Shown here one piece after another: positions 1 through 64,000 of a stretch of 64,000 bases of DNA. The position numbers and the translations under genes were made by a program. Source of the stretch: Gymnodinialimonas ceratoperidinii (GTDB taxonomy: Bacteria; Pseudomonadota; Alphaproteobacteria; Rhodobacterales; Rhodobacteraceae); assembly GCF_019297855.1 (NCBI RefSeq), contig NZ_CP079194.1:855501-919500 (forward strand), written 5' to 3'. Position 1 is the first letter of the stretch, and each line of letters opens with the position of its first letter. The notes under the pieces are model-generated. The model was not told the origin of the DNA, ran no database searches, and saw only the letters and a list, made by a program, of their open reading frames with translations.

Positions 1-1
1 C

Positions 2-685
2 GGGCGTCTGGAGGCATGGCGCGCGGCGCGCGACGCGGGCGCTGTGGCGGAGGCGTTGGAGGCGCTTTCCCTTGCCGCGCGGGAGGGGCGCAACGTGATG
101 CCGGCCTCCATCGCGGCGGCCAAGGCCGGGGTCACGACCGGGGAATGGGCCGGCGTCATGCGGGCCGTTCATGGTGAATATCGTGGGCCGACGGGCGTCT
201 CGGGCGCGGTCTCGAACCAGACGGAAGGGCTGGAGGATATCCGCGAGGCCGTCGATCTTGTCAGCGCCAAGCTGGGCCGCCGGCTCAAGTTCCTCGTCGG
301 CAAACCGGGGCTCGACGGCCATTCCAATGGGGCCGAACAGATTGCCTACCGCGCGCGTGATTGCGGAATGGATATCAGCTACGAAGGAATCCGGCTGACG
401 CCGTCCGAAATCGTCGAAGCGGCGAAATCGGAAAATGCCCATGTCATCGGTCTCTCCATTCTCTCGGGCAGCCATGTGCCGCTGATTGAGCAGGTAATGG
501 AGATTTTGCGGAAAGAGGGCCTGCAAATTCCGGTCATGGTGGGGGGCATTATTCCCGACGAGGATCGCGACGCCCTCTTAGCGCAGGGGGTGGCGCGGAT
601 TTACACGCCGAAGGATTTCGAGCTAAATCGGATCATGTCCGATATCGTGAACCTCGCGGATCCTGCCGGAATGGCTGCAGAATAA
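2..685 (+). CDS. ecm: Ethylmalonyl-CoA mutase, C-terminal part (5' truncated by window edge)
   Basis: The reading frame is open from the first bases of the window, so the N-terminal part of the gene lies outside. About 227 residues are visible. The first part carries the tail of the mutase barrel, including an NVMPASIAAAKAGVTTGEW stretch. The rest is a B12-binding (Rossmann) domain with the D-x-H-x-x-G cobalamin motif (GLDGHSNGAEQ), an SILSGSH loop and a VGGIIP glycine turn. In the family this adenosylcobalamin enzyme converts (2R)-ethylmalonyl-CoA to (2S)-methylsuccinyl-CoA in the ethylmalonyl-CoA pathway. That fits the mch and mcl2 genes further along. Ecm is favoured over methylmalonyl-CoA mutase because of the NVMPASIAAAKAGVTTGEW wording and the pathway context, but the substrate-binding barrel is not visible. 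Confidence 0.88.
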   Translation, partial: GRLEAWRAARDAGAVAEALEALSLAAREGRNVMPASIAAAKAGVTTGEWAGVMRAVHGEYRGPTGVSGAVSNQTEGLEDIREAVDLVSAKLGRRLKFLVGKPGLDGHSNGAEQIAYRARDCGMDISYEGIRLTPSEIVEAAKSENAHVIGLSILSGSHVPLIEQVMEILRKEGLQIPVMVGGIIPDEDRDALLAQGVARIYTPKDFELNRIMSDIVNLADPAGMAAE

Positions 686-801
686 CCCGTCTCGGCTTCT
701 TGACGCCGGAAAAAGTACATGTCCATTTGTATACTTGCCAGAAGGGCACGTATCTTGGCAAATGCCCCTTACTGGAAGCCAAAAGTGAAAGGGGAATTCG
801 C

Positions 802-1119
802 ATGGCAGCATCTCTTGAGAAAATGAGCTTGGAAGAGCTTCAGGCCCATCAGCGCGAAGTGGAGGCGACGATCAAGGGTTATGAAAAGAAACGCAAAGCA
901 GACTGCCTTGCGGAATTGAAAGCCGTTGCCAAGAAGCACGGTTTTTCACTCGATGATTTCACCGGTGGAAAATCGTCATCCAAATCCGGCCCCAAAGGTG
1001 TTGCGAAATATGCAAACCCCGCTGATCTGAGCCAGACCTGGACCGGTCGCGGGCGGCAGCCAAACTGGATCAAGGATGCCCTGGCGTCTGGCAAGTCCCT
1101 GGAAGAGTTCGCAATTTAA
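802..1119 (+). CDS. H-NS/HvrA-type nucleoid-associated DNA-binding protein
   Basis: A 105-residue protein. The N-terminal 55 residues form a charged oligomerisation helix ([21 protein letters not shown] region). A short linker follows, then the family's C-terminal DNA-binding signature: [15 protein letters not shown] and RQPNWI, ending GKSLEEFAI. This is the alphaproteobacterial H-NS-like family (HvrA/Spb of Rhodobacter), which acts as a nucleoid-structuring transcriptional regulator. An upstream in-frame ATG at 700 exists, but the ATG at 802 is chosen because GAAAGGGG lies 7 bases before it and the family begins at this point. The stop codon overlaps the deoD start (TAATG), which suggests coupled translation with a nucleoside-metabolism gene. 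Confidence 0.85.
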
Positions 1120-1823
1120 TGACTGTCCATATCGGTGCAAAGCCTGGAGATATCGCTGAAACGGTGCTCATGCCGGGCGACCCTCTGAGGGCAAAATGGG
1201 CGGCAGAACGGTTTCTGGAAAATCCGGTCTGCGTCAATGAAGTGCGTGGAATGTTGGGGTTCACGGGAACGTGGCGTGGCAATCGCGTGACGATCCATGG
1301 CTCCGGTATGGGCATGCCCAGCCTGTCGATCTACGCCAACGAATTGATCCGCGATTACGGAGCAAAGACGTTGATCCGGATCGGCTCCTGCGGGGCGATG
1401 CAGAAATCCGTAAAGCTGCGCGACGTGATTCTCGCGATGACGGCGTCGACCCTTTCGACCCCATCCTCGGGTATTTTCCGAGAGCTGAATTACGCGCCCT
1501 GTGCAGATTACGGATTGCTTCAGGCGGCCTATGAGGCGGCAGAGGGAAAGGGCGCGGGCATCCATGTCGGGGGGATCTATTCCTCGGACGTGTTTTATGA
1601 TGAGCGGCCCGACCTGAACGAACAGATGGTGCGCCACGGTGTTCTGGCTGTGGAAATGGAAGCCGCAGAGCTCTATACGCTTGCAGCACGCCATGATGCA
1701 CGGGCCCTGGCGGTGCTGACCGTATCGGATCACTTGCTGACGGAAGAGGCTTTACCTTCGGAAGAGCGTCAGTCGAGTTTTTCGGACATGGTGGAGATCG
1801 CCTTGGAGGCTGCGTTTTCGTGA
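1119..1823 (+). CDS. deoD: Purine nucleoside phosphorylase, DeoD type
   Basis: A protein of 234 residues, the usual length for the hexameric DeoD class. It phosphorolyses purine (deoxy)ribonucleosides to the free base and (deoxy)ribose-1-phosphate in the cytoplasm. Visible motifs are N-terminal [19 protein letters not shown] with the phosphate-binding glycine and the following Arg, the RIGSCGA loop, the nucleoside-binding VEMEAAELY segment and the TVSDH motif with the catalytic Asp. The start overlaps the stop of the H-NS-like gene by one base, and the end overlaps the next gene by four bases (GTGA), so 802-2791 behaves as one transcription unit. A BMP-type nucleoside ABC transporter at 49-55 kb may supply its substrate (inference). 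Confidence 0.95.
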
Positions 1824-2791
1824 GGCAATTGGCCGGAAGGGATATTGGCCCGATCGGTCTTGGCTGCATGAGCTTCGGTGGCATCTACGGCGCTACCGAT
1901 GAAAAAGAGAGTTTCGCCTGCATGCAGGCGGCGCTCGACCTCGGCGTGACCCATTGGGACGTGGCCGAGATCTACGGCGGCGGTGTCTGCGAAAGCGTGA
2001 TCGGCCGGTTTCTGGCCGAGACCGGCGCGGACGTGACGCTCGCAACCAAGGCCGGCATCTACACGCAACCGAGGCGTCACTTCAGCAATGCCGCCAGCGA
2101 TCTGAGACGCTCGCTCGAAGGGTCGTTGAAGCGGTTGGGGCGCGACCGGGTGGAGCTGTTCTACCTCCATCGGCGCGAGCATGAACGGCCCGTTGAGGAG
2201 GTGATGGAGACCCTCGCGGGCTTCATGGCCGAGGGTCTGATCGGTGGCATCGGCCTGTCGGAAATTGCGCCCGCCACCCTGCGGCGGGCGGTCAAGGTCG
2301 CCCCGGTGGCGGCGGTGCAATCGGAGTACTCACTCTGGACCCGCCTGCCCGAGTTGGGCATGATCCGGGCCTGTGACGAAGTGGGAGCGGCCTTCGTGGG
2401 CTTCTCACCGTTGGGGCGCGGCGTCTTGTGCGATCATTTCCAAGGGCGCGAGAATTTTCCAGCGGGCGATTTCCGATCCGGACAGCCGCGGTTCCAGGAT
2501 CCGAACTACCAGGCAAATCTCGCCGCGATCGAGGGGTTCAAAAGATTCTGCGCCGCGCGGGGGTGGGCGACATCGGCGACGGCGCTGGCCTGGGTCCTGG
2601 CGCAGGGTGACCACGTGATCCCGATCCCCGGCACCCGCACGGCCAAGCATCTGCGCGAGTTGGTCGGAGCGGTGGAGATTGCCTTGGGTCAGGAGGATCT
2701 GGCCGAGATTGAGCGTCTTCTGCCTGCCGGCTTCGCCCATGGGGCGCGCTATTCCGACGCGCAATGGGCCGCGGTCGAGAGCTACTGCTGA
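1820..2791 (+). CDS. Aldo/keto reductase
   Basis: A 323-residue protein starting with GTG inside the deoD stop (GTGA overlap). It has the AKR barrel layout: N-terminal [10 protein letters not shown], then the catalytic tetrad candidates Asp and Tyr in DVAEIYGGG, Lys in TKAGIY and His in FYLHRRE. The C-terminal NADPH-binding region is [15 protein letters not shown]. This family (AKR11/13-like, 'yajO/tas' style) reduces aldehydes or ketones with NAD(P)H, or acts in the reverse direction. The physiological substrate cannot be told from the sequence. Coupling to deoD might suggest a role with sugar aldehydes from nucleoside breakdown, but that is speculative. Confidence 0.9.
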
Positions 2792-2815
2792 CCGCCGCGC
2801 CCGTGGTGATTTTCG

Positions 2816-2858
2816 GGATTGAGTTGTACTTACCAAGATGAAGGGAGCCGGGGCTCCC
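2816..2858 (+). repeat. Copy a of the dispersed CCAAGATGAAGG intergenic repeat
   Basis: Lies in the 117-base gap between the convergent aldo/keto reductase and ornithine decarboxylase genes. It holds GGATTGAGTTGTACTT, then ACCAAGATGAAGGGAGC. The end overlaps the perfect palindrome GGGAGCC-GG-GGCTCCC, which could act as a terminator stem for either gene. It is the same sub-type as the inverted copy at 49035-49069 and belongs to the family at 4373-4404, 37808-37831, 43161-43197 and 48805-48837. Confidence 0.75.
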
Positions 2859-2908
2859 CTCCGGGAAGCGGCGCGTTAACCGTGATATCAGGTTAACGCG
2901 CGCTGCAG

Positions 2909-4078
2909 TCAGACGATGACGACGTCGAGCGGCGGGAAGCCGTTGAAGCCGATCGAGGCATAGGTCGTCGTGTAGGCGCCGCAGTTGCGGATCCAGATCC
3001 GGTCGCCGGCCTTGAGACCCAAGGGCAGGGCCACGGGGCGTTTTTCGTAGAGCACGTCGGCGCTGTCACAGGAGGGGCCTGCGAGGATGCAGGGGCCGGT
3101 GTTCTCGTGGTCGCGCTCGGTGGCGAACTGGTAGCGGATCGCCTCGTCCATGGTCTCGGCAAGGCCGGAGAATTTGCCGATGTCGAGATAGACCCACCGG
3201 TGCAGGTCATCTGGGGATTTCCGCGAGACGAGGAGAACCTCGGCGGCGATCATGCCGGCTTCGGCCACGAGGCCACGACCGGGCTCGGCCATGATGCGGG
3301 GCACGTCACCGAAGCGGGCGTGGACGAGGTCCATCACCTTGGCTGCATAGGCGGTGGGATGGGGGATGTCCTCGCCGTAGAATGCCGGGAAGCCTCCGCC
3401 GATGTTCAGGAGATCCAGCGCGAAGCCTGCTCCGTGGGCGGCGTTCCAGACCGCCGCGATCCCGTCCAGAACCGGCGCCCACATCTGCGGGTCGCGGGTT
3501 TGCGAGCCGACGTGGAAGCTCAGGCCCACCGGGCGCAGGTCGAGCGCGCGCGCGGTCTCCATCAGCTCCAGCGCGCTGTCGCGGGTGGTGCCGAACTTGC
3601 GGGTCAGGGGCCAATCGGCGCCGGTGGCTTCGACCAGGAGGCGGATGTAGACCTGCGCGCCGGGGGCGTGCTCGGCGATTTTTTCCAGTTCTTCGGCGGC
3701 GTCCACGGCAAAGACATCGACGCCGACGGAATGGGCGTAGGCGATGTCGGCGGGCTTCTTGACGGTGTTGCCGAAGGAAATATGCGACGGTGCGGCGCCG
3801 GCATCGAGGCACATCTGGATTTCCACGCGCGAGGCGGCATCGAACCCGGAGCCCATCGCGGCGAGGCGCGACAGGATTTCCGGCGCGGGGTTGGCTTTCA
3901 CGGCATAGTGGATGTGGGCCTGACCGAGGCCTGCCGCCAGCGCGTCGTATTGCTGTGCCACGCGATCCACGTCGAGGATCAGCGTCGGGCGCTCGAAGCT
4001 GTGCGCGCGGGCGAAGGTCTCGCAGCGGGATACAGATACGGGAGCGGCGCCCGAGAGGGCGGTAAAAGTAGCGGTCAT
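2909..4078 (-). CDS. Ornithine (or lysine/ornithine) decarboxylase, fold III PLP enzyme
   Basis: A 389-residue eukaryotic-type (alanine-racemase fold) decarboxylase that makes putrescine, or cadaverine, from the amino acid. It carries the PLP lysine at K61 in HYAVKANP, the HVGSQ motif, the phosphate-binding INIGGG-like LLNIGGGFP, the EPGR motif and the C-terminal catalytic GPSCDSADV (C337, D338, D341), with the C-terminal YASIGFNGF near the dimer interface. The ATG at 4078 is chosen over the one at 4108 because GGAGAA precedes it by 5-6 bases. The leader is highly structured (see 4079-4200), which suggests post-transcriptional control. It is the only polyamine gene here besides the aminopropyltransferase-like gene at 47160. 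Confidence 0.92.
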   Translation of the reverse strand: MTATFTALSGAAPVSVSRCETFARAHSFERPTLILDVDRVAQQYDALAAGLGQAHIHYAVKANPAPEILSRLAAMGSGFDAASRVEIQMCLDAGAAPSHISFGNTVKKPADIAYAHSVGVDVFAVDAAEELEKIAEHAPGAQVYIRLLVEATGADWPLTRKFGTTRDSALELMETARALDLRPVGLSFHVGSQTRDPQMWAPVLDGIAAVWNAAHGAGFALDLLNIGGGFPAFYGEDIPHPTAYAAKVMDLVHARFGDVPRIMAEPGRGLVAEAGMIAAEVLLVSRKSPDDLHRWVYLDIGKFSGLAETMDEAIRYQFATERDHENTGPCILAGPSCDSADVLYEKRPVALPLGLKAGDRIWIRNCGAYTTTYASIGFNGFPPLDVVIV

Positions 4079-4200
4079 CACGTTCTCCAAGTGGACGGAA
4101 CGCCCCATTCAAGGGGACGCGTTGCATTCAAAGGGAGACGTTACCGTCGCTACGTAACTGCGATGGTTATCCCGGAGAGATCTCCGACTTACCACCCGTG
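4079..4200 (-). promoter_or_regulatory. Structured 5' leader of the ornithine decarboxylase gene (candidate speF-type RNA)
   Basis: The gap upstream of the decarboxylase is 338 bases. Its promoter-distal 100-120 bases fold by eye into three consecutive hairpins: CGGAG/CTCCG at 4173-4186, GTTAC/GTAAC with an extended stem at 4140-4158, and AACG-CCCC/GGGG-CGTT at 4099-4123, leaving the ribosome-binding GGAGAA single-stranded. Alphaproteobacterial ornithine decarboxylase genes are known to be preceded by the conserved 'speF' RNA motif. I cannot confirm a covariance match. The rest of the gap (4201-4416) holds the repeat copy at 4323-4404 and an AT-richer stretch that may be the promoter. Confidence 0.45.
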
Positions 4201-4322
4201 ACAGAGGCGCGTGCGTTGGCGTCTATGGGGCGCATTTGGGGCGAATGTGGATTCGGATCAAGAAGTTTTTTCGCGAGGAGCGAAATTTGTTCGGGGCGGT
4301 GGTGCGGGCGGATGGCGTGGCA

Positions 4323-4404
4323 AGGGGCTCTGCCCCTACGCCGGCCCGTTCCCTCGGGGAACAAGCCGACGACCCCGGAGGTGTATTGGCCAAGATGAAG
4401 GAGC
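4323..4404 (+). repeat. Copy b of the dispersed composite repeat (two hairpins plus tail)
   Basis: Three parts are visible: hairpin AGGGGC-TCT-GCCCCT (4323-4337), hairpin TTCCC-TCG-GGGAA (4349-4361), and the tail CCCCGGAGGTGTATTGG followed by CCAAGATGAAGGAGC (to 4404). It lies just beyond the 3' end of the DUF1989 gene and upstream of the ornithine decarboxylase leader. The same order of parts recurs at 37753-37831 and 48759-48837. Confidence 0.75.
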
Positions 4405-4416
4405 AGGCGCGGTGTC

Positions 4417-5271
4417 TTAGCGGCCGTGGGTGCGGTCGTAGGGGTTCGCGGAGGAGGGGGTGTGGCCTGCCGTATGGACCGTGTCGAAGACCTCGACCTG
4501 TAGCGGGTAGCAGGGGGTGACGTCCGAGGAATGCTCGGCGCCGCAGTCGCCGCCGGGGCAGGCGGAGAGGGCGCCGAGGAGGTCGATCTCGGCGCGGAAT
4601 TCGAAGCAATCGCCGGGGCGAACGGGGGAGGCCTTCATGAAATACTGCCCGGTATCGCGGGTGAAGCCGGTGCACATGAAGACGTTGAGCACATCGTGGA
4701 CGTGGCCCTCGGCCTCGTGCAGCGAAATATCTGCGGCGTCGGCCAGGGCGCGGGTCAGGTTGGAATGGCAACAGTGGTGGTATTGGCCGCCCTCGCTCAA
4801 CAGCGCGTGCGTGTAGGGATCGCAGCGGGTGCCGATGACGTCGTGGACCGCGCCGCCGAAGGTGTCGATGCCGTACCAGTCGAGGCTGTCGTGGGTCACG
4901 GTCGCCATGGGGCGCAGGTCCGGCAGGTTGGACCAGAGCGTGTCGCCCGTCGTCACGTGAGTGCCGTGCAGCGCGCGGGTCTTGCCGGAGAAGAACCGCT
5001 CGGTCAGGTCATGGGCGTTCCAGAGGTTGAGGTCGCCCACCTGCGGCCCCTCCACCGAGGTGATGCGGATTGTCTGACCAGCGCGGGCGTGGAAGCTGGC
5101 CGCATCGCGGGGCGCTGCGAGGACGCGCGTCACCGGGCCTGTCGGCGTGGCGGGGCCGAGGTTCGTGGGTTCCGGCAAGGTGTCGGGCGGGTAGCACACG
5201 ACCGGCGGGATCGCGCGCCGCGCGGCGGCGTCAGCGGGGGCAGGGGAGGCTTTGGGACGACGGTTGGGCAT
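4417..5271 (-). CDS. DUF1989 / urea-carboxylase-associated family protein
   Basis: A 284-residue soluble protein of the DUF1989 family. Visible family features are a central GDLNLWNAHDLTERF segment, the THDSLDWYG region, histidine- and cysteine-rich YHHCCHSNL, and the C-terminal CPGGDCGAEHSSDVTPC cluster (cysteines and histidine likely bind metal). Members are often encoded with urea carboxylase/allophanate hydrolase or transporters for nitrogen compounds. No such partner is next to it here. The first 25-30 residues are basic and Ala/Pro-rich and could be an over-extended start. The biochemical function of the family is not settled. Confidence 0.85.
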   Translation of the reverse strand: MPNRRPKASPAPADAAARRAIPPVVCYPPDTLPEPTNLGPATPTGPVTRVLAAPRDAASFHARAGQTIRITSVEGPQVGDLNLWNAHDLTERFFSGKTRALHGTHVTTGDTLWSNLPDLRPMATVTHDSLDWYGIDTFGGAVHDVIGTRCDPYTHALLSEGGQYHHCCHSNLTRALADAADISLHEAEGHVHDVLNVFMCTGFTRDTGQYFMKASPVRPGDCFEFRAEIDLLGALSACPGGDCGAEHSSDVTPCYPLQVEVFDTVHTAGHTPSSANPYDRTHGR

Positions 5272-5367
5272 GGGGCTCTCCGGTTGGGCGCCCCGGGTTT
5301 CGCGCGGCTGGCGCGCAGGTGCAAGGCCTGCCGACGGGGTGGCGGCGCGGGTTGCGCTCCGTCGTCG

Positions 5368-6066
5368 CTAGCCAGCCGCCAGATGTCCCGCTAGGCCGAG
5401 CGCGAAGCCTGCCACCGCGCCGAGCGCTGGGCGTGCTTCCCCCTCGCCAGAGATGGAGGGGGCCACGTCCTGAAACACCAGGTAGAGGATGCCGCCGGCC
5501 GCGAAAATCATGATGCCGCCAAGAAGCGCGCGCTGGTCGGCGAGGGTTGTCAGGCCGATGACGGCGCAGACCGGGCCGATCAGCGCCAGCGCGATGAACA
5601 GCGCGAAGCCGCGTTTCTTTGGCACGGTATGCGAGGCAAGGATCTCGCGGAAGGCCGAGTAGCCCTCGGGCAGGTTCTGCAGGAAAATGATCGCCGCAAG
5701 CACCCAGGCGGTGGCGCGGTCGATGACGATCATCGCGCCGAGCGCCGCGGCCTCGGGCAGGTAATCCAGCAACATCGCCAGCAGGAGCGCGCCCGCGCCG
5801 CCGGATTTCGACACAGCCTTGTCGACGATGAAGAACACGAGGCCCCCCAGGAGCAGCAGCAGGCAGGAGAGCCATCCCGGAAGATGCTCGGCCCCGTCCG
5901 GCACCAGCACCAGCGCCACGGCCGAGACGAGGGCACCGCCGCCGAACGCCGTGATCGCATGGTTGATCGGCTCCGGCTCGTCCTTCAGCGTGGCCAGCCA
6001 CGCCCCCAGCGGCATGGACAGGCCCGCCACGCCCGCCAGCACGATCGCGAGGAACAGCGGCTCCAT
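5368..6066 (-). CDS. ZIP-family metal transporter
   Basis: A 232-residue integral membrane protein with about 8 hydrophobic segments. The two ZIP signature helices are recognisable: LDYLPEAAALG, where most ZIP proteins have H-x-x-P-E-G, and FLQNLPEGYS in the next helix. Both lack the usual leading histidine, so the binuclear metal site is altered. Short loops fit the bacterial ZIP class, which imports Zn, Fe or Mn. It ends 3 bases upstream-side of sdhB's stop on the same strand, so it may be the last gene of the sdh transcript or read-through from it. The metal is unknown. Confidence 0.82.
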   Translation of the reverse strand: MEPLFLAIVLAGVAGLSMPLGAWLATLKDEPEPINHAITAFGGGALVSAVALVLVPDGAEHLPGWLSCLLLLLGGLVFFIVDKAVSKSGGAGALLLAMLLDYLPEAAALGAMIVIDRATAWVLAAIIFLQNLPEGYSAFREILASHTVPKKRGFALFIALALIGPVCAVIGLTTLADQRALLGGIMIFAAGGILYLVFQDVAPSISGEGEARPALGAVAGFALGLAGHLAAG

Positions 6067-6069
6067 GGC

Positions 6070-6864
6070 TCAGATCGTCCGTTCGACCATCAGCTTCTTG
6101 ATCGACGAGATCGCCTTGGCCGGGTTCAGACCCTTGGGGCAGGTCTTGGTGCAGTTCATGATCGTGTGGCAGCGGTAGAGCTTGAACGGATCTTCAAGGT
6201 CATCCAGACGCTCGCCGGTGTATTCGTCGCGGCTGTCGATGATCCAGCGGTAGGCATGGAGCAGCGCCGCCGGCCCGAGGTAGCGATCACCGTTCCACCA
6301 ATAGGACGGGCAGGAGGTCGAGCAGCAGGCGCACATCACGCATTCATAGAGCCCGTCGAGCTTCTCGCGATCCTCGATCGATTGCTTCCACTCCTTCTCG
6401 GGGCGGCGGGTCTTGGTTTCGAGCCAGGGCATGATCGAGGCGTGCTGCGCGTAGAAATGCGTGAGGTCAGGGATCAGGTCCTTGACGACAGGCATGTGCG
6501 GCAGCGGATAGATCGCCACGTCGCCCTGGATTTCGTCCATGCCGTAGATGCAGGCCAAGGTGTTGATACCCTTGGATTTCACCCCGCCGATGTTCATCGC
6601 ACAGGAGCCGCAAATCCCCTCGCGGCAGGAGCGTCGGAAGGTCAGCGTCGGATCGATCTCGTTCTTGATTTTGATTAGCGCATCCAGAACCATCGGCCCG
6701 CAGGTATCCATGTCGACCCAATAGGTGTCGAGCGAGGGGTTCTTTCCGTCGTCGGGGTTCCAGCGATAGATCTGGAACTTGCGCAGGTTCGTGGCTCCCT
6801 CCGGCTTCGGCCAGGTCTTGCCACGGGTGATGCGAGAATTCTTCGGGAGGGTGAGTTCAACCAT
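6070..6864 (-). CDS. sdhB: Succinate dehydrogenase iron-sulfur subunit
   Basis: A 264-residue protein, slightly longer at the N-terminus than enterobacterial SdhB. It carries all three cluster motifs: [13 protein letters not shown] for the 2Fe-2S cluster, [16 protein letters not shown] for the 4Fe-4S cluster and [17 protein letters not shown] for the 3Fe-4S cluster. It transfers electrons from SdhA FAD to ubiquinone in complex II at the inner membrane. AAGGAGAA precedes the ATG by about 8 bases. It is the distal gene of the sdhC-D-A-(four small genes)-sdhB operon, with a 45-base gap to the preceding lipoprotein gene. Confidence 0.98.
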
Positions 6865-6909
6865 CTTGGTGTTCTCCTTGGAGGCGGATTGGCTCCGCTT
6901 GAGTATTTG

Positions 6910-7239
6910 TCATGTGCTGCCACCCACGCTCAGGCCCAGCGTCAGGCCACCGCCGCGCGGGTTTGGCTGGCCGGCCATGCGGCGGGCGACGCAGTCGCGC
7001 AGCGCGTCAGCTTCGGACCGGGGGTTCAGGATATCGGAGGTGATCGTCACGCTGCCACGTGCGCCGGCGCCCGAGGTGCCGCCGGCGACGCCGACGTTGC
7101 CCGCGATGCCATCGGCCAGCGCGGCTTCCTCGGCGCAGAGCCGCTCGGCTGTCGCGCGCGAGGGGGGCTGCGCCGGGCCGCAGGAGGTCAGGACGACAAA
7201 CAGCACGGACGTCAGCGAGGCGAGGGTCAGCAAGCGCAT
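6910..7239 (-). CDS. Small lipoprotein encoded between sdhA and sdhB (fourth of four)
   Basis: A 109-residue protein with a signal sequence MRLLTLASLTSVLFVVLTSC. The lipobox is LTSC with the lipidated Cys at position 20. The mature part is Ala/Gly-rich with a C-x-nnn-C pair and a Gly-rich tail ending LSVGGST. The start ATG overlaps the stop of the previous gene (TGATG), so it is translationally coupled. Longer upstream reading in this frame is discarded because it would remove the signal peptide. I know no function. Position inside the sdh operon suggests an envelope role tied to complex II, but this is inference. Confidence 0.75.
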   Translation of the reverse strand: MRLLTLASLTSVLFVVLTSCGPAQPPSRATAERLCAEEAALADGIAGNVGVAGGTSGAGARGSVTITSDILNPRSEADALRDCVARRMAGQPNPRGGGLTLGLSVGGST

Positions 7240-7601
7240 CAGCCAAGCCCCCGCAGCAAGCCGTCGAGGTAGTTTCCAGCGGTGCATTGCAGCGTCGCGG
7301 GGCGTTGCAGGACGTCGCCCACGGTGTTCGAGGCGGCGGTGGAATTGCCCAGCGCGATGCCGCCCGCGATGGTCACGATCTCCTGCGCCGAAGCGTTGTC
7401 GATGACGCAATTTGTGATCGGCGTGGCGTCGATACCGGGAAAGCGCCGCTCGACCTCGGTGTTCACATAGGCCCGCGCCTGTTGCCGCGCCAGTTGGTCG
7501 GCCGCGTCCTGAAACCCGACACAGGCCGAGAGAAGGAGCGGCGCCGCCAGCGCGAAGACGCGCAGGACCGCGCGCGGGGTACGGGCGCGCATCTCGCTCA
7601 T
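7239..7601 (-). CDS. Small lipoprotein encoded between sdhA and sdhB (third of four)
   Basis: A 120-residue protein starting at an ATG that overlaps the stop of the preceding gene (ATGA). The N-terminus is MSEMRARTPRAVLRVFALAA followed by a hydrophobic core and lipobox LSAC (Cys27). The mature protein has a helical DQLARQQARAYVNTEVERRF segment, then an ITNCVIDNASAQEI region and a C-terminal TLQCTAGNYLDGLL, so two further cysteines may form a disulfide. No family recognised. An alternative ATG three codons in (MRARTP) would keep the signal. Confidence 0.75.
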   Translation of the reverse strand: MSEMRARTPRAVLRVFALAAPLLLSACVGFQDAADQLARQQARAYVNTEVERRFPGIDATPITNCVIDNASAQEIVTIAGGIALGNSTAASNTVGDVLQRPATLQCTAGNYLDGLLRGLG

Positions 7602-8014
7602 CCGGAATAGCCTACGCAGATGCGGGTGCCCGCCTGCATCGCGCTGAAGCCTTCGCGGCAGCCCGCGGTGGGCGCGACGGGGGCGTGGTAGGTCGGCGCC
7701 GGAACGACATAGACGCCCGCGCCCGCTGGCGCGACGCTGCCGCTCACCAGCCGCGCCCGCGCGCATTGGTTTACGGCCTCCGCCTGCACGACGGTCACGC
7801 CGTTGCCGTGGACGGTGGTGACGATGACATGGCTGTCGTCTACACGGCGCACGTGGGGCGTGAAGCGCGCGGCGATGCGCTGCTCGGCGAAGCAGGCCTC
7901 ATGCGCCGCGATCTGCACCGATTCCGGGTGGACGATGATGACGTCGGTTTCCTGCGTGGTCACACAGCCGACGAGGGCCAGCATCGGCAGGGCGAAAATG
8001 GCATTCCGGATCAT
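7598..8014 (-). CDS. Small lipoprotein encoded between sdhA and sdhB (second of four)
   Basis: A 138-residue protein with signal MIRNAIFALPMLALVGC and lipobox LVGC (Cys17). The mature part has four Cys and an R-V-D-D-S-H-V-I-V-T-T-V-H-G-N-G beta-rich centre followed by a Pro-rich linker and CREGFSAMQAGTRICVGYSG. The ATG at 8014 has a strong GGAGGAGT site and overlaps the stop of the preceding gene (ATGA). The upstream in-frame extension to 8035 is less likely. Function unknown. Likely anchored to the periplasmic face of a membrane. Confidence 0.75.
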   Translation of the reverse strand: MIRNAIFALPMLALVGCVTTQETDVIIVHPESVQIAAHEACFAEQRIAARFTPHVRRVDDSHVIVTTVHGNGVTVVQAEAVNQCARARLVSGSVAPAGAGVYVVPAPTYHAPVAPTAGCREGFSAMQAGTRICVGYSG

Positions 8015-8292
8015 TGTAACTCCTCCGCCGCGCAAGCGACCGCTTCGGTGTAGGCAGGGATCGCCGCGAGGGCCTGTTGCTGCTCCGTCAGGTCATCGCT
8101 TGTCAGAACCGCCGTGGCTTCCGCCTCGGTCATGCGCGATGTGAAGCAGGTGGCAATCGCGTCCGCCACCTCGGGGGCAAAGCCCGCCCCGACCGTATCC
8201 GCGGCGATCATCCCTTGCAGTTGTGCAACCGAAGTTTGCGCAAACGCAGGCGAGGTGACAAGTACCGCGGCGATCAGGGCGAGGGCGCGCAT
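8011..8292 (-). CDS. Small secreted protein encoded directly after sdhA (first of four)
   Basis: A 93-residue protein with a classical signal peptide [18 protein letters not shown] cleaved before QTSVAQ. The mature helical part has a single Cys pair (IATCFTSRMTEAEA and AVACAAEELQ). The ATG overlaps the sdhA stop codon by one base (TGATG), so its translation depends on sdhA. Similar small secreted proteins recur near mdh and sucC (14554 and 17644), also with a pair of cysteines. No family recognised. Confidence 0.75.
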   Translation of the reverse strand: MRALALIAAVLVTSPAFAQTSVAQLQGMIAADTVGAGFAPEVADAIATCFTSRMTEAEATAVLTSDDLTEQQQALAAIPAYTEAVACAAEELQ

Positions 8293-10112
8293 CAGTAGAC
8301 CCGCGCCTTCGGCTTGATCTTGTCCATGTCGATGCCGCCGGCCTCCTGACCGCTCAGCGGCTCGAGGCCCACGGCGCGGTAGCTGAGCTCGACCTTGTTG
8401 CCATCGACAACGGCCAGCGAGTGCTTGCGCCAGTTTTCGTCGTCACGGTCGGGGTAATCCTCGTGGGCATGGGCGCCACGGGATTCCTTGCGCGCCTCGG
8501 CCCCGGCAATGGTCGCCAGCGCGTTGGGCATCAGGTTGGTCAGCTCCAGCGTTTCCATCAGGTCCGAGTTCCAGATCAGCGACCGGTCGGTGACCGCCAC
8601 ATCGTCCAGCTTGCCTGCCACACCGGTCATTTTCTCCAGCCCCTCGGCCAGCGTCTTGTCGGTGCGGAAAACGGCGGCGTCCTGCTGCATGGTCTTTTGC
8701 ATTTCCAACCGCAGCTCGGCCGTCGGGATTGAGCCGCTGGCATGGCGCACGTCGTCGAAACGGCTCAGCGCCTTGTCGATCTCGGCCTGCGGCACATCGG
8801 GGTTCGCGGCGTCGGGGTCGACGATCTCGCCTGCCCGGATCGCGGCGGCGCGGCCGAAGACCACGAGGTCGATCAGCGAGTTGGAGCCGAGGCGGTTGGC
8901 CCCATGGACCGAGGCGCAGCCCGCTTCGCCCACGGCCATCAGGCCCGGCACGGTCTGGTTCGGATTGTCCTCGGTCGGGTTAAGCACTTCGCCCAGGTAG
9001 TTCGTGGGGATGCCGCCCATGTTGTAATGCACGGTCGGCAGGACCGGGATCGGCTCTTTCGTCAGGTCGACGCCGGCGAAGATGCGGGCGGATTCGCTGA
9101 TGCCCGGCAGGCGCAGGTCCAGAGTCTCCTTCGGCAGGTGGTTCAGGTGCAGGTGGATGTGGTCCTTGCCCTCACCCACGCCGCGACCCTCGCGGATCTC
9201 CATCGTCATGCAGCGCGAAACCACGTCGCGCGAGGCGAGGTCCTTGTAGGTGGGCGCATAGCGCTCCATGAAGCGCTCGCCCTCGGAGTTGGTCAGATAG
9301 CCGCCTTCGCCGCGGGCGCCCTCGGTGATCAGGCATCCCGATCCGAAGATGCCGGTGGGGTGGAACTGCACGAATTCCATGTCCTGCAGCGGCAGGCCTG
9401 CACGGGCGACCATGCCGCCGCCATCACCGGTACAGGTATGCGCCGAAGTGGCCGAGAAATAGGCGCGGCCATAGCCGCCGGTGGCCAGAACGCACATCTT
9501 CGAATGGAAGACATGCATGGTGCCGTCGTCGAGCTTCCACGCCACGACGCCCACGCATTCGCCGGCCTCGTTCATCAGCAGATCGGTGGCGAAATACTCG
9601 ATGTAGAATTCGGCGTCGTGCTTCAGGGACTGGCCGTAGAGCGTGTGCAGGATCGCGTGGCCGGTCCGGTCGGCGGCGGCACAGGTGCGCTGCACCGGGG
9701 GGCCTTCGCCGAATTCCGTGGTGTGGCCGCCGAAGGGCCGCTGGTAAATTTCCCCTTCTTCGGTGCGCGAGAAGGGCACGCCGTAGTGCTCCAGCTCGTA
9801 GACCGCCTTCGGCGCCTCCCGCGCGAGGTATTCCATCGCGTCGGTGTCGCCCAGCCAGTCCGAGCCCTTCACGGTGTCGTACATGTGCCAGTGCCAATGG
9901 TCCGGCCCCATGTTCGACAGCGACGCCGCGATGCCGCCCTGCGCCGCCACGGTGTGCGAGCGGGTCGGGAACACCTTGGAGATACAGGCCGTCTTGAGCC
10001 CCTGCTCGGCCATGCCAAGGGTCGCACGCAGGCCCGAGCCGCCCGCGCCCACGACGACAACGTCGTAATTGTGGTGGGTCAGCTCATAGGCGGGTGTGGT
10101 CGTGTCTTTCAT
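8292..10112 (-). CDS. sdhA: Succinate dehydrogenase flavoprotein subunit
   Basis: A 606-residue protein, normal for SdhA. The N-terminal FAD-binding [14 protein letters not shown] motif is followed by the covalent-flavin site [10 protein letters not shown], the HTTEFGEGP region, the active-site [13 protein letters not shown] and [11 protein letters not shown], and C-terminal [17 protein letters not shown]. It oxidises succinate to fumarate and passes electrons to SdhB. It follows sdhD with a 10-base gap on the same strand. Its stop overlaps the start of a secreted-protein gene. Confidence 0.99.
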
Positions 10113-10122
10113 CGTCTGCTCC

Positions 10123-10494
10123 TCAAAGCGCGATTTGCATCAGGGCAACGAGGCCGCCAGCGGCCAGCCCGTAGCAGATAAGGGTCGTCGCGATGATCGC
10201 GATCTTCTTGTTCATGCCGTGGGTGTAATCCTCGATCATAATCTGCATCCCGTAGCGCAGGTGATGCATCGCCACGACGATATAGACCGCCACGACCATA
10301 GCCGGCACGGGACGGCCCAGCAGGGCAATCGCCTCGGCGTAATCACTGCCAAGGGCAGAGCCCACGATGCCGAGGAAGAAGGGGGTCAGGATCAACAGCG
10401 CGACAGAGGTGATCGTCATCGTCCAATGCTGCGCGGTGCCGCTTTTCGCGGAACCCAGCCCGTTGACGCGCTTGCGGTCGGTCAGAAATGCCAT
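10123..10494 (-). CDS. sdhD: Succinate dehydrogenase membrane anchor subunit D
   Basis: A 123-residue hydrophobic protein with three predicted membrane helices (about residues 24-46, 63-82, 96-118). It shows the anchor motif [14 protein letters not shown], which includes the family's haem/quinone-site His and the terminal D-Y. N-terminal [17 protein letters not shown] is typical of alphaproteobacterial SdhD. AAGGGGT precedes the ATG. It pairs with SdhC to bind haem b and ubiquinone. Lies 11 bases after sdhC. Confidence 0.95.
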
Positions 10495-10505
10495 GCTCGT
10501 ACCCC

Positions 10506-10889
10506 TTAAATCGCGATGAGCGTGAGGAAGGTGAGGGCGACGGCACCAATCAACATGCCCCACCCCATCTTGTCGGAGGTGTCGGCATCCAGCCCGTAGC
10601 CCGCGTCCCACACGAGGTGACGCAACCCGCCGAGCGCGTGATACCAGAGGCCGAGGACAGACAGCGTCATGACGATATCGCCCAGCACGCTGGTGACCCA
10701 ACCATCCACCGTCTCGAAGTACTCCGGCCCCGAGGCCAGAGCCATCAGCCACCACACCACGAGGAACGCGGAGACAAGCATCGCGTTGCCGGTAATGCGG
10801 ATCAGGATCGAGGTGATCGAGTTCAGCTGCGGTTTGTAGATCGTCAGATGAGGTGAAAGCGGACGATTGCCGCGGTTGACGTCGGCCAT
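10506..10889 (-). CDS. sdhC: Succinate dehydrogenase cytochrome b556 subunit
   Basis: A 127-residue protein with the SdhC signature RPLSPHLTIYKPQ near the N-terminus, three membrane helices and the haem-ligand region YHALGGLRHLVWD. It is the first gene of the sdhCDA-(x4)-sdhB operon. Two perfect TGTGATCACA palindromes lie about 150-170 bases upstream, which suggests transcriptional control shared with sucC and lpd. Confidence 0.96.
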   Translation of the reverse strand: MADVNRGNRPLSPHLTIYKPQLNSITSILIRITGNAMLVSAFLVVWWLMALASGPEYFETVDGWVTSVLGDIVMTLSVLGLWYHALGGLRHLVWDAGYGLDADTSDKMGWGMLIGAVALTFLTLIAI

Positions 10890-11032
10890 GGCTAGAGTCC
10901 CCCTTGATTATGCCGTCAGGTCTGGCTGGTTCCGTTCGTTCACATATCAATAGCGGGTTTTTGACTGTAGTCACGGGGTCGCGCGGTAAATTTATGGGGC
11001 CTCGTGGGGCTTAACGACGCAGAAACGTCACT

Positions 11033-11063
11033 TGTGATCACACGAGTTGGCCGTGTGATCACA
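11033..11063. promoter_or_regulatory. Tandem TGTGATCACA operators upstream of sdhC
   Basis: Two perfect 10-bp palindromes at 11033-11042 and 11054-11063, with centres 21 bases apart (two helical turns). They sit in the 229-base gap between doxX and sdhC. The same palindrome occurs upstream of sucC and lpd and nowhere that I can see inside genes, so a common dimeric regulator of TCA genes is likely. The regulator itself is not identifiable here. A weaker half-site TGTGATC occurs at 11591-11597 before doxX. Confidence 0.7.
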
Positions 11064-11096
11064 ACAAAAGGGCGCCCGCCCGAAGACGCACGCCCT
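11062..11096 (-). terminator. Probable intrinsic terminator after doxX
   Basis: On the minus strand AGGGCG (from 11096) pairs with CGCCCT (to 11069), with two further inner pairs and a small internal loop. TTTTGTTG follows directly. It would end transcription from the mcl2-mch-doxX direction before sdhC and partly overlaps the second operator. Confidence 0.5.
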
Positions 11097-11118
11097 CCCG
11101 TTTGCTCTCGTCAGAAAA

Positions 11119-11541
11119 CTAGACGCGATTCCCGCGCAGGGCGAAGAAGGCACCCAGCGCCAGCAGCAGAACCTGGAACTCCATGCCGCCCACAGGGTGT
11201 GTCTCCGAGGGCAGGGCGCTCCACTGGCCCCAATGCACGAGGAAGATCGCGCCGAGCATGATCGCGATGACCGAGGCGCCGCCCAGACGCGTCACGATAT
11301 CTCCGAGCGCGTTGCGCAGCGCGCCTCCGGCAAGCAGGGCAATGCCCGCGAAGATCTCGACCACGGCGACGAGCGTCCAAAGCAGGACAGGCATCCCCAT
11401 GAAGGCCGCACCCGCTTCGAGCGCGGGCAGCTTGTCGATGCCATGGTAAAGGAACGTCGCCGCGACAGGCAGGCGGATCAGCCAGTGAGCCTGCGCCGCC
11501 AGCGCGGGGGTTGCGGGGGAATTGGTGGTCAGCGTTGCCAT
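11119..11541 (-). CDS. DoxX-family membrane protein
   Basis: A 140-residue protein with four predicted membrane helices. It has the DoxX-family arrangement: N-terminal WLIRLPVAATFLYHGIDKL, then MPVLLWTLVAVVEIFAGIAL, a third helix IAIMLGAIFLVHWG and a final helix near the C-terminus. The ATG at 11541 follows CCGGAGG by seven bases. DoxX-like proteins are membrane components of oxidoreductase or redox-stress complexes in some bacteria, but the role of this copy is unknown. It lies 94 bases after mch on the same strand. Confidence 0.8.
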   Translation of the reverse strand: MATLTTNSPATPALAAQAHWLIRLPVAATFLYHGIDKLPALEAGAAFMGMPVLLWTLVAVVEIFAGIALLAGGALRNALGDIVTRLGGASVIAIMLGAIFLVHWGQWSALPSETHPVGGMEFQVLLLALGAFFALRGNRV

Positions 11542-11635
11542 GTTCAGGCCTCCGGAAAATCTGAAGATGCCGGAGACATAGATTTGCACATGTGATCGCG
11601 CAACGCGCAGGATTAGTGCGTGAGCGCACATATCC

Positions 11636-12664
11636 TCAGATCGGGATGAACGCCCAGTAATCGAGATCAAGCAAGACCTCGGGCAGGTACTTGCCATCCT
11701 CGCCCCGCAAAGCGCCCGGCGCGCCCTTCGTCGCCACAAGCCTCAAGCGCAGTGCGCCGACGCTCGGGTTCTCTGTCCGCGCCGTATCCAGCACCTCGGA
11801 CCACGCGCGGATCGTGTCGCCCGCCACTGCGGGGTTGGCATGGGCGCCGCCATTGATTGCCGCCAGCAACTGCGCGTTCGCCAAGCCGTTGAACGACAGC
11901 GCGCGCGCGAGGCTGATGATGTGCCCGCCGTAGATCAACCGCTGCTCGTCGGGTCGCGCCGTCACGTCGAAATGCACCTTCGCCGTGTTCTGCCACAGAC
12001 GCGTCGCCATCATGTGCTCGGGGTCCGTCAGGGTCACACCATCCACGTGGTCGATCACCTCGCCCACCGCGTAATCGCCAAACCGGTGAGGCTCGCCGCT
12101 GCTGTCGAAATCGAAATCCGACCAGTCGAGCCCCTCGGGCACCTGCAGCGCCTCTGCCGCAACGGCCTCTGCTAGCTCCGGCACCATTGTCTCGGGCGCG
12201 GGCGCAGTGACGTCGCCTTTGCGCACCATGACCCAACGCACGTATTCCAGCACCGGACGGTCGCCGTTGGCGAAGCCCTTCGTGCGGACCCAGACGATCC
12301 CCGTCTTGCCGTTGGAGTTCTCCTTCAGTCCGATCACCTCGGATTCCGCGCGGATCGTGTCGCCTGCCTGCACCCGCGAAAGGAACCGTCCCTCGGCATA
12401 GCCGAGGTTTGCCACCGCGTTCAGCGAAATATCCGGCACCGTCTTGCCGAAGACCGTGTGGAAGGTGATCAGATCGTCGACCACCCCCCGCGGCAGACCG
12501 CTCGCCTCGGCCACGTCACCCGAGGACTGCAGCGCGAAACGCGGCCCGTAGAGCGCCTGGTAGAGCGCCACGTCGCCCGCGCTCAACGTGCGCGGCGTGG
12601 CGTGGGTCAGCACCTGACCGACCCGGTAATCCTCGAAGAAGTAGCCCGCGTTCGTCTTGCTCAT
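11636..12664 (-). CDS. mch: Mesaconyl-CoA hydratase (beta-methylmalyl-CoA dehydratase)
   Basis: A 342-residue protein built from two MaoC/hotdog halves (about 1-160 and 180-342). N-terminal GYFFEDYRVGQVLTHATPRT and the hydratase segment HFDVTARPDEQRLIYGGHI match the Rhodobacter/Methylobacterium enzyme, which interconverts mesaconyl-C1-CoA and (2R,3S)-beta-methylmalyl-CoA in the ethylmalonyl-CoA pathway. The ATG overlaps the stop of the DUF1737 gene (ATGA). The context (mcl2 upstream, ecm at the window's left end) strongly supports the assignment. Confidence 0.95.
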   Translation of the reverse strand: MSKTNAGYFFEDYRVGQVLTHATPRTLSAGDVALYQALYGPRFALQSSGDVAEASGLPRGVVDDLITFHTVFGKTVPDISLNAVANLGYAEGRFLSRVQAGDTIRAESEVIGLKENSNGKTGIVWVRTKGFANGDRPVLEYVRWVMVRKGDVTAPAPETMVPELAEAVAAEALQVPEGLDWSDFDFDSSGEPHRFGDYAVGEVIDHVDGVTLTDPEHMMATRLWQNTAKVHFDVTARPDEQRLIYGGHIISLARALSFNGLANAQLLAAINGGAHANPAVAGDTIRAWSEVLDTARTENPSVGALRLRLVATKGAPGALRGEDGKYLPEVLLDLDYWAFIPI

Positions 12665-12864
12665 TGCTGGCCCAGCTTCATGTCCGGCGAATAGGGGGTG
12701 TCGATGTCCTTCACCACGGCCTGCCCGCAGCGCATGACGCCCCGCGCCGCATCGAAGGACATGGTGGGGTCGCCATGGAGCACCCAGCCCTTGGCCAGCG
12801 CGTCCGAGATCTTGTGGCAGAATTCCGAGGAATCATCCTCGGTCAGCAAGCGGTAAATCAGCAT
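12661..12864 (-). CDS. DUF1737 small protein
   Basis: A 67-residue protein beginning MLIYRLLTEDDSSEFCHKI and containing the G-W-V-L-H-G family centre (DALAKGWVLHGDPTMSFD) and the tail RCGQAVVKDI. DUF1737 proteins have no known function. It sits between nnrU (2-base gap) and mch (4-base overlap) in the coupled mcl2 operon, so it is co-translated with two ethylmalonyl-CoA pathway enzymes. Confidence 0.85.
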   Translation of the reverse strand: MLIYRLLTEDDSSEFCHKISDALAKGWVLHGDPTMSFDAARGVMRCGQAVVKDIDTPYSPDMKLGQQ

Positions 12865-12866
12865 CT

Positions 12867-13421
12867 CTATCCCCAGGGTTGTGCGCCGAGGGCGTAGTGC
12901 AGCCCCATGACGACGATGACGACGACGATCGTGGCGACGACGGTGGTGATCTCCTTGCGCACCGGCACCGGGTGCGGCGGCGTCCACGGCTCTCCGTGGC
13001 GTTTCAGCACGATCACCTCGACAACCGCCCAGGCCAGCAGCCCGCCAAACAGCACGAAAGAGGCAAGGTCGCCATTCACCAGCAGATGCGCCACCGCCCA
13101 GATCTTGAAGGCGGTCAGCTGCGGGTTCTTGATCTTGCCGGTGATCCAGGTCTTCGCCCCGGCGGCGGCGAACAGGTAGAAGGCGAAGATCATCAGCAGG
13201 TTGTTGATCCCCACCAGCGCCGGCGAGCGGCCCCACCAGACCGGGCCGTAAGCCCCGCGATAGCCGATCACCATCAAGACGATGGCGGCGATGCTCAGCA
13301 GGGCGACGATGCCCCGGCCCTTGTCTCCGAGCCGGGCGCGAGAGGCGGGCGCCACGCGCTTCCACAGGTGCGCGCCGGACCAGAGAGCAACCCCGGCGAT
13401 AAGTAGAATCCAGTAGATCAT
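12867..13421 (-). CDS. NnrU-family membrane protein
   Basis: A 184-residue protein with five or six hydrophobic helices. NnrU-family features are the N-terminal GVALWSGAHLWKRVAP, the WWGRSPALVGINNLLM segment and AVAHLLVNGDLASFVLFG with its conserved His and Asn-Gly. NnrU was named from denitrification clusters and is related to plant zeta-carotene isomerase, a haem protein. No denitrification or carotenoid genes are nearby. The ATG overlaps the mcl2 stop (ATGA). Confidence 0.85.
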   Translation of the reverse strand: MIYWILLIAGVALWSGAHLWKRVAPASRARLGDKGRGIVALLSIAAIVLMVIGYRGAYGPVWWGRSPALVGINNLLMIFAFYLFAAAGAKTWITGKIKNPQLTAFKIWAVAHLLVNGDLASFVLFGGLLAWAVVEVIVLKRHGEPWTPPHPVPVRKEITTVVATIVVVIVVMGLHYALGAQPWG

Positions 13422-14299
13422 GATGCCTCCAATGCGGCGATAGCGTCAGCTTTGGCCAAGGTGGCGCGGGCGGTTTCGACGTGCAGGTTCTCCACGATCT
13501 TGCCGTCCACGACAGCCACCCCCTCGCCCTTGGCGATGGCTTCGGAATAGGCGTCGATCTGGCGTCGGGCAAGGTCGATGTCCTCGGCGGAGGGACCGAA
13601 GATCTCGTTTGCCACCGCCACCTGCGCGGGGTGGATCAAGGTCTTGCCGTCGAACCCGAAGTCACGGCCCTGCGCACATTCCGCGCGCAACCCGTCTTCG
13701 TCCTTGAACGCGTTGTAGACGCCGTCGACGCAGAAGATCCCATGGGCCCGCGCCGCCAGCAGGCAAAGCTGCAGGGAGGTCACCATCGCCGCGCGGCTGC
13801 GCGCGTTCAGGTCCTTGGCAAGGTCATTCGTCCCCATCACGAAACCCGCCATCCGCGGCGCGGCGGCGATCTCCGCCGCGTTCAGGATGCCGAGGGGCGT
13901 CTCCATCATCGCCCAGATTTGCGTGTCCCGGGTCTTCGGATCGGCCTCCAGCAGCTTGGCCAGCGCCTCGATGTCGCGCGCGCTGTTCACCTTGGGCAGC
14001 AGGACCGCCTGCGGGGCGGCGCGGGCCACGGTCGCCAGGTCATCCGCGCCCCAGGCGGTGTCGAAGCCGTTGATTCGCACGATCTGCATCCGCGGCCCGA
14101 ATCCACCGGCGCTCAACGTCTCGGTCAGCGTGTCGCGCGCGGCGGCTTTTTCGTCGGCGGCCACGGCGTCTTCGAGGTCGAAGATGATCGCGTCGATGGC
14201 CAGCGTCTTCGCTTTCTCCATCGCGCGGGCGCGCGAGGCAGGGATATAGAGCACGGACCGGCAGGGTTGAGACGAAACAGGCGAGGGGGTCTGGGTCAT
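13418..14299 (-). CDS. mcl2: (3S)-malyl-CoA thioesterase (Mcl2-type CitE-like enzyme)
   Basis: A 293-residue protein of the HpcH/HpaI-CitE superfamily. The acyl-CoA/metal site residues are visible in RSVLYIPASRARAMEKA, IIFDLEDAV, VRINGFDT, MMETPLGILNA and the GKTLIHPAQV motif. It is shorter and differs from the lyase Mcl1. In Rhodobacter sphaeroides the paralogue encoded beside the sdh/mdh block is Mcl2, which hydrolyses malyl-CoA to malate and completes the apparent malate synthase reaction. The ATG at 14299 is used because the upstream extension in this frame is non-conserved-looking. It is first in the coupled operon mcl2-nnrU-DUF1737-mch. Confidence 0.85.
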   Translation of the reverse strand: MTQTPSPVSSQPCRSVLYIPASRARAMEKAKTLAIDAIIFDLEDAVAADEKAAARDTLTETLSAGGFGPRMQIVRINGFDTAWGADDLATVARAAPQAVLLPKVNSARDIEALAKLLEADPKTRDTQIWAMMETPLGILNAAEIAAAPRMAGFVMGTNDLAKDLNARSRAAMVTSLQLCLLAARAHGIFCVDGVYNAFKDEDGLRAECAQGRDFGFDGKTLIHPAQVAVANEIFGPSAEDIDLARRQIDAYSEAIAKGEGVAVVDGKIVENLHVETARATLAKADAIAALEAS

Positions 14300-14553
14300 G
14301 GCGGTCACCGCGGTTGCTGAATTGGCCCTTTTGGGACCACATGAGCGACGCGAGCGCAAGGGTCTTGCTGCAATGCAGAACATCGCGCAACAAAATTTCG
14401 TGGCGATTTCATCAAATATTAACGGATGAGCCTGCATACTCGACAGGTCAGGCACCCCGCAGAGGTGCTGCAAGATTGGAGAGGGGTCCATTTGGGACCG
14501 GGTCGCTTCAATCTGGATCATGGCGCGTCCCGCATCGGAAAGGGACGATTGCT

Positions 14554-14868
14554 ATGAATAGATTCGCACTCCTTGCCTGGATCGTACTGGTGGTCATGAC
14601 CGCCGCACCGTCGCAGGCGCAAAATCAGCGTGTGAACATGCTCTGCGCCGATCGCAGCATCATCGTGAACGAGCTTACCGGCCGGTATGGAGAGGAAGTC
14701 CACGGCATGGGGCTGGCCAACCAGAACCGCATCGTGGAGGTTTATGTTTCAGCAGAAACAGGGTCTTGGACGATTGCCGTCACCTCTGCCGACGGCACGA
14801 TGTGCCTGATGGCGGCGGGCCGGCATTTCGCGCAGATGGCGCCTGCCATTCCCGGTGAAGACCTCTAG
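14554..14868 (+). CDS. Small secreted protein, unknown, upstream of mdh
   Basis: A 104-residue protein with signal peptide MNRFALLAWIVLVVMTAAPS cleaved after SQA. The mature part has two Cys (NMLCADRS and TMCLMAAG) that may form a disulfide, and a beta-rich EVYVSAETGSWTIAVTSADG segment. GAAAGGGA precedes the ATG. It is divergent from mcl2 across a 254-base gap and 116 bases before mdh on the same strand. No family recognised. It resembles in kind the other small secreted proteins scattered through the TCA cluster. Confidence 0.75.
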   Translation: MNRFALLAWIVLVVMTAAPSQAQNQRVNMLCADRSIIVNELTGRYGEEVHGMGLANQNRIVEVYVSAETGSWTIAVTSADGTMCLMAAGRHFAQMAPAIPGEDL

Positions 14869-14981
14869 CAAAGGCCTCGGATCGGCCACCGGATCAGGCT
14901 GTCAGGCAAGGGCTCCCTTGCGTCCGTGCCGCGCTGCGGCTACCCCTCCGCGCGACAGAACTCTGAATCCGAGGATCTTGA

Positions 14982-15947
<966 letters not shown>

Positions 15948-15987
15948 TCCCACAGGGCAGGGCGTCTCGCCGGCCTTTGCAAAGTCG

Positions 15988-16019
15988 AAACGGCCGGGCA
16001 CCTCGCCCGGCCGTTTTCG
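15988..16019 (+). terminator. Intrinsic terminator after mdh
   Basis: A perfect 12-bp stem (AAACGGCCGGGC at 15988-15999 and GCCCGGCCGTTT at 16005-16016) with a five-base loop, ending in TTTTCG. The remaining gap to sucC (15948-16311, 364 bases) holds a second GC hairpin (CGGCGGC-AAA-CCGCCG near 16100), the operators at 16172-16201 and the sucC promoter region. Confidence 0.88.
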
Positions 16020-16171
16020 TTTGCGCAAAAGCGCCACCTCCCTCTGCCGTGTCGGACGCCTCCCGCGCCGGCTTCACCACCCGAGTCGCAGGCCCACCCG
16101 GCGGCAAACCGCCGCCGACTCACCTGCCAGACGCCGCTTCGCAGGCGGTCCGCCGCCGCCATCGAGCGTTT

Positions 16172-16201
16172 TGTGATCACACAAAAATGTCCGTGATCAC
16201 A
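16172..16201. promoter_or_regulatory. TGTGATCACA operator pair upstream of sucC
   Basis: A perfect palindrome TGTGATCACA at 16172-16181 and a one-mismatch copy CGTGATCACA at 16192-16201, with centres 20 bases apart, 110-140 bases before sucC. The arrangement matches the pair before sdhC closely, so both operons probably respond to one regulator. Confidence 0.68.
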
Positions 16202-16311
16202 AATGTCGCTTTCTATCGCAAATCCTATGTAACATGGCAAATTGCCGTTCCATTGCTCTGGCGGGATGTGCTTACGTGGGCCGAACATGACCAAAAGAAT
16301 GGACTTTTTTC

Positions 16312-17505
16312 ATGAACATTCATGAGTACCAGGCGAAAGCCCTCCTCGCGCAATATGGCGCTCCAGTGTCTGACGGCCGCGTTGTGCTGCGCGCGGAAGA
16401 GGCCAAGACCGCGGCCGGCGAAATGGACGGGCCGCTCTGGGTCGTGAAGGCTCAGATCCACGCGGGCGGCCGCGGCAAGGGCAGCTTCAAGGAAGCCGAC
16501 GCCGGCGAAGCGGGCGGCGTGCGCCTCGCGAAATCCGCGCAGGAAGCGGCGGACGAAGCCAAGAAAATGCTCGGCCGGACCCTTGTCACCCACCAGACCG
16601 GCCCCGCGGGCAAGCAGGTCAACCGCATCTACATCGAAGACGGCTCGGGCATCGAGACCGAGATGTACCTGGCCCTTCTGGTCGATCGCCAGACCAGCCG
16701 CATCTCGTTTGTCTGCTCCACCGAAGGCGGCATGGACATCGAGGAAGTCGCCGAGGCGACGCCCGAGAAGATCCTCTCCTTCTCCGTCGATCCGGCCACC
16801 GGCTACCAGCCCTACCACGGCCGCCGCGTTGCCTTCTCCCTCGGGCTGGAAGGCGCGCAGGTCAAGCAATGCGTCAAGCTGATGGGTCAGCTCTACAAGG
16901 CCTTCGAAGAGAAGGACATGGAGATGCTGGAGATCAACCCGCTGATCCTCACCGACGAGGGCAACCTCAAGGTGCTGGACGCGAAGGTCTCCTTCGACGG
17001 CAACGCCATCTACCGCCATGCCGATATCGCCGCCCTGCGCGACGAGACGGAAGAGGACGCCAAGGAGCTTCAGGCCTCCAAGTACGACCTCAACTACATC
17101 GCGCTGGATGGTGAGATCGGCTGCATGGTCAACGGCGCGGGCCTCGCCATGGCGACGATGGACATCATCAAGCTTTACGGCGCTGAGCCCGCCAACTTCC
17201 TCGACGTGGGCGGTGGCGCCACGAAGGAGAAAGTGACCGAGGCGTTCAAGATCATCACCTCGGACCCACAGGTCAAAGGCATCCTCGTGAACATCTTCGG
17301 CGGCATCATGCGCTGCGACATCATCGCCGAGGGCGTCATCGCCGCCGTCAAGGAAGTCGGCCTGCAGGTGCCGCTCGTCGTGCGCCTCGAGGGCACCAAC
17401 GTCGAGAAGGGCAAGGAGATCATCCGCTCCTCCGGTCTCGACGTGATCGCCGCCGACGACCTGAAGGACGGCGCCGAGAAGATCGTGAAGGCGGTCAAGG
17501 GCTGA
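16312..17505 (+). CDS. sucC: Succinyl-CoA synthetase beta subunit
   Basis: A 397-residue ATP-grasp protein starting [16 protein letters not shown]. It shows the nucleotide-binding [12 protein letters not shown], the LEINPLI region, and the C-terminal ligase domain with [20 protein letters not shown] and [14 protein letters not shown]. With SucD it converts succinyl-CoA to succinate with formation of ATP or GTP. The ribosome site is weak (AAGAATGG). First gene of the suc operon under the TGTGATCACA pair. Confidence 0.98.
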
Positions 17506-17643
17506 CCCGGTGGGGTGCGACCTCCAGATCGCGCTCGGACGGGGCGCGGGGGCCATTGGCCCGGCACGGGGGCTGCGTGGCAGCTTCCGGGGGCGGGCGG
17601 CCTTTGCGCCGCGCGCCATGATGACGGAGGCGCAAGACCCATC

Positions 17644-18168
17644 GTGACACGCATTCCCCTGACCTCCATCCTCACCGCAGTGGCGCTTCTGGCGCCTCTG
17701 CCGGCCGTCGCGCAGGGCGACGCCGTGGCGACGCGGGCCAGCCAGGCCTTCGCCGACCATTGCTTCAGCCCCTTCATGACGGCCGAGCGGGCGCAGGAGG
17801 TTCTTGCCTCGACCGGCGCGCGGGTGGACTTCTACGACCTCGATCCGCTCTCGGGCGGGCCGCAGTCTCCGGTCACGGGGCGCGCGCAGACCGAGGGCAC
17901 CGACCGGCGCTGCGAGGTGGCCTTCGACGGCGCCCATGGCGCATTGGCGGTGGAGGCCGCCATCGGCGGGCTGATTGCCGAGGGGATCGATACCGAGGCG
18001 CCCGTGCCCGACAGCTACCAGCCGACCGAAGGCACCGATCTGCTGGCGGCGCGGCAGTTGAACCCGAACCGCGTTGCCGTGGTCCATGTCGGCACGCGAC
18101 CGGGGCCCAACGGCACCGAAACCTTCCTGATGGTCGAGCGGCTCACCCCGCGCGACCCGGACAAATAG
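17644..18168 (+). CDS. Periplasmic protein of unknown function between sucC and sucD
   Basis: A 174-residue protein with GTG start (ACGGAGGC about 13 bases upstream) and a signal peptide [20 protein letters not shown] ending VAQ. The mature domain has Cys in [10 protein letters not shown] and RRCEVAFDG, which could pair, and a beta-rich C-terminus [15 protein letters not shown]. No family recognised. It separates sucC from sucD (139 bases after sucC, 112 before sucD), which is unusual for a pathway pair of subunits. An in-frame start further upstream (17515) would bury the signal peptide. Confidence 0.72.
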
Positions 18169-18280
18169 GGGCGCGCCGATGATCCGACGCGCCCTGCACC
18201 AGACACTCACCCATGGCGGCTCCGCACGGAGCCTCGTCCCATGACACAATTCGTAATCCAAACGACCACAGGAGGCCCCG

Positions 18281-19162
18281 ATGGCCGTACTCGTTGATGA
18301 AAACACCAAGGTGATCTGCCAAGGCTTCACCGGCTCCCAAGGCACCTTCCACTCGGAGCAGGCGATTGCCTATGGCACCAAGATGGTCGGCGGCGTGACG
18401 CCGGGCAAAGGCGGCATGACGCATCTCGATCTGCCGGTGTTCAACTCGGTCCACGAGGCCAAGCACGCGACCGAGGCCAACGCCTCCGTCATCTACGTGC
18501 CGCCGCCCTTCGCCGCGGACTCGATCCTCGAGGCGATCGACGCCGAGATGGAGCTGATCATCTGCATCACCGAAGGCATCCCGGTGCTCGACATGATGCG
18601 CGTGAAGCGGGCGCTGGAAGGCTCCTCCTCTAAGCTCATCGGTCCGAACTGCCCCGGTGTGATCACGCCCGACGCCTGCAAGATCGGCATCATGCCCGGC
18701 CACATCCACAAGCGCGGCTCCTGCGGCGTGGTCTCGCGCTCCGGCACGCTGACCTACGAGGCCGTGAAGCAGACCACGGACGTGGGCCTCGGCCAGTCCA
18801 CTTGCGTCGGCATCGGCGGCGACCCGATCAAGGGCACTGAGCACATCGACGTGCTGGAGTGGTTCCTGGCCGACGATGAGACCGAGAGCATCATCATGAT
18901 CGGTGAGATCGGCGGCTCCGCCGAGGAAGAGGCGGCGCAGTTCCTCGCCGACGAAAAGAAGAAGGGCCGCTGGAAGCCCACCGCAGGCTTCATCGCCGGC
19001 CGCACGGCGCCTCCGGGCCGCCGCATGGGCCACGCGGGCGCCATCGTCGCCGGTGGCAAGGGCGGCGCCGACGACAAGATCGAAGCGATGAAATCGGCCG
19101 GTATCGTCGTGGCGGACAGCCCCGCAACGCTCGGCGAGGCCGTGCTGAAGGCGATCGGCTAA
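18281..19162 (+). CDS. sucD: Succinyl-CoA synthetase alpha subunit
   Basis: A 293-residue protein with CoA-binding [34 protein letters not shown], and the phosphohistidine motif [17 protein letters not shown] (His about residue 250). AGGAGGC lies before the ATG. It forms the catalytic pair with SucC. Confidence 0.98.
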
Positions 19163-19165
19163 GCA

Positions 19166-19693
19166 ATGGCGCACGACCGCGGCACTCCTGAACGGCAGGC
19201 TCCGGACCGCTCGGTCCGGACCCGTGACGCCGGGCAGGGTGACCTCCGCGAAAAGCTCCTGCTCGCAGGGGTCTTCGCGGCGGTCGCGGGTGTCGGGGCC
19301 GGGGCGATCTACCTGTCCGAGAGGGAGTTTTACGACGACGCCAATGGCGCGTCGGACCCGATGGAACAGGTGCCGCCCGAGGTCTTCGTGCCCTGTTGGG
19401 CCGAGGCGGTCGCGCTCCATCAACATCTGCACGCGCAGGCAGAGGCGGACCCCGCCGCCGCGCCTGCCTTTACCGCCGATTTCGAAGACAGGTTCGAGCA
19501 GATGCGCCGCCGTGCCAGCCGCTACACCGACACCGACTACCCCGAGAGCCAGGCCCTCGTCGCCCCGGCAATGGCCGCCGCGCAAACGGCCCGCGACGAG
19601 GCACTGGCCGAGGATGCCGCAGCCTACCGCGAAACCGCTTGGGCGCGGATGACGGCCTGCCACGCCGAGATCTTTTCGGGTGACACGCCATGA
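19166..19693 (+). CDS. Single-pass membrane protein of unknown function after sucD
   Basis: A 175-residue protein with a charged N-terminus (about 28 residues), one membrane helix (LLLAGVFAAVAGVGAGAIYL) and a helical Ala/Glu-rich exported domain with a Cys near each end (FVPCWAEAVAL and MTACHAEIF). It starts 3 bases after the sucD stop and its stop overlaps the next ATG (ATGA). No family recognised. Conserved placement between sucD and sucA could be tested across Rhodobacteraceae. Confidence 0.72.
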   Translation: MAHDRGTPERQAPDRSVRTRDAGQGDLREKLLLAGVFAAVAGVGAGAIYLSEREFYDDANGASDPMEQVPPEVFVPCWAEAVALHQHLHAQAEADPAAAPAFTADFEDRFEQMRRRASRYTDTDYPESQALVAPAMAAAQTARDEALAEDAAAYRETAWARMTACHAEIFSGDTP

Positions 19694-20274
19694 CCATGAC
19701 CGAGGCGATCCGCTCCAACATCGTCGAATGCCTGAACTTCCATGGCCGCTCTCCACGCTCGGCCTATTGGTGGTACGTCCTTTTCGTGACCTTGGGCTCG
19801 CTCGTCACCTTCGTTCTGGATTTCCTGATCTTCTGGCCGCCGATGGACCAGATCGGCCCCTTCCTCGTCGAAAGCTTCGGCTCGGTCAGCGATTTCTACA
19901 TCCGGATCATGCCGATCACGACGTTCTGGTACCTGCTGAACTACCTGCCGCTGATCGCCGTTGGCGTGCGGCGGATGCATGATTGCAACTGGCCCGGCTG
20001 GTGGTACGTCGCCACCGTGATCTTCGTGACGGTGATGTCCTTCATCACCTTCGGCATCATGGGCCCGCAATCGGCCGAAATGATGCGCATCGCCTTCGAT
20101 CCCGCCGCCTCGACGGTTGAGATCAACGAGATGCTTGCCCAGATGGATGACATGAACCGGCTGTCGTCGATCCTCTCGGGCCTCCAGACCCTGCCGAGCC
20201 TGCTGATCATCATCTGGATGGCCAGCAAGGGCACCGAAGGTCCCAACAAATACGGAGAGGACCCGCTCGCATGA
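19690..20274 (+). CDS. DUF805 family membrane protein
   Basis: A 194-residue protein with the DUF805 (YhaH-like) signature: N-terminal CLNFHGRSPRSAYWWYVLF, then a long helix pair, the VGVRRMHDCNWPGWWYV motif and a C-terminal membrane segment ending GTEGPNKYGEDPLA. Function of the family is unknown. It is coupled to the preceding gene by a 4-base overlap and lies 79 bases before sucA. Confidence 0.87.
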   Translation: MTMTEAIRSNIVECLNFHGRSPRSAYWWYVLFVTLGSLVTFVLDFLIFWPPMDQIGPFLVESFGSVSDFYIRIMPITTFWYLLNYLPLIAVGVRRMHDCNWPGWWYVATVIFVTVMSFITFGIMGPQSAEMMRIAFDPAASTVEINEMLAQMDDMNRLSSILSGLQTLPSLLIIIWMASKGTEGPNKYGEDPLA

Positions 20275-20353
20275 CCCGAACGCGAAGGCATTGCTCTCCC
20301 GGCTTCCTGCCCCTGACCGCCCCCCGTTTTCCCCTCAACCGAGGATCAGCCCG

Positions 20354-23308
20354 ATGAATGACCAATCCCCCAACGACCAGCTTCACGCCTCAAGCTTCAT
20401 GCAGGGGCACAACGCGGCCTATCTGGAGCAGCTCTACGCCCAGTACGCCAAGGACCCTGCCGCCGTGGACGCGGCATGGGCCGATTTCTTCGCGCAGCTC
20501 GGTGATGCCGAGGATGCCGAAGCGCCCGCCTCTGGCCCTTCGTGGGCGCGCGCCGACTGGCCGCCGATGCCGGGCGATGACCTCACCGCCGCCCTGACCG
20601 GAGAATATCCCGTCGCGGCCGAGGGCAAGGAAGCGGGCAAGAAGATCAAGGAGAAGGCCGAAGCCAAGGGCGTCGAGCTGACCGACGATCAGGTCCAGCG
20701 CGCCGTGCTCGACTCGATCCGCGCGCTGATGATCATCCGCGCCTACCGTATCCGCGGCCACCTCGTGGCCGACCTCGACCCGCTCGGCATGCGCGACCAG
20801 ACCCCGCACCCCGAGCTCGACCCCGCCTCCTACGGGTTCGACGAATCCGACATGGATCGCCCGATCTTCATCGACAATGTCCTCGGGCTTGAAATGGCCT
20901 CGATGCGCCAGATCATCGAGATCGTGCGCCGCACCTACTGCGGCACCTTCGCGCTGCAATACATGCACATCTCCGACCCCGAGCAATCCGCCTGGCTGAA
21001 GGAGCGGATCGAGGGCTACGGCAAGGAAATCCACTTCACCAAGGAGGGCCGTAAGGCGATCCTCAACAAGATGGTGGAGGCCGAGGGCTTCGAGAAATTC
21101 CTCCACGTCAAATACATGGGCACCAAGCGCTTCGGGTTGGATGGCGGCGAAAGCCTGATCCCGGCGATGGAGCAGATCATCAAGCGCGGCGGCCAGCTCG
21201 GCATCGAAGAGATCATCGTCGGCATGCCCCACCGTGGCCGCCTCTCGGTGCTCGCCAACGTGATGGCGAAGCCCTATCGCGCGATCTTCAACGAATTTCA
21301 GGGCGGGTCGTTCAAGCCCGAGGATGTCGACGGCTCCGGCGACGTGAAATATCACCTCGGCGCCTCCAGCGACCGCGAGTTCGACGGCAATACCGTGCAC
21401 CTCTCGCTGACGGCCAACCCCTCGCACCTCGAAGCGGTGAACCCCGTGGTTCTCGGCAAGGTCCGCGCCAAGCAGGACCAGAAGAAGGACACCGAGCGCA
21501 CCAAGGTCATGGGCGTGCTTTTGCACGGCGACGCGGCCTTCGCGGGCCAAGGCGTCGTGGCCGAGGGCTTCGGCCTATCGGGCCTGCGCGGGCATCGCAC
21601 CGGCGGCACGCTGCACATCGTAGTGAACAACCAGATCGGCTTCACCACCGCGCCGCATTTCTCGCGCTCCTCGCCCTATCCCACGGACATTGCCCTGATG
21701 GTCGAAGCGCCGATCTTCCACGTCAACGGCGACGATCCCGAAGCCGTGGTCCACGCCGCCCGCGTGGCCACCGAATTCCGCCAGAAGTTCCACAAGGACG
21801 TGGTGATCGATATCTTCTGCTACCGCCGGTTCGGGCACAACGAGGGCGATGAGCCCATGTTCACGAACCCGATCATGTATAAGAAGATCAAGGCGCAGAA
21901 GACCACGCTGCAACTCTATACCGAACGTCTCGTGAAGGACGGTCTCATCCCCGAGGGCGAGATCGAGGACATGAAGGCCACCTTCCAGAACTACCTCAGC
22001 GACGAGTTCGATGCCGGCAAGGACTACAAGCCCAACAAGGCCGATTGGCTCGACGGGCGCTGGTCGCATCTGGATCGCGAGAAGGGCGAATACGACCGCG
22101 GCACCACCGCGATCGCGCCCGAGACCTTCGCCGAGGTCGGCCGCGCGCTGTCCACCGCGCCCGAGGGGGTGGCCCTGCACAAGACCGTCGGCCGCTTGCT
22201 CGATGCCAAGGCCAAGATGTTCGAGACCGGCAAGGGCTTCGACTGGGCCACCGGTGAGGCACTGGCCTTCGGCTCGTTGATGACCGAGGGCTACCCCGTC
22301 CGCCTCTCCGGTCAGGACAGCACGCGCGGCACCTTCAGCCAGCGCCACTCGGGCCTGATCGATCAGAATACCGAAGAACGCTACTACCCGCTGAACCACA
22401 TCCGTGAGGGGCAGGCGCACTACGAGGTCATCGACTCGATGCTCTCGGAATACGCGGTGCTCGGGTTCGAATACGGCTACTCGCTGGCCGAACCCAACGC
22501 ACTGACGCTCTGGGAGGCTCAGTTCGGCGATTTCGCCAACGGCGCGCAGATCATGTTCGACCAGTTCATCTCTTCGGGTGAATCGAAATGGCTGCGGATG
22601 TCCGGCCTCGTCTGCCTGCTGCCCCATGGCTACGAGGGGCAGGGGCCCGAGCACTCCTCCGCCCGGCTGGAGCGGTTCCTGCAGATGTGCGGTCAGGACA
22701 ACTGGATCATCGCCAATTGCACCACGCCCGCGAACTACTTCCACATCCTGCGCCGCCAAATCCACCGCGACTTCCGCAAGCCGCTGGTGCTGATGACGCC
22801 GAAATCCCTGCTGCGCCACAAGCTGGCGGTTTCCGAGGCCGAGGATTTCACCACCGGCTCCAGCTTCCACCGGGTGCTGTGGGATGACGCGCAAAAGGGC
22901 AATTCGGACACCGAGCTGAAGCCCGACAACAAGATCAAGCAGGTCGTGATGTGCTCCGGTAAGGTCTACTTCGACCTGCTGGAAGAGCGCGACAAGCGGG
23001 GCATCGACGACATCTACCTGCTGCGGCTGGAGCAGTTCTATCCGTTCCCGGCGCTGGCGCTGACCAAGGAACTGGAGCGCTTCAAGAAAGCGAAGATCGT
23101 CTGGTGTCAGGAAGAACCCAAGAACCAGGGCGCGTGGTCGTTCATCGAGCCGAACCTTGAATGGGTGTTGACGCGCATCGGCGCCGACACCACCCGCCCG
23201 CGCTACGCGGGCCGCAGTGCCTCGGCCTCGCCCGCAACGGGTCTGGCCTCCGCCCACAAATCCCAACAAGCAGCACTCGTCGATAGTGCGCTGACCATCG
23301 AAGGGTAA
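20354..23308 (+). CDS. sucA: 2-oxoglutarate dehydrogenase E1 component
   Basis: A 984-residue thiamine-diphosphate enzyme. The N-terminal [16 protein letters not shown] segment is typical for E1o binding to E2. The active centre shows [15 protein letters not shown], the ThDP/Mg motif GDAAFAGQG through [10 protein letters not shown], and [11 protein letters not shown]. The C-terminal part has [19 protein letters not shown]. It decarboxylates 2-oxoglutarate and reductively succinylates the SucB lipoyl groups. The ATG at 20354 is preferred (GAGGA upstream, family N-terminus) over an in-frame ATG at 20291. Confidence 0.98.
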
Positions 23309-23313
23309 GAGAT

Positions 23314-24858
<1,545 letters not shown>

Positions 24859-24864
24859 TGAAAA

Positions 24865-24891
24865 TAGCCGCGCCAATTAATGGCGCGGCTA
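24865..24891. terminator. Hairpin immediately after sucB
   Basis: A perfect 11-bp stem TAGCCGCGCCA / TGGCGCGGCTA with loop ATTAA-like bases at 24876-24880, six bases beyond the sucB stop. There is no clean T-run, only CTTAATTC, so it may protect the 3' end or act with the second hairpin at 24912. Confidence 0.65.
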
Positions 24892-24911
24892 CTTAATTCT
24901 ATTAAGAATTT

Positions 24912-24939
24912 AACCCGTCAGCCTGTGCTGGCGGGTTTT
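24912..24939. terminator. Intrinsic terminator shared by sucB and the convergent YHCH gene
   Basis: An 11-bp stem (AACCCGTCAGC at 24912-24922, GCTGGCGGGTT at 24927-24937, one G-T pair) with loop CTGT and a following TTCT on the plus strand. It lies between the converging 3' ends of sucB and the small gene at 24944-25111. On the minus strand the AATTCTTAAT stretch follows, so it could work in both directions. Confidence 0.72.
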
Positions 24940-24943
24940 CTCG

Positions 24944-25111
24944 TCAATGGCAGTGATAGCCCCCCGTGCGCGTCTCATTGTGGCAGCCAGAGCGATTCAG
25001 GCCACCGCTGTGAGATACACTTTCCGACGAAGCCGTCGGCAGAAGAGCAGGGGCGGAAATCGCCGGAGCGGTCATAGCAAGAACCAGTGCCGCAGCAGAA
25101 ATGAGCTTCAT
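24944..25111 (-). CDS. YHCH-motif small secreted protein
   Basis: A 55-residue protein, too short for most gene finders. Signal peptide MKLISAAALVLAMTAPAISA, then a short linker and the motif HSGGLNRSGCHNETRTGGYHCH at the C-terminus: two histidine/cysteine pairs (C-H and H-C-H). GGGAG precedes the ATG by about nine bases. Secreted YHYH/YHCH mini-proteins of this pattern occur in many bacteria, often with nucleases, and probably bind metal; this one stands alone. The opposite-strand frame at 24947-25159 is its shadow. Confidence 0.75.
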   Translation of the reverse strand: MKLISAAALVLAMTAPAISAPALLPTASSESVSHSGGLNRSGCHNETRTGGYHCH

Positions 25112-25453
25112 CGTATTTTTCTCCCAATCATATTTAATTCCCGCACCCTATTCCGTTAACGATTATTAGCGCAATACGGCTGGAGAAATTAAAGGAAAAG
25201 AGAATTTTCGTATCTGTATACAGGGAGGCAAAAATAAAAATCAGAGAGATTTATAGATTCTTAGCCACATTCTTTAAGCCGATCGCCCGTTAAACAACAC
25301 TCACTGCTCCTCGAGCGCGTGCAAATGTGCGACGGTTTCTCCTATCGGGCGCTCCCTTCGTTTCCCCCCCCAACCAGCCGCCCCCATTCCCTTTTCCGCA
25401 ATCGGGTATTTCCGTGCTATCCTGCGCGGCACGACACGACCGGAGGATCGCCC
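25112..25453. other. AT-rich intergenic stretch between the YHCH gene and the MAPEG gene
   Basis: A 342-base gap with visibly lower GC than the surroundings (especially 25120-25290). It must hold the divergent promoters of the YHCH gene (minus) and of the MAPEG gene (plus). I see no gene, tRNA or clear repeat in it. Confidence 0.6.
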
Positions 25454-25840
25454 ATGTCTGACTTGCTGACCATTCTTGCCCTCTACGGGCTGCTCGTTAT
25501 CGTTACCATCGTGGCTCAGGTGCTGGCCGCCCTGCCGCAGGTGGGCCTCGTTACCCTCGCGCGAAACCGGGACGACATGCCGGAGTTGACCGGACTTGCC
25601 GGACGCATGGTGCGGACCGTTGATAATTCCGTCGTCGCGATGGCGCTTTTCGCGCCGGCGGTGCTGATCCTCACCCATCAGGGCGAGGTCGCGGCCTCGG
25701 CCCTTCTGGCGGCGCAGATCTTCCTGCTGGCCCGCGTGGCCTACGTGGTCATCTACGCGGCGGGCATCCCCTGGGCGCGGACCGGCGTCTGGATGGCGGG
25801 GTTCCTCGCTACCCTCTGGCTCTACCTGCTGGCGCTCTGA
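25454..25840 (+). CDS. MAPEG-family membrane protein
   Basis: A 128-residue protein with four hydrophobic helices. MAPEG features are the polar LARNRDDMPELTGLAGRMVRTVDNSVVAMALFAP-type loop and helix (central Arg, Asn) and a final AGFLATLWLYLLAL helix. The ATG has CCGGAGG eight bases upstream. MAPEG proteins include glutathione S-transferases and relatives of unknown activity. A second family member lies at 26472. Confidence 0.85.
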   Translation: MSDLLTILALYGLLVIVTIVAQVLAALPQVGLVTLARNRDDMPELTGLAGRMVRTVDNSVVAMALFAPAVLILTHQGEVAASALLAAQIFLLARVAYVVIYAAGIPWARTGVWMAGFLATLWLYLLAL

Positions 25841-26409
25841 CCATCGCCGCTTCCGCCGCCTATCGGCGCGCCATCGCTGCGCGGCGTGCCTTCCGGCTGC
25901 CGGGCTATGCGACGCTGGCCGAATGTGGCTTCGATGGCGATTATGTCTCGCCGATCCAGATCACGTCCGGGAACCTCGACGGGCCGATGATCATCAGCAA
26001 GGATTGGCTCGACGCCCCCTCCGCCCGCGACCATCGCGCGGAGCTGCGCGCCACGGGCTACCTGCCCCAGATGCCCTTCAACCGCGTCCTCGACCATGCG
26101 CTGGGCCTCGCGGGGCTCACCCGGTCCCAGATCTACATCTCTCCCGTCTTCTGCCTCCTGCCGCCCCGCCGCTCCTTCGCGCTGCCCTTTCGCGACGCGC
26201 AGGCCTCCTTCGAGGCTGTCGTCCGGCACGAGATCATCGGCCGTCTGCCGATCGCCGCCGGTACCGACGCGGCCCGCGTGTTGCGCGCCGCCGACATCAC
26301 CCATATCGCGACGCCGCATCCCTCCGCGCGTGGCCTGTCCTTTGCCCACCGCGCCGAGACCCTCGCCACGGCCCTCCGCGACGCGCAGGCCCGACAGGAC
26401 GCGGGGTGA
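25837..26409 (+). CDS. Conserved-looking protein of unknown function with an apparent CTG start
   Basis: The frame is open from 25624 and codes continuously for a plausible protein from at least 25837, yet the first ATG is 25987 and there is no GTG or TTG before it. The codon CTG at 25837 overlaps the MAPEG stop (CTGA), copying the ATGA/GTGA couplings used across this window. With that start the protein has 190 residues. The C-terminal IATPHPSARGLSF and AAGTDAARVLRAADITHI resemble the His-Pro-Ser tail of uracil-DNA-glycosylase-fold proteins, but no active-site motif is clear at the N-terminus. Starting at ATG 25987 gives 140 residues and would cut off LPGYATLAECGFDGDYV, which looks coding. 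Confidence 0.6.
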   Translation: MTIAASAAYRRAIAARRAFRLPGYATLAECGFDGDYVSPIQITSGNLDGPMIISKDWLDAPSARDHRAELRATGYLPQMPFNRVLDHALGLAGLTRSQIYISPVFCLLPPRRSFALPFRDAQASFEAVVRHEIIGRLPIAAGTDAARVLRAADITHIATPHPSARGLSFAHRAETLATALRDAQARQDAG

Positions 26410-26471
26410 CGCTTGCCCACCCCGGGGGTCGCGTCCCATAGTCCGGGCAGCCAACACGCGGAACCCTTGCC

Positions 26472-26873
26472 ATGACCCCAGAACTCACCGTCCTCGCTCT
26501 CGCCTTCCTGCTGCAGATCGTGCAATTCGCCCTCTACGCGGTGCCCGCCAACCGCGAGCTTGGCATGGGCTACACCAGCTCGGCCCGCGACCGTGATCCC
26601 TCCCGCCCGATGTCCGAGCGTACCGCCCGCCTCGGCCGCGCCTTCGACAACCATTTCGAGGCGTTGATCCTCTTCACCATTGCCGTGGTCGTCGTGACGG
26701 CCTCCGGCCAATCCACGGCCTTCACCGCCGCCTGTGCGTGGATCTACCTCGCGGCAAGGGCGCTCTATGTCCCGGCCTATGCGCTGGGCTGGCGTCCGGG
26801 CCGCAGCCTGATCTGGTTCGTCGGCCTGCTCTCCATGGTCGCCATGGTGCTCGCGGCGCTTTTCGGGCTCTGA
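26472..26873 (+). CDS. MAPEG-family membrane protein (second copy)
   Basis: A 133-residue protein with four helices and the MAPEG loop pattern MGYTSSARDRDPSRPMSERTA, then RAFDNHFEALILFTIAVV. It is only distantly similar to the copy at 25454. The two flank the CTG-start gene, and all three lie in the same direction between sucB and lpd. Substrate unknown. Confidence 0.85.
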   Translation: MTPELTVLALAFLLQIVQFALYAVPANRELGMGYTSSARDRDPSRPMSERTARLGRAFDNHFEALILFTIAVVVVTASGQSTAFTAACAWIYLAARALYVPAYALGWRPGRSLIWFVGLLSMVAMVLAALFGL

Positions 26874-26893
26874 TCCCGCGGCGCCGCCGCATT

Positions 26894-26903
26894 TGTGATC
26901 ACA
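26894..26903. promoter_or_regulatory. TGTGATCACA operator upstream of lpd
   Basis: A single perfect palindrome 130 bases before the lpd ATG and 20 bases after the MAPEG stop. Same site as before sdhC and sucC, which ties the E3 gene to the TCA regulon. Confidence 0.65.
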
Positions 26904-27032
26904 CCCGCTATCGCGCTGCCGTCAAATGCGAAAATTCGTCGGAGAATCCGCTGAATACTGCGGGGGCGGCGGTTGTGTGACTGCCCGGGCGGGCATATCC
27001 TTTGGGGGTATTTCAGATCCGATGGAGATCCC

Positions 27033-28421
27033 ATGTCCAGCTATGACGTTATCGTAATCGGCTCCGGCCCCGGCGGCTATGTTTGCGCCATCCGATGTGC
27101 GCAACTGGGCCTGAAAACGGCCTGCGTGGAGGGCCGCGAAACCCTCGGCGGGACATGCCTGAACATCGGCTGCATTCCCTCCAAGGCGCTGCTCCATGCC
27201 TCGCACATGCTGCACGAGGCCGAGCATAATTTCGCCAAGATGGGCCTCAAGGGCAAATCCCCCTCCGTCGATTGGCCGCAGATGCAGGCCTACAAGGAAG
27301 ACGTGATCAGCCAGAACACCAAGGGCATCGAATTCCTGTTCAAGAAGAACAAGATCGATTGGCTCAAAGGCTGGGGCTCCATCCCCGAGGCAGGCAAGGT
27401 CAAGGTCGGTGACGAGGTTCACGAGGCCAAGAAGATCATCATCGCCACCGGCTCCGAGCCCTCGGCGCTGCCGGGGATCGAGCTTGATCAGAAGATCGTC
27501 GTCGACAGCGAAGGCGCGCTGAGCTTGCCGAAGGTGCCGAAGAAGATGGTCGTGATCGGCGCGGGCGTGATCGGGCTGGAGCTTGGCTCCGTCTACAGCC
27601 GTCTGGGGGCCGAGGTGCAGGTGATCGAATACCTCGACCACGTCACCCCCGGCATGGACGCCGAGATCTCTAAGGTGTTCCAGCGGACCCTGAAGAAACA
27701 GGGCATCAGCTTCACCCTTGGCGCCGCCGTGCAATCGGTCTCGACCACGAAGACCAAGGCGAAGGTGACCTACAAGCTGCGCAAGAACGACGCCGAGGAA
27801 ACGGTCGACGCCGATGTCGTCCTCGTCGCGACCGGGCGCAAACCCTATACCGACGGCCTCGGGCTGGAGGCGCTTGGCGTCAAGATGTCCGAGCGGGGTC
27901 AGATCGAGATCGACGACCAGTATCGCACCAGCGTGAAGAACGTCTTCGCCATCGGCGACGCGGTCGCGGGCCCGATGCTCGCGCACAAGGCCGAGGATGA
28001 GGGCATCGCCGCCGCCGAGGCGGCTGCCGGCAAGCATGGCCACGTGAATTACAACGTGATCCCCGGCGTGATCTACACCCACCCTGAGGTCTCCTCCGTC
28101 GGGGCCACCGAGGAGCAGCTGAAAGAGAATGGCCACGCCTACAAGGTCGGCAAGTTCTCCTTCATGGGCAACGGCCGCGCCAAGGCGAACTTTGCGGGGG
28201 AGGGCTTCGTGAAGCTTCTCGCCGATGCCGAAACGGACCGTATCCTCGGCGCCCATATCATCGGACCGATGGCGGGCGACCTGATCCACGAGGTCTGTGT
28301 CGCGATGGAGTTCGGCGCCTCGGCGCAGGACCTCGCGATGACCTGTCACGCTCACCCGACCTATTCCGAGGCGGTGCGCGAGGCGGCGCTGGCCTGCGGT
28401 GACGGGGCGATCCACGCCTGA
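27033..28421 (+). CDS. lpd: Dihydrolipoyl dehydrogenase (E3)
   Basis: A 462-residue flavoprotein. FAD-binding [13 protein letters not shown], the redox disulfide [16 protein letters not shown], the NAD-binding [34 protein letters not shown] and the C-terminal active-site [12 protein letters not shown] (His-Glu) are all present. It reoxidises lipoyl groups of 2-oxoacid dehydrogenases, most likely of SucAB here. The ATG at 27033 follows GGAGAT; an upstream in-frame ATG (26973) is not needed. Confidence 0.97.
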
Positions 28422-28510
28422 ACCACCGGAAAAGCGGCGCAGATGTGCCGCATTCGTGTCAAATTGTCGGGGCATTCAGAGCATGATCGATCATGTGTCT
28501 GGGTGCCCCG

Positions 28511-29491
28511 ATGGCTGTCTATTATCTCTACGTCTACGCGCCGTCCGATTTCCTCGGCGGCTTGCCCGATGAAGTAAACGCGGCGGCGGAAGGAAGCGCG
28601 CCCTTTGCCCTGGTGCTTCTGCCCGGCGCGACACCGACCCTGATCGCGGTAGAGGATGACGACGCGGTGTTCGACGAGGTCGACGGCACCCAGGCCCTCG
28701 CCGATTCCGTCTCCATCGGCGGCACGTCCCATCCCGCGGGCACCACAATCAACACCGCCTATGACCTGATCAACAGCGGCACCGGGCATCGCGTCACCAG
28801 CTTCCATCTGGGCGGCGACGGCTTCCAGCAGGGGCCGGTGGATGGCATCGTCTCCACCGTCGAGCTGGTGCCGGCCACCCCCTACCAATTCGACACCGAA
28901 CGGACCTCGCACCAGCAGGCCAACGCCTATGACGATTACGTCGCCTGCTTCGTCGCCGGGACGCGGCTGCGCACCCCGCGCGGCTGGTCGGCGATCGAGG
29001 ATCTGGCCCCCGGCGATCTCGTCCGCACCCTCGACGCGGGCGACCAGCCCCTGCGCTGGACCGGTGCGCGGATAGTCGCGGGAACCGGCGCCTATGCCCC
29101 CGTCCGCATCCCCGCCGGCTGGAACGGGCTAAAACGTGATCTGCTGGTCTCGCCACAACACCGGATGCTGATTTCCGGCGCTGGCTGCGAGCTGGCCATG
29201 GGCACCGACAGCGCCCTCGTCTCGGCGCGTCAACTGGTGAAGCTCGGGCTGGCCCGTCCCGCGCCGTGCCCGCGCGTCGCCTATCACCACATCATGTTCG
29301 ACAGCCATCAGATCGTCATCGCCGAAGGCGCCCCGAGCGAGAGCCTTCTGGCCTCCGATGTCACGCTGTCGGGCTTTGACCGCGACGCCGCCGAGGAAGT
29401 GCGCGCCCTGTTCCCGGAGTTGAGCGTCGATCCGATGGTCGCCGCCCGCCCGTTCCTGCGCGGCCACGAGGCGCTTCTGGCCCTGCGCTAG
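28511..29491 (+). CDS. Hint-domain (Hedgehog/intein-type) protein
   Basis: A 326-residue protein. N-terminal 145 residues (MAVYYLYVYAPSDF...) form a beta-rich domain of unknown role. From CFVAGTRLRTPRG (about residue 148) a Hint domain follows with the nucleophilic Cys, the IEDLAPGDLVRTLDAGD segment, RWTGAR, and LLVSPQHRMLI, then VAYHHIMFDSHQIV. This 'Hint_2' class is frequent in Rhodobacteraceae; some members are secreted calcium-binding proteins, this one has no RTX repeats or signal peptide. The start could also be the ATG at 28493 (6 residues longer); neither has a strong ribosome site. Confidence 0.85.
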   Translation: MAVYYLYVYAPSDFLGGLPDEVNAAAEGSAPFALVLLPGATPTLIAVEDDDAVFDEVDGTQALADSVSIGGTSHPAGTTINTAYDLINSGTGHRVTSFHLGGDGFQQGPVDGIVSTVELVPATPYQFDTERTSHQQANAYDDYVACFVAGTRLRTPRGWSAIEDLAPGDLVRTLDAGDQPLRWTGARIVAGTGAYAPVRIPAGWNGLKRDLLVSPQHRMLISGAGCELAMGTDSALVSARQLVKLGLARPAPCPRVAYHHIMFDSHQIVIAEGAPSESLLASDVTLSGFDRDAAEEVRALFPELSVDPMVAARPFLRGHEALLALR

Positions 29492-30141
29492 GCCGCCAGC
29501 AGCCGCAGCCCCTGGGTGACATCTGCGCGCAGCGCAAGCCGCAGGCCCGGCTCGTCACCCGCGTTCAGCGCCGCGAGGATCAACCGATGGTGCGGCGGCG
29601 ATTCCGTTCGTCCCAAACGCCCGTAGAGCGCCCGCATTGTCGGGCCCATCTGCAGCCAGACCGTCTCGGCCAGCGCCAGCATCGCCGGTGCTTGCGCGCG
29701 CAGGTAGAGCGTGCGGTGAAACTCGAGGTTCAGCTTGATGTAGGCCACCGCATCGCGCCGCGCGATGACCTGCGCGATCTGGCCGTTGATCGCCTCCATC
29801 CGCTCGATCAGCGCCGGATGCGCGCGGGGCAGGGCGCGCGACGCCAGCTCCGGCTCCAGCAGCGCCCGGATCGAGGCCAGCTCTTCAATCCGCTCGTTCG
29901 ACAATTCCGGCGTCGAGACCCGGCCCGAGGTCGACAGGAACAGCGCGCCTTCGCTCACCAACCTCCGCACGGCCTCGCGCGCGGGGGTCATCGAGACGCC
30001 GAACTCGCGCCCGACACCGCGCAGCGTCATCGCCTGACCCGGGCTCACCTCGCCATACATGATCCGCGAGCGCAGGGCGCGGTAGACGCGGTCATGGGCC
30101 ACGGCCGCGCCGGTCTCGGTGGGGCGGGGGTTCATCAGCAT
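29488..30141 (-). CDS. GntR-family transcriptional regulator, FCD (FadR) class
   Basis: A 217-residue protein. N-terminal winged helix: RVYRALRSRIMYGEVSPGQ and LRGVGREFGVSMTPAREAVRRL. The FCD ligand domain follows with LEFHRTLYLRA and a HHRLILAAL region that usually coordinates a metal. CAGGAGTG before the ATG at 30141 supports that start. It lies 4 bases after the metallopeptidase gene on the same strand and converges with the Hint gene (4-base overlap of 3' ends). Ligand unknown. It could in principle be a TCA-site regulator, but nothing in the sequence shows that. Confidence 0.88.
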   Translation of the reverse strand: MLMNPRPTETGAAVAHDRVYRALRSRIMYGEVSPGQAMTLRGVGREFGVSMTPAREAVRRLVSEGALFLSTSGRVSTPELSNERIEELASIRALLEPELASRALPRAHPALIERMEAINGQIAQVIARRDAVAYIKLNLEFHRTLYLRAQAPAMLALAETVWLQMGPTMRALYGRLGRTESPPHHRLILAALNAGDEPGLRLALRADVTQGLRLLAA

Positions 30142-30145
30142 TCGG

Positions 30146-30865
30146 TCACTCCTGCGCCGGCGCATCGAAGCGCCACGCCAGCAAATCCGCGCCATTGGCA
30201 CGCATCCAGCGGCGGTGTTGGTCGGTCGTCGGGCAAAGCTGCTTGCACAGCCCCCAGAAGCGCGCCGAATGGTTCATCTCCACCAGATGCGCCACCTCGT
30301 GGGCCGCCACGTAATCCAGCACCGCCGGGGGCGCCATGATCAGTCGCCACGAAAACATCAGATCGCCGTTGGACGAGCAAGACCCCCACCGCGAACGGGG
30401 ATCCCGCAGGGTGATTTTGCCATAGCGCTTGCCGATGGCCCCGGCGTGGACCGCCACCGCCGCGCTCAGCCGTTCGCGCGCCATGGCGCTCAGCAGGGCC
30501 TTGATCCGCGGCCCCTCGCGCGGGCCTTCGGGCACCTGCACGACACCGTCGACGAATCGCGCCGCCCGTCCGGTACCCGCCACGATTGCGCGCGGCACGC
30601 CGCAAATCGGGATCTCCGCCCCGATCCGCGCCGCCAGAATGCCGGGCGATCGTCCCAGATGCTCGCGCACCCAAGGCTCCCTCTCGCGAAGGAACGCCAG
30701 CGCCTCGGCCTCCGGCGCCCATGTCGGCAGGCTCAGCGACACGCGCCCGTCCGACCGGCTGACCCGCAGCGAGAATCGCTTCGCCCGCGCGTTTCGGCGC
30801 AACAGGACCTCCACCGGCGGGTCTCCGGGCAGGACATGGGTTGAAACGGGGGATCGAACTGCCAA
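30146..30865 (-). CDS. YgjP/DUF45-type zinc metallopeptidase
   Basis: A 239-residue protein with the family core SRWGSCSSNGDLMFSWRL and the zinc motif HEVAHLVEMNHSARFW (H-E-x-x-H plus a downstream His). The N-terminal domain contains RRNARAKRFSLRVSRSDG. Gene start is TTG at 30865, preceded by GGAG eight bases before. Members are soluble metallopeptidases of uncertain substrate. Leads into the GntR regulator gene (4-base gap). Confidence 0.88.
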   Translation of the reverse strand: MAVRSPVSTHVLPGDPPVEVLLRRNARAKRFSLRVSRSDGRVSLSLPTWAPEAEALAFLREREPWVREHLGRSPGILAARIGAEIPICGVPRAIVAGTGRAARFVDGVVQVPEGPREGPRIKALLSAMARERLSAAVAVHAGAIGKRYGKITLRDPRSRWGSCSSNGDLMFSWRLIMAPPAVLDYVAAHEVAHLVEMNHSARFWGLCKQLCPTTDQHRRWMRANGADLLAWRFDAPAQE

Positions 30866-30991
30866 ATGTAGTGCTCCAAACTGCAGGACGCCGCGCGCGG
30901 CCGGAAAGGCTTTGACAGCCTGACGACACTATGGCAGAGCGCGAGTTCCCGCGATAGCGATGATTGAAGCCCATGAAATTAGGGGGGTGTT

Positions 30992-31330
30992 ATGCCCAAA
31001 GAGGAATGGGGCGTTAAGCGCGTCTGTCCCACAACCGGAAAACGCTTTTACGATCTGGGTGCAAGCCCGATCGTCAGCCCTTACACGGGCGAAGTCGTGG
31101 TTCTGGAAACCGGCAAGGGCGGTGCCCAGAGCCTGGTAGCCGACAAGGCCGCGACCAAAGCCAAGGATAACGAATCGGAAGAAGAGGATCTGGTCCTCGA
31201 CGACGACATCGACATCGATGATGAAGATGACGCCGATCTGCCCGACGATGATGTGCTGGATGATGACGACGAGGACACCGTAGCCCTCGACGATATCGCA
31301 GACGTGGCCTCGGAAGAAGGCGACGACTGA
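30992..31330 (+). CDS. TIGR02300 family protein (FYDLN acid-rich)
   Basis: A 112-residue protein. N-terminal zinc-ribbon-like KEEWGVKRVCPTTGKRFYDL followed by an extremely acidic C-terminus (VLDDDIDIDDEDDADL and similar). This matches the alphaproteobacterial TIGR02300 family with the FYDLN motif and Asp/Glu tail; only one Cys remains in the ribbon. Function unknown. It precedes tRNA-Ala by 90 bases on the same strand. Confidence 0.92.
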   Translation: MPKEEWGVKRVCPTTGKRFYDLGASPIVSPYTGEVVVLETGKGGAQSLVADKAATKAKDNESEEEDLVLDDDIDIDDEDDADLPDDDVLDDDDEDTVALDDIADVASEEGDD

Positions 31331-31420
31331 CCCGGCAAGCGCGGTCTGGCCGAGGAATTGACGCCCGAGCGGATTTTTCGCTTGCACGGCTCGAGCCTCG
31401 GCCTTACACCGCCCGCCAAT

Positions 31421-31496
31421 GGGGCCTTAGCTCAGCTGGGAGAGCGCCTGCATGGCATGCAGGAGGTCAGCGGTTCGATCCCGCTAGGCTCCACCA
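31421..31496 (+). tRNA. tRNA-Ala (anticodon GGC)
   Basis: 76 bases including an encoded CCA end. The acceptor pairs GGGGCCT with AGGCTCC, the D arm has AGCTCAGCTGGGAGAGC, the anticodon loop is ATGGCAT with anticodon GGC on a CCTGC/GCAGG stem, and the T arm holds GGTTCGATCC. No copy of its 3' end is seen downstream in the window, so no integration duplicate is visible. Confidence 0.97.
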
Positions 31497-31497
31497 A

Positions 31498-31566
31498 GCG
31501 CTTTCATGCAAAGCAGGAAAGCGCGAGTCCGACAGGGTATTTCCTGAAAGGAAATGTCCCGAGAGG
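31498..31566. other. Three consecutive hairpins after tRNA-Ala
   Basis: GCGCTTTC/GAAAGCGC (31498-31524, 8 bp), ATTTCCT/AGGAAAT (about 31540-31556, 7 bp) and GTCC/GGAC (about 31556-31568). The first may terminate the tRNA transcript though no T-run follows. The whole gap between TIGR02300 and the next gene (31331-31754) holds only this, the tRNA and the possible transposase remnant. Confidence 0.5.
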
Positions 31567-31574
31567 ACAAGTTC

Positions 31575-31750
31575 TCCAGCATTTACTGATGTAATGCCGC
31601 CGCAGTCCTGCACGCGCGTAGCCCTTGTCCCCCATCGCGGCCGCGCGGATGAGCGCCTCACTCCCGAACAGACCTTGCCGCGCGCCGGATATTGGCACTC
31701 CTCTGTCCGCCTAAAGACCGCCTCGCCCCCACAGCCCGCCAATACCATCG
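31575..31750 (-). pseudogene. Possible remnant of an IS5-type transposase
   Basis: On the minus strand two frames read like pieces of the DDE transposase core: GEAVFRRTEECQYPARGKV and then, in another frame, LIRAAAMGDKGYARAGLRRH, comparable to the 'GDRGYDA-(D/H)-xxR' block of IS5 relatives. A frameshift separates them, there are no terminal repeats, and nothing else of the element is visible. The call rests on a short resemblance and may be chance in GC-rich DNA next to a tRNA. Confidence 0.3.
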
Positions 31751-31754
31751 ACCG

Positions 31755-32048
31755 TCATTCGATCAGCTCGTAGTGCTTGATCGTCCGCGACTCGACCAAT
31801 TCCGCCTCGGCAGGGTCGATATGAGGGCTTTCATAGTCCTCACCGACGAAGCTTTTCAGCGCGTGCAGGTCCTGCCAGACCATGACGAAACTGAATTCTC
31901 TGGGGCTTTCCGCCCGGGCCGCCCCCGGCAGAACCTGAACGATCCCTTTCGTGCGCCGCATCAGGGGAATCGCCGTGTTGTGAAAGAAATCAGCAAATTC
32001 CTTTTCCTTGCCGGGCCGCGTGACGACCTGAAATATCCGCATGATCAT
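31755..32048 (-). CDS. Antibiotic-biosynthesis-monooxygenase-like (dimeric alpha-beta barrel) protein
   Basis: A 97-residue protein with the ABM-fold pattern: an initial beta strand MIMRIFQVVTRPGKEKEF, a helix, IVQVLPGAARAESPREFSFVMVW and the helix-strand ending RTIKHYELIE. The fold fits a small dimeric oxygenase or haem-degrading-type enzyme, but activity cannot be assigned. The ATG at 32048 has AAGGAG nine bases upstream; alternatives at 32057 or 32084 would be too close to or upstream of it. Confidence 0.75.
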   Translation of the reverse strand: MIMRIFQVVTRPGKEKEFADFFHNTAIPLMRRTKGIVQVLPGAARAESPREFSFVMVWQDLHALKSFVGEDYESPHIDPAEAELVESRTIKHYELIE

Positions 32049-32183
32049 GCTCCCCATCTCCTTTTGGTTGGGCCTCGTCCGCATGATCGCCTCAACAGGC
32101 CCATTTGAACCCGGAATTCGTTAATTTTTCGTATGCGCGCGTGCTTGAATGCAAGGGCCCGCGGGACGACAGGTCACGGCACC

Positions 32184-32606
32184 TTACCTGACGTAGAACA
32201 TGACCGAACACGCGCCGTTGCGCACGACCTCCAGCGAGTTGCCGCCCGTGGGCTCCGCAGGGGATGTGTCGGCGACATAGAGCAAATGCGCCAAATCTCC
32301 GTTGTCGAGCACGTGGAAGCCGACGTAATTGGCGGGATCCGGTCCGCAAACGCGAAATTCCTCAACCTCCGGCGAGATGATACGGAAGATGCTGCCACCC
32401 GCCCGCACGGCCTCGATCTGGACTTGTGGCCCGGTTGCGTAGCTCAACTGGTCCGCGGTTATGGTCATTGCGCCAAACATTTCGACCGGGCGGCTGAAGG
32501 GCTGCCAGACGCCGTTGAAATGCCCCTCTGCCATTGCAGCGCCGGGAAGGGTAATGGAGACGGCCAAAATAGTCGTGCGCAGGGTGGTTCTCGGTAAAGT
32601 GCCCAT
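32184..32606 (-). CDS. Small periplasmic protein of unknown function
   Basis: A 140-residue protein with signal peptide (MGTLPRTTLRTTILAVSITL then PGAAMA, cleavage before EGHFNG). The mature domain looks beta-rich and has two Cys (EEFRVCGPDP and RNGACSVMFYVR), compatible with a disulfide between the central and C-terminal strands. GGGAG is about nine bases before the ATG. No family recognised. A 202-base gap precedes it with nothing clear in it. Confidence 0.7.
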   Translation of the reverse strand: MGTLPRTTLRTTILAVSITLPGAAMAEGHFNGVWQPFSRPVEMFGAMTITADQLSYATGPQVQIEAVRAGGSIFRIISPEVEEFRVCGPDPANYVGFHVLDNGDLAHLLYVADTSPAEPTGGNSLEVVRNGACSVMFYVR

Positions 32607-32808
32607 GGAAAAACGCTCCCAAATCAGAAGTTTGAAAAGCAATGAAGAGTTCCATTGTATCAAAAAAGCCGCTCCAACGCACCCTGGAGGTGAACAGGGC
32701 TAAAAGCATTCTTAACCAACACCTTAACCGGCTGTTCACGCGTGCTCACCCGAACGCGGAGCGCCCGATCCCGCAGGAGACCGGACGCCCGGCCGTTACA
32801 GGAGCCCG

Positions 32809-34866
32809 CTACTGGGCCAGGCTCTCCGCCAGCCGCATCAGCTGCACGGCCTCCGCCCGATAGCCGAACTCATCCGCGCCCCGGTTGGCGTTGGCCAGCG
32901 CGATGGCATCGGCGTAATCCCAGTCCCCCAGGAAGTCCGAGCCTCGCAGCAATTGCCCGAACCCGGCGATGGCCGCCGCGAACTGGGCCTCCGTCCCGGG
33001 TTCCGAGGCGGCGGCCGGGATCGGAAAGTCCACCAGCTGGCTGTCCTCCTCCCCCGGCTCCTTCCACCGCAAGGAGATGAAGCCCAACTCATCGTCGAAG
33101 CCGGGCGCGGCCTCTGTATCGCCCTCGTCGGCGGCGTAGCGAAGCGGGGCCACGAGGATGGCGGGCGAGCCCACCGGCGTGACCTCGTAGATCGCCGTCA
33201 CCGAATGCCCGGCCCCGATATCGCCCGCATCCACCGCGTCGTTGGCGAAGTCCTCGCGGGCGAGGGCGCGGGTTTCGTAGCCGATCAGGCGGTATTCGGC
33301 GATCACCTCGGGGTTGAATTCGACCTGCACCTTCAGGTCGTCAGCAATCGGGAAGAGCGCGCCGGCGAGTTGGTCGACCAGCACCCGCTGCGCCTCGTGC
33401 AGCGTGTCGATATAGGCCGCCGTCCCGTTGCCGTTCTGGGCCAGCGCCTGCATCGTGTCGTCCTGCAGATTGCCGCGTCCGAAGCCCAGAACGCTGAGGT
33501 AGATGCCCGTCTCGCGCTGTCGGGCGATGTAGTCCTCCAGCGCGTCAGGGTCGTCGAGCCCGACGTTGAAATCCCCGTCGGTGGCCAGCAGCACGCGGCT
33601 GACGTCGCCCTCCTCGGACATTTCTGCGGCCAGCCGGTAGGCCTCTTCCAATCCGCCGACGCCATTGGTGGAGCCGCCCGCCTGCAGGGCGGTCAGCGCG
33701 GCCGAGATCGTTGCAGTGTCACTGGCCGGGGTCGGGGCGAGGGCCACCCTGGCGCTGCCCGCGTAGGTCACGATGGCGACCTCGTCCTCGGGAGAGAGCC
33801 GGTCGAGCATCAGCCGGAAGGACTGGATCAGCAGCGGCAGCTTGGCCGGGTCATTCATCGAGCCGGAGGTGTCGATCAGGAACACGAGGTTCAGGGGCGG
33901 GCGGTCCTCCACCACGGGCATCTCGCCCTGAATGCCGATGTGAAGAAGCTGCGTGTCGGGGTTCCAGGGGGTCTCGAAGACCTGCACGGTTGGGCGGAAG
34001 GGGCTGATGTCCTCCTCGGTCGGCGCCGGGTAATCATAGGGGAAATAGTTCACCATCTCCTCGATCCGGACCGCGTCGGATGCGGGCAGTTGACCCCGGT
34101 TCAGGGTCGAGCGCAGCAGCGCATAGGAGGCGGTGTCGACATCGATCGAGAAGGTCGAGACGGGGTCCTCCGCCACGATCTGCAGGGGATTGGCGTCGGC
34201 ATTGGCAAATTCCTCGGTCAGCGGTGCCGGGGCCAGAACCGTGTCGACCGCGCTCGGGGCGAGGCGCCCTTGGGGCTGCGTGTTGCCATAACCCTGCTGC
34301 GCGGGTGTGGCGGCGGTCAGGCCGGTGAGGCCGCCACTTGGCGCCGGGGCGGCGACGCGCGGTTCACGGGCGGGCGCGGCAGAATCGGACTCCGGCATTT
34401 CCGCCGCGATCATCGGCGGCGGGGCGGTGGGCTCTGCGGCGAGTTCACCATAGGCGGCACCATCGACGGCGGCTGTGACGCTTTCGGGGGCGCTGGCCTC
34501 GCGCACACGGGTCTCGGACGGTCCCTCCACGACCGGGGTCGTCGGGCCGTCCATGGCAATCGGCCCTTGCAGGAGTTGCTGGCCCTGCGGGCTGAGGAAA
34601 AGAACGCCCACGGCGACGAGGGCGGTGGTGGCGGTCAAAGCGCCGGTGGTCTTGGAAATCAACATGTCAAACGCTCCTCTGAAAATGCCCCGGCTCTCCG
34701 GGGTCTCAGAGCTTTGACGCGCGGCGTCCTGCGATCCTTGGGCGCGGTCGAAAATTTCCATCGAGCGGGCCATCACGTCGGCCTTGCGCGCGGCATCGGG
34801 CGTGGGCGTGGCCTGCGCCATCGCCTTTTTCAGATCGTCCAGATCGTCGAACTTATCGGAGGTCAT
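32809..34866 (-). CDS. Membrane-anchored von Willebrand factor A (YfbK-like) protein
   Basis: A 685-residue protein. A cytoplasmic N-terminus of about 70 residues leads to one membrane helix (about 73-92), an Ala/Pro/Thr linker, a vWF N-terminal domain (FSIDVDTASYALLRSTLNRG, NYFPYDYPAP), a VWA domain with MIDAS motif LIDTSGSM (D332, S334, S336), and the YfbK-type C-terminal domain (about 480-685, KVQVEFNPEVIAEYRLIGYE). Bacterial YfbK proteins have this order; the function is not known. Its ATG overlaps the stop of the sigma-factor gene (ATGA), and its cytoplasmic N-terminus could contact the sigma factor. An upstream frame extension into the sigma gene is a shadow. Confidence 0.9.
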   Translation of the reverse strand: MTSDKFDDLDDLKKAMAQATPTPDAARKADVMARSMEIFDRAQGSQDAARQSSETPESRGIFRGAFDMLISKTTGALTATTALVAVGVLFLSPQGQQLLQGPIAMDGPTTPVVEGPSETRVREASAPESVTAAVDGAAYGELAAEPTAPPPMIAAEMPESDSAAPAREPRVAAPAPSGGLTGLTAATPAQQGYGNTQPQGRLAPSAVDTVLAPAPLTEEFANADANPLQIVAEDPVSTFSIDVDTASYALLRSTLNRGQLPASDAVRIEEMVNYFPYDYPAPTEEDISPFRPTVQVFETPWNPDTQLLHIGIQGEMPVVEDRPPLNLVFLIDTSGSMNDPAKLPLLIQSFRLMLDRLSPEDEVAIVTYAGSARVALAPTPASDTATISAALTALQAGGSTNGVGGLEEAYRLAAEMSEEGDVSRVLLATDGDFNVGLDDPDALEDYIARQRETGIYLSVLGFGRGNLQDDTMQALAQNGNGTAAYIDTLHEAQRVLVDQLAGALFPIADDLKVQVEFNPEVIAEYRLIGYETRALAREDFANDAVDAGDIGAGHSVTAIYEVTPVGSPAILVAPLRYAADEGDTEAAPGFDDELGFISLRWKEPGEEDSQLVDFPIPAAASEPGTEAQFAAAIAGFGQLLRGSDFLGDWDYADAIALANANRGADEFGYRAEAVQLMRLAESLAQ

Positions 34867-35408
34867 GCGTCCTCCTCCTCTTCTGCCTTGAGTGCGCGGA
34901 GCTTCTTTTTCGCCTCGGCCACGCGCCATGAAATCGTCCCTTCCGACACGCCGAGAATCTCGGCCGCCTCGGCGTGGGTCACATCGTCGAGCACCAGCGC
35001 CAGCGTTTCCCGCAGCGCGGGCGACAGCGCCGCCATCGCGCGGTAGAGCCAAGCGGTGGCTTCCTCCGCCTCCTGCGCGGTTTGCACCCGGTCCACCTCC
35101 CAATCGGCCCAACCGTCGGTGGCGCGGGCGTAGCTTGCCTGACGGCGCCGCCGGTCCGTGGCCGCGTTAACCGCGACGCGGTAGAGCCATGTGGTGACCT
35201 TCGCCTGCGCCCGGTAGCCCGACAGTTTGCCGGGCAGGGCGAGGCAGATATCCTGGGTCAGATCCTCGGCTTCGGCGTGGCTTCCCGTCAGCCGGAAGCA
35301 GAGGCCGAAAAGACGGTCGTAGACGCGACTCAGCAAGAGCCGGTAGGCGGCGCGATCGCCGCCTGCGGCCGCAAGGGCCAGGTCTTCATCACTCACATCC
35401 ATGCGCAT
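34863..35408 (-). CDS. ECF-type RNA polymerase sigma factor
   Basis: A 181-residue protein with sigma region 2 (YDRLFGLCFRLTGSHAEAED and TTWLYRVAVNAATDRRRR) and region 4 helix-turn-helix (THAEAAEILGVSEGTISWR). No anti-sigma gene with a ZAS/DUF domain is adjacent. The only partner is the VWA membrane protein, coupled by ATGA. The start is uncertain among ATG codons at 35408, 35402 and 35456; the shorter ones fit the family length. Confidence 0.88.
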   Translation of the reverse strand: MRMDVSDEDLALAAAGGDRAAYRLLLSRVYDRLFGLCFRLTGSHAEAEDLTQDICLALPGKLSGYRAQAKVTTWLYRVAVNAATDRRRRQASYARATDGWADWEVDRVQTAQEAEEATAWLYRAMAALSPALRETLALVLDDVTHAEAAEILGVSEGTISWRVAEAKKKLRALKAEEEEDA

Positions 35409-35653
35409 GTCATAACCTAAGACGCATCGACCCATGCAATCCTTGGGAGCGGTCACGAAATATTTCCAACTTGCGCATCACTGTGGGTAAAATTGAGACC
35501 AGTATTCTCAAAATGCCCTTGACCTTGGGTCGGCCAGAGGGCCAAAGCGGAGGTCTGACGCGTTAATGCCATTCGCCGCAGGTGTCGCTCTGGCGTTCGG
35601 AGCCGCAGGCGAGTACGACGCTTCCATGGGTGAAAAGAGAAGGCGCTGACACA

Positions 35654-36577
35654 ATGCAGATCTACCTACCTATTGCCGAAGTGAGCGTAAACGCGTTCCT
35701 TCTGCTGGGGTTGGGCGGGCTCGTCGGCATTCTGTCAGGCATGTTCGGGGTCGGCGGTGGCTTCCTGATGACGCCGCTTTTGTTCTTCATCGGCATTCCA
35801 CCCGCCGTGGCCGTGGCGACCGAAGCGAACCAGATCGTCGCCTCGTCCTTCTCGGGCGTCTTGGCGCATTTCAAACGGAAAACGGTCGATCTCAAGATGG
35901 GCGGAGTGCTGCTTGTCGGCGGTCTGATTGGCGCGGCCATCGGCGTTCAGGTCTTCGCCGCGCTCACTGCGATCGGTCAGGTCGATCTGTTGGTGAAGCT
36001 CTGTTACGTTGTTTTCCTGGGTATCATCGGCGGCTTGATGTTCTTCGAGAGCCTCAACGCGATCCGCAAGACCCGCTCGGCCGGGGGCGTCGTGCCGCCT
36101 AAACGGCGCCAGCGCGGCTGGATCCATGCGCTGCCCTTCAAGATGCGGTTCCGGACCTCGGGGCTTTATGTCTCGGTGATCCCGCCGGTGGTCGTCGGCC
36201 TCTTCGTCGGTATCCTGTCGGCGATCATGGGTGTGGGCGGCGGCTTCATCATGGTGCCGGCAATGATCTACCTTCTCGGCATGCCGACGAAGGTGGTGGT
36301 GGGCACCTCGCTGTTCCAGATCATCTTCGTAACGGGTTTCGCGACGCTGATGCACGCGACGACGAACTATACCGTCGACATGGTGCTGGCCGTTCTGTTG
36401 TTGGTCGGCGGCGTCGTGGGCGCGCAGATTGGCGCGCGGATCGGCACCAAGCTGAAGGCCGAGCAACTGCGCATCCTTCTGGCGATGATGGTGTTGCTGG
36501 TCTGCGGCAAGCTGGCGTTCGACCTGTTGGTGATGCCGTCCGAGCTGTATTCCATCGGCACGGGGGCGGGTCATTGA
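35654..36577 (+). CDS. TauE/SafE (TSUP) sulfite-exporter-family permease
   Basis: A 307-residue membrane protein with two halves that each contain the TSUP motif: GMFGVGGGFLMTPLL (about residue 32) and IMGVGGGFIMVPAM (about 203). Around eight membrane helices. The family exports sulfite, sulfoacetate, taurine-related anions or other small acids. The ATG is preceded by AGAAGG. It is first in a coupled three-gene operon with TIGR02186 (TTGA overlap) and a SnoaL-like protein. Confidence 0.93.
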   Translation: MQIYLPIAEVSVNAFLLLGLGGLVGILSGMFGVGGGFLMTPLLFFIGIPPAVAVATEANQIVASSFSGVLAHFKRKTVDLKMGGVLLVGGLIGAAIGVQVFAALTAIGQVDLLVKLCYVVFLGIIGGLMFFESLNAIRKTRSAGGVVPPKRRQRGWIHALPFKMRFRTSGLYVSVIPPVVVGLFVGILSAIMGVGGGFIMVPAMIYLLGMPTKVVVGTSLFQIIFVTGFATLMHATTNYTVDMVLAVLLLVGGVVGAQIGARIGTKLKAEQLRILLAMMVLLVCGKLAFDLLVMPSELYSIGTGAGH

Positions 36578-37329
36578 GAGCGCTTGCCGTCCTGATCGCG
36601 AGTTTCCTCGTGGCCGCCGCGCCCGCAACCTCGGAAGAGGTCGTGGCGGGCCTGTCGCAAGATGCCATCAACATCACCGCGAATTTCGAGGGCTCCGAGA
36701 TCCTGATCTTCGGCGCGGTCAGCCGCGTGGCCCCGGCCCCGGAGGGCGACCTCGAGGTGATTATCACGGTCGAGGGCCCCTCGGTGCCCGTCGCCGTGCG
36801 CCGCAAGGACCGCCGCTTCGGCATCTGGGTGAACACCGACTCGATCGAGGTGGACGCCGCGCCGTCCTTCTACGCGGTAGCTACGACCTCGCCGTTCCGC
36901 GAGGTGATCTCGGCCACTGAAAACCTGCGGCACCGGGTCTCGATCCCACGGGCGATCCGGGCGGTCGGCCTGGGCGTCGAGGATGCGGGGGCCTTCACAT
37001 CGGCCCTGATCCGCATCCGCGAATCCGAGGATCTCTACCAATTGATCGAAGGCGGCGTGACCCTGCGCGAGGGGACGCTGTTCGACACCGCCATTCAATT
37101 ACCCGCGAACCTGGTTGAAGGTGACTACCGGACGCGCATAATCTTGACCCGTGGGGGCGAAGTCCTCGACGTTTATCAGCAAGACATTGCGGTGCGGAAA
37201 GTCGGTTTGGAACGGTTCATCTACAATCTCGCCCATGAACGGCCCCTGGTTTACGGCATCCTGTCGTTGACCATCGCCATTCTGGCAGGTTGGCTGGCCT
37301 CTGCCGTGTTCCGCTACATCCGGGCGTGA
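36574..37329 (+). CDS. TIGR02186 family membrane protein
   Basis: A 251-residue protein starting with TTG within the permease stop (TTGA). It has a signal peptide (MRALAVLIASFLVAAAPATS), a beta-rich periplasmic domain (INITANFEGSEILIFGAV, RRFGIWVNTDS) and a C-terminal membrane helix (LVYGILSLTIAILAGWLASA). The alphaproteobacterial TIGR02186 family is almost always next to a TauE/SafE gene, as here, but has no known biochemical role. It probably forms an accessory or binding part of the exporter (inference). Confidence 0.92.
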   Translation: MRALAVLIASFLVAAAPATSEEVVAGLSQDAINITANFEGSEILIFGAVSRVAPAPEGDLEVIITVEGPSVPVAVRRKDRRFGIWVNTDSIEVDAAPSFYAVATTSPFREVISATENLRHRVSIPRAIRAVGLGVEDAGAFTSALIRIRESEDLYQLIEGGVTLREGTLFDTAIQLPANLVEGDYRTRIILTRGGEVLDVYQQDIAVRKVGLERFIYNLAHERPLVYGILSLTIAILAGWLASAVFRYIRA

Positions 37330-37742
37330 GCGCGCAGGCCCACGGCGCCGTGCCCGTGTCGACTGCCGCGCAGCGGGTTGTCCGCCGCTTCTGGAAAGCG
37401 ATGGCCAGCAATGATTTCCACGCCGCCAGCCTCTGCCTGACCGAAGATTTCCGCCTGCAATGGCCGCAGTCCGACGAGGTGATCGAGGGGCGGGAGAATT
37501 TCGCCGCGCTCAACACGGCGTACCCGGCGCAGGGGCCCTGGACCTTCGAGCTGAGACGGATCGTCGGCGAGGGCGCACAGATCGTGACCGAGGTCGGGGT
37601 GAGCGACGGCGCGGCGCGGGCCACGGCCCTGACGTTTCACACGGTGCGGGGTGATCTGATCGCGTTCCAGCGCGAGTTCTGGCCCGATCCTTTCGAGGCG
37701 CCGCCCTGGCGCGCGGCCTGGGTACGTCGCGCCCGGATCTGA
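37326..37742 (+). CDS. SnoaL/NTF2-like protein
   Basis: A 138-residue protein with a GTG start in the TIGR02186 stop (GTGA). A single NTF2-like cone domain: RRFWKAMASNDFHAASLCLT, EDFRLQWPQ, GRENFAALN and QREFWPDPFEAPPWRAAW. Such domains act as small isomerases/hydrolases or ligand-binding proteins. The tight coupling suggests a role with the preceding transport genes, not proven. Confidence 0.8.
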   Translation: MSAQAHGAVPVSTAAQRVVRRFWKAMASNDFHAASLCLTEDFRLQWPQSDEVIEGRENFAALNTAYPAQGPWTFELRRIVGEGAQIVTEVGVSDGAARATALTFHTVRGDLIAFQREFWPDPFEAPPWRAAWVRRARI

Positions 37743-37752
37743 CTGGGGTTGC

Positions 37753-37831
37753 AGGGGGCTCTGCCCCCTTTGGCGTCTTTTCCCAAGGGAAAAGTCACCC
37801 ACCCCCGCCCGTATTTTTGAAAAGATGAAGG
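37753..37831 (+). repeat. Copy d of the dispersed composite repeat
   Basis: Hairpin AGGGGGC-TCT-GCCCCCT (37753-37769), hairpin TTTTCCC-AA-GGGAAAA (37778-37793) and a divergent tail CCCGTATTTTTGAAAAGATG ending at 37831. It sits between the converging SnoaL-like and SDR genes. The order of parts matches copies b and f. Confidence 0.72.
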
Positions 37832-37836
37832 TCGGG

Positions 37837-38565
37837 TCAGCCGCGTCCGACGAAGGGCATCTTGGTGGCGAGGACCGTCTGGAAGAGTACGTTCGCCGAG
37901 GCGGGCATGTTTGCCATGTGCAGGACCGATTGCGCGGCTTCCTTGACGTTCATCATGTCCATCAGGGGTTTGCCATCGGCGCGGCGGCGTTCGTTGAGGG
38001 CGTCGACGAGGTCGGTCCGGGCGTTGCCGATATCGATCTGGCCGGCCGCGATGTTGAAGGGGCGGCCGTCGAGGCTGAGAGTTTTGGTCAGGCCGGTGAC
38101 ACCGTGTTTGGTTGTCGTGTAGCAGATTGAGCCTTCGCGCGGGGCATGGGCGGAGAGGGAGCCATTGTTGATGATCCGGCCGCCCTGGGGATCCTGCGCG
38201 CGCATCTGTGCGAAGGCGGCGCGGGCGGTGTTGAACATGCCGGTGAGGTTCACCGCGAGGCTCTGGTGCCAATCGCTCACGTCGATTTCGTCGATCGTGC
38301 CTTGTGGCGTGAAGATGCCGGCGTTGTTGAACACGGCGTCGAGGCGGCCCCACCGTGTGACGACACGTGCCACGGCGTCTTCCATCTCGGCCAATTGTGT
38401 CACGTCGGCGGGAAGCGCCAGAGCGTTCGGGTGGTCGCCGGCAACCTCGGCCAGAAGCGGCGCGCGGCGGGCCACGAGGGCGACGCGCCAGCCGTCGGCC
38501 AGAAACGCCTCGGCGGTGGCGCGGCCGATGCCGGAGCTGGCGCCGGTGATCAGGATCGTCCGCAT
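37837..38565 (-). CDS. Short-chain dehydrogenase/reductase
   Basis: A 242-residue Rossmann protein with cofactor motif GASSGIGRA, NNAGIF, the NGSLS serine and the catalytic YTTTK (Tyr and Lys). Cofactor preference and substrate are not readable. It lies 12 bases after the helicase gene on the same strand. Confidence 0.93.
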   Translation of the reverse strand: MRTILITGASSGIGRATAEAFLADGWRVALVARRAPLLAEVAGDHPNALALPADVTQLAEMEDAVARVVTRWGRLDAVFNNAGIFTPQGTIDEIDVSDWHQSLAVNLTGMFNTARAAFAQMRAQDPQGGRIINNGSLSAHAPREGSICYTTTKHGVTGLTKTLSLDGRPFNIAAGQIDIGNARTDLVDALNERRRADGKPLMDMMNVKEAAQSVLHMANMPASANVLFQTVLATKMPFVGRG

Positions 38566-38577
38566 GGGGAGCCTCCT

Positions 38578-40122
38578 CTAGGGTGTGTCGCCTTCGTCTT
38601 CCGCCTCCAGCGCGAGGGGGGCGGGTTTGGAGATAAGGTCGTCGGTGCTGAGCGCCCCTGAGGGGCGCGACAGCATGTAGCGGGTGACCCAGATCAGGCG
38701 CTCTTCCGCGCGGGTGATTGCCACGTAGGCCAGCCGTTTCCACAGTGCCTGTCCCGCCTCCATCCGGCCGGCGCGTGAGGCGGCGTAGAGATCGGGGGCG
38801 AAGACCTGCACCTCGGGCCATTGCGAGCCCTGGGCCTTGTGCATCGTCACTGCCGCGCCGTGCAGGAAGGCGGCGCCCATCCGGGCGGCATAGGGCAGGA
38901 AAGGCTCTTCCTCGCCGGGCTTCTCGATCTTCACGATCGAGGCGGCCGAGAAGCGCGGCGTTTCCGCGCCCATGACGTGCAGGCGGGAGAAGCCCGGCTT
39001 GTTGCCCGGCCCGAGGTAGATCACCGGCGCGCCCTTGATCAGGCCGCGCGCTTCCAAGTCGATGCGCTTCTTGCGGTGCTTCAGGGGCAATTCGATGCCG
39101 TCGCAGATCAGCGGCTCGCCGGGGAGGATTTCATCATCGGCGGCCCCGAAGGCCGCGCGGAAGGCGGCGATCAGGCGGATGCGGGTGGCGTTGCGCCAGA
39201 CCAGCACCGGCGAGCGGGCCATCATGTCGGAATTGGCGCGCGGGCTGACGACGACACGATCATCGCGGGCGGCGGCGTCTTCGATCATCTGCTCGAAGGT
39301 GTGGAAGTCGAGCTGCGGGTCGCCGAGCGCATGGGCCAGATCGAGGATCGGGTTGTCGGCATCCTGCCGGTGCACGCGGCCCAGATGCAGGAGGTTATCG
39401 CCCTTGAACCGGTCGAAGATCATCTCGCCCGATTGCCCGACCGGGGCCAGCTGCGCCGGATCGCCGAAGAGGATCAGGGTCGGGAAGATCTCCTTCAGGT
39501 CCTGGAACTGCTTGTCGTCGAGCATCGAGGATTCATCGACCAGACCGATGTCGAGCCCGTCCTCGCGCCGTTTCCAGCCGGTGATGAAATCCGAGCCGCG
39601 CAGGCCTGCCGAGGCAAGCGCGGCGGGCACTGATTTGGTCGCCTCGTAGACCTCTTTCGCCCGGTCCATGGCGGCGTCGGTCAGCGCCTCGATCTCGGGG
39701 CGCTCGCCTTGACCGGCCAGCCATTCGGCGACCTTTTCGAACTCGGGGTCATACATCGGCGTGTAGAGGATGCGGTGGATCGTGGTGGCCGGCACACCGC
39801 GATTGCGCAGGACCGAGGCCGCCTTGTTGGTCGGCGCCAGCACCGCCACCGTGCGCCGCTCCTTGCGCCGCTTGCCCTCCCAATCGCCCGAGACGATCTC
39901 GACCCCGGTGCGTTCCAGCGCCTTGACGAGTTCGGCGAGCAAGAGGGTCTTGCCGGAGCCCGCCTTGCCGGTCACGGCGAGCACGCTCGACTGGGTGTCC
40001 TTGGCCGGTGTCAGGCTGTCGTTGTCGATGTCGACACCCATCTCGCGCAGCACCTCGGCGATGCGGTCGTGAGCCTGGGCCTGATCGTCGGAGAAGGTGG
40101 GGGCGAGCGCGGTCGTTGTCAT
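38578..40122 (-). CDS. RecD/Dda-like superfamily 1 DNA helicase
   Basis: A 514-residue protein. Walker A GKAGSGKT near residue 54, motif Ia VLAPTNKAA, Walker B VDESSML, motif III GDPAQLAPVG, motif V TMHKAQGSQW and motif VI YVAITRAEERL are all present. This pattern fits the SF1B Dda/RecD2 type, which unwinds DNA 5'-3'. No recB/recC partner is near. The family is common as a single gene in alphaproteobacteria and is sometimes annotated as an ATP-dependent exonuclease subunit, for which there is no nuclease domain here. Confidence 0.9.
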   Translation of the reverse strand: MTTTALAPTFSDDQAQAHDRIAEVLREMGVDIDNDSLTPAKDTQSSVLAVTGKAGSGKTLLLAELVKALERTGVEIVSGDWEGKRRKERRTVAVLAPTNKAASVLRNRGVPATTIHRILYTPMYDPEFEKVAEWLAGQGERPEIEALTDAAMDRAKEVYEATKSVPAALASAGLRGSDFITGWKRREDGLDIGLVDESSMLDDKQFQDLKEIFPTLILFGDPAQLAPVGQSGEMIFDRFKGDNLLHLGRVHRQDADNPILDLAHALGDPQLDFHTFEQMIEDAAARDDRVVVSPRANSDMMARSPVLVWRNATRIRLIAAFRAAFGAADDEILPGEPLICDGIELPLKHRKKRIDLEARGLIKGAPVIYLGPGNKPGFSRLHVMGAETPRFSAASIVKIEKPGEEEPFLPYAARMGAAFLHGAAVTMHKAQGSQWPEVQVFAPDLYAASRAGRMEAGQALWKRLAYVAITRAEERLIWVTRYMLSRPSGALSTDDLISKPAPLALEAEDEGDTP

Positions 40123-40190
40123 GGTCGGACCCTACCCGCGCCGCCGGGCGAGGGGTAGGGGCGGTGGGTCATTTGCGGCGATAAGATCGC

Positions 40191-40496
40191 CTAGTGGATC
40201 AGATCGCCAAGCCGGATCGGATCGGGGTCGCCGCGTTCATGGGCAAGCTCGTCGGCGGCCTCGGCGAGGGTCAGGGCGAGCCCGCGGGCAAGGGCGGCAT
40301 CGGCGCGGCGCTCCGCGTCTCCGTTGAAGGTTTCCGCGATCGCGCGGTCGGCGGCGAGCAGCGCGCGGATCACGGTGATGGCGGCTTCATCCGCCATGGT
40401 GCTGTGCACCTTGGTGGCGAGGGCGAGGGCGTCGTTTTCAGGCGCCATGACAGCAGCCAGTACATTTTCGAGGAGGGTTTCGAAGTCTTTACGCAT
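40191..40496 (-). CDS. Small cytoplasmic helical protein, unknown
   Basis: A 101-residue protein starting MRKDFETLLENVLAAVMAPE and rich in Ala/Glu/Asp helices (RALLAADRAIAETFNGDAER). No signal peptide or known motif. An upstream frame extension to 40628 is rejected as it is Pro/Thr/Arg rich with no start support. It lies upstream of the helicase gene on the same strand with a 68-base gap. Confidence 0.6.
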   Translation of the reverse strand: MRKDFETLLENVLAAVMAPENDALALATKVHSTMADEAAITVIRALLAADRAIAETFNGDAERRADAALARGLALTLAEAADELAHERGDPDPIRLGDLIH

Positions 40497-40699
40497 GGGA
40501 TGATCGCGGTCTGTGCCGTCCGTTTGGGAAGGAGGGGCGACCGGGGTTCTCCCGCAGGGGTGGTCGGTTTCATCGACGTCGGCTCGGGTGAGCACGCGGC
40601 AAGTAGTCGGGCGCGGCCGTGGCGGCAATGCCGTCTTTGGAAACAGACAATTTTAGATAGATGGTTAAGGCTTTGCGCGGGCGAGGCGGGGCAGGCGCG

Positions 40700-41686
40700 T
40701 CAGACCGGCCCGGTATCGCTGCCGATCACGAAGGCGCAATCGCCCAGTTTGATCAGCCCCGGCACATGGCGCGCGGCAAGGAGCCCGCCGCGCTGTGCCA
40801 CAATCGTCTGGGGCGGGTGTTGCAGGTCCTGCGTGGCGCGGATGTGGGCCAGTGGTTGCCCCTTCTCGACCGTATCGCCGAGACCCGCCAAGGGATGGAG
40901 GAGGCCCGCACAGGTGGCGAAGTGGAAGCCCTCGGGATCCGAGAGGTCGAGCCCGCGCGAGGGCGCAGGCTCTGACGCCGGCGTGCCGTAGATGCCGTGA
41001 TGCGCAAGCGTCCGCAGGAGCCCGTCTATGGCAATGGCCGCGGACATGGGCGTGCTGGTGCCCGCGCCGCCGATCTCGGTCGTCACGAAGGTCTTGCCAG
41101 CGCGTTCGGCCGCGCCGTCGAACATGCCGGTATCGTCGATCTCGCGTAGGCGTGCGGTGTAGGGCGCGGCAAAGGCGCGTGCGGCGGCGGCACAGCGGCC
41201 ATCCTGTTCGGTGTCATCAAGGATATGGCTCAGCGCCATGGGCAGGAAATCGAGCGTTTTGCCGCCGGAGTGGAAATCGATCACGAGGTCGGCCAGCGCG
41301 ATCAGGTGATCATTCACGAAACGCGCCAGCCTCTGGGTCACGGTGCCGGTGGCGCTGCCGGGGAAGGCGCGGTTGAGGTTCACGCCGTCGATCGGAGAGG
41401 TGCGGGTCGCGGCCTCGAACGCGGGCATGTTGAGATGCGGAATCAGGATCAGGCGGCCTGTCGTTTCCTGTGGGGAAGCCACGTCGATCAGGTGGCGGAT
41501 GGCGATTGGCCCCTCGTATTCGTCACCATGGTTGGCGCCGGCGACCAGCGCCGTGGGCCCGGCGCCCCCGTTCACCACGCAGACCGGCACCATGACGTGC
41601 CCCCAGGCGCTGTCGTCGGCCGAATGCGGCAGGCGGATGTGGCCGAAGTGTTTGCCGGGAACGTCGAGGGGAACGGTGAGGGTCAT
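40700..41686 (-). CDS. doeB: N-acetyl-L-2,4-diaminobutyrate deacetylase (succinylglutamate desuccinylase/aspartoacylase family)
   Basis: A 328-residue zinc enzyme with metal-binding HGDEYEG, LNRAFPGS and DFHSGG motifs of the AstE/AspA family, followed by a C-terminal biotinyl-like beta domain. With DoeA next to it, it most likely deacetylates N-alpha-acetyl-diaminobutyrate during ectoine breakdown. It lies 88 bases after doeA on the same strand. Other aspartoacylase-family roles are possible, but the gene pair supports DoeB. Confidence 0.88.
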   Translation of the reverse strand: MTLTVPLDVPGKHFGHIRLPHSADDSAWGHVMVPVCVVNGGAGPTALVAGANHGDEYEGPIAIRHLIDVASPQETTGRLILIPHLNMPAFEAATRTSPIDGVNLNRAFPGSATGTVTQRLARFVNDHLIALADLVIDFHSGGKTLDFLPMALSHILDDTEQDGRCAAAARAFAAPYTARLREIDDTGMFDGAAERAGKTFVTTEIGGAGTSTPMSAAIAIDGLLRTLAHHGIYGTPASEPAPSRGLDLSDPEGFHFATCAGLLHPLAGLGDTVEKGQPLAHIRATQDLQHPPQTIVAQRGGLLAARHVPGLIKLGDCAFVIGSDTGPV

Positions 41687-41774
41687 GGAGGGCGCTTTGC
41701 AGGTTGAGGCGTGTGTGTGCAGGGTAGCCCGCGTTTTCCGGCGCTTACAGGCCCTGCAGAGGTCGTTGGCGCGG

Positions 41775-42953
41775 TTATTTGATGCAGACCTCGCGCGGCA
41801 GGGACGAGAGGCATTCGACGCCGGTCTCGGTGATCAGGATCGGTTCGGTGATCTCGATCCCGCCGGTGTCGAGCCAGAGGGCGGGCATGAAATGGAAGGT
41901 CATGCCGGGCTCCAGCACCGTGGTGTCATCGGAGCGGAACGACATCGTCCGCTCGCCCCAGTCGGGCGGGTAGCTGAGGCCGATGGCATAGCCGCAGCGG
42001 CTCTCCTTGACGTAGCCACGGGCGTTCAGCGTGGTGTTGAAGGCATTGGCGATATCCGCGCAGGTATTGCCCGGTTTGGCCTGATCGAGCGCCTTGGAAC
42101 TGGCCTCCAGCACCGCTTCCTCGGCACGTTTGAATTCGTCGGGCATGGTGCCGAGAAACAGCGTGCGCGACTGCGGGCAATGGTAGCGGCGGTAGACGCC
42201 CGCGATCTCGAAGAAGGTGGCCTCGCCGGGGCGCATCGGCTGGTCGTCCCAGGTCAGATGCGGCGCGGTGGCGTCCATGCCGGAGGGCGTCAGGGGCACG
42301 ATGGCGGGGTAGTCGCCCCAGGCCTCATCGGTGCCGAGGACGGAGGCGCGCATGATCTCGGCCACGAGGTGGTGTTTGGGCAGGCCCGGTTCGGCGACCT
42401 CGAGGATGCGGCGGTGCATCGCCTCGACGATACCGGCGGCCTTGCGCATCCGGTCGATCTCGGCGGGCGACTTGACGGCGCGCTGCCAGTTCACCAGCCC
42501 GGTGGCGTCGACGATCCGCGCTTGCGGCAGGTGGCCCACCAGGGTCGCATGGGCCGCGGCGGAGTAATAGTAATTGTCCATCTCCACCCCGATCCGAGCC
42601 GTTTCCGCACCGCGTTCCAGAAGCAGCTCGGCCAGGGTTTCATGCGGATGCCGGTCGGGGTTCTGGACGTAGATGTCGTCATAGCCCACCACGTGATCGT
42701 CGGGCATGTAGACCGTGCGCAGGGCGCCGAGCGCATCCATCGCACGGCCCCACCAGAGCGGCATTCCGGAGCGGCCGACAATGACGGCCTGATGCACGTA
42801 GAACGACCAGCCGTCGTAGCCCGAGATCCACGCCATGTTCGACGGATCCGTGATGACCAGCCAGTCCAGCGCGCGCTTGTCCATCTCGGCGCGCAGCTTG
42901 GCGAGGCGCGCTTCGTAGTCGGCGGTCGGGAAGGCGAGGTTGTTGCTGGACAT
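41775..42953 (-). CDS. doeA: Ectoine hydrolase (M24 peptidase family)
   Basis: A 392-residue protein. The N-terminal creatinase-type domain carries SGYDGWSFYVHQ. The C-terminal M24 pita-bread fold includes SRCGYAIGLSYPPDWGE and MTFHFMPALWLDTGG. It opens the ectoine ring to acetylated diaminobutyrate. The ATG at 42953 is used (AGAAAG upstream); an upstream ATG adds a poor 11-residue extension. No ectoine transporter is seen nearby. Confidence 0.9.
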   Translation of the reverse strand: MSSNNLAFPTADYEARLAKLRAEMDKRALDWLVITDPSNMAWISGYDGWSFYVHQAVIVGRSGMPLWWGRAMDALGALRTVYMPDDHVVGYDDIYVQNPDRHPHETLAELLLERGAETARIGVEMDNYYYSAAAHATLVGHLPQARIVDATGLVNWQRAVKSPAEIDRMRKAAGIVEAMHRRILEVAEPGLPKHHLVAEIMRASVLGTDEAWGDYPAIVPLTPSGMDATAPHLTWDDQPMRPGEATFFEIAGVYRRYHCPQSRTLFLGTMPDEFKRAEEAVLEASSKALDQAKPGNTCADIANAFNTTLNARGYVKESRCGYAIGLSYPPDWGERTMSFRSDDTTVLEPGMTFHFMPALWLDTGGIEITEPILITETGVECLSSLPREVCIK

Positions 42954-43160
42954 GAGCGTGCTTTCTGCGGTCGGCGGGGCGGGCAAGCCCCGGATTTTCC
43001 GGCGAGATTCGTTGCTCCCGCCGACGCGGTCCCGCCTGTTTGCGACATCCTGCCGGTGCTTGCGTCTTTCGGGGCGGTGTTTCGGACTGGAGGAAGGATG
43101 GTTCGTTCGGCCGTGGGGCGATGCGGGGGGCGTAGCGCATTGTTGTGCGTGCGGGAGCCT

Positions 43161-43197
43161 CCGGCGGGAGTTGTATGGGCCAAGATGAAGGGGGAGC
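43161..43197 (+). repeat. Copy e of the dispersed repeat, in the doeA-doeD intergenic region
   Basis: GCGGGAGTTGTATGGG followed by CCAAGATGAAGGGGGAGC. It lies in the 374-base gap between the divergent doeA and doeD-like genes (42954-43327), the only copy in a promoter region instead of a gene-end region. The rest of the gap is GC-rich and contains the two promoters; I see no gene. Confidence 0.72.
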
Positions 43198-43327
43198 GCT
43201 GTGGGGGACCGCGGGGTGGCGCGTGCGGGGATTGTGGAAATTTCGCTGCGGTGTGAGGCTTCGTTGAATACCCCCTTTTCACGGGAGCCTATGTTGATAG
43301 CGTGGCGCCAGACACGGAGGACCAGAG

Positions 43328-44698
43328 ATGCTGACGAACGACCAATTGAGCAAGTGGGATCAGGACCACTTCTTTCACCCGTCCACCGCGCTGGGGGCCC
43401 ATTCGCGGGGCGAGGCGCAGGGGATGATCATCAAGACGGCTGAGGGCTGTCACATCACCGACCGCGACGGCAACCGGATGCTCGACGCCTTTGCCGGGCT
43501 TTATTGCGTGAACATCGGCTATGGGCGGCAGGAGGTGGCCGAGGCCATCGCCGAGCAGGCACGCGAGTTGGCCTATTACCATTCCTACGTCGGCAATGGC
43601 ACAGAGGCCTCGATCACGCTGGCCAAGATGGTCGCGGAACGCGCGCCCGAGGGGCTGAACCGCGTTTTCTTCGGGCAAGGCGGCTCGGACGCGAACGAGA
43701 CCAACATCAAGCTGGTCTGGTATTACAACAACATCCTTGGGCGGCCGCAGAAGAAGAAGATCATCTCGCGCTGGCGCGGGTATCACGGCTCGGGCCTGAT
43801 GAGCGGGAGCCTGACCGGCCTGTCGCTGTTCCACAAGAAATTCGACCTGCCGCTGGATACCGTGCGCCACACGACGGCGCCTTATTACTACCAGCGCGAG
43901 GATGCGTCGCAATCGGAGGCAGAGTTCTCGGCCCAATGTGCCGCCGATCTGGAGGCGCTGATCGAGAAGGAGGGCGCGGACACCATCGCGGCCTTCATCG
44001 CCGAGCCGGTGATTGGCACCGGGGGCATCGTGCCGCCGCCCGAGGGCTACTGGGAGGCGATCCAGAAGGTGCTCAAGAAGCACGACATCCTGCTGATCGC
44101 GGATGAGGTGATCACCGGTTTCGGGCGTCTGGGCACCATGTTCGGCTCGCCGAAGTACGACATGGATCCCGACATCATCACCATCGCCAAGGGTCTGACC
44201 TCGGCCTATGCGCCGCTCTCGGGCTCCATCGTCCACGACCGCGTGTTCGAGGTTCTGGCTCGGGGCACCGACGAGAACGGTCCGCTCGGCCACGGCTGGA
44301 CCTACTCGGCCCATCCGATCGGCGCGGCGGCGGGCGTGGCGAACCTGAAGCTGCTCGACAGCCTTGGCCTCGTGCAGAATGCGGGCGAGGTCGGCCCCTA
44401 CCTGACCGAGCAGATGCGCAAGGCCTTCGAGGGTCACGACCATGTCGGTGACATCCGCGGCGTCGGCATGATGACCGCGCTGGAACTGGTCTCGGACCGC
44501 GACACCCGTGCGGGGTTCGATCCGGAGAAGAAGCTCGTGCCGCAGATCGCCGCGGCCATGGCCAAGCGCGGGGTGATCGCCCGCGCCATGCCGCAGGCCG
44601 ATATCGTGGGCTACTCGCCCCCGCTCTGCCTGACCCGCGAGGAGGCCGATACCATCGTCGGCGTCTCGGTCGAGGCTGTGGCCGAGGTTCTGGGCTGA
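43328..44698 (+). CDS. doeD: Class III aminotransferase, probable diaminobutyrate aminotransferase of ectoine breakdown
   Basis: A 456-residue PLP enzyme. Motifs: GQGGSDANETNIKL, RWRGYHGSGLMSGSLTG, FIAEPVIGTGGI, ADEVITGFGRLG and the PLP lysine in IAKGLTSAYAPLSG. Position next to doeA/doeB suggests it converts 2,4-diaminobutyrate to aspartate semialdehyde (DoeD). By sequence alone it could be another omega-aminotransferase (e.g. beta-alanine or taurine). GGAGG is seven bases before the ATG. doeC is not in the window. Confidence 0.8.
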   Translation: MLTNDQLSKWDQDHFFHPSTALGAHSRGEAQGMIIKTAEGCHITDRDGNRMLDAFAGLYCVNIGYGRQEVAEAIAEQARELAYYHSYVGNGTEASITLAKMVAERAPEGLNRVFFGQGGSDANETNIKLVWYYNNILGRPQKKKIISRWRGYHGSGLMSGSLTGLSLFHKKFDLPLDTVRHTTAPYYYQREDASQSEAEFSAQCAADLEALIEKEGADTIAAFIAEPVIGTGGIVPPPEGYWEAIQKVLKKHDILLIADEVITGFGRLGTMFGSPKYDMDPDIITIAKGLTSAYAPLSGSIVHDRVFEVLARGTDENGPLGHGWTYSAHPIGAAAGVANLKLLDSLGLVQNAGEVGPYLTEQMRKAFEGHDHVGDIRGVGMMTALELVSDRDTRAGFDPEKKLVPQIAAAMAKRGVIARAMPQADIVGYSPPLCLTREEADTIVGVSVEAVAEVLG

Positions 44699-44723
44699 GA
44701 CAGGCCTCGAGACCAAGATAGGG

Positions 44724-44755
44724 AGGGGGAGGTGCCGCGCGCGCTTCCCCCTTTA
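44724..44755 (+). terminator. Probable terminator after the aminotransferase gene
   Basis: A 12-bp stem, AGGGGGAGGTGC paired with GCGCTTCCCCCT (two G-T pairs), and a five-base loop, followed by TTAC. It ends the doeD-like transcript before the DUF4178 operon. Confidence 0.6.
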
Positions 44756-44822
44756 CGCAACGACAAAGGTCCGACTAGTATCAACCCATTATAGTTTAAC
44801 CCGATTTCGGACCGCCGCCTTA

Positions 44823-45458
44823 ATGCCTGACAGCCACGTCACATGTCCAAATTGCGGCTACGGCCACGATAATCTCCGCAAATCCACCCGGATGTTCGAC
44901 TGCCCCGCCTGCGGCACCACGCTCTACCTCGAACAGGACGCGGTGAAACCCATCGGCAACAGTGGCGAGATGCACGACTACCCGATGCTGTTCGGGATCG
45001 GTGACACCGTTGAAGCCGAAGGCAAAAGCTACATCATCCAGGGCCATGCCCGTTACGATTACGGCCGCGGGACGTGGGATGAATTCTATGGCGAGGACAG
45101 CACCGGCCTGGGTGCCTGGTTCTCCATCGACGAAGGCGACGTGGTCATCCAGCACGCCTTCGACAGCGGCTCCGGCCCGCGCCGCGACACGCCGCCGGCG
45201 GTGGGCGAGAAGTTCAGCTATTCCGGCAAGGACTATACGGTGACCGAGGGCGACACGGCCACATGCATCGCTGTGCGCGGTCAATTCCCCGAGCTGATCC
45301 GCGTCGATGATGCGCATTTCTTCATCAACGCTTCAGGCGCTTCCGGCCAATTGCTGTCCGGTGAGTTCTGGGAGGGTGGACGCCAATGGTACGAGGGGGA
45401 TTGGCTTGATCCTTTCACCCTGAAGGTGCGCCGTCAGGATGGGAGCACACGCCCATGA
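44823..45458 (+). CDS. Zinc-ribbon DUF4178 protein (first of operon)
   Basis: A 211-residue protein. N-terminal zinc ribbon with C8, C11, C27 and C30 (TCPNCGYGH ... DCPACG), then a DUF4178 beta-barrel domain with GIGDTVEAEGKSYIIQGHAR, YDYGRGTWDEFY and LGAWFSIDEGDVV. The domain is known mostly from genes near polyamine/AdoMet enzymes and DUF350 proteins and has no proven activity. First gene of the coupled five-gene operon 44823-48734; it overlaps the next by four bases. Confidence 0.88.
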   Translation: MPDSHVTCPNCGYGHDNLRKSTRMFDCPACGTTLYLEQDAVKPIGNSGEMHDYPMLFGIGDTVEAEGKSYIIQGHARYDYGRGTWDEFYGEDSTGLGAWFSIDEGDVVIQHAFDSGSGPRRDTPPAVGEKFSYSGKDYTVTEGDTATCIAVRGQFPELIRVDDAHFFINASGASGQLLSGEFWEGGRQWYEGDWLDPFTLKVRRQDGSTRP

Positions 45459-46732
45459 CAAGCAAGATGGGCTTGGGTTCGGTCAATTGCACCTCCTGCG
45501 GGGCGGGGCTTTCGGTGCTCGGCGGCGGCCGGGTCGAGACGCATGTCTGTGGCTACTGTGGCGCAGTGCTGGACGCGCAGGACAATTACCGCGAGATCGC
45601 CAACATCGGCAAACGCAACCACCCTGACAGCCCTGTGCAGATCGGCCAGTCGCTGACCCTCGAGGGGGTGGAGTTCACCGTGATCGGCACCCTTGGCATG
45701 GTCGAGCGCTACGGCGGGCGCGAGTGGCGTTGGGTGGAGCATCAGCTGTTCTCGCCCACCCACGGATACCTGTGGTTGAACGTCGAGGACGGGCATCTCA
45801 GCTACACGCGCAAGATCCGCGACTACAACATGAGTGCGTGGCTCAGCCCCGCGACGGTGGAGCGCTCGGAGACGCCGCCGATCCGCGTCTACAAGACCGA
45901 GCAATATCGCTACTACGACACGACCGTCGCCGAGATCGACTTCATGGAAGGCGAGTTCAACTGGGTGCCGAAACTGGGCGAGAAGACCACGAGCGTGAAC
46001 CTGCTCGGGCCCGACGCCATGCTGACCCTGACCAAGTCGAAGACGGAGCGAGAGGTGGAGCTGACACGGCTTTTGCCGCGCGCCGAGACCGCCCGTGATC
46101 TGGGCTTCGATGAAGCGGCCCTCGGGCCGGTCGGACAGGCGCATCCGCTGGCGCCCTACGTGCCGATGCCTGAGGAACGGCTCTTGCGGCGCGTCCTCGC
46201 CGGCGTTGCGGTTGTCGCGGCCGTGCTTGGCATGATCTTCTGGTTCTCGGGCGGGCGCGTGATACTGGAATCGCCCTACCTCGAGACCGCGACACTGCCC
46301 CAGATCGTCGAGTTCGAGATCGATAACACCGCGCAATTGGCGCAGCTTCAGTTCCGCACCACCTTCAACAATCAATGGGCGACCTTCGGCACCGAGTTGC
46401 GCGATCCGGACGGCGAGGTCATCCTGACCGGCGAGCGCACCGTCTCGTTCTATTCCGGCCGCTCCGGCGGCGAGAGCTGGTCCGAGGGCAGCCGCCGCAG
46501 CACGATCCGGTTCCGCCCCACGCAACCGGGCACCTACCGGGCGTCGCTGGTTCAGGTCGCGGCCTCGAACCCCGGCAGTGGCACCGTTTCCATGCGCGTG
46601 TCCCAAGGAAAGCCGACGGGCTTCTGGCTGATCGGTCTTGCCGTGATCGCCGGCCTTGGCTGGCTCGCCGTGACCGCCCGGAGCGCGGCCCACAAGAAAC
46701 GCCGGTTCGCCGGCTCTGACTGGAACGACTGA
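45455..46732 (+). CDS. Zinc-ribbon DUF4178 membrane protein (second of operon)
   Basis: A 425-residue protein. N-terminal zinc ribbon (C12, C15, C32, C35), then a DUF4178 domain (VQIGQSLTLEGVEFTVIGT, YGGREWRWVEHQLF), a membrane helix near 247-268 (LAGVAVVAAVLGMIFWF), a beta-sandwich exported domain (EFEIDNTAQLAQLQFRTTF, TIRFRPTQPGTYRASLV) and a second helix near the C-terminus (FWLIGLAVIAGLGWLAV). So the ribbon and DUF4178 are cytoplasmic and the sandwich is periplasmic. It forms a fusion-like longer partner of the first gene. Confidence 0.86.
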   Translation: MTSKMGLGSVNCTSCGAGLSVLGGGRVETHVCGYCGAVLDAQDNYREIANIGKRNHPDSPVQIGQSLTLEGVEFTVIGTLGMVERYGGREWRWVEHQLFSPTHGYLWLNVEDGHLSYTRKIRDYNMSAWLSPATVERSETPPIRVYKTEQYRYYDTTVAEIDFMEGEFNWVPKLGEKTTSVNLLGPDAMLTLTKSKTEREVELTRLLPRAETARDLGFDEAALGPVGQAHPLAPYVPMPEERLLRRVLAGVAVVAAVLGMIFWFSGGRVILESPYLETATLPQIVEFEIDNTAQLAQLQFRTTFNNQWATFGTELRDPDGEVILTGERTVSFYSGRSGGESWSEGSRRSTIRFRPTQPGTYRASLVQVAASNPGSGTVSMRVSQGKPTGFWLIGLAVIAGLGWLAVTARSAAHKKRRFAGSDWND

Positions 46733-46914
46733 TGGCCCCTATCCGTCTCATCATCATCGGCGGCGCCGTGATCGCCCTTCTGGGGGCCAGTTACCTCAGC
46801 TACTATGGCGTGGGCCGCGAAAGCCGTGACCTCGCCGCCGCCGGTCCGCCCTCGGTCCGGGCGGGATCAACAGGGTCAGGCGGGGGCTTCTTCGCCTTCG
46901 GTCGGATCAAATGA
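46732..46914 (+). CDS. 60-residue single-pass membrane protein (third of operon)
   Basis: A short protein with one membrane helix (RLIIIGGAVIALLGASYLSY) and a small Gly/Ser-rich tail ending FFAFGRIK. Its ATG overlaps the stop of the previous gene (TGATG) and it has no own ribosome site, so it is coupled. No family recognised. Likely a small subunit or stabiliser of the neighbouring membrane proteins (inference). Confidence 0.7.
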   Translation: MAPIRLIIIGGAVIALLGASYLSYYGVGRESRDLAAAGPPSVRAGSTGSGGGFFAFGRIK

Positions 46915-46944
46915 ACGCCATGCAACAACAGGAGCCTTCGCGCC

Positions 46945-47163
46945 ATGTTTGAACAAATCATCCTCGCCGAGTTCATTTCGATGATCTTCTATAGCGTCGT
47001 CGGCATGTTGCTGATGTACGTCGCCTACAAGGTGATCGAGATCGTCTCGCCCTTCCCGATCGTGAAAGAGATCGAGGAAGACCAGAACACCTCGCTGGCG
47101 ATCCTGATCGGCTCTGTCTTCGTGGCCATGTCGATCATCATCGCGGCTGTTATCCTTTCGTGA
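46945..47163 (+). CDS. DUF350 membrane protein (fourth of operon)
   Basis: A 72-residue protein with two membrane helices: SVVGMLLMYVAYKVIEIV and SLAILIGSVFVAMSIIIAAV, with the EIEEDQNTSLAI loop characteristic of DUF350 (YjfL-like). The family often has two to four such units; this is a single two-helix unit. AGGAG precedes the ATG. Its stop overlaps the GTG of the next gene. Confidence 0.88.
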   Translation: MFEQIILAEFISMIFYSVVGMLLMYVAYKVIEIVSPFPIVKEIEEDQNTSLAILIGSVFVAMSIIIAAVILS

Positions 47164-48734
47164 GCGAGGCCACGGGGGGGCAGGCCGGACCGGATGACGG
47201 CGGGCTGACCCCGAAGGTTGCCTGGCTGCTTGCGGCCACCTTCATCGTGGCCGTCGCGGGGCTGATCTACGAGCTGATCGCGGCCACGATATCCTCCTAC
47301 CTGCTTGGCGACTCGATCCGTCAGTTCTCCTTCGTCATCGGCGTGTTTCTCAGTGCCATGGGCGTGGGAGCCTGGGCCTCGCGCTTCGTGGGCGACGCGC
47401 TGTCGGGCTTCGTCCGGGCGCAGATCGCGCTTGGGGCGATCGGGGGCGCGCTCGGGCCGGTGCTGTTCTTTACCTATGCGATTTACGGCTCGGTGGGATT
47501 GCCGCTTTACGGCGGCCTCGTCGCCATCGGCGTGTTGTCGGGTATGGAGATCCCCCTGATCAGCCGCGTGATGAAAGAGATCGGCGCCGCGGAATTCCGG
47601 TTCGAGAACGTGCTGACCGCCGATTACATCGGTGCCCTGGCCGCGTCACTGGCCTTCCCCCTGCTGATCGTGCCGAACCTGCCGCTAATGAGCGCTTCCC
47701 TGGCCTTCGGCATTCTCAATCTGTTGGTGGCGGGCTTCTCGCTTTACCTCTTCTCCGAGCGTCTGCCGCGGCAGCTGTGGTGGGCCTGGGGCGGGCTTCT
47801 CCTTGCCGCGCTCGTGGCTTTCGGGATGAGCGAGCGCATGGTCTCGGCTGTAGACGCGCGCCTGTTCCAGGACGAGGTGATCTTCTCCGAAACCACGGCC
47901 TACCAAAGCATCGTCATCACCCGCTTCGACGACCGCTACCGCCTGTTTCTCGATCACTCGATTCAGTTCGACAGCCTCGATGAGCATCGCTACCACGAGG
48001 CTCTGGTTCACCCCGCGATGGGCCTCGTCCCCGATGCCCGCCGCGTTCTGGTTCTTGGCGGCGGCGACGGCATGGCGGTGCGCGAGGTGCTGCGTCACGA
48101 GGGAGTGACCCATGTCACGCTGGTCGACCTCGACCCCCGCGTGACCGAGCTCTTTGCAGAGAACCCCGCGCTGGTCTCGCTGAACGCCGGCGCCCTGACG
48201 GACCCGCGGGTCGAGATCATCAACGCAGATGCCTGGGTATGGGCAGCGGAGGCGGAAGAGGTCTATGACGTCATCATCGCCGATCTACCGGACCCCAAAA
48301 GCATCGCGCTGAGCAAGCTCTACTCGGTGGAATTCTACGCCATGATCGCAGAGCGGCTCTCGGGCCACGGGCTTTTTGTCACGCAGGCGGGCTCTCCCAC
48401 CTTTGCCACCGACGCCTTCTGGATTACCGAAGCGACACTTGCGGCCACCCGCAGCCCCACGGCGCCCGGCGAAACCCTCGAAACACTGGCCTACCAGACG
48501 TATCTGCCGAGTTTCGGGAATTGGGGTTTCGTCATGGCTGGCCCCGCGCTGCCCGCCCCCGACCGGGCGCCGGACCTACCCGAAGGCCTTCGCTATATGA
48601 CGGCAGACCTCTGGCAGGCCTCCCAAGCCTTCGGCGCCGATCAGGCGCGGCCAGATGAGGTGCCCGTCAACACGATCCAGGGCCATCCCCTTGTGGCGGC
48701 CTATCAACGCGGCTGGGACTACTGGTTTCGATAG
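47160..48734 (+). CDS. Membrane-embedded spermidine-synthase-like aminopropyltransferase (fifth of operon)
   Basis: A 524-residue protein with GTG start in the DUF350 stop (GTGA). The N-terminal 215 residues contain about seven membrane helices. The C-terminal half is a SpeE-type Rossmann domain with DHSIQFDSLDEHRYHEAL, VLVLGGGDGMAVREVL (AdoMet binding), DLDPRV, INADAWVW and the catalytic IADLPDPKSIALSKLYSVEFY-like segment, where both acidic residues of the DxxD motif are kept. So it looks enzymatically intact. No AdoMet decarboxylase or ATP-grasp partner is in the window. Its true acceptor substrate is unknown. Confidence 0.9.
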   Translation: MSEATGGQAGPDDGGLTPKVAWLLAATFIVAVAGLIYELIAATISSYLLGDSIRQFSFVIGVFLSAMGVGAWASRFVGDALSGFVRAQIALGAIGGALGPVLFFTYAIYGSVGLPLYGGLVAIGVLSGMEIPLISRVMKEIGAAEFRFENVLTADYIGALAASLAFPLLIVPNLPLMSASLAFGILNLLVAGFSLYLFSERLPRQLWWAWGGLLLAALVAFGMSERMVSAVDARLFQDEVIFSETTAYQSIVITRFDDRYRLFLDHSIQFDSLDEHRYHEALVHPAMGLVPDARRVLVLGGGDGMAVREVLRHEGVTHVTLVDLDPRVTELFAENPALVSLNAGALTDPRVEIINADAWVWAAEAEEVYDVIIADLPDPKSIALSKLYSVEFYAMIAERLSGHGLFVTQAGSPTFATDAFWITEATLAATRSPTAPGETLETLAYQTYLPSFGNWGFVMAGPALPAPDRAPDLPEGLRYMTADLWQASQAFGADQARPDEVPVNTIQGHPLVAAYQRGWDYWFR

Positions 48735-48758
48735 GCTCGCGCGTTCGGCAACCGGTGA

Positions 48759-48837
48759 AAGGGGGCCAGCCCCCTTGGCGACTTTTCTGACGAAAAGATC
48801 CCCATCCCCCGGAGTTGTATAGGCCAAGATGAAGGAG
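48759..48837 (+). repeat. Copy f of the dispersed composite repeat
   Basis: Hairpin AAGGGGG/CCCCCTT (48759-48776), hairpin TTTTC-TGAC-GAAAA (48783-48796) and tail CCCCCGGAGTTGTATAGG followed by CCAAGATGAAGGAG (to 48837). Directly beyond the aminopropyltransferase gene. Faces the inverted copy at 49035-49069. Confidence 0.75.
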
Positions 48838-49034
48838 CGGGTTCAAGGATCACGCGAGTGGGCACCCAACGTCATAAACCTAATCTTAACCTCAATAGGT
48901 GAGCCTGGAGATGCGCCGCTAGCTGGAGAGTGATGCGGCGTCCAAGGTGAAGCCCCGGCGCCCGGACATACCGGTAACCAACCCGCTAAAGCCGACGTCG
49001 GGGTGGAGCTCTCTCAGTGCCTTTCTGGCACGAC
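48838..49034. other. Structured-looking intergenic segment between two inverted repeat copies
   Basis: About 200 bases within the 380-base gap 48735-49114 between converging operons. It contains several possible stems (ATGCGCCGC near 48912 with GCGGCGT near 48945; CCGGACATACCGG near 48965; CCGACGTCGG near 48992; GTGCC-TTTCT-GGCAC near 49018) and no open reading frame of note. It might be a non-coding RNA, a double terminator, or the inside of a small mobile repeat. No known riboswitch pattern could be matched with confidence. Confidence 0.4.
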
Positions 49035-49069
49035 GCTCCCCCTTCATCTTGGCAAGTACAACTCAATCC
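49035..49069 (-). repeat. Copy g of the dispersed repeat, inverted
   Basis: On the minus strand GGGATTGAGTTGTACTTG followed by CCAAGATGAAGGGGGAGC, 46 bases beyond the end of the downstream permease gene. Closest to copy a (2816-2848), sharing GGATTGAGTTGTACTT. Confidence 0.75.
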
Positions 49070-49114
49070 CCAAATCGGCCAAACCCGTAGCCCGTTGACA
49101 CGGGCCGCACCCTC

Positions 49115-50092
49115 TCAGCGTTCTTTCACATAGGGCTCGCCACCCGCACGCGGCGGGATGGCGCGGCCGACGAAGCCTGCGAGGATCACGACGGTGAGGA
49201 TATAGGGCAGCGCCTGCATGAACTGCACCGGCACGGTGATCGTGAACAGCTCGATGTTCTGAAACCGGTTGCCCACGGCATCGAGCAGACCGAAGAGGAG
49301 GCAAGCGTAGAGCGCGTACCAAGGGCGCCATTTCGCGAAAATCAGGGCGGCGAGGGCGATGAAGCCACGGCCGGCGCTCATATCCTTCACGAAGCCGGCC
49401 GAGAGCCCGGTGGCGAGGTAGGCGCCAGCGAGACCGCAGAGGACGCCCGCGATGACCACGGCGGAGTAGCGCAAGGCCACGACCGAGATACCCGCCGTAT
49501 CCACGGCGCCGGGGTTTTCGCCCACGGCTCGCAGGCGCAGGCCGAAGCGCGTGCGATAAAGGACCCACCACGACAGTGGCACGATTAGCAGCGAGGCGTA
49601 GACCAGGATCGAGTGGCCGGAGATGAGCTCGGAATAGATCTGTCCCAGGGGTCCCAATTCGGCGATGTCGCGGATACGGGAGACGGCACCGGGCAGAACA
49701 ATCTCGTCAAAGCGCGCGCTGCCGGTGAGCGGTGGCGTACGGCCACCTTGAGAGAACCACGTCTGTGCGATGACTACGGTCAGGCCGGCGGCGAGGAAGT
49801 TGATCGCGACGCCGGAGATCAGCTGGTTGCCCCGGAAGGTGATCGACGCCAGCCCGTGCAGGAGCGACAGGACGATGGAGGCGAGGACACCGGCCCCGAG
49901 CCCGATCCAGACGCTGCCGGAGGTAAAGGCAATGGCGGCGGAGAAGAAGGCCGCTGCGAGCATCTTGCCTTCCAGCCCGATGTCGAAAATGCCGGCCCGT
50001 TCCGAGAACAATCCAGCGAGGCACGCCAGCAGGAGCGGCGTCGCAAGGCGGATCGAACTGTCGAGCAATTGCAAGATGGTCATGAAATCCAT
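49115..50092 (-). CDS. Nucleoside-type ABC transporter permease 2 (NupQ/YufQ-like)
   Basis: A 325-residue permease of the BPD_transp_2 type. The family motif FSERAGIFDIGLEGKMLAAA is followed by about nine membrane helices and the RAVGENPGAVDTAGI loop. It pairs with the 363-residue permease at 51160. The ATG at 50092 is chosen because the family starts here; an upstream extension in this frame is the shadow of the LysE gene. Last gene of the transporter operon. Confidence 0.93.
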   Translation of the reverse strand: MDFMTILQLLDSSIRLATPLLLACLAGLFSERAGIFDIGLEGKMLAAAFFSAAIAFTSGSVWIGLGAGVLASIVLSLLHGLASITFRGNQLISGVAINFLAAGLTVVIAQTWFSQGGRTPPLTGSARFDEIVLPGAVSRIRDIAELGPLGQIYSELISGHSILVYASLLIVPLSWWVLYRTRFGLRLRAVGENPGAVDTAGISVVALRYSAVVIAGVLCGLAGAYLATGLSAGFVKDMSAGRGFIALAALIFAKWRPWYALYACLLFGLLDAVGNRFQNIELFTITVPVQFMQALPYILTVVILAGFVGRAIPPRAGGEPYVKER

Positions 50093-50096
50093 GGGC

Positions 50097-50735
50097 TCAG
50101 CTCCGAGAAGTGGCGAGAGTGAAGGCTGCGAAGGCGAAGAACGCGCCCAGGGCGGCCTCGATATAGCGGCGGGCGTAATGATAGGCGGCGCGCACCGGCG
50201 AGGCTGACAGGGCGACAGCCCATGCGCCGTGGCAAGCGAAGGAGAGGACCCACATCGAGCCGACAAACAGCGCGACCACCCAGAGCGGCGCATTGGCGGT
50301 CGCTCCGACACCTGCGATGGCCAGCCAGAAGGCGATCGCCTTGGGGTTGGTGATCTGTAGCAGGTAGCCTTTGACGAACAGGGCGCCTGTGCCTTGGCGG
50401 CGGACGTTCATCGCTGCAATCGTCGGCGGGTTGAGCGCTTTGCGGAACGCGCCGTAGGCGAGGTACGCGAGATAGGCGGACCCCGCGATGCGCAGGATCA
50501 TCATCGCCCAAGCAGCCTGGCTCAGGATCAGGCCGACCCCGAGGATCGTCAGCAGGTTGATCGTGGCCGATCCCGTGGCGATCCCGGCGCAGGCGATCAG
50601 GCCTGCCGCGCGACCCTGGCCCACGGAGATGCCCATCAGCATGGCAACGGCCGGCCCCGGTGAGAGCGCGCCGACCAGCAGAAAGCTGTGGGCGATAAAG
50701 AAGGCAGGCAGGAACGGCAGAAGGGTATCGGTCAT
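50097..50735 (-). CDS. LysE/RhtB-family exporter
   Basis: A 212-residue protein with about six helices and the LysE signature GALSPGPAVAMLMGISVGQG near the N-terminus and GYLLQITNPKAIAFWLA in the middle. The family exports amino acids or related small molecules. It is inserted between two nucleoside-type permease genes with 4-base spacing/overlap on either side, an odd place for an exporter. Confidence 0.9.
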   Translation of the reverse strand: MTDTLLPFLPAFFIAHSFLLVGALSPGPAVAMLMGISVGQGRAAGLIACAGIATGSATINLLTILGVGLILSQAAWAMMILRIAGSAYLAYLAYGAFRKALNPPTIAAMNVRRQGTGALFVKGYLLQITNPKAIAFWLAIAGVGATANAPLWVVALFVGSMWVLSFACHGAWAVALSASPVRAAYHYARRYIEAALGAFFAFAAFTLATSRS

Positions 50736-51163
50736 TGCGCGGCTCCGATCTGGAGCGTGTCGAAGACCTCAAGAAAGCGGTCGGCCACGACGGGATGCGC
50801 CTCCAACGCGTCGAGGGCGTCTTCCTTGCTCACCCAGGCATCCGCCTCGGGCTGCTGCACCACGCCGCGGCGGTGGCCGATCCCGGTCAGGGCCTTGGCA
50901 TGGGCGCGCTTGTCGAGCAGGGGGTCGTAGGGCGTGAAGCCGCCGGGACCGGTGGTGCGGTGTTTGAAGGCACCGGACTCGATTGACGGGCCGGTCATGT
51001 AGTCGATCATGTAGGACGGCAGGTCCGCATCGGGCGTGGTCATCACGACCCGCTCGGCCCAAGCCCGGAACTCCGCCATCGTGACGGCTTCGTAGGTGCA
51101 GGCCGAGGTGGCGAAGCCGAGGTCCGCCGGGTCGTCCTTGGTGATGCGCCAGACCCTGCTCAT
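50732..51163 (-). CDS. Protein of unknown function in the nucleoside transporter operon
   Basis: A 143-residue soluble protein starting MSRVWRITKDDPADLGFATS. A TTGPGGFTPYDPLLDKR loop and an RGVVQQPEADAWVSKEDALD segment are visible, but no known motif. Its stop overlaps the LysE start and its start overlaps the permease 1 stop (both ATGA). Membership in the operon suggests a role in handling the imported or exported compound. I do not recognise the family. Confidence 0.72.
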   Translation of the reverse strand: MSRVWRITKDDPADLGFATSACTYEAVTMAEFRAWAERVVMTTPDADLPSYMIDYMTGPSIESGAFKHRTTGPGGFTPYDPLLDKRAHAKALTGIGHRRGVVQQPEADAWVSKEDALDALEAHPVVADRFLEVFDTLQIGAAQ

Positions 51164-52251
51164 TGAGACCTCGGACGCAGGGCCAGGAAGAGCTTCTCCA
51201 TCGGCATGCGCACCATGTTGTCGAGCGCGCCGGTGAACAGGATCACGAGGGCCTGGATCACGAGGATCATCTCGCGCGAGATGGCGGGCATTTCGAATTC
51301 AAGCTCCGCACCGCCCTGGTAGAGCGCGCCGAAGAGCAACGCGGCGAGGAAGACGCCGATCGGATGGGAACGGCCCATGAGCGCCACGGCGATGCCCACG
51401 AACCCGGCGCCTTGAACGGAGTCGATGACCAGACGTTCCGCTTCGCCCTGAACGCCGTTGATTGCCATCATCCCGCAGAGCGCGCCCGAGATCAGCATGG
51501 CGATCATGGTGATGCGCACCGGGTTGATCCCGGCATAGACGGCGGCGGTCTGCGAATGGCCGAAGGCGCGGATCTCGTAGCCCAGACGGGTGCGCCAGAT
51601 CAGCAGCCAGACGGCGACACAGGCGGCGATGGCGACAAAGAAGGACACGTTCAGGGGGGTCGAGGACCGGAAGCCGAGGAAGCCTGCGAAAGCGGCGGCA
51701 TTGGGCAGATGCGTGCCCTCGGCAAAGCGCGCGGTTTCGGGCGCCATGGAGCCCGGAACGCGGAACACGTTGACCAGCAAATAGACCAGCAAGGCCGAGG
51801 CGATGAAGTTGAACATGATCGTGGTGATCACGATGTGAGAGCCACGCTTGGCTTGCAGATATGCCGGGATCGCGGCCCAGGCGGCGCCGAAAACGGCGGC
51901 TGCGATGGTGCAGGCGATCAGGGCCAGAGACCAATGCGGCCAGGGCACGGACAGCGCCATGATCGCCACGCCAAGGCCGCCGAGCGCGGCCTGCCCCTCA
52001 CCGCCGATGTTGAACAGGCGCGCGTGGAAGGCCACGGCGACACCGAGTCCGGTGAAGATGAAATTGGTCGTGTAGAACAGGGTGTAGCCCCACCCGTAGG
52101 CATTGCCGAAGGCGCCCCGGATCATGATCTGCATCGCCTCGAAGGGGTTCTCGCCGATCAGCGCCACGACGATCCCCGAGGCGATCAACGCCAGCAGAAC
52201 CGAGATCAGCGGGATGAGGAGCACATCGGCCCATTTTGGCATCTTGTCCAT
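51160..52251 (-). CDS. Nucleoside-type ABC transporter permease 1 (NupP/YufP-like)
   Basis: A 363-residue permease with about ten helices. The signature RLFNIGGEGQAALGG and the loop EIRAFGHSQTAAVYAGIN are typical of the BPD_transp_2 permeases that pair with BMP-family binding proteins. It follows the ATPase gene with a one-base gap. The C-terminal MVRMPMEKLFLALRPRS is cytoplasmic. Confidence 0.93.
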   Translation of the reverse strand: MDKMPKWADVLLIPLISVLLALIASGIVVALIGENPFEAMQIMIRGAFGNAYGWGYTLFYTTNFIFTGLGVAVAFHARLFNIGGEGQAALGGLGVAIMALSVPWPHWSLALIACTIAAAVFGAAWAAIPAYLQAKRGSHIVITTIMFNFIASALLVYLLVNVFRVPGSMAPETARFAEGTHLPNAAAFAGFLGFRSSTPLNVSFFVAIAACVAVWLLIWRTRLGYEIRAFGHSQTAAVYAGINPVRITMIAMLISGALCGMMAINGVQGEAERLVIDSVQGAGFVGIAVALMGRSHPIGVFLAALLFGALYQGGAELEFEMPAISREMILVIQALVILFTGALDNMVRMPMEKLFLALRPRSQ

Positions 52252-52252
52252 C

Positions 52253-53800
52253 TTACGCGGCCCCTTCCGTGACGCCGGCCATCAGTAGGCCCAGGTCGCC
52301 CTCGTTGGTATTCTCTGGCAGACGCTCGCCGCTGATCGCGCCGTCGAACATGACGGCGATGCGGTCCGAGAGCCCGAGGATTTCGTCGAGTTCAACGCTC
52401 ACCAGCAACACGGCCTTGCCCGCGTCGCGCAGCGCGATGATCTCCTTGTGGATGAACTCGATGGCGCCGATATCGACGCCGCGGGTGGGTTGGCCGACGA
52501 GCAGCAGCTCGGGCTGGCGGTCCATCTCGCGGGCCACGACGATCTTCTGCTGGTTGCCGCCCGAGAAGTTGCGGGCCGGAAGCCGGGGGTTGGGTGGGCG
52601 CACGTCGTAGCGCTCCATCTTGTCGGCGCAATCAGCCTTGATCGCGGCGTTGTCCATGAGGATGCCCGATTGGTATTTCGCGTCGTGATGATAGCCGAAG
52701 GCCACGTTCTCCCATGCCTCGAAAGGCATGATCAGCCCCTCGACCTGACGGTCTTCCGGCACATGGCCGATGCCGCGCTTCCGGCGTGAGCCCGCGTCGC
52801 TGTTGCGGCCGGTGATGTCGATGGGCTGGCCGTGCAAAGTGACCTCGCCGGATGTGGCAGCGATCATGCCGCCGAGCACTTCGAGCAGTTCGGACTGGCC
52901 GTTGCCCGCCACGCCCGCGATCCCGAGGATCTCTCCGGCGCGGATTTCGAAGGAGATGCTCTTGAGCCTCTCGACCCCCGTGGCGTCGACGACGCGCAGG
53001 TTCTTCACCGCCAGCACGACCTCGCCCGGATTGGCCGGGGCCTTGTCCACCTGAAGCAGAACCTTGCGGCCCACCATCAGCTCTGCCAGTCCGGCGGGGG
53101 AGGTCTCGGAGGTCTTGACGGTGGCGGTCATCTCGCCCCGGCGCATGACCGAGACGGTATCTGTCACGTCCATGATCTCGCGCAGCTTGTGGGTGATCAG
53201 GATGATCGTCTTGCCCTCGTCCTTCAGGCGGCCAAGGATGCGGAAAAGCTGGTCGGCTTCGGAGGGCGTCAGCACGCCGGTGGGTTCGTCGAGGATGAGG
53301 ATATCGGCCTGACGGTAGAGCTGCTTGAGGATTTCGACCCGCTGCTGGTGGCCAACGCTCAGATCCTGCACGACCGCGTCGGGGTTCACGTCCAGCCCGT
53401 ATTCGGCGGCCAATTCCGTCAAAATGCGCCGCGCCTTGGCGATGGAGGGCTGCAGAAGCGCGCCGTCCTCTGCCCCGAGGATCACGTTTTCGACGACGGT
53501 GAAGTTCTCGACCAGCTTGAAGTGCTGGTGCACCATTCCGATGCCGGCGCGAATGGCAGCCTGGCTGTCGGGGATGTGGGTATGTTGTCCGTTGATCCAG
53601 ATCTCTCCGGCGTCGGCCTTGTAGAAGCCGTAGAGGATCGACATCAGCGTTGATTTGCCCGCGCCGTTTTCGCCGACGATCCCGTGGATCGTGCCCTTCT
53701 TCACGGAAATCGAAATGTTCTTGTTCGCTTGCACCGGGCCGAAGGCTTTCGAGATGCCCTTTAGCTCGATGGCCGGGAAGGAAGAGGCGGGTGCCGTCAT
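52253..53800 (-). CDS. Nucleoside-type ABC transporter ATP-binding protein (NupO-like, two ABC domains)
   Basis: A 515-residue protein with two ABC cassettes. The first has Walker A GENGAGKSTLMSIL, signature LSVGHQQRVEIL and Walker B LILDEPTGVLTP; the second has the divergent Walker A GVAGNGQSELLEVL and signature FSGGNQQKIVVAREM. This tandem form is the rule in this transporter family. It energises import by the two permeases at 49115 and 51160. Confidence 0.95.
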   Translation of the reverse strand: MTAPASSFPAIELKGISKAFGPVQANKNISISVKKGTIHGIVGENGAGKSTLMSILYGFYKADAGEIWINGQHTHIPDSQAAIRAGIGMVHQHFKLVENFTVVENVILGAEDGALLQPSIAKARRILTELAAEYGLDVNPDAVVQDLSVGHQQRVEILKQLYRQADILILDEPTGVLTPSEADQLFRILGRLKDEGKTIILITHKLREIMDVTDTVSVMRRGEMTATVKTSETSPAGLAELMVGRKVLLQVDKAPANPGEVVLAVKNLRVVDATGVERLKSISFEIRAGEILGIAGVAGNGQSELLEVLGGMIAATSGEVTLHGQPIDITGRNSDAGSRRKRGIGHVPEDRQVEGLIMPFEAWENVAFGYHHDAKYQSGILMDNAAIKADCADKMERYDVRPPNPRLPARNFSGGNQQKIVVAREMDRQPELLLVGQPTRGVDIGAIEFIHKEIIALRDAGKAVLLVSVELDEILGLSDRIAVMFDGAISGERLPENTNEGDLGLLMAGVTEGAA

Positions 53801-53905
53801 GGGTGCGGTCCTTGGCGGGGTATATGATACGGGCCGCGTCCGAATGGGGCGCGGCCCGAAGGTGTCGGGAATGCGCGGGCCGCGAGCGGCCCGGCAGACC
53901 GGATC

Positions 53906-54901
53906 TTACTGCATGGCGACGGGGCAGGTGCCGTCGTCGGAGAAGTTGTGCACTTCGATCTCGCCCGCAATGATCTGTTCGCGCGCGGCGTCCACGGCGG
54001 CGATCATCTCTTCGGTCACCAGCTCGGCGTTGAACTCGTCCATCGCGTAGCCAACGCCGTCTTCGGCGAGGCCGTAGACGAAGATGCCGGGCTCGATGGT
54101 CTCGGCGGAGAAGCTGTCATAGACGGCCACGTCCACGCGCTTGACCATGGAAGTCAGGACCGAACCGGGGTGCAGGTAGTTCTGGTTGGCGTCCACGCCG
54201 ATCGACAGGATGCCTTCGTCGGCCGCGGTCTGCAGCACGCCAAGGCCGGTGCCGCCAGCAGCAGCGAACACCACGTCAGAGCCCTGACCGATCTGGCCTC
54301 GGGTCAGCTCTCCACCGCGCACCGGGTCGTTCCAGGCGGCAGGGGTCGTGCCCGTCATGTTGGCGATGACCGTCGCGTCGGGGTCGGCTGCGACCGCACC
54401 CTGCGCAAAGCCGCAGGCAAAGCGCGAGATCAGCGGGATGTCCATGCCGCCCACAAAAGAGACGGTGCCGGATTCGGACGCCATGCCGGCCATCATGCCG
54501 ACGAGGTAGGAGCCTTCATGCTCGGAGAAAATGATCGACTGCACGTTCGGCGCATCGACCACGCCGTCGATGATGACGAAGGTCGTGTCGGGATAATCGG
54601 GCGCAACAACCTCGAGCGCGGAGGCCTGGCTGAAGCCTGCCATGACAATCGGGTTGGAGCCGGCCTCGGCGAGGCGGCGCATTGCCTGCTCACGCTGAGC
54701 GTCGTTCTGGAGCTCGATCTCGCGGTAAGTGCCACCGGTTTCCTCGGCCCAACGCTCCGCACCGTTGAAGGCGCTTTCGTTGAAGGAGCGGTCGAACTTG
54801 CCGCCCAGGTCGAAGATGATCGCAGGGCCGTCCGCCAGCACGCCGGTGGCGGAAATGGCAAGCGTGGCGCAAGCGCCGAGCAGGGTTTTCATCATGGTCA
54901 T
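53906..54901 (-). CDS. BMP-family (PnrA-like) substrate-binding protein
   Basis: A 331-residue periplasmic protein with signal MTMMKTLLGACATLAISATG then VLADGP. The BMP fold shows DLGGKFDRSFNESAFNGAE and VSFVGGMDIPLISRFACGF. BMP proteins bind purine nucleosides. No lipobox Cys is seen at the signal cleavage site, so it is probably soluble. GGGAG precedes the ATG. First gene of the transporter operon (105 bases before the ATPase). Confidence 0.93.
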   Translation of the reverse strand: MTMMKTLLGACATLAISATGVLADGPAIIFDLGGKFDRSFNESAFNGAERWAEETGGTYREIELQNDAQREQAMRRLAEAGSNPIVMAGFSQASALEVVAPDYPDTTFVIIDGVVDAPNVQSIIFSEHEGSYLVGMMAGMASESGTVSFVGGMDIPLISRFACGFAQGAVAADPDATVIANMTGTTPAAWNDPVRGGELTRGQIGQGSDVVFAAAGGTGLGVLQTAADEGILSIGVDANQNYLHPGSVLTSMVKRVDVAVYDSFSAETIEPGIFVYGLAEDGVGYAMDEFNAELVTEEMIAAVDAAREQIIAGEIEVHNFSDDGTCPVAMQ

Positions 54902-55081
54902 AGGGTCGTCTCCCAAGTCAGGTTGCGGGGCGCTTTTGATACCGGCCTTATGGTGGCCTTGCGTCCCCAAACGCGTGGTACTCCGTCGAACAACGGAATC
55001 CTCATGGGGAATAAGGGCAAAGGGCAAGCGGAGGGTCAAGCCAATTCCGGAGGACAAGGGGCCTCGAGACGCGGGTTTACG

Positions 55082-55498
55082 TTACGTGCCCGCCGGAATT
55101 GCACAGGACATCAGCACCGCGTCGCTGTGGCGGCCGTCCGCATGGCGGTAGTATCCCGGGCGGAGGCCCGTTCGGGTGAAGCCGTTCTTCTCGTAGAGCG
55201 CCAAGGCCGCGGCGTTGGTCTCGTCAACCTCGAGAAACACGTCGGTGACGCCCCGCCCGGCGGCGGCCTTCAGGGCCTCGTTCAGCAGTTTGCGTCCTTC
55301 GCCCTGCCCCCGACGGGCGGGGTCGACCACGATGGTCACGACCTCGGCTTCCGGCACGATCACCTGCAGAATCGCGAATCCGGTGGCGGTACTGGTGGCA
55401 AGCGTCGAGGGGCGCGCCAGCAGGTCGGCGAATTCATCCTCGGACCAGCCGCGTGTGAAGCTCGCCCCATGGAGCCGCGCCATCTCGGCCGGCGTCAT
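55082..55498 (-). CDS. rimI: Ribosomal-protein-alanine N-acetyltransferase (GNAT)
   Basis: A 138-residue GNAT protein with acetyl-CoA binding VVDPARRGQGEGRKLLNEAL and FLEVDETNAAALALYEKNGF then TGLRPGYY. Its place after tsaB (ATGA overlap) is the usual one for RimI, which acetylates the N-terminal Ala of ribosomal protein S18. Other GNAT targets are possible. Confidence 0.88.
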   Translation of the reverse strand: MTPAEMARLHGASFTRGWSEDEFADLLARPSTLATSTATGFAILQVIVPEAEVVTIVVDPARRGQGEGRKLLNEALKAAAGRGVTDVFLEVDETNAAALALYEKNGFTRTGLRPGYYRHADGRHSDAVLMSCAIPAGT

Positions 55499-56142
55499 AG
55501 GATCACCGGCCCTTTTTCGCGGGAGGGGGCGGCATCTGCAGGCTTGATATAGAGCGGCGCGGGGCGGGTTTGCCCGGTGCCGAGCCGCTCAGCTGCCAGA
55601 TGGGCAATGGCGCAGGCCGGGGCACAGGCGGCGGGAGCATGGGGGAGGCCGAGGGGCTCAGCGTGTTCCGCAACGCCGTCGCCCACCAGCGTGATGCCCG
55701 GCGTGACCCATTGGTGCAGCTCTGCCTTGGAGATCATCGTTGCCGCGCACGCGACGTCTGCTCCGAAACGCTGAAGGTAGGCCATGTCGCGGGGGGCGCT
55801 CAGGAGCGCGAGACAGGGGCGCGGAGCGTGAAAGGCCAGCGCGTCGAGCATCGAGACGCCGATGGCGGGCCGCGCAAGGGCCAGTGCCAGCCCGCGCGCC
55901 GCTGCGACGGAAATCCTGATGCCGGTGAAATTGCCGGGGCCGATTCCGACACCGATCGCGTCAAGCTGCTTCAACTCGACCTGCGCCTCGGCGAGGGTTT
56001 CCTCGATCAGGGGCATCAGGCGCTCGGCCTGGCCCGTGGCCATGTCCACGGATCTGGCGGCACAGATCTTTGAACCGCGCAACACGGCCGTTTCGACCCA
56101 GGGGCCGGAGGTGTCGAATGCGAGGATCGTCGGATGCGCCAT
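55495..56142 (-). CDS. tsaB: tRNA threonylcarbamoyladenosine biosynthesis protein TsaB
   Basis: A 215-residue ASKHA-fold protein. N-terminal ILAFDTSGPWVETAVL, LMPLIEETLAEAQ, GVGIGPGNFTGIRI and ARGLALALARPAIGVSMLDAL match TsaB. With TsaD, TsaE and TsaC it forms t6A37 on ANN-decoding tRNAs. The gene overlaps rimI by four bases. Confidence 0.95.
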   Translation of the reverse strand: MAHPTILAFDTSGPWVETAVLRGSKICAARSVDMATGQAERLMPLIEETLAEAQVELKQLDAIGVGIGPGNFTGIRISVAAARGLALALARPAIGVSMLDALAFHAPRPCLALLSAPRDMAYLQRFGADVACAATMISKAELHQWVTPGITLVGDGVAEHAEPLGLPHAPAACAPACAIAHLAAERLGTGQTRPAPLYIKPADAAPSREKGPVIL

Positions 56143-56208
56143 GGCAGCGGCTTAGCCGCTCCTGCCCGGCCTGTGCAAGCGGGGCAGGGCAGCAGGTGCT
56201 GAATCGTG

Positions 56209-56772
56209 TCAGGTGTTGACGGGGCGCACTTCCACGACTTCGGGAATATAATGGCGCAGCAGGTTCTCGATGCCCATTTTCAGGGTCAGCGTCGACGAGG
56301 GGCAACCCGCGCAGGCGCCCTGCATATGCAGATAGACAACGCCGCGATCGAAGCCATGGAAGGTGATGTCACCGCCATCCTGCGCCACGGCGGGACGCAC
56401 GCGGGTATCAAGCAAGTTCTTGATCTGACCCACAATCTCGCCGTCTTCACCGCTATGCTCAGCATGGCCGCCGTCAGCCTTGTGGTCGCCTTCCATCACC
56501 GGCTCGCCGGATTGATAGTGCTCCATGATCGCGCCGAGAATGGCAGGTTTCACATGGTCCCACTCCACCGAATCCGCCTTGGTGACGGTGACGAAGTCGA
56601 TCCCGAAGAACACACCGGTGACGCCCTCGACCGCGAAGATGCGCGACGCGAGAGGCGACTTGGCCGAGGTCTCCTTGCTCGGAAAATCGGCGGTCCCCAT
56701 CTCCAGCACGGTCTGGCCGGGCAGGAATTTCAGGGTCGCGGGGTTCGGAGTGGATTCGGTCTGAATGAACAT
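56209..56772 (-). CDS. NifU-like iron-sulfur cluster carrier (Nfu)
   Basis: A 187-residue protein. N-terminal Nfu domain (FIQTESTPNPATLKFLPG, TGVFFGIDFVTVTK) and C-terminal NifU domain with the cluster-binding CAGCPSS (C-x-x-C) and VRPAVAQDGGDITFHGFD. It delivers Fe-S clusters to apo-proteins such as aconitase or SdhB. It is separated from tsaB by 66 bases on the same strand. Confidence 0.95.
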   Translation of the reverse strand: MFIQTESTPNPATLKFLPGQTVLEMGTADFPSKETSAKSPLASRIFAVEGVTGVFFGIDFVTVTKADSVEWDHVKPAILGAIMEHYQSGEPVMEGDHKADGGHAEHSGEDGEIVGQIKNLLDTRVRPAVAQDGGDITFHGFDRGVVYLHMQGACAGCPSSTLTLKMGIENLLRHYIPEVVEVRPVNT

Positions 56773-56895
56773 CGGCGCATTTCCTTACTGGTTAGGTCAG
56801 ATATGCGCCCGACAGGTCGCAGAGTCAAGGAACTGGAATCATTCTAAAGTGGAAGAACGCGCGGTTGTGACGGCCCCGTCGTCCGCGGAGAACCC

Positions 56896-57351
56896 TCAGG
56901 TAATCGCTTCCAACTGTTCCTTGCTGAGCTCTACCGGGACGATTGTCATCGGGGCGGGGAGGTTGCCGGCCATTTTGGTCATTGCCGTGACCAGCGGGCC
57001 CGGGCCGCCCTTGCCGGAGTTCGCGCCGAGCACGAGGACGCCGATTTCCTTGTCGGCCTCGATATGGGCGAGGATCTGCTCCTCCGGCACGCCTTCGCGG
57101 ATGACAAGCGTGGGGTCGATGTCCTGCTTGTCCCGCATCCATTTGGCAAAGACGTTGAAGTGCGCCTCGATCCGTTCGCGGGCTTCGGCTCGCATGATGT
57201 CGCCGACGCCGATCCAGTGATTGAACTCGTCCGGCGGGATGACCGACAGGATCTCGACTCCGCCCCCGGTATTATGGGCGCGCATTGCCGCGAAACGCAT
57301 CGCGTTCAGGCATTCGCGGGTGTCATCGAGCACGACGAGAAATTTACGCAT
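56896..57351 (-). CDS. Universal stress protein family protein
   Basis: A 151-residue UspA-fold protein beginning MRKFLVVLDDTRECLNAMRF. The usual ATP-binding G-x-x-G-(9x)-G-S/T block is altered (LGANSGKGGPGPLVTAM) and the final Gly-Ser is not clear, so ATP binding is doubtful. The ATG at 57351 has AGAGGGA upstream. Confidence 0.88.
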   Translation of the reverse strand: MRKFLVVLDDTRECLNAMRFAAMRAHNTGGGVEILSVIPPDEFNHWIGVGDIMRAEARERIEAHFNVFAKWMRDKQDIDPTLVIREGVPEEQILAHIEADKEIGVLVLGANSGKGGPGPLVTAMTKMAGNLPAPMTIVPVELSKEQLEAIT

Positions 57352-57413
57352 CAGATTTGTCCCTCTTCCGACGCCCGACAATGCCGATTGCGGGCGGGCG
57401 TGTCTACCGGCGA

Positions 57414-58277
57414 TTAAGCGGTGGAGGCCGCCCAGTCCCAGTAGAGCTCACGCGCGCGTTTCGTGATCGGCCCGTGCTGGTAATGGGTGCCGTCGAACTC
57501 CAGAACCGGGGTAACCTTGTTGAGGTTGCCGGTCATAAAGACCTCGTCCGCGGCGCGGAAATCATCGAAGGTCAGGACGGCCTCGGTGACGGTGACGCCA
57601 TCGGCGCGCAGGTTGGCGATGTGCCGTTGCCGCGTGATGCCGTTGAGGAAGGTGCCGTTCGGGATCGGGGTGAAGGCCTCTCCATCGCGGACCATGAAGA
57701 TGTTGGCGGTCGCGGTCTCGGCCACGTTGCCCATGGCGTCACACACCAGCGCGTTGTCGTAGCCCTTGGCGCGCGCTTCCATCAGCATTCGCGCGTTGTT
57801 CGGGTAGAGGCAGCCCGCCTTGGCGCCAAGCACCGCCGTGGCCAGCACCGGACGGTGGAACTGCGTTTTTGCCAGCCGCGAGGCCGCGTCCGGCGCGGCC
57901 ATGGGGACTTCTTCGAGGCAGACGTAGAACCCCGCCTCGGCATCGCCGGGCACGATTCCGTAATGGCCGCCCTGAATGCCGAAAAAGTTGGGACGCACGT
58001 AGACCGCGACATCGGTCGGGTAGCGTTTCAGCCCTTCCCAGATGATGTCGTAGATTTCCTGCCCGGTCTTGCCGGGGTTCAGGGAGAGCGCCTTGGCGGA
58101 GCGTACGACACGCTCGCAATGGGCCAGAAGGTCCGGCGCGAGGCCGTCGACGTAGCGCGCACCGTCAAAGACCGTGGTCGCCTGCCATGCGCCATGGTCG
58201 GCCGCGCGCATGACGGGGATATCGTCGTCATGCCAAGCGCCGTCGAAGTAGGTTTTGATATTGGTTCCGGTCGCCAT
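57414..58277 (-). CDS. ilvE: Branched-chain-type (class IV) aminotransferase
   Basis: A 287-residue fold-type IV PLP enzyme. The catalytic Lys lies in LGAKAGCLYPNNARMLMEA, and the phosphate-binding GNVAETATANIF, RQRHIANL and FMTGNLNKVTPV motifs follow. It fits the IlvE branch that makes or degrades Val, Leu and Ile, though D-amino-acid aminotransferases share the fold. The ATG at 58277 is better spaced from CAGGGGA than the ATG at 58283. Confidence 0.85.
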   Translation of the reverse strand: MATGTNIKTYFDGAWHDDDIPVMRAADHGAWQATTVFDGARYVDGLAPDLLAHCERVVRSAKALSLNPGKTGQEIYDIIWEGLKRYPTDVAVYVRPNFFGIQGGHYGIVPGDAEAGFYVCLEEVPMAAPDAASRLAKTQFHRPVLATAVLGAKAGCLYPNNARMLMEARAKGYDNALVCDAMGNVAETATANIFMVRDGEAFTPIPNGTFLNGITRQRHIANLRADGVTVTEAVLTFDDFRAADEVFMTGNLNKVTPVLEFDGTHYQHGPITKRARELYWDWAASTA

Positions 58278-58318
58278 CGTCATTCCCCTGTCCTGTTTCA
58301 GGGGAACGTATGCCCAGG

Positions 58319-58516
58319 CTAGATGGAAGGTCCAGAGGTGAAGCCCATCTGGTAGTCCATGCTCACGCCTTCGGAGGCATCGGCACGGGGTTCGGCACGG
58401 GTTGTCTTATGGTCGGTGCGAGCCGCCTTAACGGGCTTGCGGTCGGTCGTGGCCGTGGCCGGAATCCGATCGGTGACGCGGACAGAGTCGGTACGTTTAT
58501 CGAGACGCCTGTTCAT
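58319..58516 (-). CDS. Small basic protein, unknown
   Basis: A 65-residue, Arg/Thr/Lys-rich, probably disordered protein starting MNRRLDKRTDSVRVTDRIPA. GGGGGAA four bases before the ATG supports expression. It lies between ilvE-like and trpS genes on the same strand. No domain. It may be a chance frame. Confidence 0.45.
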   Translation of the reverse strand: MNRRLDKRTDSVRVTDRIPATATTDRKPVKAARTDHKTTRAEPRADASEGVSMDYQMGFTSGPSI

Positions 58517-58595
58517 ACAGTTCCCCCAAGAATGATAGCGATGTGTGGTTTGCTCGGCAGTTATATGCCTATGCTTCCGTAAATGTCCAGTTAAC

Positions 58596-58638
58596 GTTCA
58601 CGCTTCGTCCCCATGACGTCAGGACAGGAGGCGTGAAC
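58596..58638 (-). terminator. Hairpin after trpS
   Basis: GTTCACGC (58596-58603) pairs with GCGTGAAC (58631-58638), with an inner GTCC/GGAC. It lies about 108 bases beyond the trpS stop on the minus strand without a T-run. It could be a weak terminator or an attenuator-like element for the 65-residue gene. Confidence 0.4.
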
Positions 58639-58745
58639 AGCCCCGCGCCGCACGAAAATTTCGCTGAAAGATGTTAGCGTTACCAGATTGGTCGCCGCGC
58701 CCGGAGCATGAACAAAAAAATTCCGATGCGCGGCGATTCTGCGGC

Positions 58746-59771
58746 TCAGCTCCGCAGCATGCCCACGATGTCGTAGGTCTGCTCGAGGATCGGCACGGTG
58801 ATTTCCCGCGCGCGCTCGGCGCCGCGCCCGAGGATGCGGTCGATCTCTGCGGGGTCGTCCATCAGCCGCGACATCTCGGAGGAGATCGGCGAAAGCTTCG
58901 CCACGGCGAGGTCGGCGAGGGCCACCTTGAAGTGGCCGAACATCGCGCCCGCGTGCTCGTCGAGGACCGCTTGCGGATCAAGATCGGCCAGCGCCGCGTA
59001 GATGTTCACCAGGTTGCGCGCGTCGGGACGCTCGGCCAGCCCATCCACCGCGTCGGGCAGGGGGTCCGGGTCGGTTTTGGCCTTGCGGATCTTCTTGGCG
59101 ATCGCGTCGGCATCATCGGTCATGTTGATCCGCGTCTTGTCCACCGGATCGGACTTCGACATCTTCTTGGTGCCGTCCTGCAGGTTCATCACCCGCGTGG
59201 CCGCGCCTTCGATCACCGGCTCGGTGATCGGGAAAAAATCCACGCCGTAGTCATGGTTGAACTTCGCGGCGATGTCGCGCGTCAGCTCCAGATGCTGTTT
59301 CTGGTCGTCACCCACGGGCACATGGGTGGCGTGGTAGATCAGGATGTCGGCAGCCATCAGCGCGGGATAGGCGAAAAGCCCGAGCGAAGCGCCTTCGGCG
59401 TCCTTGCCGGACTTGTCCTTCCACTGGGTCATGCGACCCATCCAGCCCATCCGCGCCACGCAGTTGAAGATCCACGCCAACTGCGCGTGCTCCGGTACCT
59501 GGCTCTGGTTGATCAGGATCGACTTCTCAGGATCGACGCCCGAGGCGATGAAACCGGCGCAGAGCTCGCGGGTGTTGTTGCGCAATTCGTCCGGCGACAG
59601 CAGGCGCGCGGTGATCGCGTGCAGGTCGACCATGCAGAAGATCGTCTCGTGAGTGCCGGCGTTCTGGGTCTGGGCAAACCGCTTCAGGGCACCAAGGTAA
59701 TTGCCGAGGGTCAGCCCGCCCGAGGGCTGGATACCCGAAAATGCGCGCGGTTTGAACTGGGTCTCGGCCAT
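58746..59771 (-). CDS. trpS: Tryptophanyl-tRNA synthetase
   Basis: A 341-residue class I synthetase with HIGH-type [19 protein letters not shown] and KMSKS motif KKMSKSDP. The Trp-binding region [20 protein letters not shown] is intact. Length and motifs fit the bacterial TrpS. Divergent from the rhomboid-like gene by 107 bases. Confidence 0.98.
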
Positions 59772-59878
59772 GGTGATCGTCCTTCACAGGCGTGGTTATT
59801 TCCGCCCGGCCCACTGGCCAATCGGCGCGGACGGGCTTACCCATGGGGGCAAGGATCGTCAACCAAGGGGTCGTCTCG

Positions 59879-60562
59879 ATGGACCAGCACAACGTCTCTC
59901 CGTTCAACGCACTGCCCCCGGTCGTGATCGCCCTCGCGGTGGTGATTTTCGGATTGGAGCTGATGTTTCAGGCGGCCACCGCAGGATTTCTTGGCGGGCA
60001 GGGCGGCCTCGCGTGGCGGTTGGCAGCCGTGCAGGACTACGCCGTGCTCGATGCAGTCTGGACCTGGATGATCTCCACCGGGCAGTTTCCGGTCGAGCAT
60101 CTCGTCCGCTTCATCGCCTATCCGTTGATCCATCAGGGCTTCGTCCACGCGGCCTTCGTAGTGGTCTTCATCCTCGCGCTCGGCAAGATGGTTGCGGAGG
60201 TCTATTCGGTCGCGGCCTTCCTCGCCGTCTTCTGGATCTCTGCGATCATGGGCGCGCTCGGCTTCGTGGTTCTGATGGACAGCGAGTATCCCCTGATCGG
60301 CGGCTACCCGGGGGTCTACGGGCTGATCGGCGCCTTCACCTTCCTGATGTGGGTGCGGGCCGAGGCAGAAGGCTCGGGCCAGTTGCGCGCCTTCGGGTTG
60401 ATCGGCGTCCTCTTGGGAATCCAGCTTCTCTTCGGGTTGATTGCCGGAGAGTTTGGCCGCGTCGTCGCGGATTTCTCGGGCTTCGTGACCGGTCTGGCGC
60501 TGTCGTTCGTCGTCAGCCCCGGCGGGTGGCGACGGATGCTGGCGCGGGTGCGTCAGCGCTGA
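59879..60562 (+). CDS. Rhomboid-fold membrane protein lacking catalytic residues (pseudo-rhomboid)
   Basis: A 227-residue six- to seven-helix protein of the rhomboid superfamily. The second helix keeps HQGFVHAAFV, with both structural histidines, but the oxyanion Asn (H-x-x-x-N) is Val. The usual G-x-S-G around the nucleophile is GYPGVYGLIGA, with Pro in place of Ser. The catalytic His helix reads VADFSGFVTGLALSF where active enzymes have A-H-x-x-G-F. All three catalytic positions are thus altered, as in eukaryotic iRhoms. AAGGGG precedes the ATG at 59879. Its 3' end overlaps the convergent next gene by 50 bases. Confidence 0.85.
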   Translation: MDQHNVSPFNALPPVVIALAVVIFGLELMFQAATAGFLGGQGGLAWRLAAVQDYAVLDAVWTWMISTGQFPVEHLVRFIAYPLIHQGFVHAAFVVVFILALGKMVAEVYSVAAFLAVFWISAIMGALGFVVLMDSEYPLIGGYPGVYGLIGAFTFLMWVRAEAEGSGQLRAFGLIGVLLGIQLLFGLIAGEFGRVVADFSGFVTGLALSFVVSPGGWRRMLARVRQR

Positions 60563-61424
60563 GCCCGAACATCGCGGCGTATTCTTCCTGCTGCTGCTCG
60601 GGCAATCGGTTCTGCTTCAGATAGGTCATCTTGCGATGCATCAGCCCGCGCTTCTGGCGCATGTTTTCGCCCGTGTTCATCACGTAAAGACCGGCCGGAA
60701 AGGGTAGCGGGGCAAGCGTGAGGCCGAGCGCCTTGGTCACGCGCAGGAAATTGCGGTGGCCGGAGCCGTAGAACAGTGTTGCCTGCTCTGCCGCCCGCCG
60801 CTCCGGCGCGCGGAAATCGACGTAGATCGCGGCGCTGGAGCCGCATTGGCTGAGGAACGGGCGGCTTGTCGGATAACGCAGGCTGCGCGGGCCGCAGCGG
60901 GCGATGGTCCCGGTCTCGGCATCGAGCATACCGCCCCACTTGTACCAATACCCTTGCCCGTTGTTGTCCGAGCGGATGTGCGCAACGACGTCAGGGTGCA
61001 GGATGTCATCGGCATCCAATGCGTGGAGGTAACCATCCCGCCCCGCCAGATGATTGGCCAGTTCCTGCATCAGGTGCATGACCTTCTGCCGCTTGTCCAT
61101 GCCCGTGACCTCTGCCTCGAAGGGCAGGAAGACGATCCTCGGATCGTCGGGTAGCCCCTCGGGCCGATCCTGGGAGGTCAGCAGCAGCGTCCAGTTCGGA
61201 TCGCTCTGGGCCAGCAGGCTACGCACCATCCGGGCCACGCCAGCAGAGACCTTGGCCCAATCCTCGGCAAAATGCTTGCCCATCAGCGGCGCGCAGAACA
61301 CTACCGGCACGTCGCTAGAGGGGGCGACACGCTCGGCATTCTCGCGCAGATCACGCAGGGTGCGGTCGCGTTCAGTGGGGCGGAGCCACGATTTGATGGC
61401 GCCTTTCACGGTCCTGGGGTTCAA
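60513..61424 (-). CDS. Glycosyltransferase-A-fold-like protein
   Basis: A 303-residue protein with a nucleotide-sugar-type DxD region in HALDADDILHPDV and a preceding LTSQDRPEGLPDDPRIVFLP-type segment. No clear signal peptide or membrane helix; a C-terminal NRLPEQQQEEYAAMFGL helix ends it. It resembles GT-A glycosyltransferases of unknown acceptor. Its last 50 bases overlap the rhomboid-like gene on the other strand. The assignment to glycosyltransferase is by motif only. Confidence 0.7.
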   Translation of the reverse strand: MNPRTVKGAIKSWLRPTERDRTLRDLRENAERVAPSSDVPVVFCAPLMGKHFAEDWAKVSAGVARMVRSLLAQSDPNWTLLLTSQDRPEGLPDDPRIVFLPFEAEVTGMDKRQKVMHLMQELANHLAGRDGYLHALDADDILHPDVVAHIRSDNNGQGYWYKWGGMLDAETGTIARCGPRSLRYPTSRPFLSQCGSSAAIYVDFRAPERRAAEQATLFYGSGHRNFLRVTKALGLTLAPLPFPAGLYVMNTGENMRQKRGLMHRKMTYLKQNRLPEQQQEEYAAMFGLSADAPAPASVATRRG

Positions 61425-61492
61425 GGGGGCTCTCCTGCTGACGATCGGAGTTTACGGGCTGTGGCAGAGACTTGCCAGCAAAACGCGGGCGC

Positions 61493-63115
61493 TCAGCGTC
61501 CCCGCATGGTGCCGCGCAGCTCCTTCAGGCTGAATGCGCCGAAGAGGCGGGCGAAACCGAAATAGCTGACGAGGCCGATCACCACGAGAAGCGCCAGCGC
61601 CACGTAGCGCAGCCCCGGCTCGCCAAGGAAGGGTCCAAGCATCAGGCCGCTGGCGTAGAGCACGCCGCCCATGGCGAAGGCGGCGCCGCAGATGCGCCAG
61701 ATCCGGGCGCGGAAACGGTCGTCGAACTGGGCGACCTCGCCCAGGTCACGGCGTCCGCGCGACAGCAGGCCGACCATGACCCAAGCCGCCGCCGTGGTGG
61801 CCACCGCCGCTCCCAGAAAGCCGATGACCATGGCGAGGCCCACGGCCACGACCGCGTTCACCACCATGGCCACCACCGCATATTGGAACGGGCGGCGGGT
61901 GTCCTCGCGGGCGAAATAGACCGGTTGCAGGACCTTCTGCAGCACGAAGGCGGGCAGGCCCACGGCATAAACCGACAGGGCCAGCGCCGTGGCGGCGGTA
62001 TCGTCGGAGGTGAAGGCGCCGCGCTGGAACAGGACCGAGATCAGCGGCACGGCGATGACCACCAATGCCACGGCGGCCGGAATGGTCAGCGCCATGGCTA
62101 GTTCCCCCGCGCGAGAGAAGGCGTGGCGTCCGCCCGCGTCATCGCCGGCGCGCAGCCGGCGCGACAGATCGGGCAAAAGCACGATGCCGATGGCAATGCC
62201 CACCACCCCGAGCGGCAATTGATAAAGCCGGTCGGCGTAGTAGAGCCAGGCGATCGCCCCGTCGAAGAAACTCGCCACGAAACGGCCCACCAGCAGGTTC
62301 ACCTGCACCACACCGCCCGCCAGCATTGCCGGGAAGGCAATCCATGCAAGCCGCCGCATGTCCGGCGTCAGGCGCGGCAGGCGCGGGCGGATGCGGAAGC
62401 CGGCGCGCGCGGCGGCGAACCAGACCAGCGCCATCTGCGCGATGCCCGCCAGCGGCACTGCCCAGGCGAGCACGTCGCCATAGGTCTCGGCCGGGTCGAC
62501 CAGCGTGGTCATCTTGCCGTCGGGCTGCCACAGGGAGGCCCCGGTAAGAACGCCCACAAGGATGATGTTGAGAAGCACGGGAGCGGCGGCGGCGGCAGCA
62601 AAGCGCCCGGTGGCGTTCAGCATCCCGGAGAAGAGCGCCGCCAGCGAGATGAACAGGATGTAGACGAAGGTGATGCGGCCATAGTCGACGGCGAGAGGGA
62701 AGCGTTCGTCCCCCGCGAAGCCACCCGCCATGGCGAGGACCAGCCACGGCATCACCAGTTGCGCCAGAAGTGTCAGCGCGATCAGGACCGAGGCGAGGCC
62801 CGAGAAGGCATCCTGCGCGAAACGCTCCGCGTCGTCTCCGCTTTCCACTTTCTTGGAGAACATCGGCACAAAGGCCGTGTTGAAAGCGCCCTCGGCGAAG
62901 AAGCGGCGGAACATGTTGGGCAGGGCGAAGGCCACGAGGAAGGCCTCGGCCACCGGACCGGCACCCAGAAAGGCACCGATCAGGATGTCGCGCACGAAGC
63001 CGAGGATCCGCGAGCACATGGTCCAGAAGCCCACGGTAAAGACGCCCGCGATCAGGCGGATCGGAGCGGGCGCGTTCGGAGCCTCGGACGGCGCTTGCTT
63101 CGGGTCGTTCTCCAT
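61493..63115 (-). CDS. murJ: Lipid II flippase MurJ (MviN)
   Basis: A 540-residue integral membrane protein with about fourteen helices. N-terminal SRILGFVRDILIGAFLGAGP and FFAEGAFNTAFVPMF are the MurJ signatures, with conserved Arg and Asp residues in the cavity helices. It flips lipid II for peptidoglycan synthesis. The ATG at 63115 overlaps the glnD stop; a GTG one codon upstream is the alternative. Confidence 0.96.
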   Translation of the reverse strand: MENDPKQAPSEAPNAPAPIRLIAGVFTVGFWTMCSRILGFVRDILIGAFLGAGPVAEAFLVAFALPNMFRRFFAEGAFNTAFVPMFSKKVESGDDAERFAQDAFSGLASVLIALTLLAQLVMPWLVLAMAGGFAGDERFPLAVDYGRITFVYILFISLAALFSGMLNATGRFAAAAAAPVLLNIILVGVLTGASLWQPDGKMTTLVDPAETYGDVLAWAVPLAGIAQMALVWFAAARAGFRIRPRLPRLTPDMRRLAWIAFPAMLAGGVVQVNLLVGRFVASFFDGAIAWLYYADRLYQLPLGVVGIAIGIVLLPDLSRRLRAGDDAGGRHAFSRAGELAMALTIPAAVALVVIAVPLISVLFQRGAFTSDDTAATALALSVYAVGLPAFVLQKVLQPVYFAREDTRRPFQYAVVAMVVNAVVAVGLAMVIGFLGAAVATTAAAWVMVGLLSRGRRDLGEVAQFDDRFRARIWRICGAAFAMGGVLYASGLMLGPFLGEPGLRYVALALLVVIGLVSYFGFARLFGAFSLKELRGTMRGR

Positions 63116-63999
63116 CACGCGCCGGCCCGTTCAGCGACCCGCAGGATCGCGTCGCGAAGCTTGTTTTCCAGCGCGGCGCGCCGCTGCTCCGAGTGCAGTT
63201 TCAGCCCGAAGGTATCCTTGACGTAGAAGGTATCGACGACCTGCACCCCGTAGGTCGCGATGGTGGCCGAGGCGATGTAGACATTGGCCGCGGCGAGCGT
63301 CTTGGTGAGGTCATAGAGAAGGCCGGGACGGTCGCGGGTATCGACCTCGATGATGGTGTAAATCTCCGAGCCTTCGTTGTCGAAAGTGATCGTGGTGGGC
63401 ACGTTGAAGGGCCGCTCGCGCTTCTTGATCTTGTCGCGCTTCTCCATCGCCTCGGAGGTCACGACCTCGCCCTTGAGCGTCTTGCGGATCATCGTGGTCA
63501 GGCGCGGCAAGCGAGCCTTCTCATAGGGGTTGCCGTCGCGGTCCTGCACCCAGAAGACGGCCGTGGCATAGCCGTCCTTCGACGTGTAGGTCCGCGCGTC
63601 CACCACGTTTGCTCCCACCAGCGACAGCGCGCCCGCCAGCCGGCTGAAGATGCCCGGATGATCGACCAGCGCAAAGCAGACCCGCGTGGCATCGCGGTTT
63701 TCGTCCTGCTTGGTCTTGATCTTGATTTCGTGGCTCTTCAACCCGTTCAGCATCTTGGCAAAGGTGACCTGTGTCGCCAGATCGAGCCCTTGCCAGTAAG
63801 GGCCGTAATGGCGATCGACCTCGACCTTGACCGCTGATTTCTTCCAGTCCGACAGCGCCTTGCGCAGGCGTTTCTTGGCCTCGCCCTCCAACTGCTCGCG
63901 GTTGAGATCCTCCAGCCCCGTCTCCAGCGCCATTGCTGTGGAGCGGTGCAGCGACCGCAGCAGGGTGGCTTTCCAGTTGTTCCACGTATTCGGCCCGAC
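63115..63999 (-). CDS. glnD: PII uridylyltransferase GlnD, C-terminal part (5' truncated by window edge)
   Basis: The frame is open to the right-hand edge and the N-terminal nucleotidyltransferase and HD domains lie outside. Visible: NTWNNWKATLL, then KARLPRLTTMIRKTLKGE and two C-terminal ACT domains (VDHPGIFSRLAGALSLVG; TRDRPGLLYDLTKTLAAAN) that bind glutamine. The gene precedes murJ with an overlap of the stop and start, the common order in this group. Confidence 0.95.
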   Translation of the reverse strand, partial: VGPNTWNNWKATLLRSLHRSTAMALETGLEDLNREQLEGEAKKRLRKALSDWKKSAVKVEVDRHYGPYWQGLDLATQVTFAKMLNGLKSHEIKIKTKQDENRDATRVCFALVDHPGIFSRLAGALSLVGANVVDARTYTSKDGYATAVFWVQDRDGNPYEKARLPRLTTMIRKTLKGEVVTSEAMEKRDKIKKRERPFNVPTTITFDNEGSEIYTIIEVDTRDRPGLLYDLTKTLAAANVYIASATIATYGVQVVDTFYVKDTFGLKLHSEQRRAALENKLRDAILRVAERAGA

Positions 64000-64000
64000 A

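Follow-up and report, generated by a model that had tools for sequence, protein, structure and literature searches.

A close relative of the operon studied here has already been reported: Ravi et al. (2024; PMC11237479) described a CesT/Tir–PspA operon with a seven-transmembrane (7TM) spermidine synthase, DUF350, the Ctha_1186 lipoprotein, and DUF4178, noted PspA-less variants of a related polyamine operon, and proposed a role in monitoring polyamines or in aminopropylating other substrates. In the part of that paper available to us, we found no mention of a terminal lysine or of mini-TM genes. As far as the available part describes it, that operon shares with the Gymnodinialimonas ceratoperidinii locus the combination of a membrane aminopropyltransferase with DUF350 and DUF4178, but it has PspA and a lipoprotein, whereas the locus here has no PspA and encodes a mini-TM protein ending in lysine (K). 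As operons of this type had been published in a form with PspA, the one here is a PspA-less variant; a preliminary description of this DNA had suggested that it may be a compact version. The operon type is thus known, and the mini-TM protein with its lysine tail looks new.

The enzyme shares the fold and residues of its catalytic domain with soluble spermidine/thermospermine synthases (SpeE), from which it differs in the added 7TM domain, the operon partners, and the nearby K tail. Pederick et al. are said to have described, in 2023, YjfIJKLMC- and YgiC-type systems with an ATP-grasp peptide–spermidine ligase. In Escherichia coli, YjfM ends in GG and is encoded beside YjfC, annotated as peptide–spermidine ligase. 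The likeness to this system lies in the DUF350 partner and the Ser/Gly-tailed protein beside a polyamine enzyme, whereas the Yjf/YgiC systems have an ATP-grasp ligase and a Gly-Gly/Gly-Ser tail in place of an aminopropyltransferase and a Lys tail. Polyamine-type groups on protein lysines are found in the deoxyhypusine/hypusine of eIF5A and in diatom silaffins. A protein C terminus carries such a group in SUMO–spermidine conjugates (PMC12270671). All these cases, the last as described in the available part of its source, involve other enzymes and donors and are not bacterial membrane tails. Our literature search found no paper on aminopropyl-lysine and, among the matches listed (12 of 63), none on aminopropylation of a C-terminal lysine; DUF4178 turned up in a single paper.

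Organization of the Operon

The window, a stretch of 64,000 nucleotides, contains an operon of five genes, P1 to P5 (Table 1), whose junctions are, in order, −4, −1, +30, and −4 bases, just as the preliminary description had it: five genes on one strand with tiny overlaps and a single 30-base gap. It also correctly named two zinc-ribbon DUF4178 proteins and a two-helix DUF350 protein. P1 has no TM segment by hydropathy. The AlphaFold model of P2 (mean pLDDT 93.1) places a helix (241–264), the expected beta-sandwich (268–386), and a second helix (390–417) after the N-terminal domains; a comparison of its fold with PDB entries found nothing closer than generic beta-sandwiches, all of them weak matches. 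The match of P4 spans positions 3–65 of the 133 of the DUF350 profile, which makes it a half-length form. P3 has no Pfam match, and a Pfam scan found no CesT/Tir-like protein among the five genes. A class III aminotransferase gene 124 bases upstream, adjoining an ectoine-hydrolase-like gene, was rejected as an operon member, and a cluster of upstream genes of about 466 aa each (c7) is common to just 17 of 80 loci and so falls outside the wider set.

Table 1. Positions, within the window, of the operon genes and their parts
Feature	Position	Strand	Remarks
P1, zinc-ribbon + DUF4178, 211 aa	44823..45458	+	Pfam PF13785, 82.4 bits, cut-off 25
P2, zinc-ribbon + DUF4178 + TM + beta-sandwich + TM, 425 aa	45455..46732	+	Pfam PF13785, 62.3 bits, cut-off 25
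P3, single-TM protein, 60 aa, tail Gly/Ser-rich with C-terminal Lys60; proposed acceptor	46732..46914	+	
P3 tail, residues 38–60	46843..46911	+	Terminal Lys codon AAA 46909–46911; stop 46912–46914
P4, half-length DUF350 protein, 72 aa, two TM helices	46945..47163	+	Pfam PF03994, 43.6 bits
P5, aminopropyltransferase, 524 aa, GTG start	47160..48734	+	Pfam Spermine_synth, 113.8 bits, cut-off 22.9
P5 membrane domain, seven TM helices	47160..47873	+	AlphaFold
P5 aminopropyltransferase domain, from residue 239	47874..48734	+	Predicted extracytoplasmic

P5 was described beforehand as a spermidine-synthase-like enzyme with seven membrane helices and intact motifs, and each of these points held. It scores 621.9 bits with the NCBIfam model PRK03612, polyamine aminopropyltransferase (cut-off 472), and its AlphaFold model (mean pLDDT 92.5) shows seven TM helices followed by a spermidine-synthase domain. 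The GGGDG and DLPDP motifs are intact, and among 127 sequences D274, Y278, H279, D303, D375, and D378 are 100% conserved; which of the conserved residues are catalytic we take from family knowledge. Within the membrane domain, E38, E130, R136, D155, and N187 are 99–100% conserved in the same 127 sequences. Among solved enzymes, P5 comes closest to thermospermine synthase, to Pyrobaculum SpeE, and to the triamine/agmatine enzyme of Thermus, which accept longer acceptors.

Conservation Across Loci and Genomes

We compared 131 loci encoding the membrane aminopropyltransferase, 126 of them distinct, as five enzymes duplicate another's (L100/L079, L117/L007, L118/L017, L121/L009, and L122/L065). 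One set of relatives consisted of the best 80 of 357, so that close relatives are overrepresented in it. The five genes occur in the same order, beyond what chance would give, in all 33 loci L006–L038, which are Rhodobacteraceae-type records, one of them titled Maritalea, and P1 is present in each. DUF4178 is absent in 3 of the 12 enzyme-bearing genomes of the family, and the five-gene set is thus not universal. A DUF350-type match lies close to the enzyme in 117 of the 131 loci and an SPFH gene in 51. Co-occurrence outside the source genome, on which the preliminary description had made its reading depend, was found across phyla.

S-adenosylmethionine (AdoMet) decarboxylase, SpeD, makes decarboxylated AdoMet, the aminopropyl donor. 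The preliminary description considered a PspA-like or AdoMet-decarboxylase partner to be lacking here. We found SpeD elsewhere in the source genome (C1:2224573; TIGR03330, 129.1 bits against 75.65); the genome gave no PF04012 match for PspA and no PF03738 match for a GSP_synth ATP-grasp protein. In the family, SpeD is present in 12/12 genomes with the membrane enzyme and in 22/138 without it (P = 3e-9), being absent from 116 of 150 in total; it lies near the enzyme, within the fetched stretch, in just 65 of the 131 loci. Because of its presence in all 12 enzyme-bearing genomes, we rejected AdoMet itself as the direct donor (aminocarboxypropyl transfer in the style of betaine lipids). No SpeE other than P5 scores above cut-off in the source genome. 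Carboxyspermidine decarboxylase (nspC) gave no match over the cut-off there; its best match, of 20.8 bits against 409, falls on an ORF judged by eye to be a diaminopimelate decarboxylase, and the carboxyspermidine route was set aside.

A Terminal Lysine in the Neighborhood of the Enzyme

The preliminary description rightly saw P3 as a 60-residue protein with a single TM helix but missed the conserved lysine that ends its tail. K is the last residue of the P3 homologues in all 33 loci L006–L038 as well as in the window, and in a larger set all 39 matches to a P3 model end in K. More widely, a protein with a Gly/Ser-rich tail and terminal Lys was found in 127 of the 131 enzyme loci, from several phyla, the carriers being mini-TM proteins, DUF4178 fusions, lipoprotein-like proteins, and a membrane protein of about 200 aa; in L091–L093 the carrier is an unrelated type of protein. 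Two loci, L134 and L137, have the enzyme, but their contigs, taken as a whole, contain no K tail that we found convincing; a 48-aa ORF ending GSTRGK in L166 was judged a chance occurrence, and in L102 a distance of about 10 kb separates the tail from the enzyme. Taking the last 24 residues, 118 tails were distinct, and the terminal Lys stands out in them: 96 have no internal K, and the internal K:R ratio is 30:283, against 1276:4782 in P5. The tails are otherwise short, Gly/Ser-rich, and basic, with little other conservation.

To keep the last residue out of the choice, we next picked small-TM ORFs solely by their position after a gene. Such an ORF followed 89 of 112 TM-bearing P2-type (DUF4178) genes, the remaining 23 having no candidate. 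After 88 of the 89, one such ORF ended in K, as did 88 of the 95 candidates overall. L115 is the exception, its P2-type gene having the K tail fused to it; a fused tail is seen in 12 P2-type genes. The same test after DUF350, enzyme, SpeD, SPFH, or oxidase genes gave 0/17 (Fisher P value about 9e-19 against 88/89, for loci that are not independent), and after P1-type genes 1/1. The 125 stored tails comprise these 88 and 37 that were not blind to the last residue, since 12 are the fusions and 25 came from C-terminal strings already inspected. In a control, a strict K-tail filter retained 85/131 enzyme loci vs. 1/20 soluble-SpeE loci and a loose filter 121/131 vs. 5/20, with control loci of 10–12 kb and most enzyme loci of 14–17.5 kb.

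The sister systems end differently. Among 18 loci with a YjfC-like ATP-grasp enzyme, 13 have a recognizable Ser/Gly-tailed neighbor, chosen by visual inspection of rows that had passed a filter for G+S+R content, with none for the last residue; 11 end in GG, 2 in GS, and none in K. In the other 5 loci, one of them (L178) with a doubtful ORF ending SG, a tail gene could not be made out clearly, and the 13 do not include them. With Gly ends beside ATP-grasp enzymes and Lys ends beside aminopropyltransferases, the terminal residue matches the chemistry of each enzyme.

The N terminus of P5 is predicted to be cytoplasmic in 127/127 sequences by the positive-inside rule, and together with the seven helices of the model this would place the catalytic domain outside the cytoplasm. 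Most evidence puts the P3 tail, as a prediction, on the same side. In the mini-proteins, charge is more positive before the TM segment in 73 of 98 and the expected bias is absent in 25; these TM and charge counts are rough, coming from simple hydropathy, and lipoprotein signals were judged by eye. One of the 11 DUF4178–tail fusions, that of L115, has two predicted TM segments, so that its tail lies on the same side as DUF4178. Arguments from membrane side are also not clean in that the ATP-grasp enzyme is presumably cytosolic though its carrier looks exported.

Possible Substrates of the Enzyme

The presence of a Lys-tailed protein near the enzyme in nearly all relatives suggests that a polyamine piece is attached to a protein end, beyond the making of free polyamines. 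In the reading that we favor, for which we judge the chances to be even, the operon is a protein-modification module in which P5 aminopropylates the C-terminal lysine of P3. SpeD, from its chromosomal locus, would supply decarboxylated AdoMet, and P5 would move the aminopropyl group to the epsilon-amine of Lys60, whose side chain, -(CH2)4-NH2, would take the place of putrescine. P3 would then end in N-(3-aminopropyl)lysine, which amounts to a spermidine anchored on a membrane protein, and the predicted modification adds 57.06 Da to a named residue. As decarboxylated AdoMet is cytosolic, an extracytoplasmic catalytic domain would need the donor to be exported, perhaps by way of the P5 membrane domain, in which polar residues are invariant. 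P1, P2, and P4, joined in relatives by PspA/TelA, a band-7/SPFH protein, or a flavin amine oxidase whose start is twin-arginine-like, would form a membrane complex around them that probably serves envelope homeostasis. Lysine as the acceptor, access of the donor to the catalytic domain, and the physiological role are what we infer.

Of the modifications of lipid, peptide, or polyamine proposed in the preliminary description, the peptide form is supported, and the lipid form stays as a rival. The argument in that description from membrane embedding against the bulk synthesis of polyamines is not conclusive: as the only SpeE above cut-off in a genome with SpeD and no nspC match over the cut-off, P5 could make free spermidine. 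It may then be a membrane-anchored ordinary spermidine synthase whose free product arises near the membrane, with the Lys tail as a regulatory pseudo-substrate or sensor, an explanation that we hold to be rather unlikely although the equivalog score of P5 and intact catalytic residues agree with it, as does the lack of a soluble SpeE-type match of the 141–170 bit class in 11 of the 12 enzyme-bearing family genomes. Genus G022, however, has a soluble SpeE, adjoining SpeD, as well as the membrane enzyme; the lack of SpeD altogether in most of the family also argues against an ordinary synthase, the invariant in-membrane residues would seem unneeded for anchoring, and the GG/K switch between enzyme types is left unexplained.

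Those polar residues and the predicted extracytoplasmic active site would suit modification, at the outer surface of the inner membrane, of a substrate that is small or a lipid (the head group of an amino-phospholipid, for instance), with the K-tailed protein as a structural or signaling partner; linkage to membrane-stress genes, both in the available part of the published account (PMC11237479) and through SPFH, points the same way. We consider this improbable, as it explains neither an invariant terminal Lys in tails with little other conservation nor the Gly ends beside ATP-grasp enzymes. Least probable, to a degree that we would call slight, is that another component reads the lysine as a signal for docking, sorting, or proteolysis, unrelated to aminopropyl transfer. 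The composition of the tails and the near-constant DUF350 partners are compatible with it, but L091–L093 have the Lys tail, the enzyme, and SpeD with no DUF4178 or DUF350 gene found in the stretch, which makes the enzyme the common factor.

If P5 does aminopropylate the P3 lysine, a widespread "spermidine synthase" family would consist of protein-modifying enzymes, a use of SpeD beside free polyamines would be explained, and small membrane proteins without a Pfam match, such as P3, would become substrates. The envelope-stress operons with DUF350, DUF4178, SPFH, and PspA and the YjfC ligase operons would then share one theme, polyamine-ended membrane proteins. More speculatively, and with the balance against it, two convergent bacterial systems may cap the C terminus of exported Ser/Gly-tailed proteins with a polyamine: ATP-grasp enzymes would join spermidine to Gly-Gly, and P5-type enzymes would build a spermidine-like end on Lys in the periplasm, their own 7TM domain carrying decarboxylated AdoMet across; repeated transfers could give long polyamine tails, from which the exported flavin amine oxidase that many of the operons encode could make cross-linking aldehydes.

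Operon genes and their surroundings

The preliminary description had placed five genes in one operon, and reading the ORFs of the window reproduced that placement exactly, with junctions of -4, -1, +30 and -4 bases. In profile searches, P1 and P2 were assigned to DUF4178, P4 to a half-length DUF350, and P5, hereafter the enzyme, to PRK03612 polyamine aminopropyltransferases (621.9 bits; cut-off 472), while P3 (60 aa) matched no family. AlphaFold models built with family alignments were confident for P2 (a beta-sandwich flanked by two TM helices; pLDDT 93.1) and P5 (seven TM helices followed by a spermidine-synthase domain; pLDDT 92.5). The divergent pair upstream of the operon suggests ectoine degradation; two ABC permease-like genes lie downstream.

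Operon genes and neighbouring genes, with positions in the window
Feature	Position	Strand	Assignment
Upstream gene	41775-42947	-	ectoine hydrolase DoeA-like; 596.6 bits, slightly below cut-off 613
Upstream gene	43328-44698	+	class III aminotransferase, NF005684; 809.1 bits, cut-off 687
P1	44823..45458	+	zinc ribbon, DUF4178
P2	45455..46732	+	zinc ribbon, DUF4178, TM, beta-sandwich, TM
P3	46732..46914	+	single-TM protein
P4	46945..47163	+	half-length DUF350
P5	47160..48734	+	seven-TM aminopropyltransferase
Downstream gene	49115-50134	-	ABC permease-like; top model 'putative B6 ABC transporter', 163.7 bits, far under cut-off 465
Downstream gene	51160-52251	-	ABC permease-like; top model 'putative B6 ABC transporter', 127.6 bits, far under cut-off 400

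Conservation of the gene set

We compared 131 loci carrying the enzyme. A contig scan gave 80 loci, the best 80 of 357 relatives, and a 397-genome sample of the phylum, with the enzyme above the cut-off in 44 genomes, contributed 44 besides the window's own. All five genes were present in the same order in 33 of 33 loci from Rhodobacteraceae-type records (L006-L038), one of them titled Maritalea. Outside this group, DUF4178-type and DUF350 genes accompany the enzyme, often together with a band-7/SPFH protein, a flavin amine oxidase and SpeD; in Novosphingobium sp. ES2-1 a single run comprises SPFH, two DUF4178 genes, a 48-aa protein, DUF350, aminopropyltransferase, FAD oxidoreductase and SpeD. 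Counted at E up to 1e-6 and inside the fetched stretch only, neighbours of the 131 enzyme genes included DUF350 (117 loci), P2-type genes (109), SpeD (65), SPFH (51) and amine oxidase (50). DUF4178 was found in 10 of 150 genomes of the window's family, namely 9 of the 12 with the enzyme and G140, which has no enzyme match. In one family genome, G083, a DUF350 protein aligns to profile positions 2-133 of 133 (L097, G083:C1:240000-256000); this genome did not appear in the family-search listings for SpeD, DUF4178, PRK03612-type or GSP_synth ATP-grasp matches.

A lysine-ended tail accompanies the enzyme

P3 ends in ...GSTGSGGGFFAFGRIK, and the final residue was lysine in 33/33 homologues from L006-L038 and in 39/39 hits of the P3 model in a larger locus set. 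In other groups the corresponding place is occupied by a small TM gene or by a fusion of the tail to a DUF4178-type protein, again lysine-ended (...SGGGHK, ...YRGGK, ...GPGSGK). Lipoprotein-like proteins end in ...SRGK or ...RRGK in Gammaproteobacterial-type operons and in ...GPSSGK in Alteromonas, and in three family genera without DUF4178 an unrelated protein of ~200 aa directly upstream of the enzyme ends in ...RAGK or ...SAGK. Overall, 127 of 131 enzyme loci have such a tail (125 from the tail survey plus L047 and L102, the latter with its tail ~10 kb away), making it a near-universal partner feature of the enzyme, of which we found no earlier report. Internal lysines are rare, with none in 96 of 118 distinct tails. 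The four failures are L061 and L114, where one side is unseen (L061 begins at a contig end and L114 ends 82 bases past the enzyme), and L134 and L137, whose whole contigs held no convincing tail; these last two possibly use another type of carrier. Their enzymes are divergent membrane aminopropyltransferases in frames of 601-620 aa.

In a blind test, small-TM ORFs were picked by position after a gene, ignoring the last residue. At least one such ORF followed 89 of 112 TM-bearing P2-type genes, and a lysine-ended one followed 88 of these 89 (88 of 95 candidate ORFs); in the exception, L115, the tail is fused to the P2-type protein itself. Seventeen DUF350, enzyme, SpeD, SPFH or amine oxidase genes were followed by such an ORF, which was never lysine-ended; the single ORF found after P1-type genes did end in lysine. 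Fifteen of the 112 P2-type proteins themselves end in lysine, and in 12 of these the end is a Gly/Ser tail. A strict filter recovered the tail in 1/20 soluble-SpeE control loci vs 85/131 enzyme loci, and a loose filter in 5/20 vs 121/131.

Topology and conserved residues

In all 127 P5 sequences, the side of the membrane that holds the N terminus carries more positive residues, which together with the seven helices predicts a catalytic domain outside. The tail is likewise predicted outside by three lines: the carriers judged by eye to be lipoprotein-like, the charge bias of the mini-proteins (73 of 98 carry more positive charge ahead of the TM, 6 show the reverse and 19 are balanced), and the fusions, of which 10 of 11 have an odd count of TM segments C-terminal to DUF4178 (L115 has two). 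Across the same 127 sequences, D274, Y278, H279, D303, D357, D375, D378 and Q409, which we take to be active-site residues from their roles in soluble enzymes, are 100% conserved; the membrane part probably does more than anchor the protein, because E38, E130, R136, D155 and N187 within it are 99-100% conserved.

Related systems and interpretation

Operons of a 7TM spermidine synthase, DUF350, DUF4178, a lipoprotein and CesT/Tir-PspA, proposed to monitor polyamines or to aminopropylate other substrates, appear in the available part of Ravi et al. 2024 (PMC11237479), where we found no mention of a terminal lysine. The window's operon is a PspA-less variant of this kind, as its genome has no PspA match. 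A search of one limited library for aminopropyl-lysine wording found no paper.

Escherichia coli yjfIJKLMC encodes a DUF350 protein (YjfL), a Ser/Gly-tailed protein with a Gly-Gly end (YjfM) and YjfC, annotated as a peptide--spermidine ligase; this YjfC-type system is reportedly the subject of an experimental paper by Pederick and colleagues from 2023. Among 18 family loci with a GSP_synth ATP-grasp gene, 13 had a recognisable Ser/Gly-tailed neighbour, ending in GG (11) or GS (2) and never in K. DUF350 was found in none of these 18 genomes, so the likeness to the window's module lies in tail and enzyme but not in the whole operon. The last residue thus tracks the enzyme, a carboxylate-acting ligase going with Gly and an amine-acting transferase with Lys, and we regard this match as the best clue that the enzyme's substrate would be the end of the tail.

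Modification of the terminal lysine is the best explanation, to which we give about an even chance. Its main rival is that P5 is an ordinary membrane spermidine synthase. The window's genome carries SpeD as a stand-alone gene, no SpeE other than the membrane enzyme scores above the cut-off, and searches for GSP_synth ATP-grasp and, above the cut-off, carboxyspermidine decarboxylase gave no match. Among the 150 family genomes (one per genus of Rhodobacteraceae, the family inferred from named near relatives), SpeD occurs in 34 and the membrane enzyme above the cut-off in 12; all 12 enzyme-bearing genomes have SpeD vs 22 of 138 others (Fisher p = 3e-9). Twenty of the 22 SpeD-only genomes have a soluble SpeE-type match (141-170 bits; exceptions G042 and G140), and only G022 has both enzyme types. 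A polyamine-independent role of SpeD has reportedly been described by Li and colleagues (2019). The solved structures nearest P5 are a Thermus triamine/agmatine aminopropyltransferase, Pyrobaculum SpeE and Medicago thermospermine synthase.

Many lineages have a flavin amine oxidase gene close to that of the enzyme (e.g., L044:9498-11186); the window's operon has none. This oxidase could act on the polyamine-like product; its N terminus is twin-arginine-like, 44 of 51 showing the pattern in a loose form, and sometimes lipobox-like.
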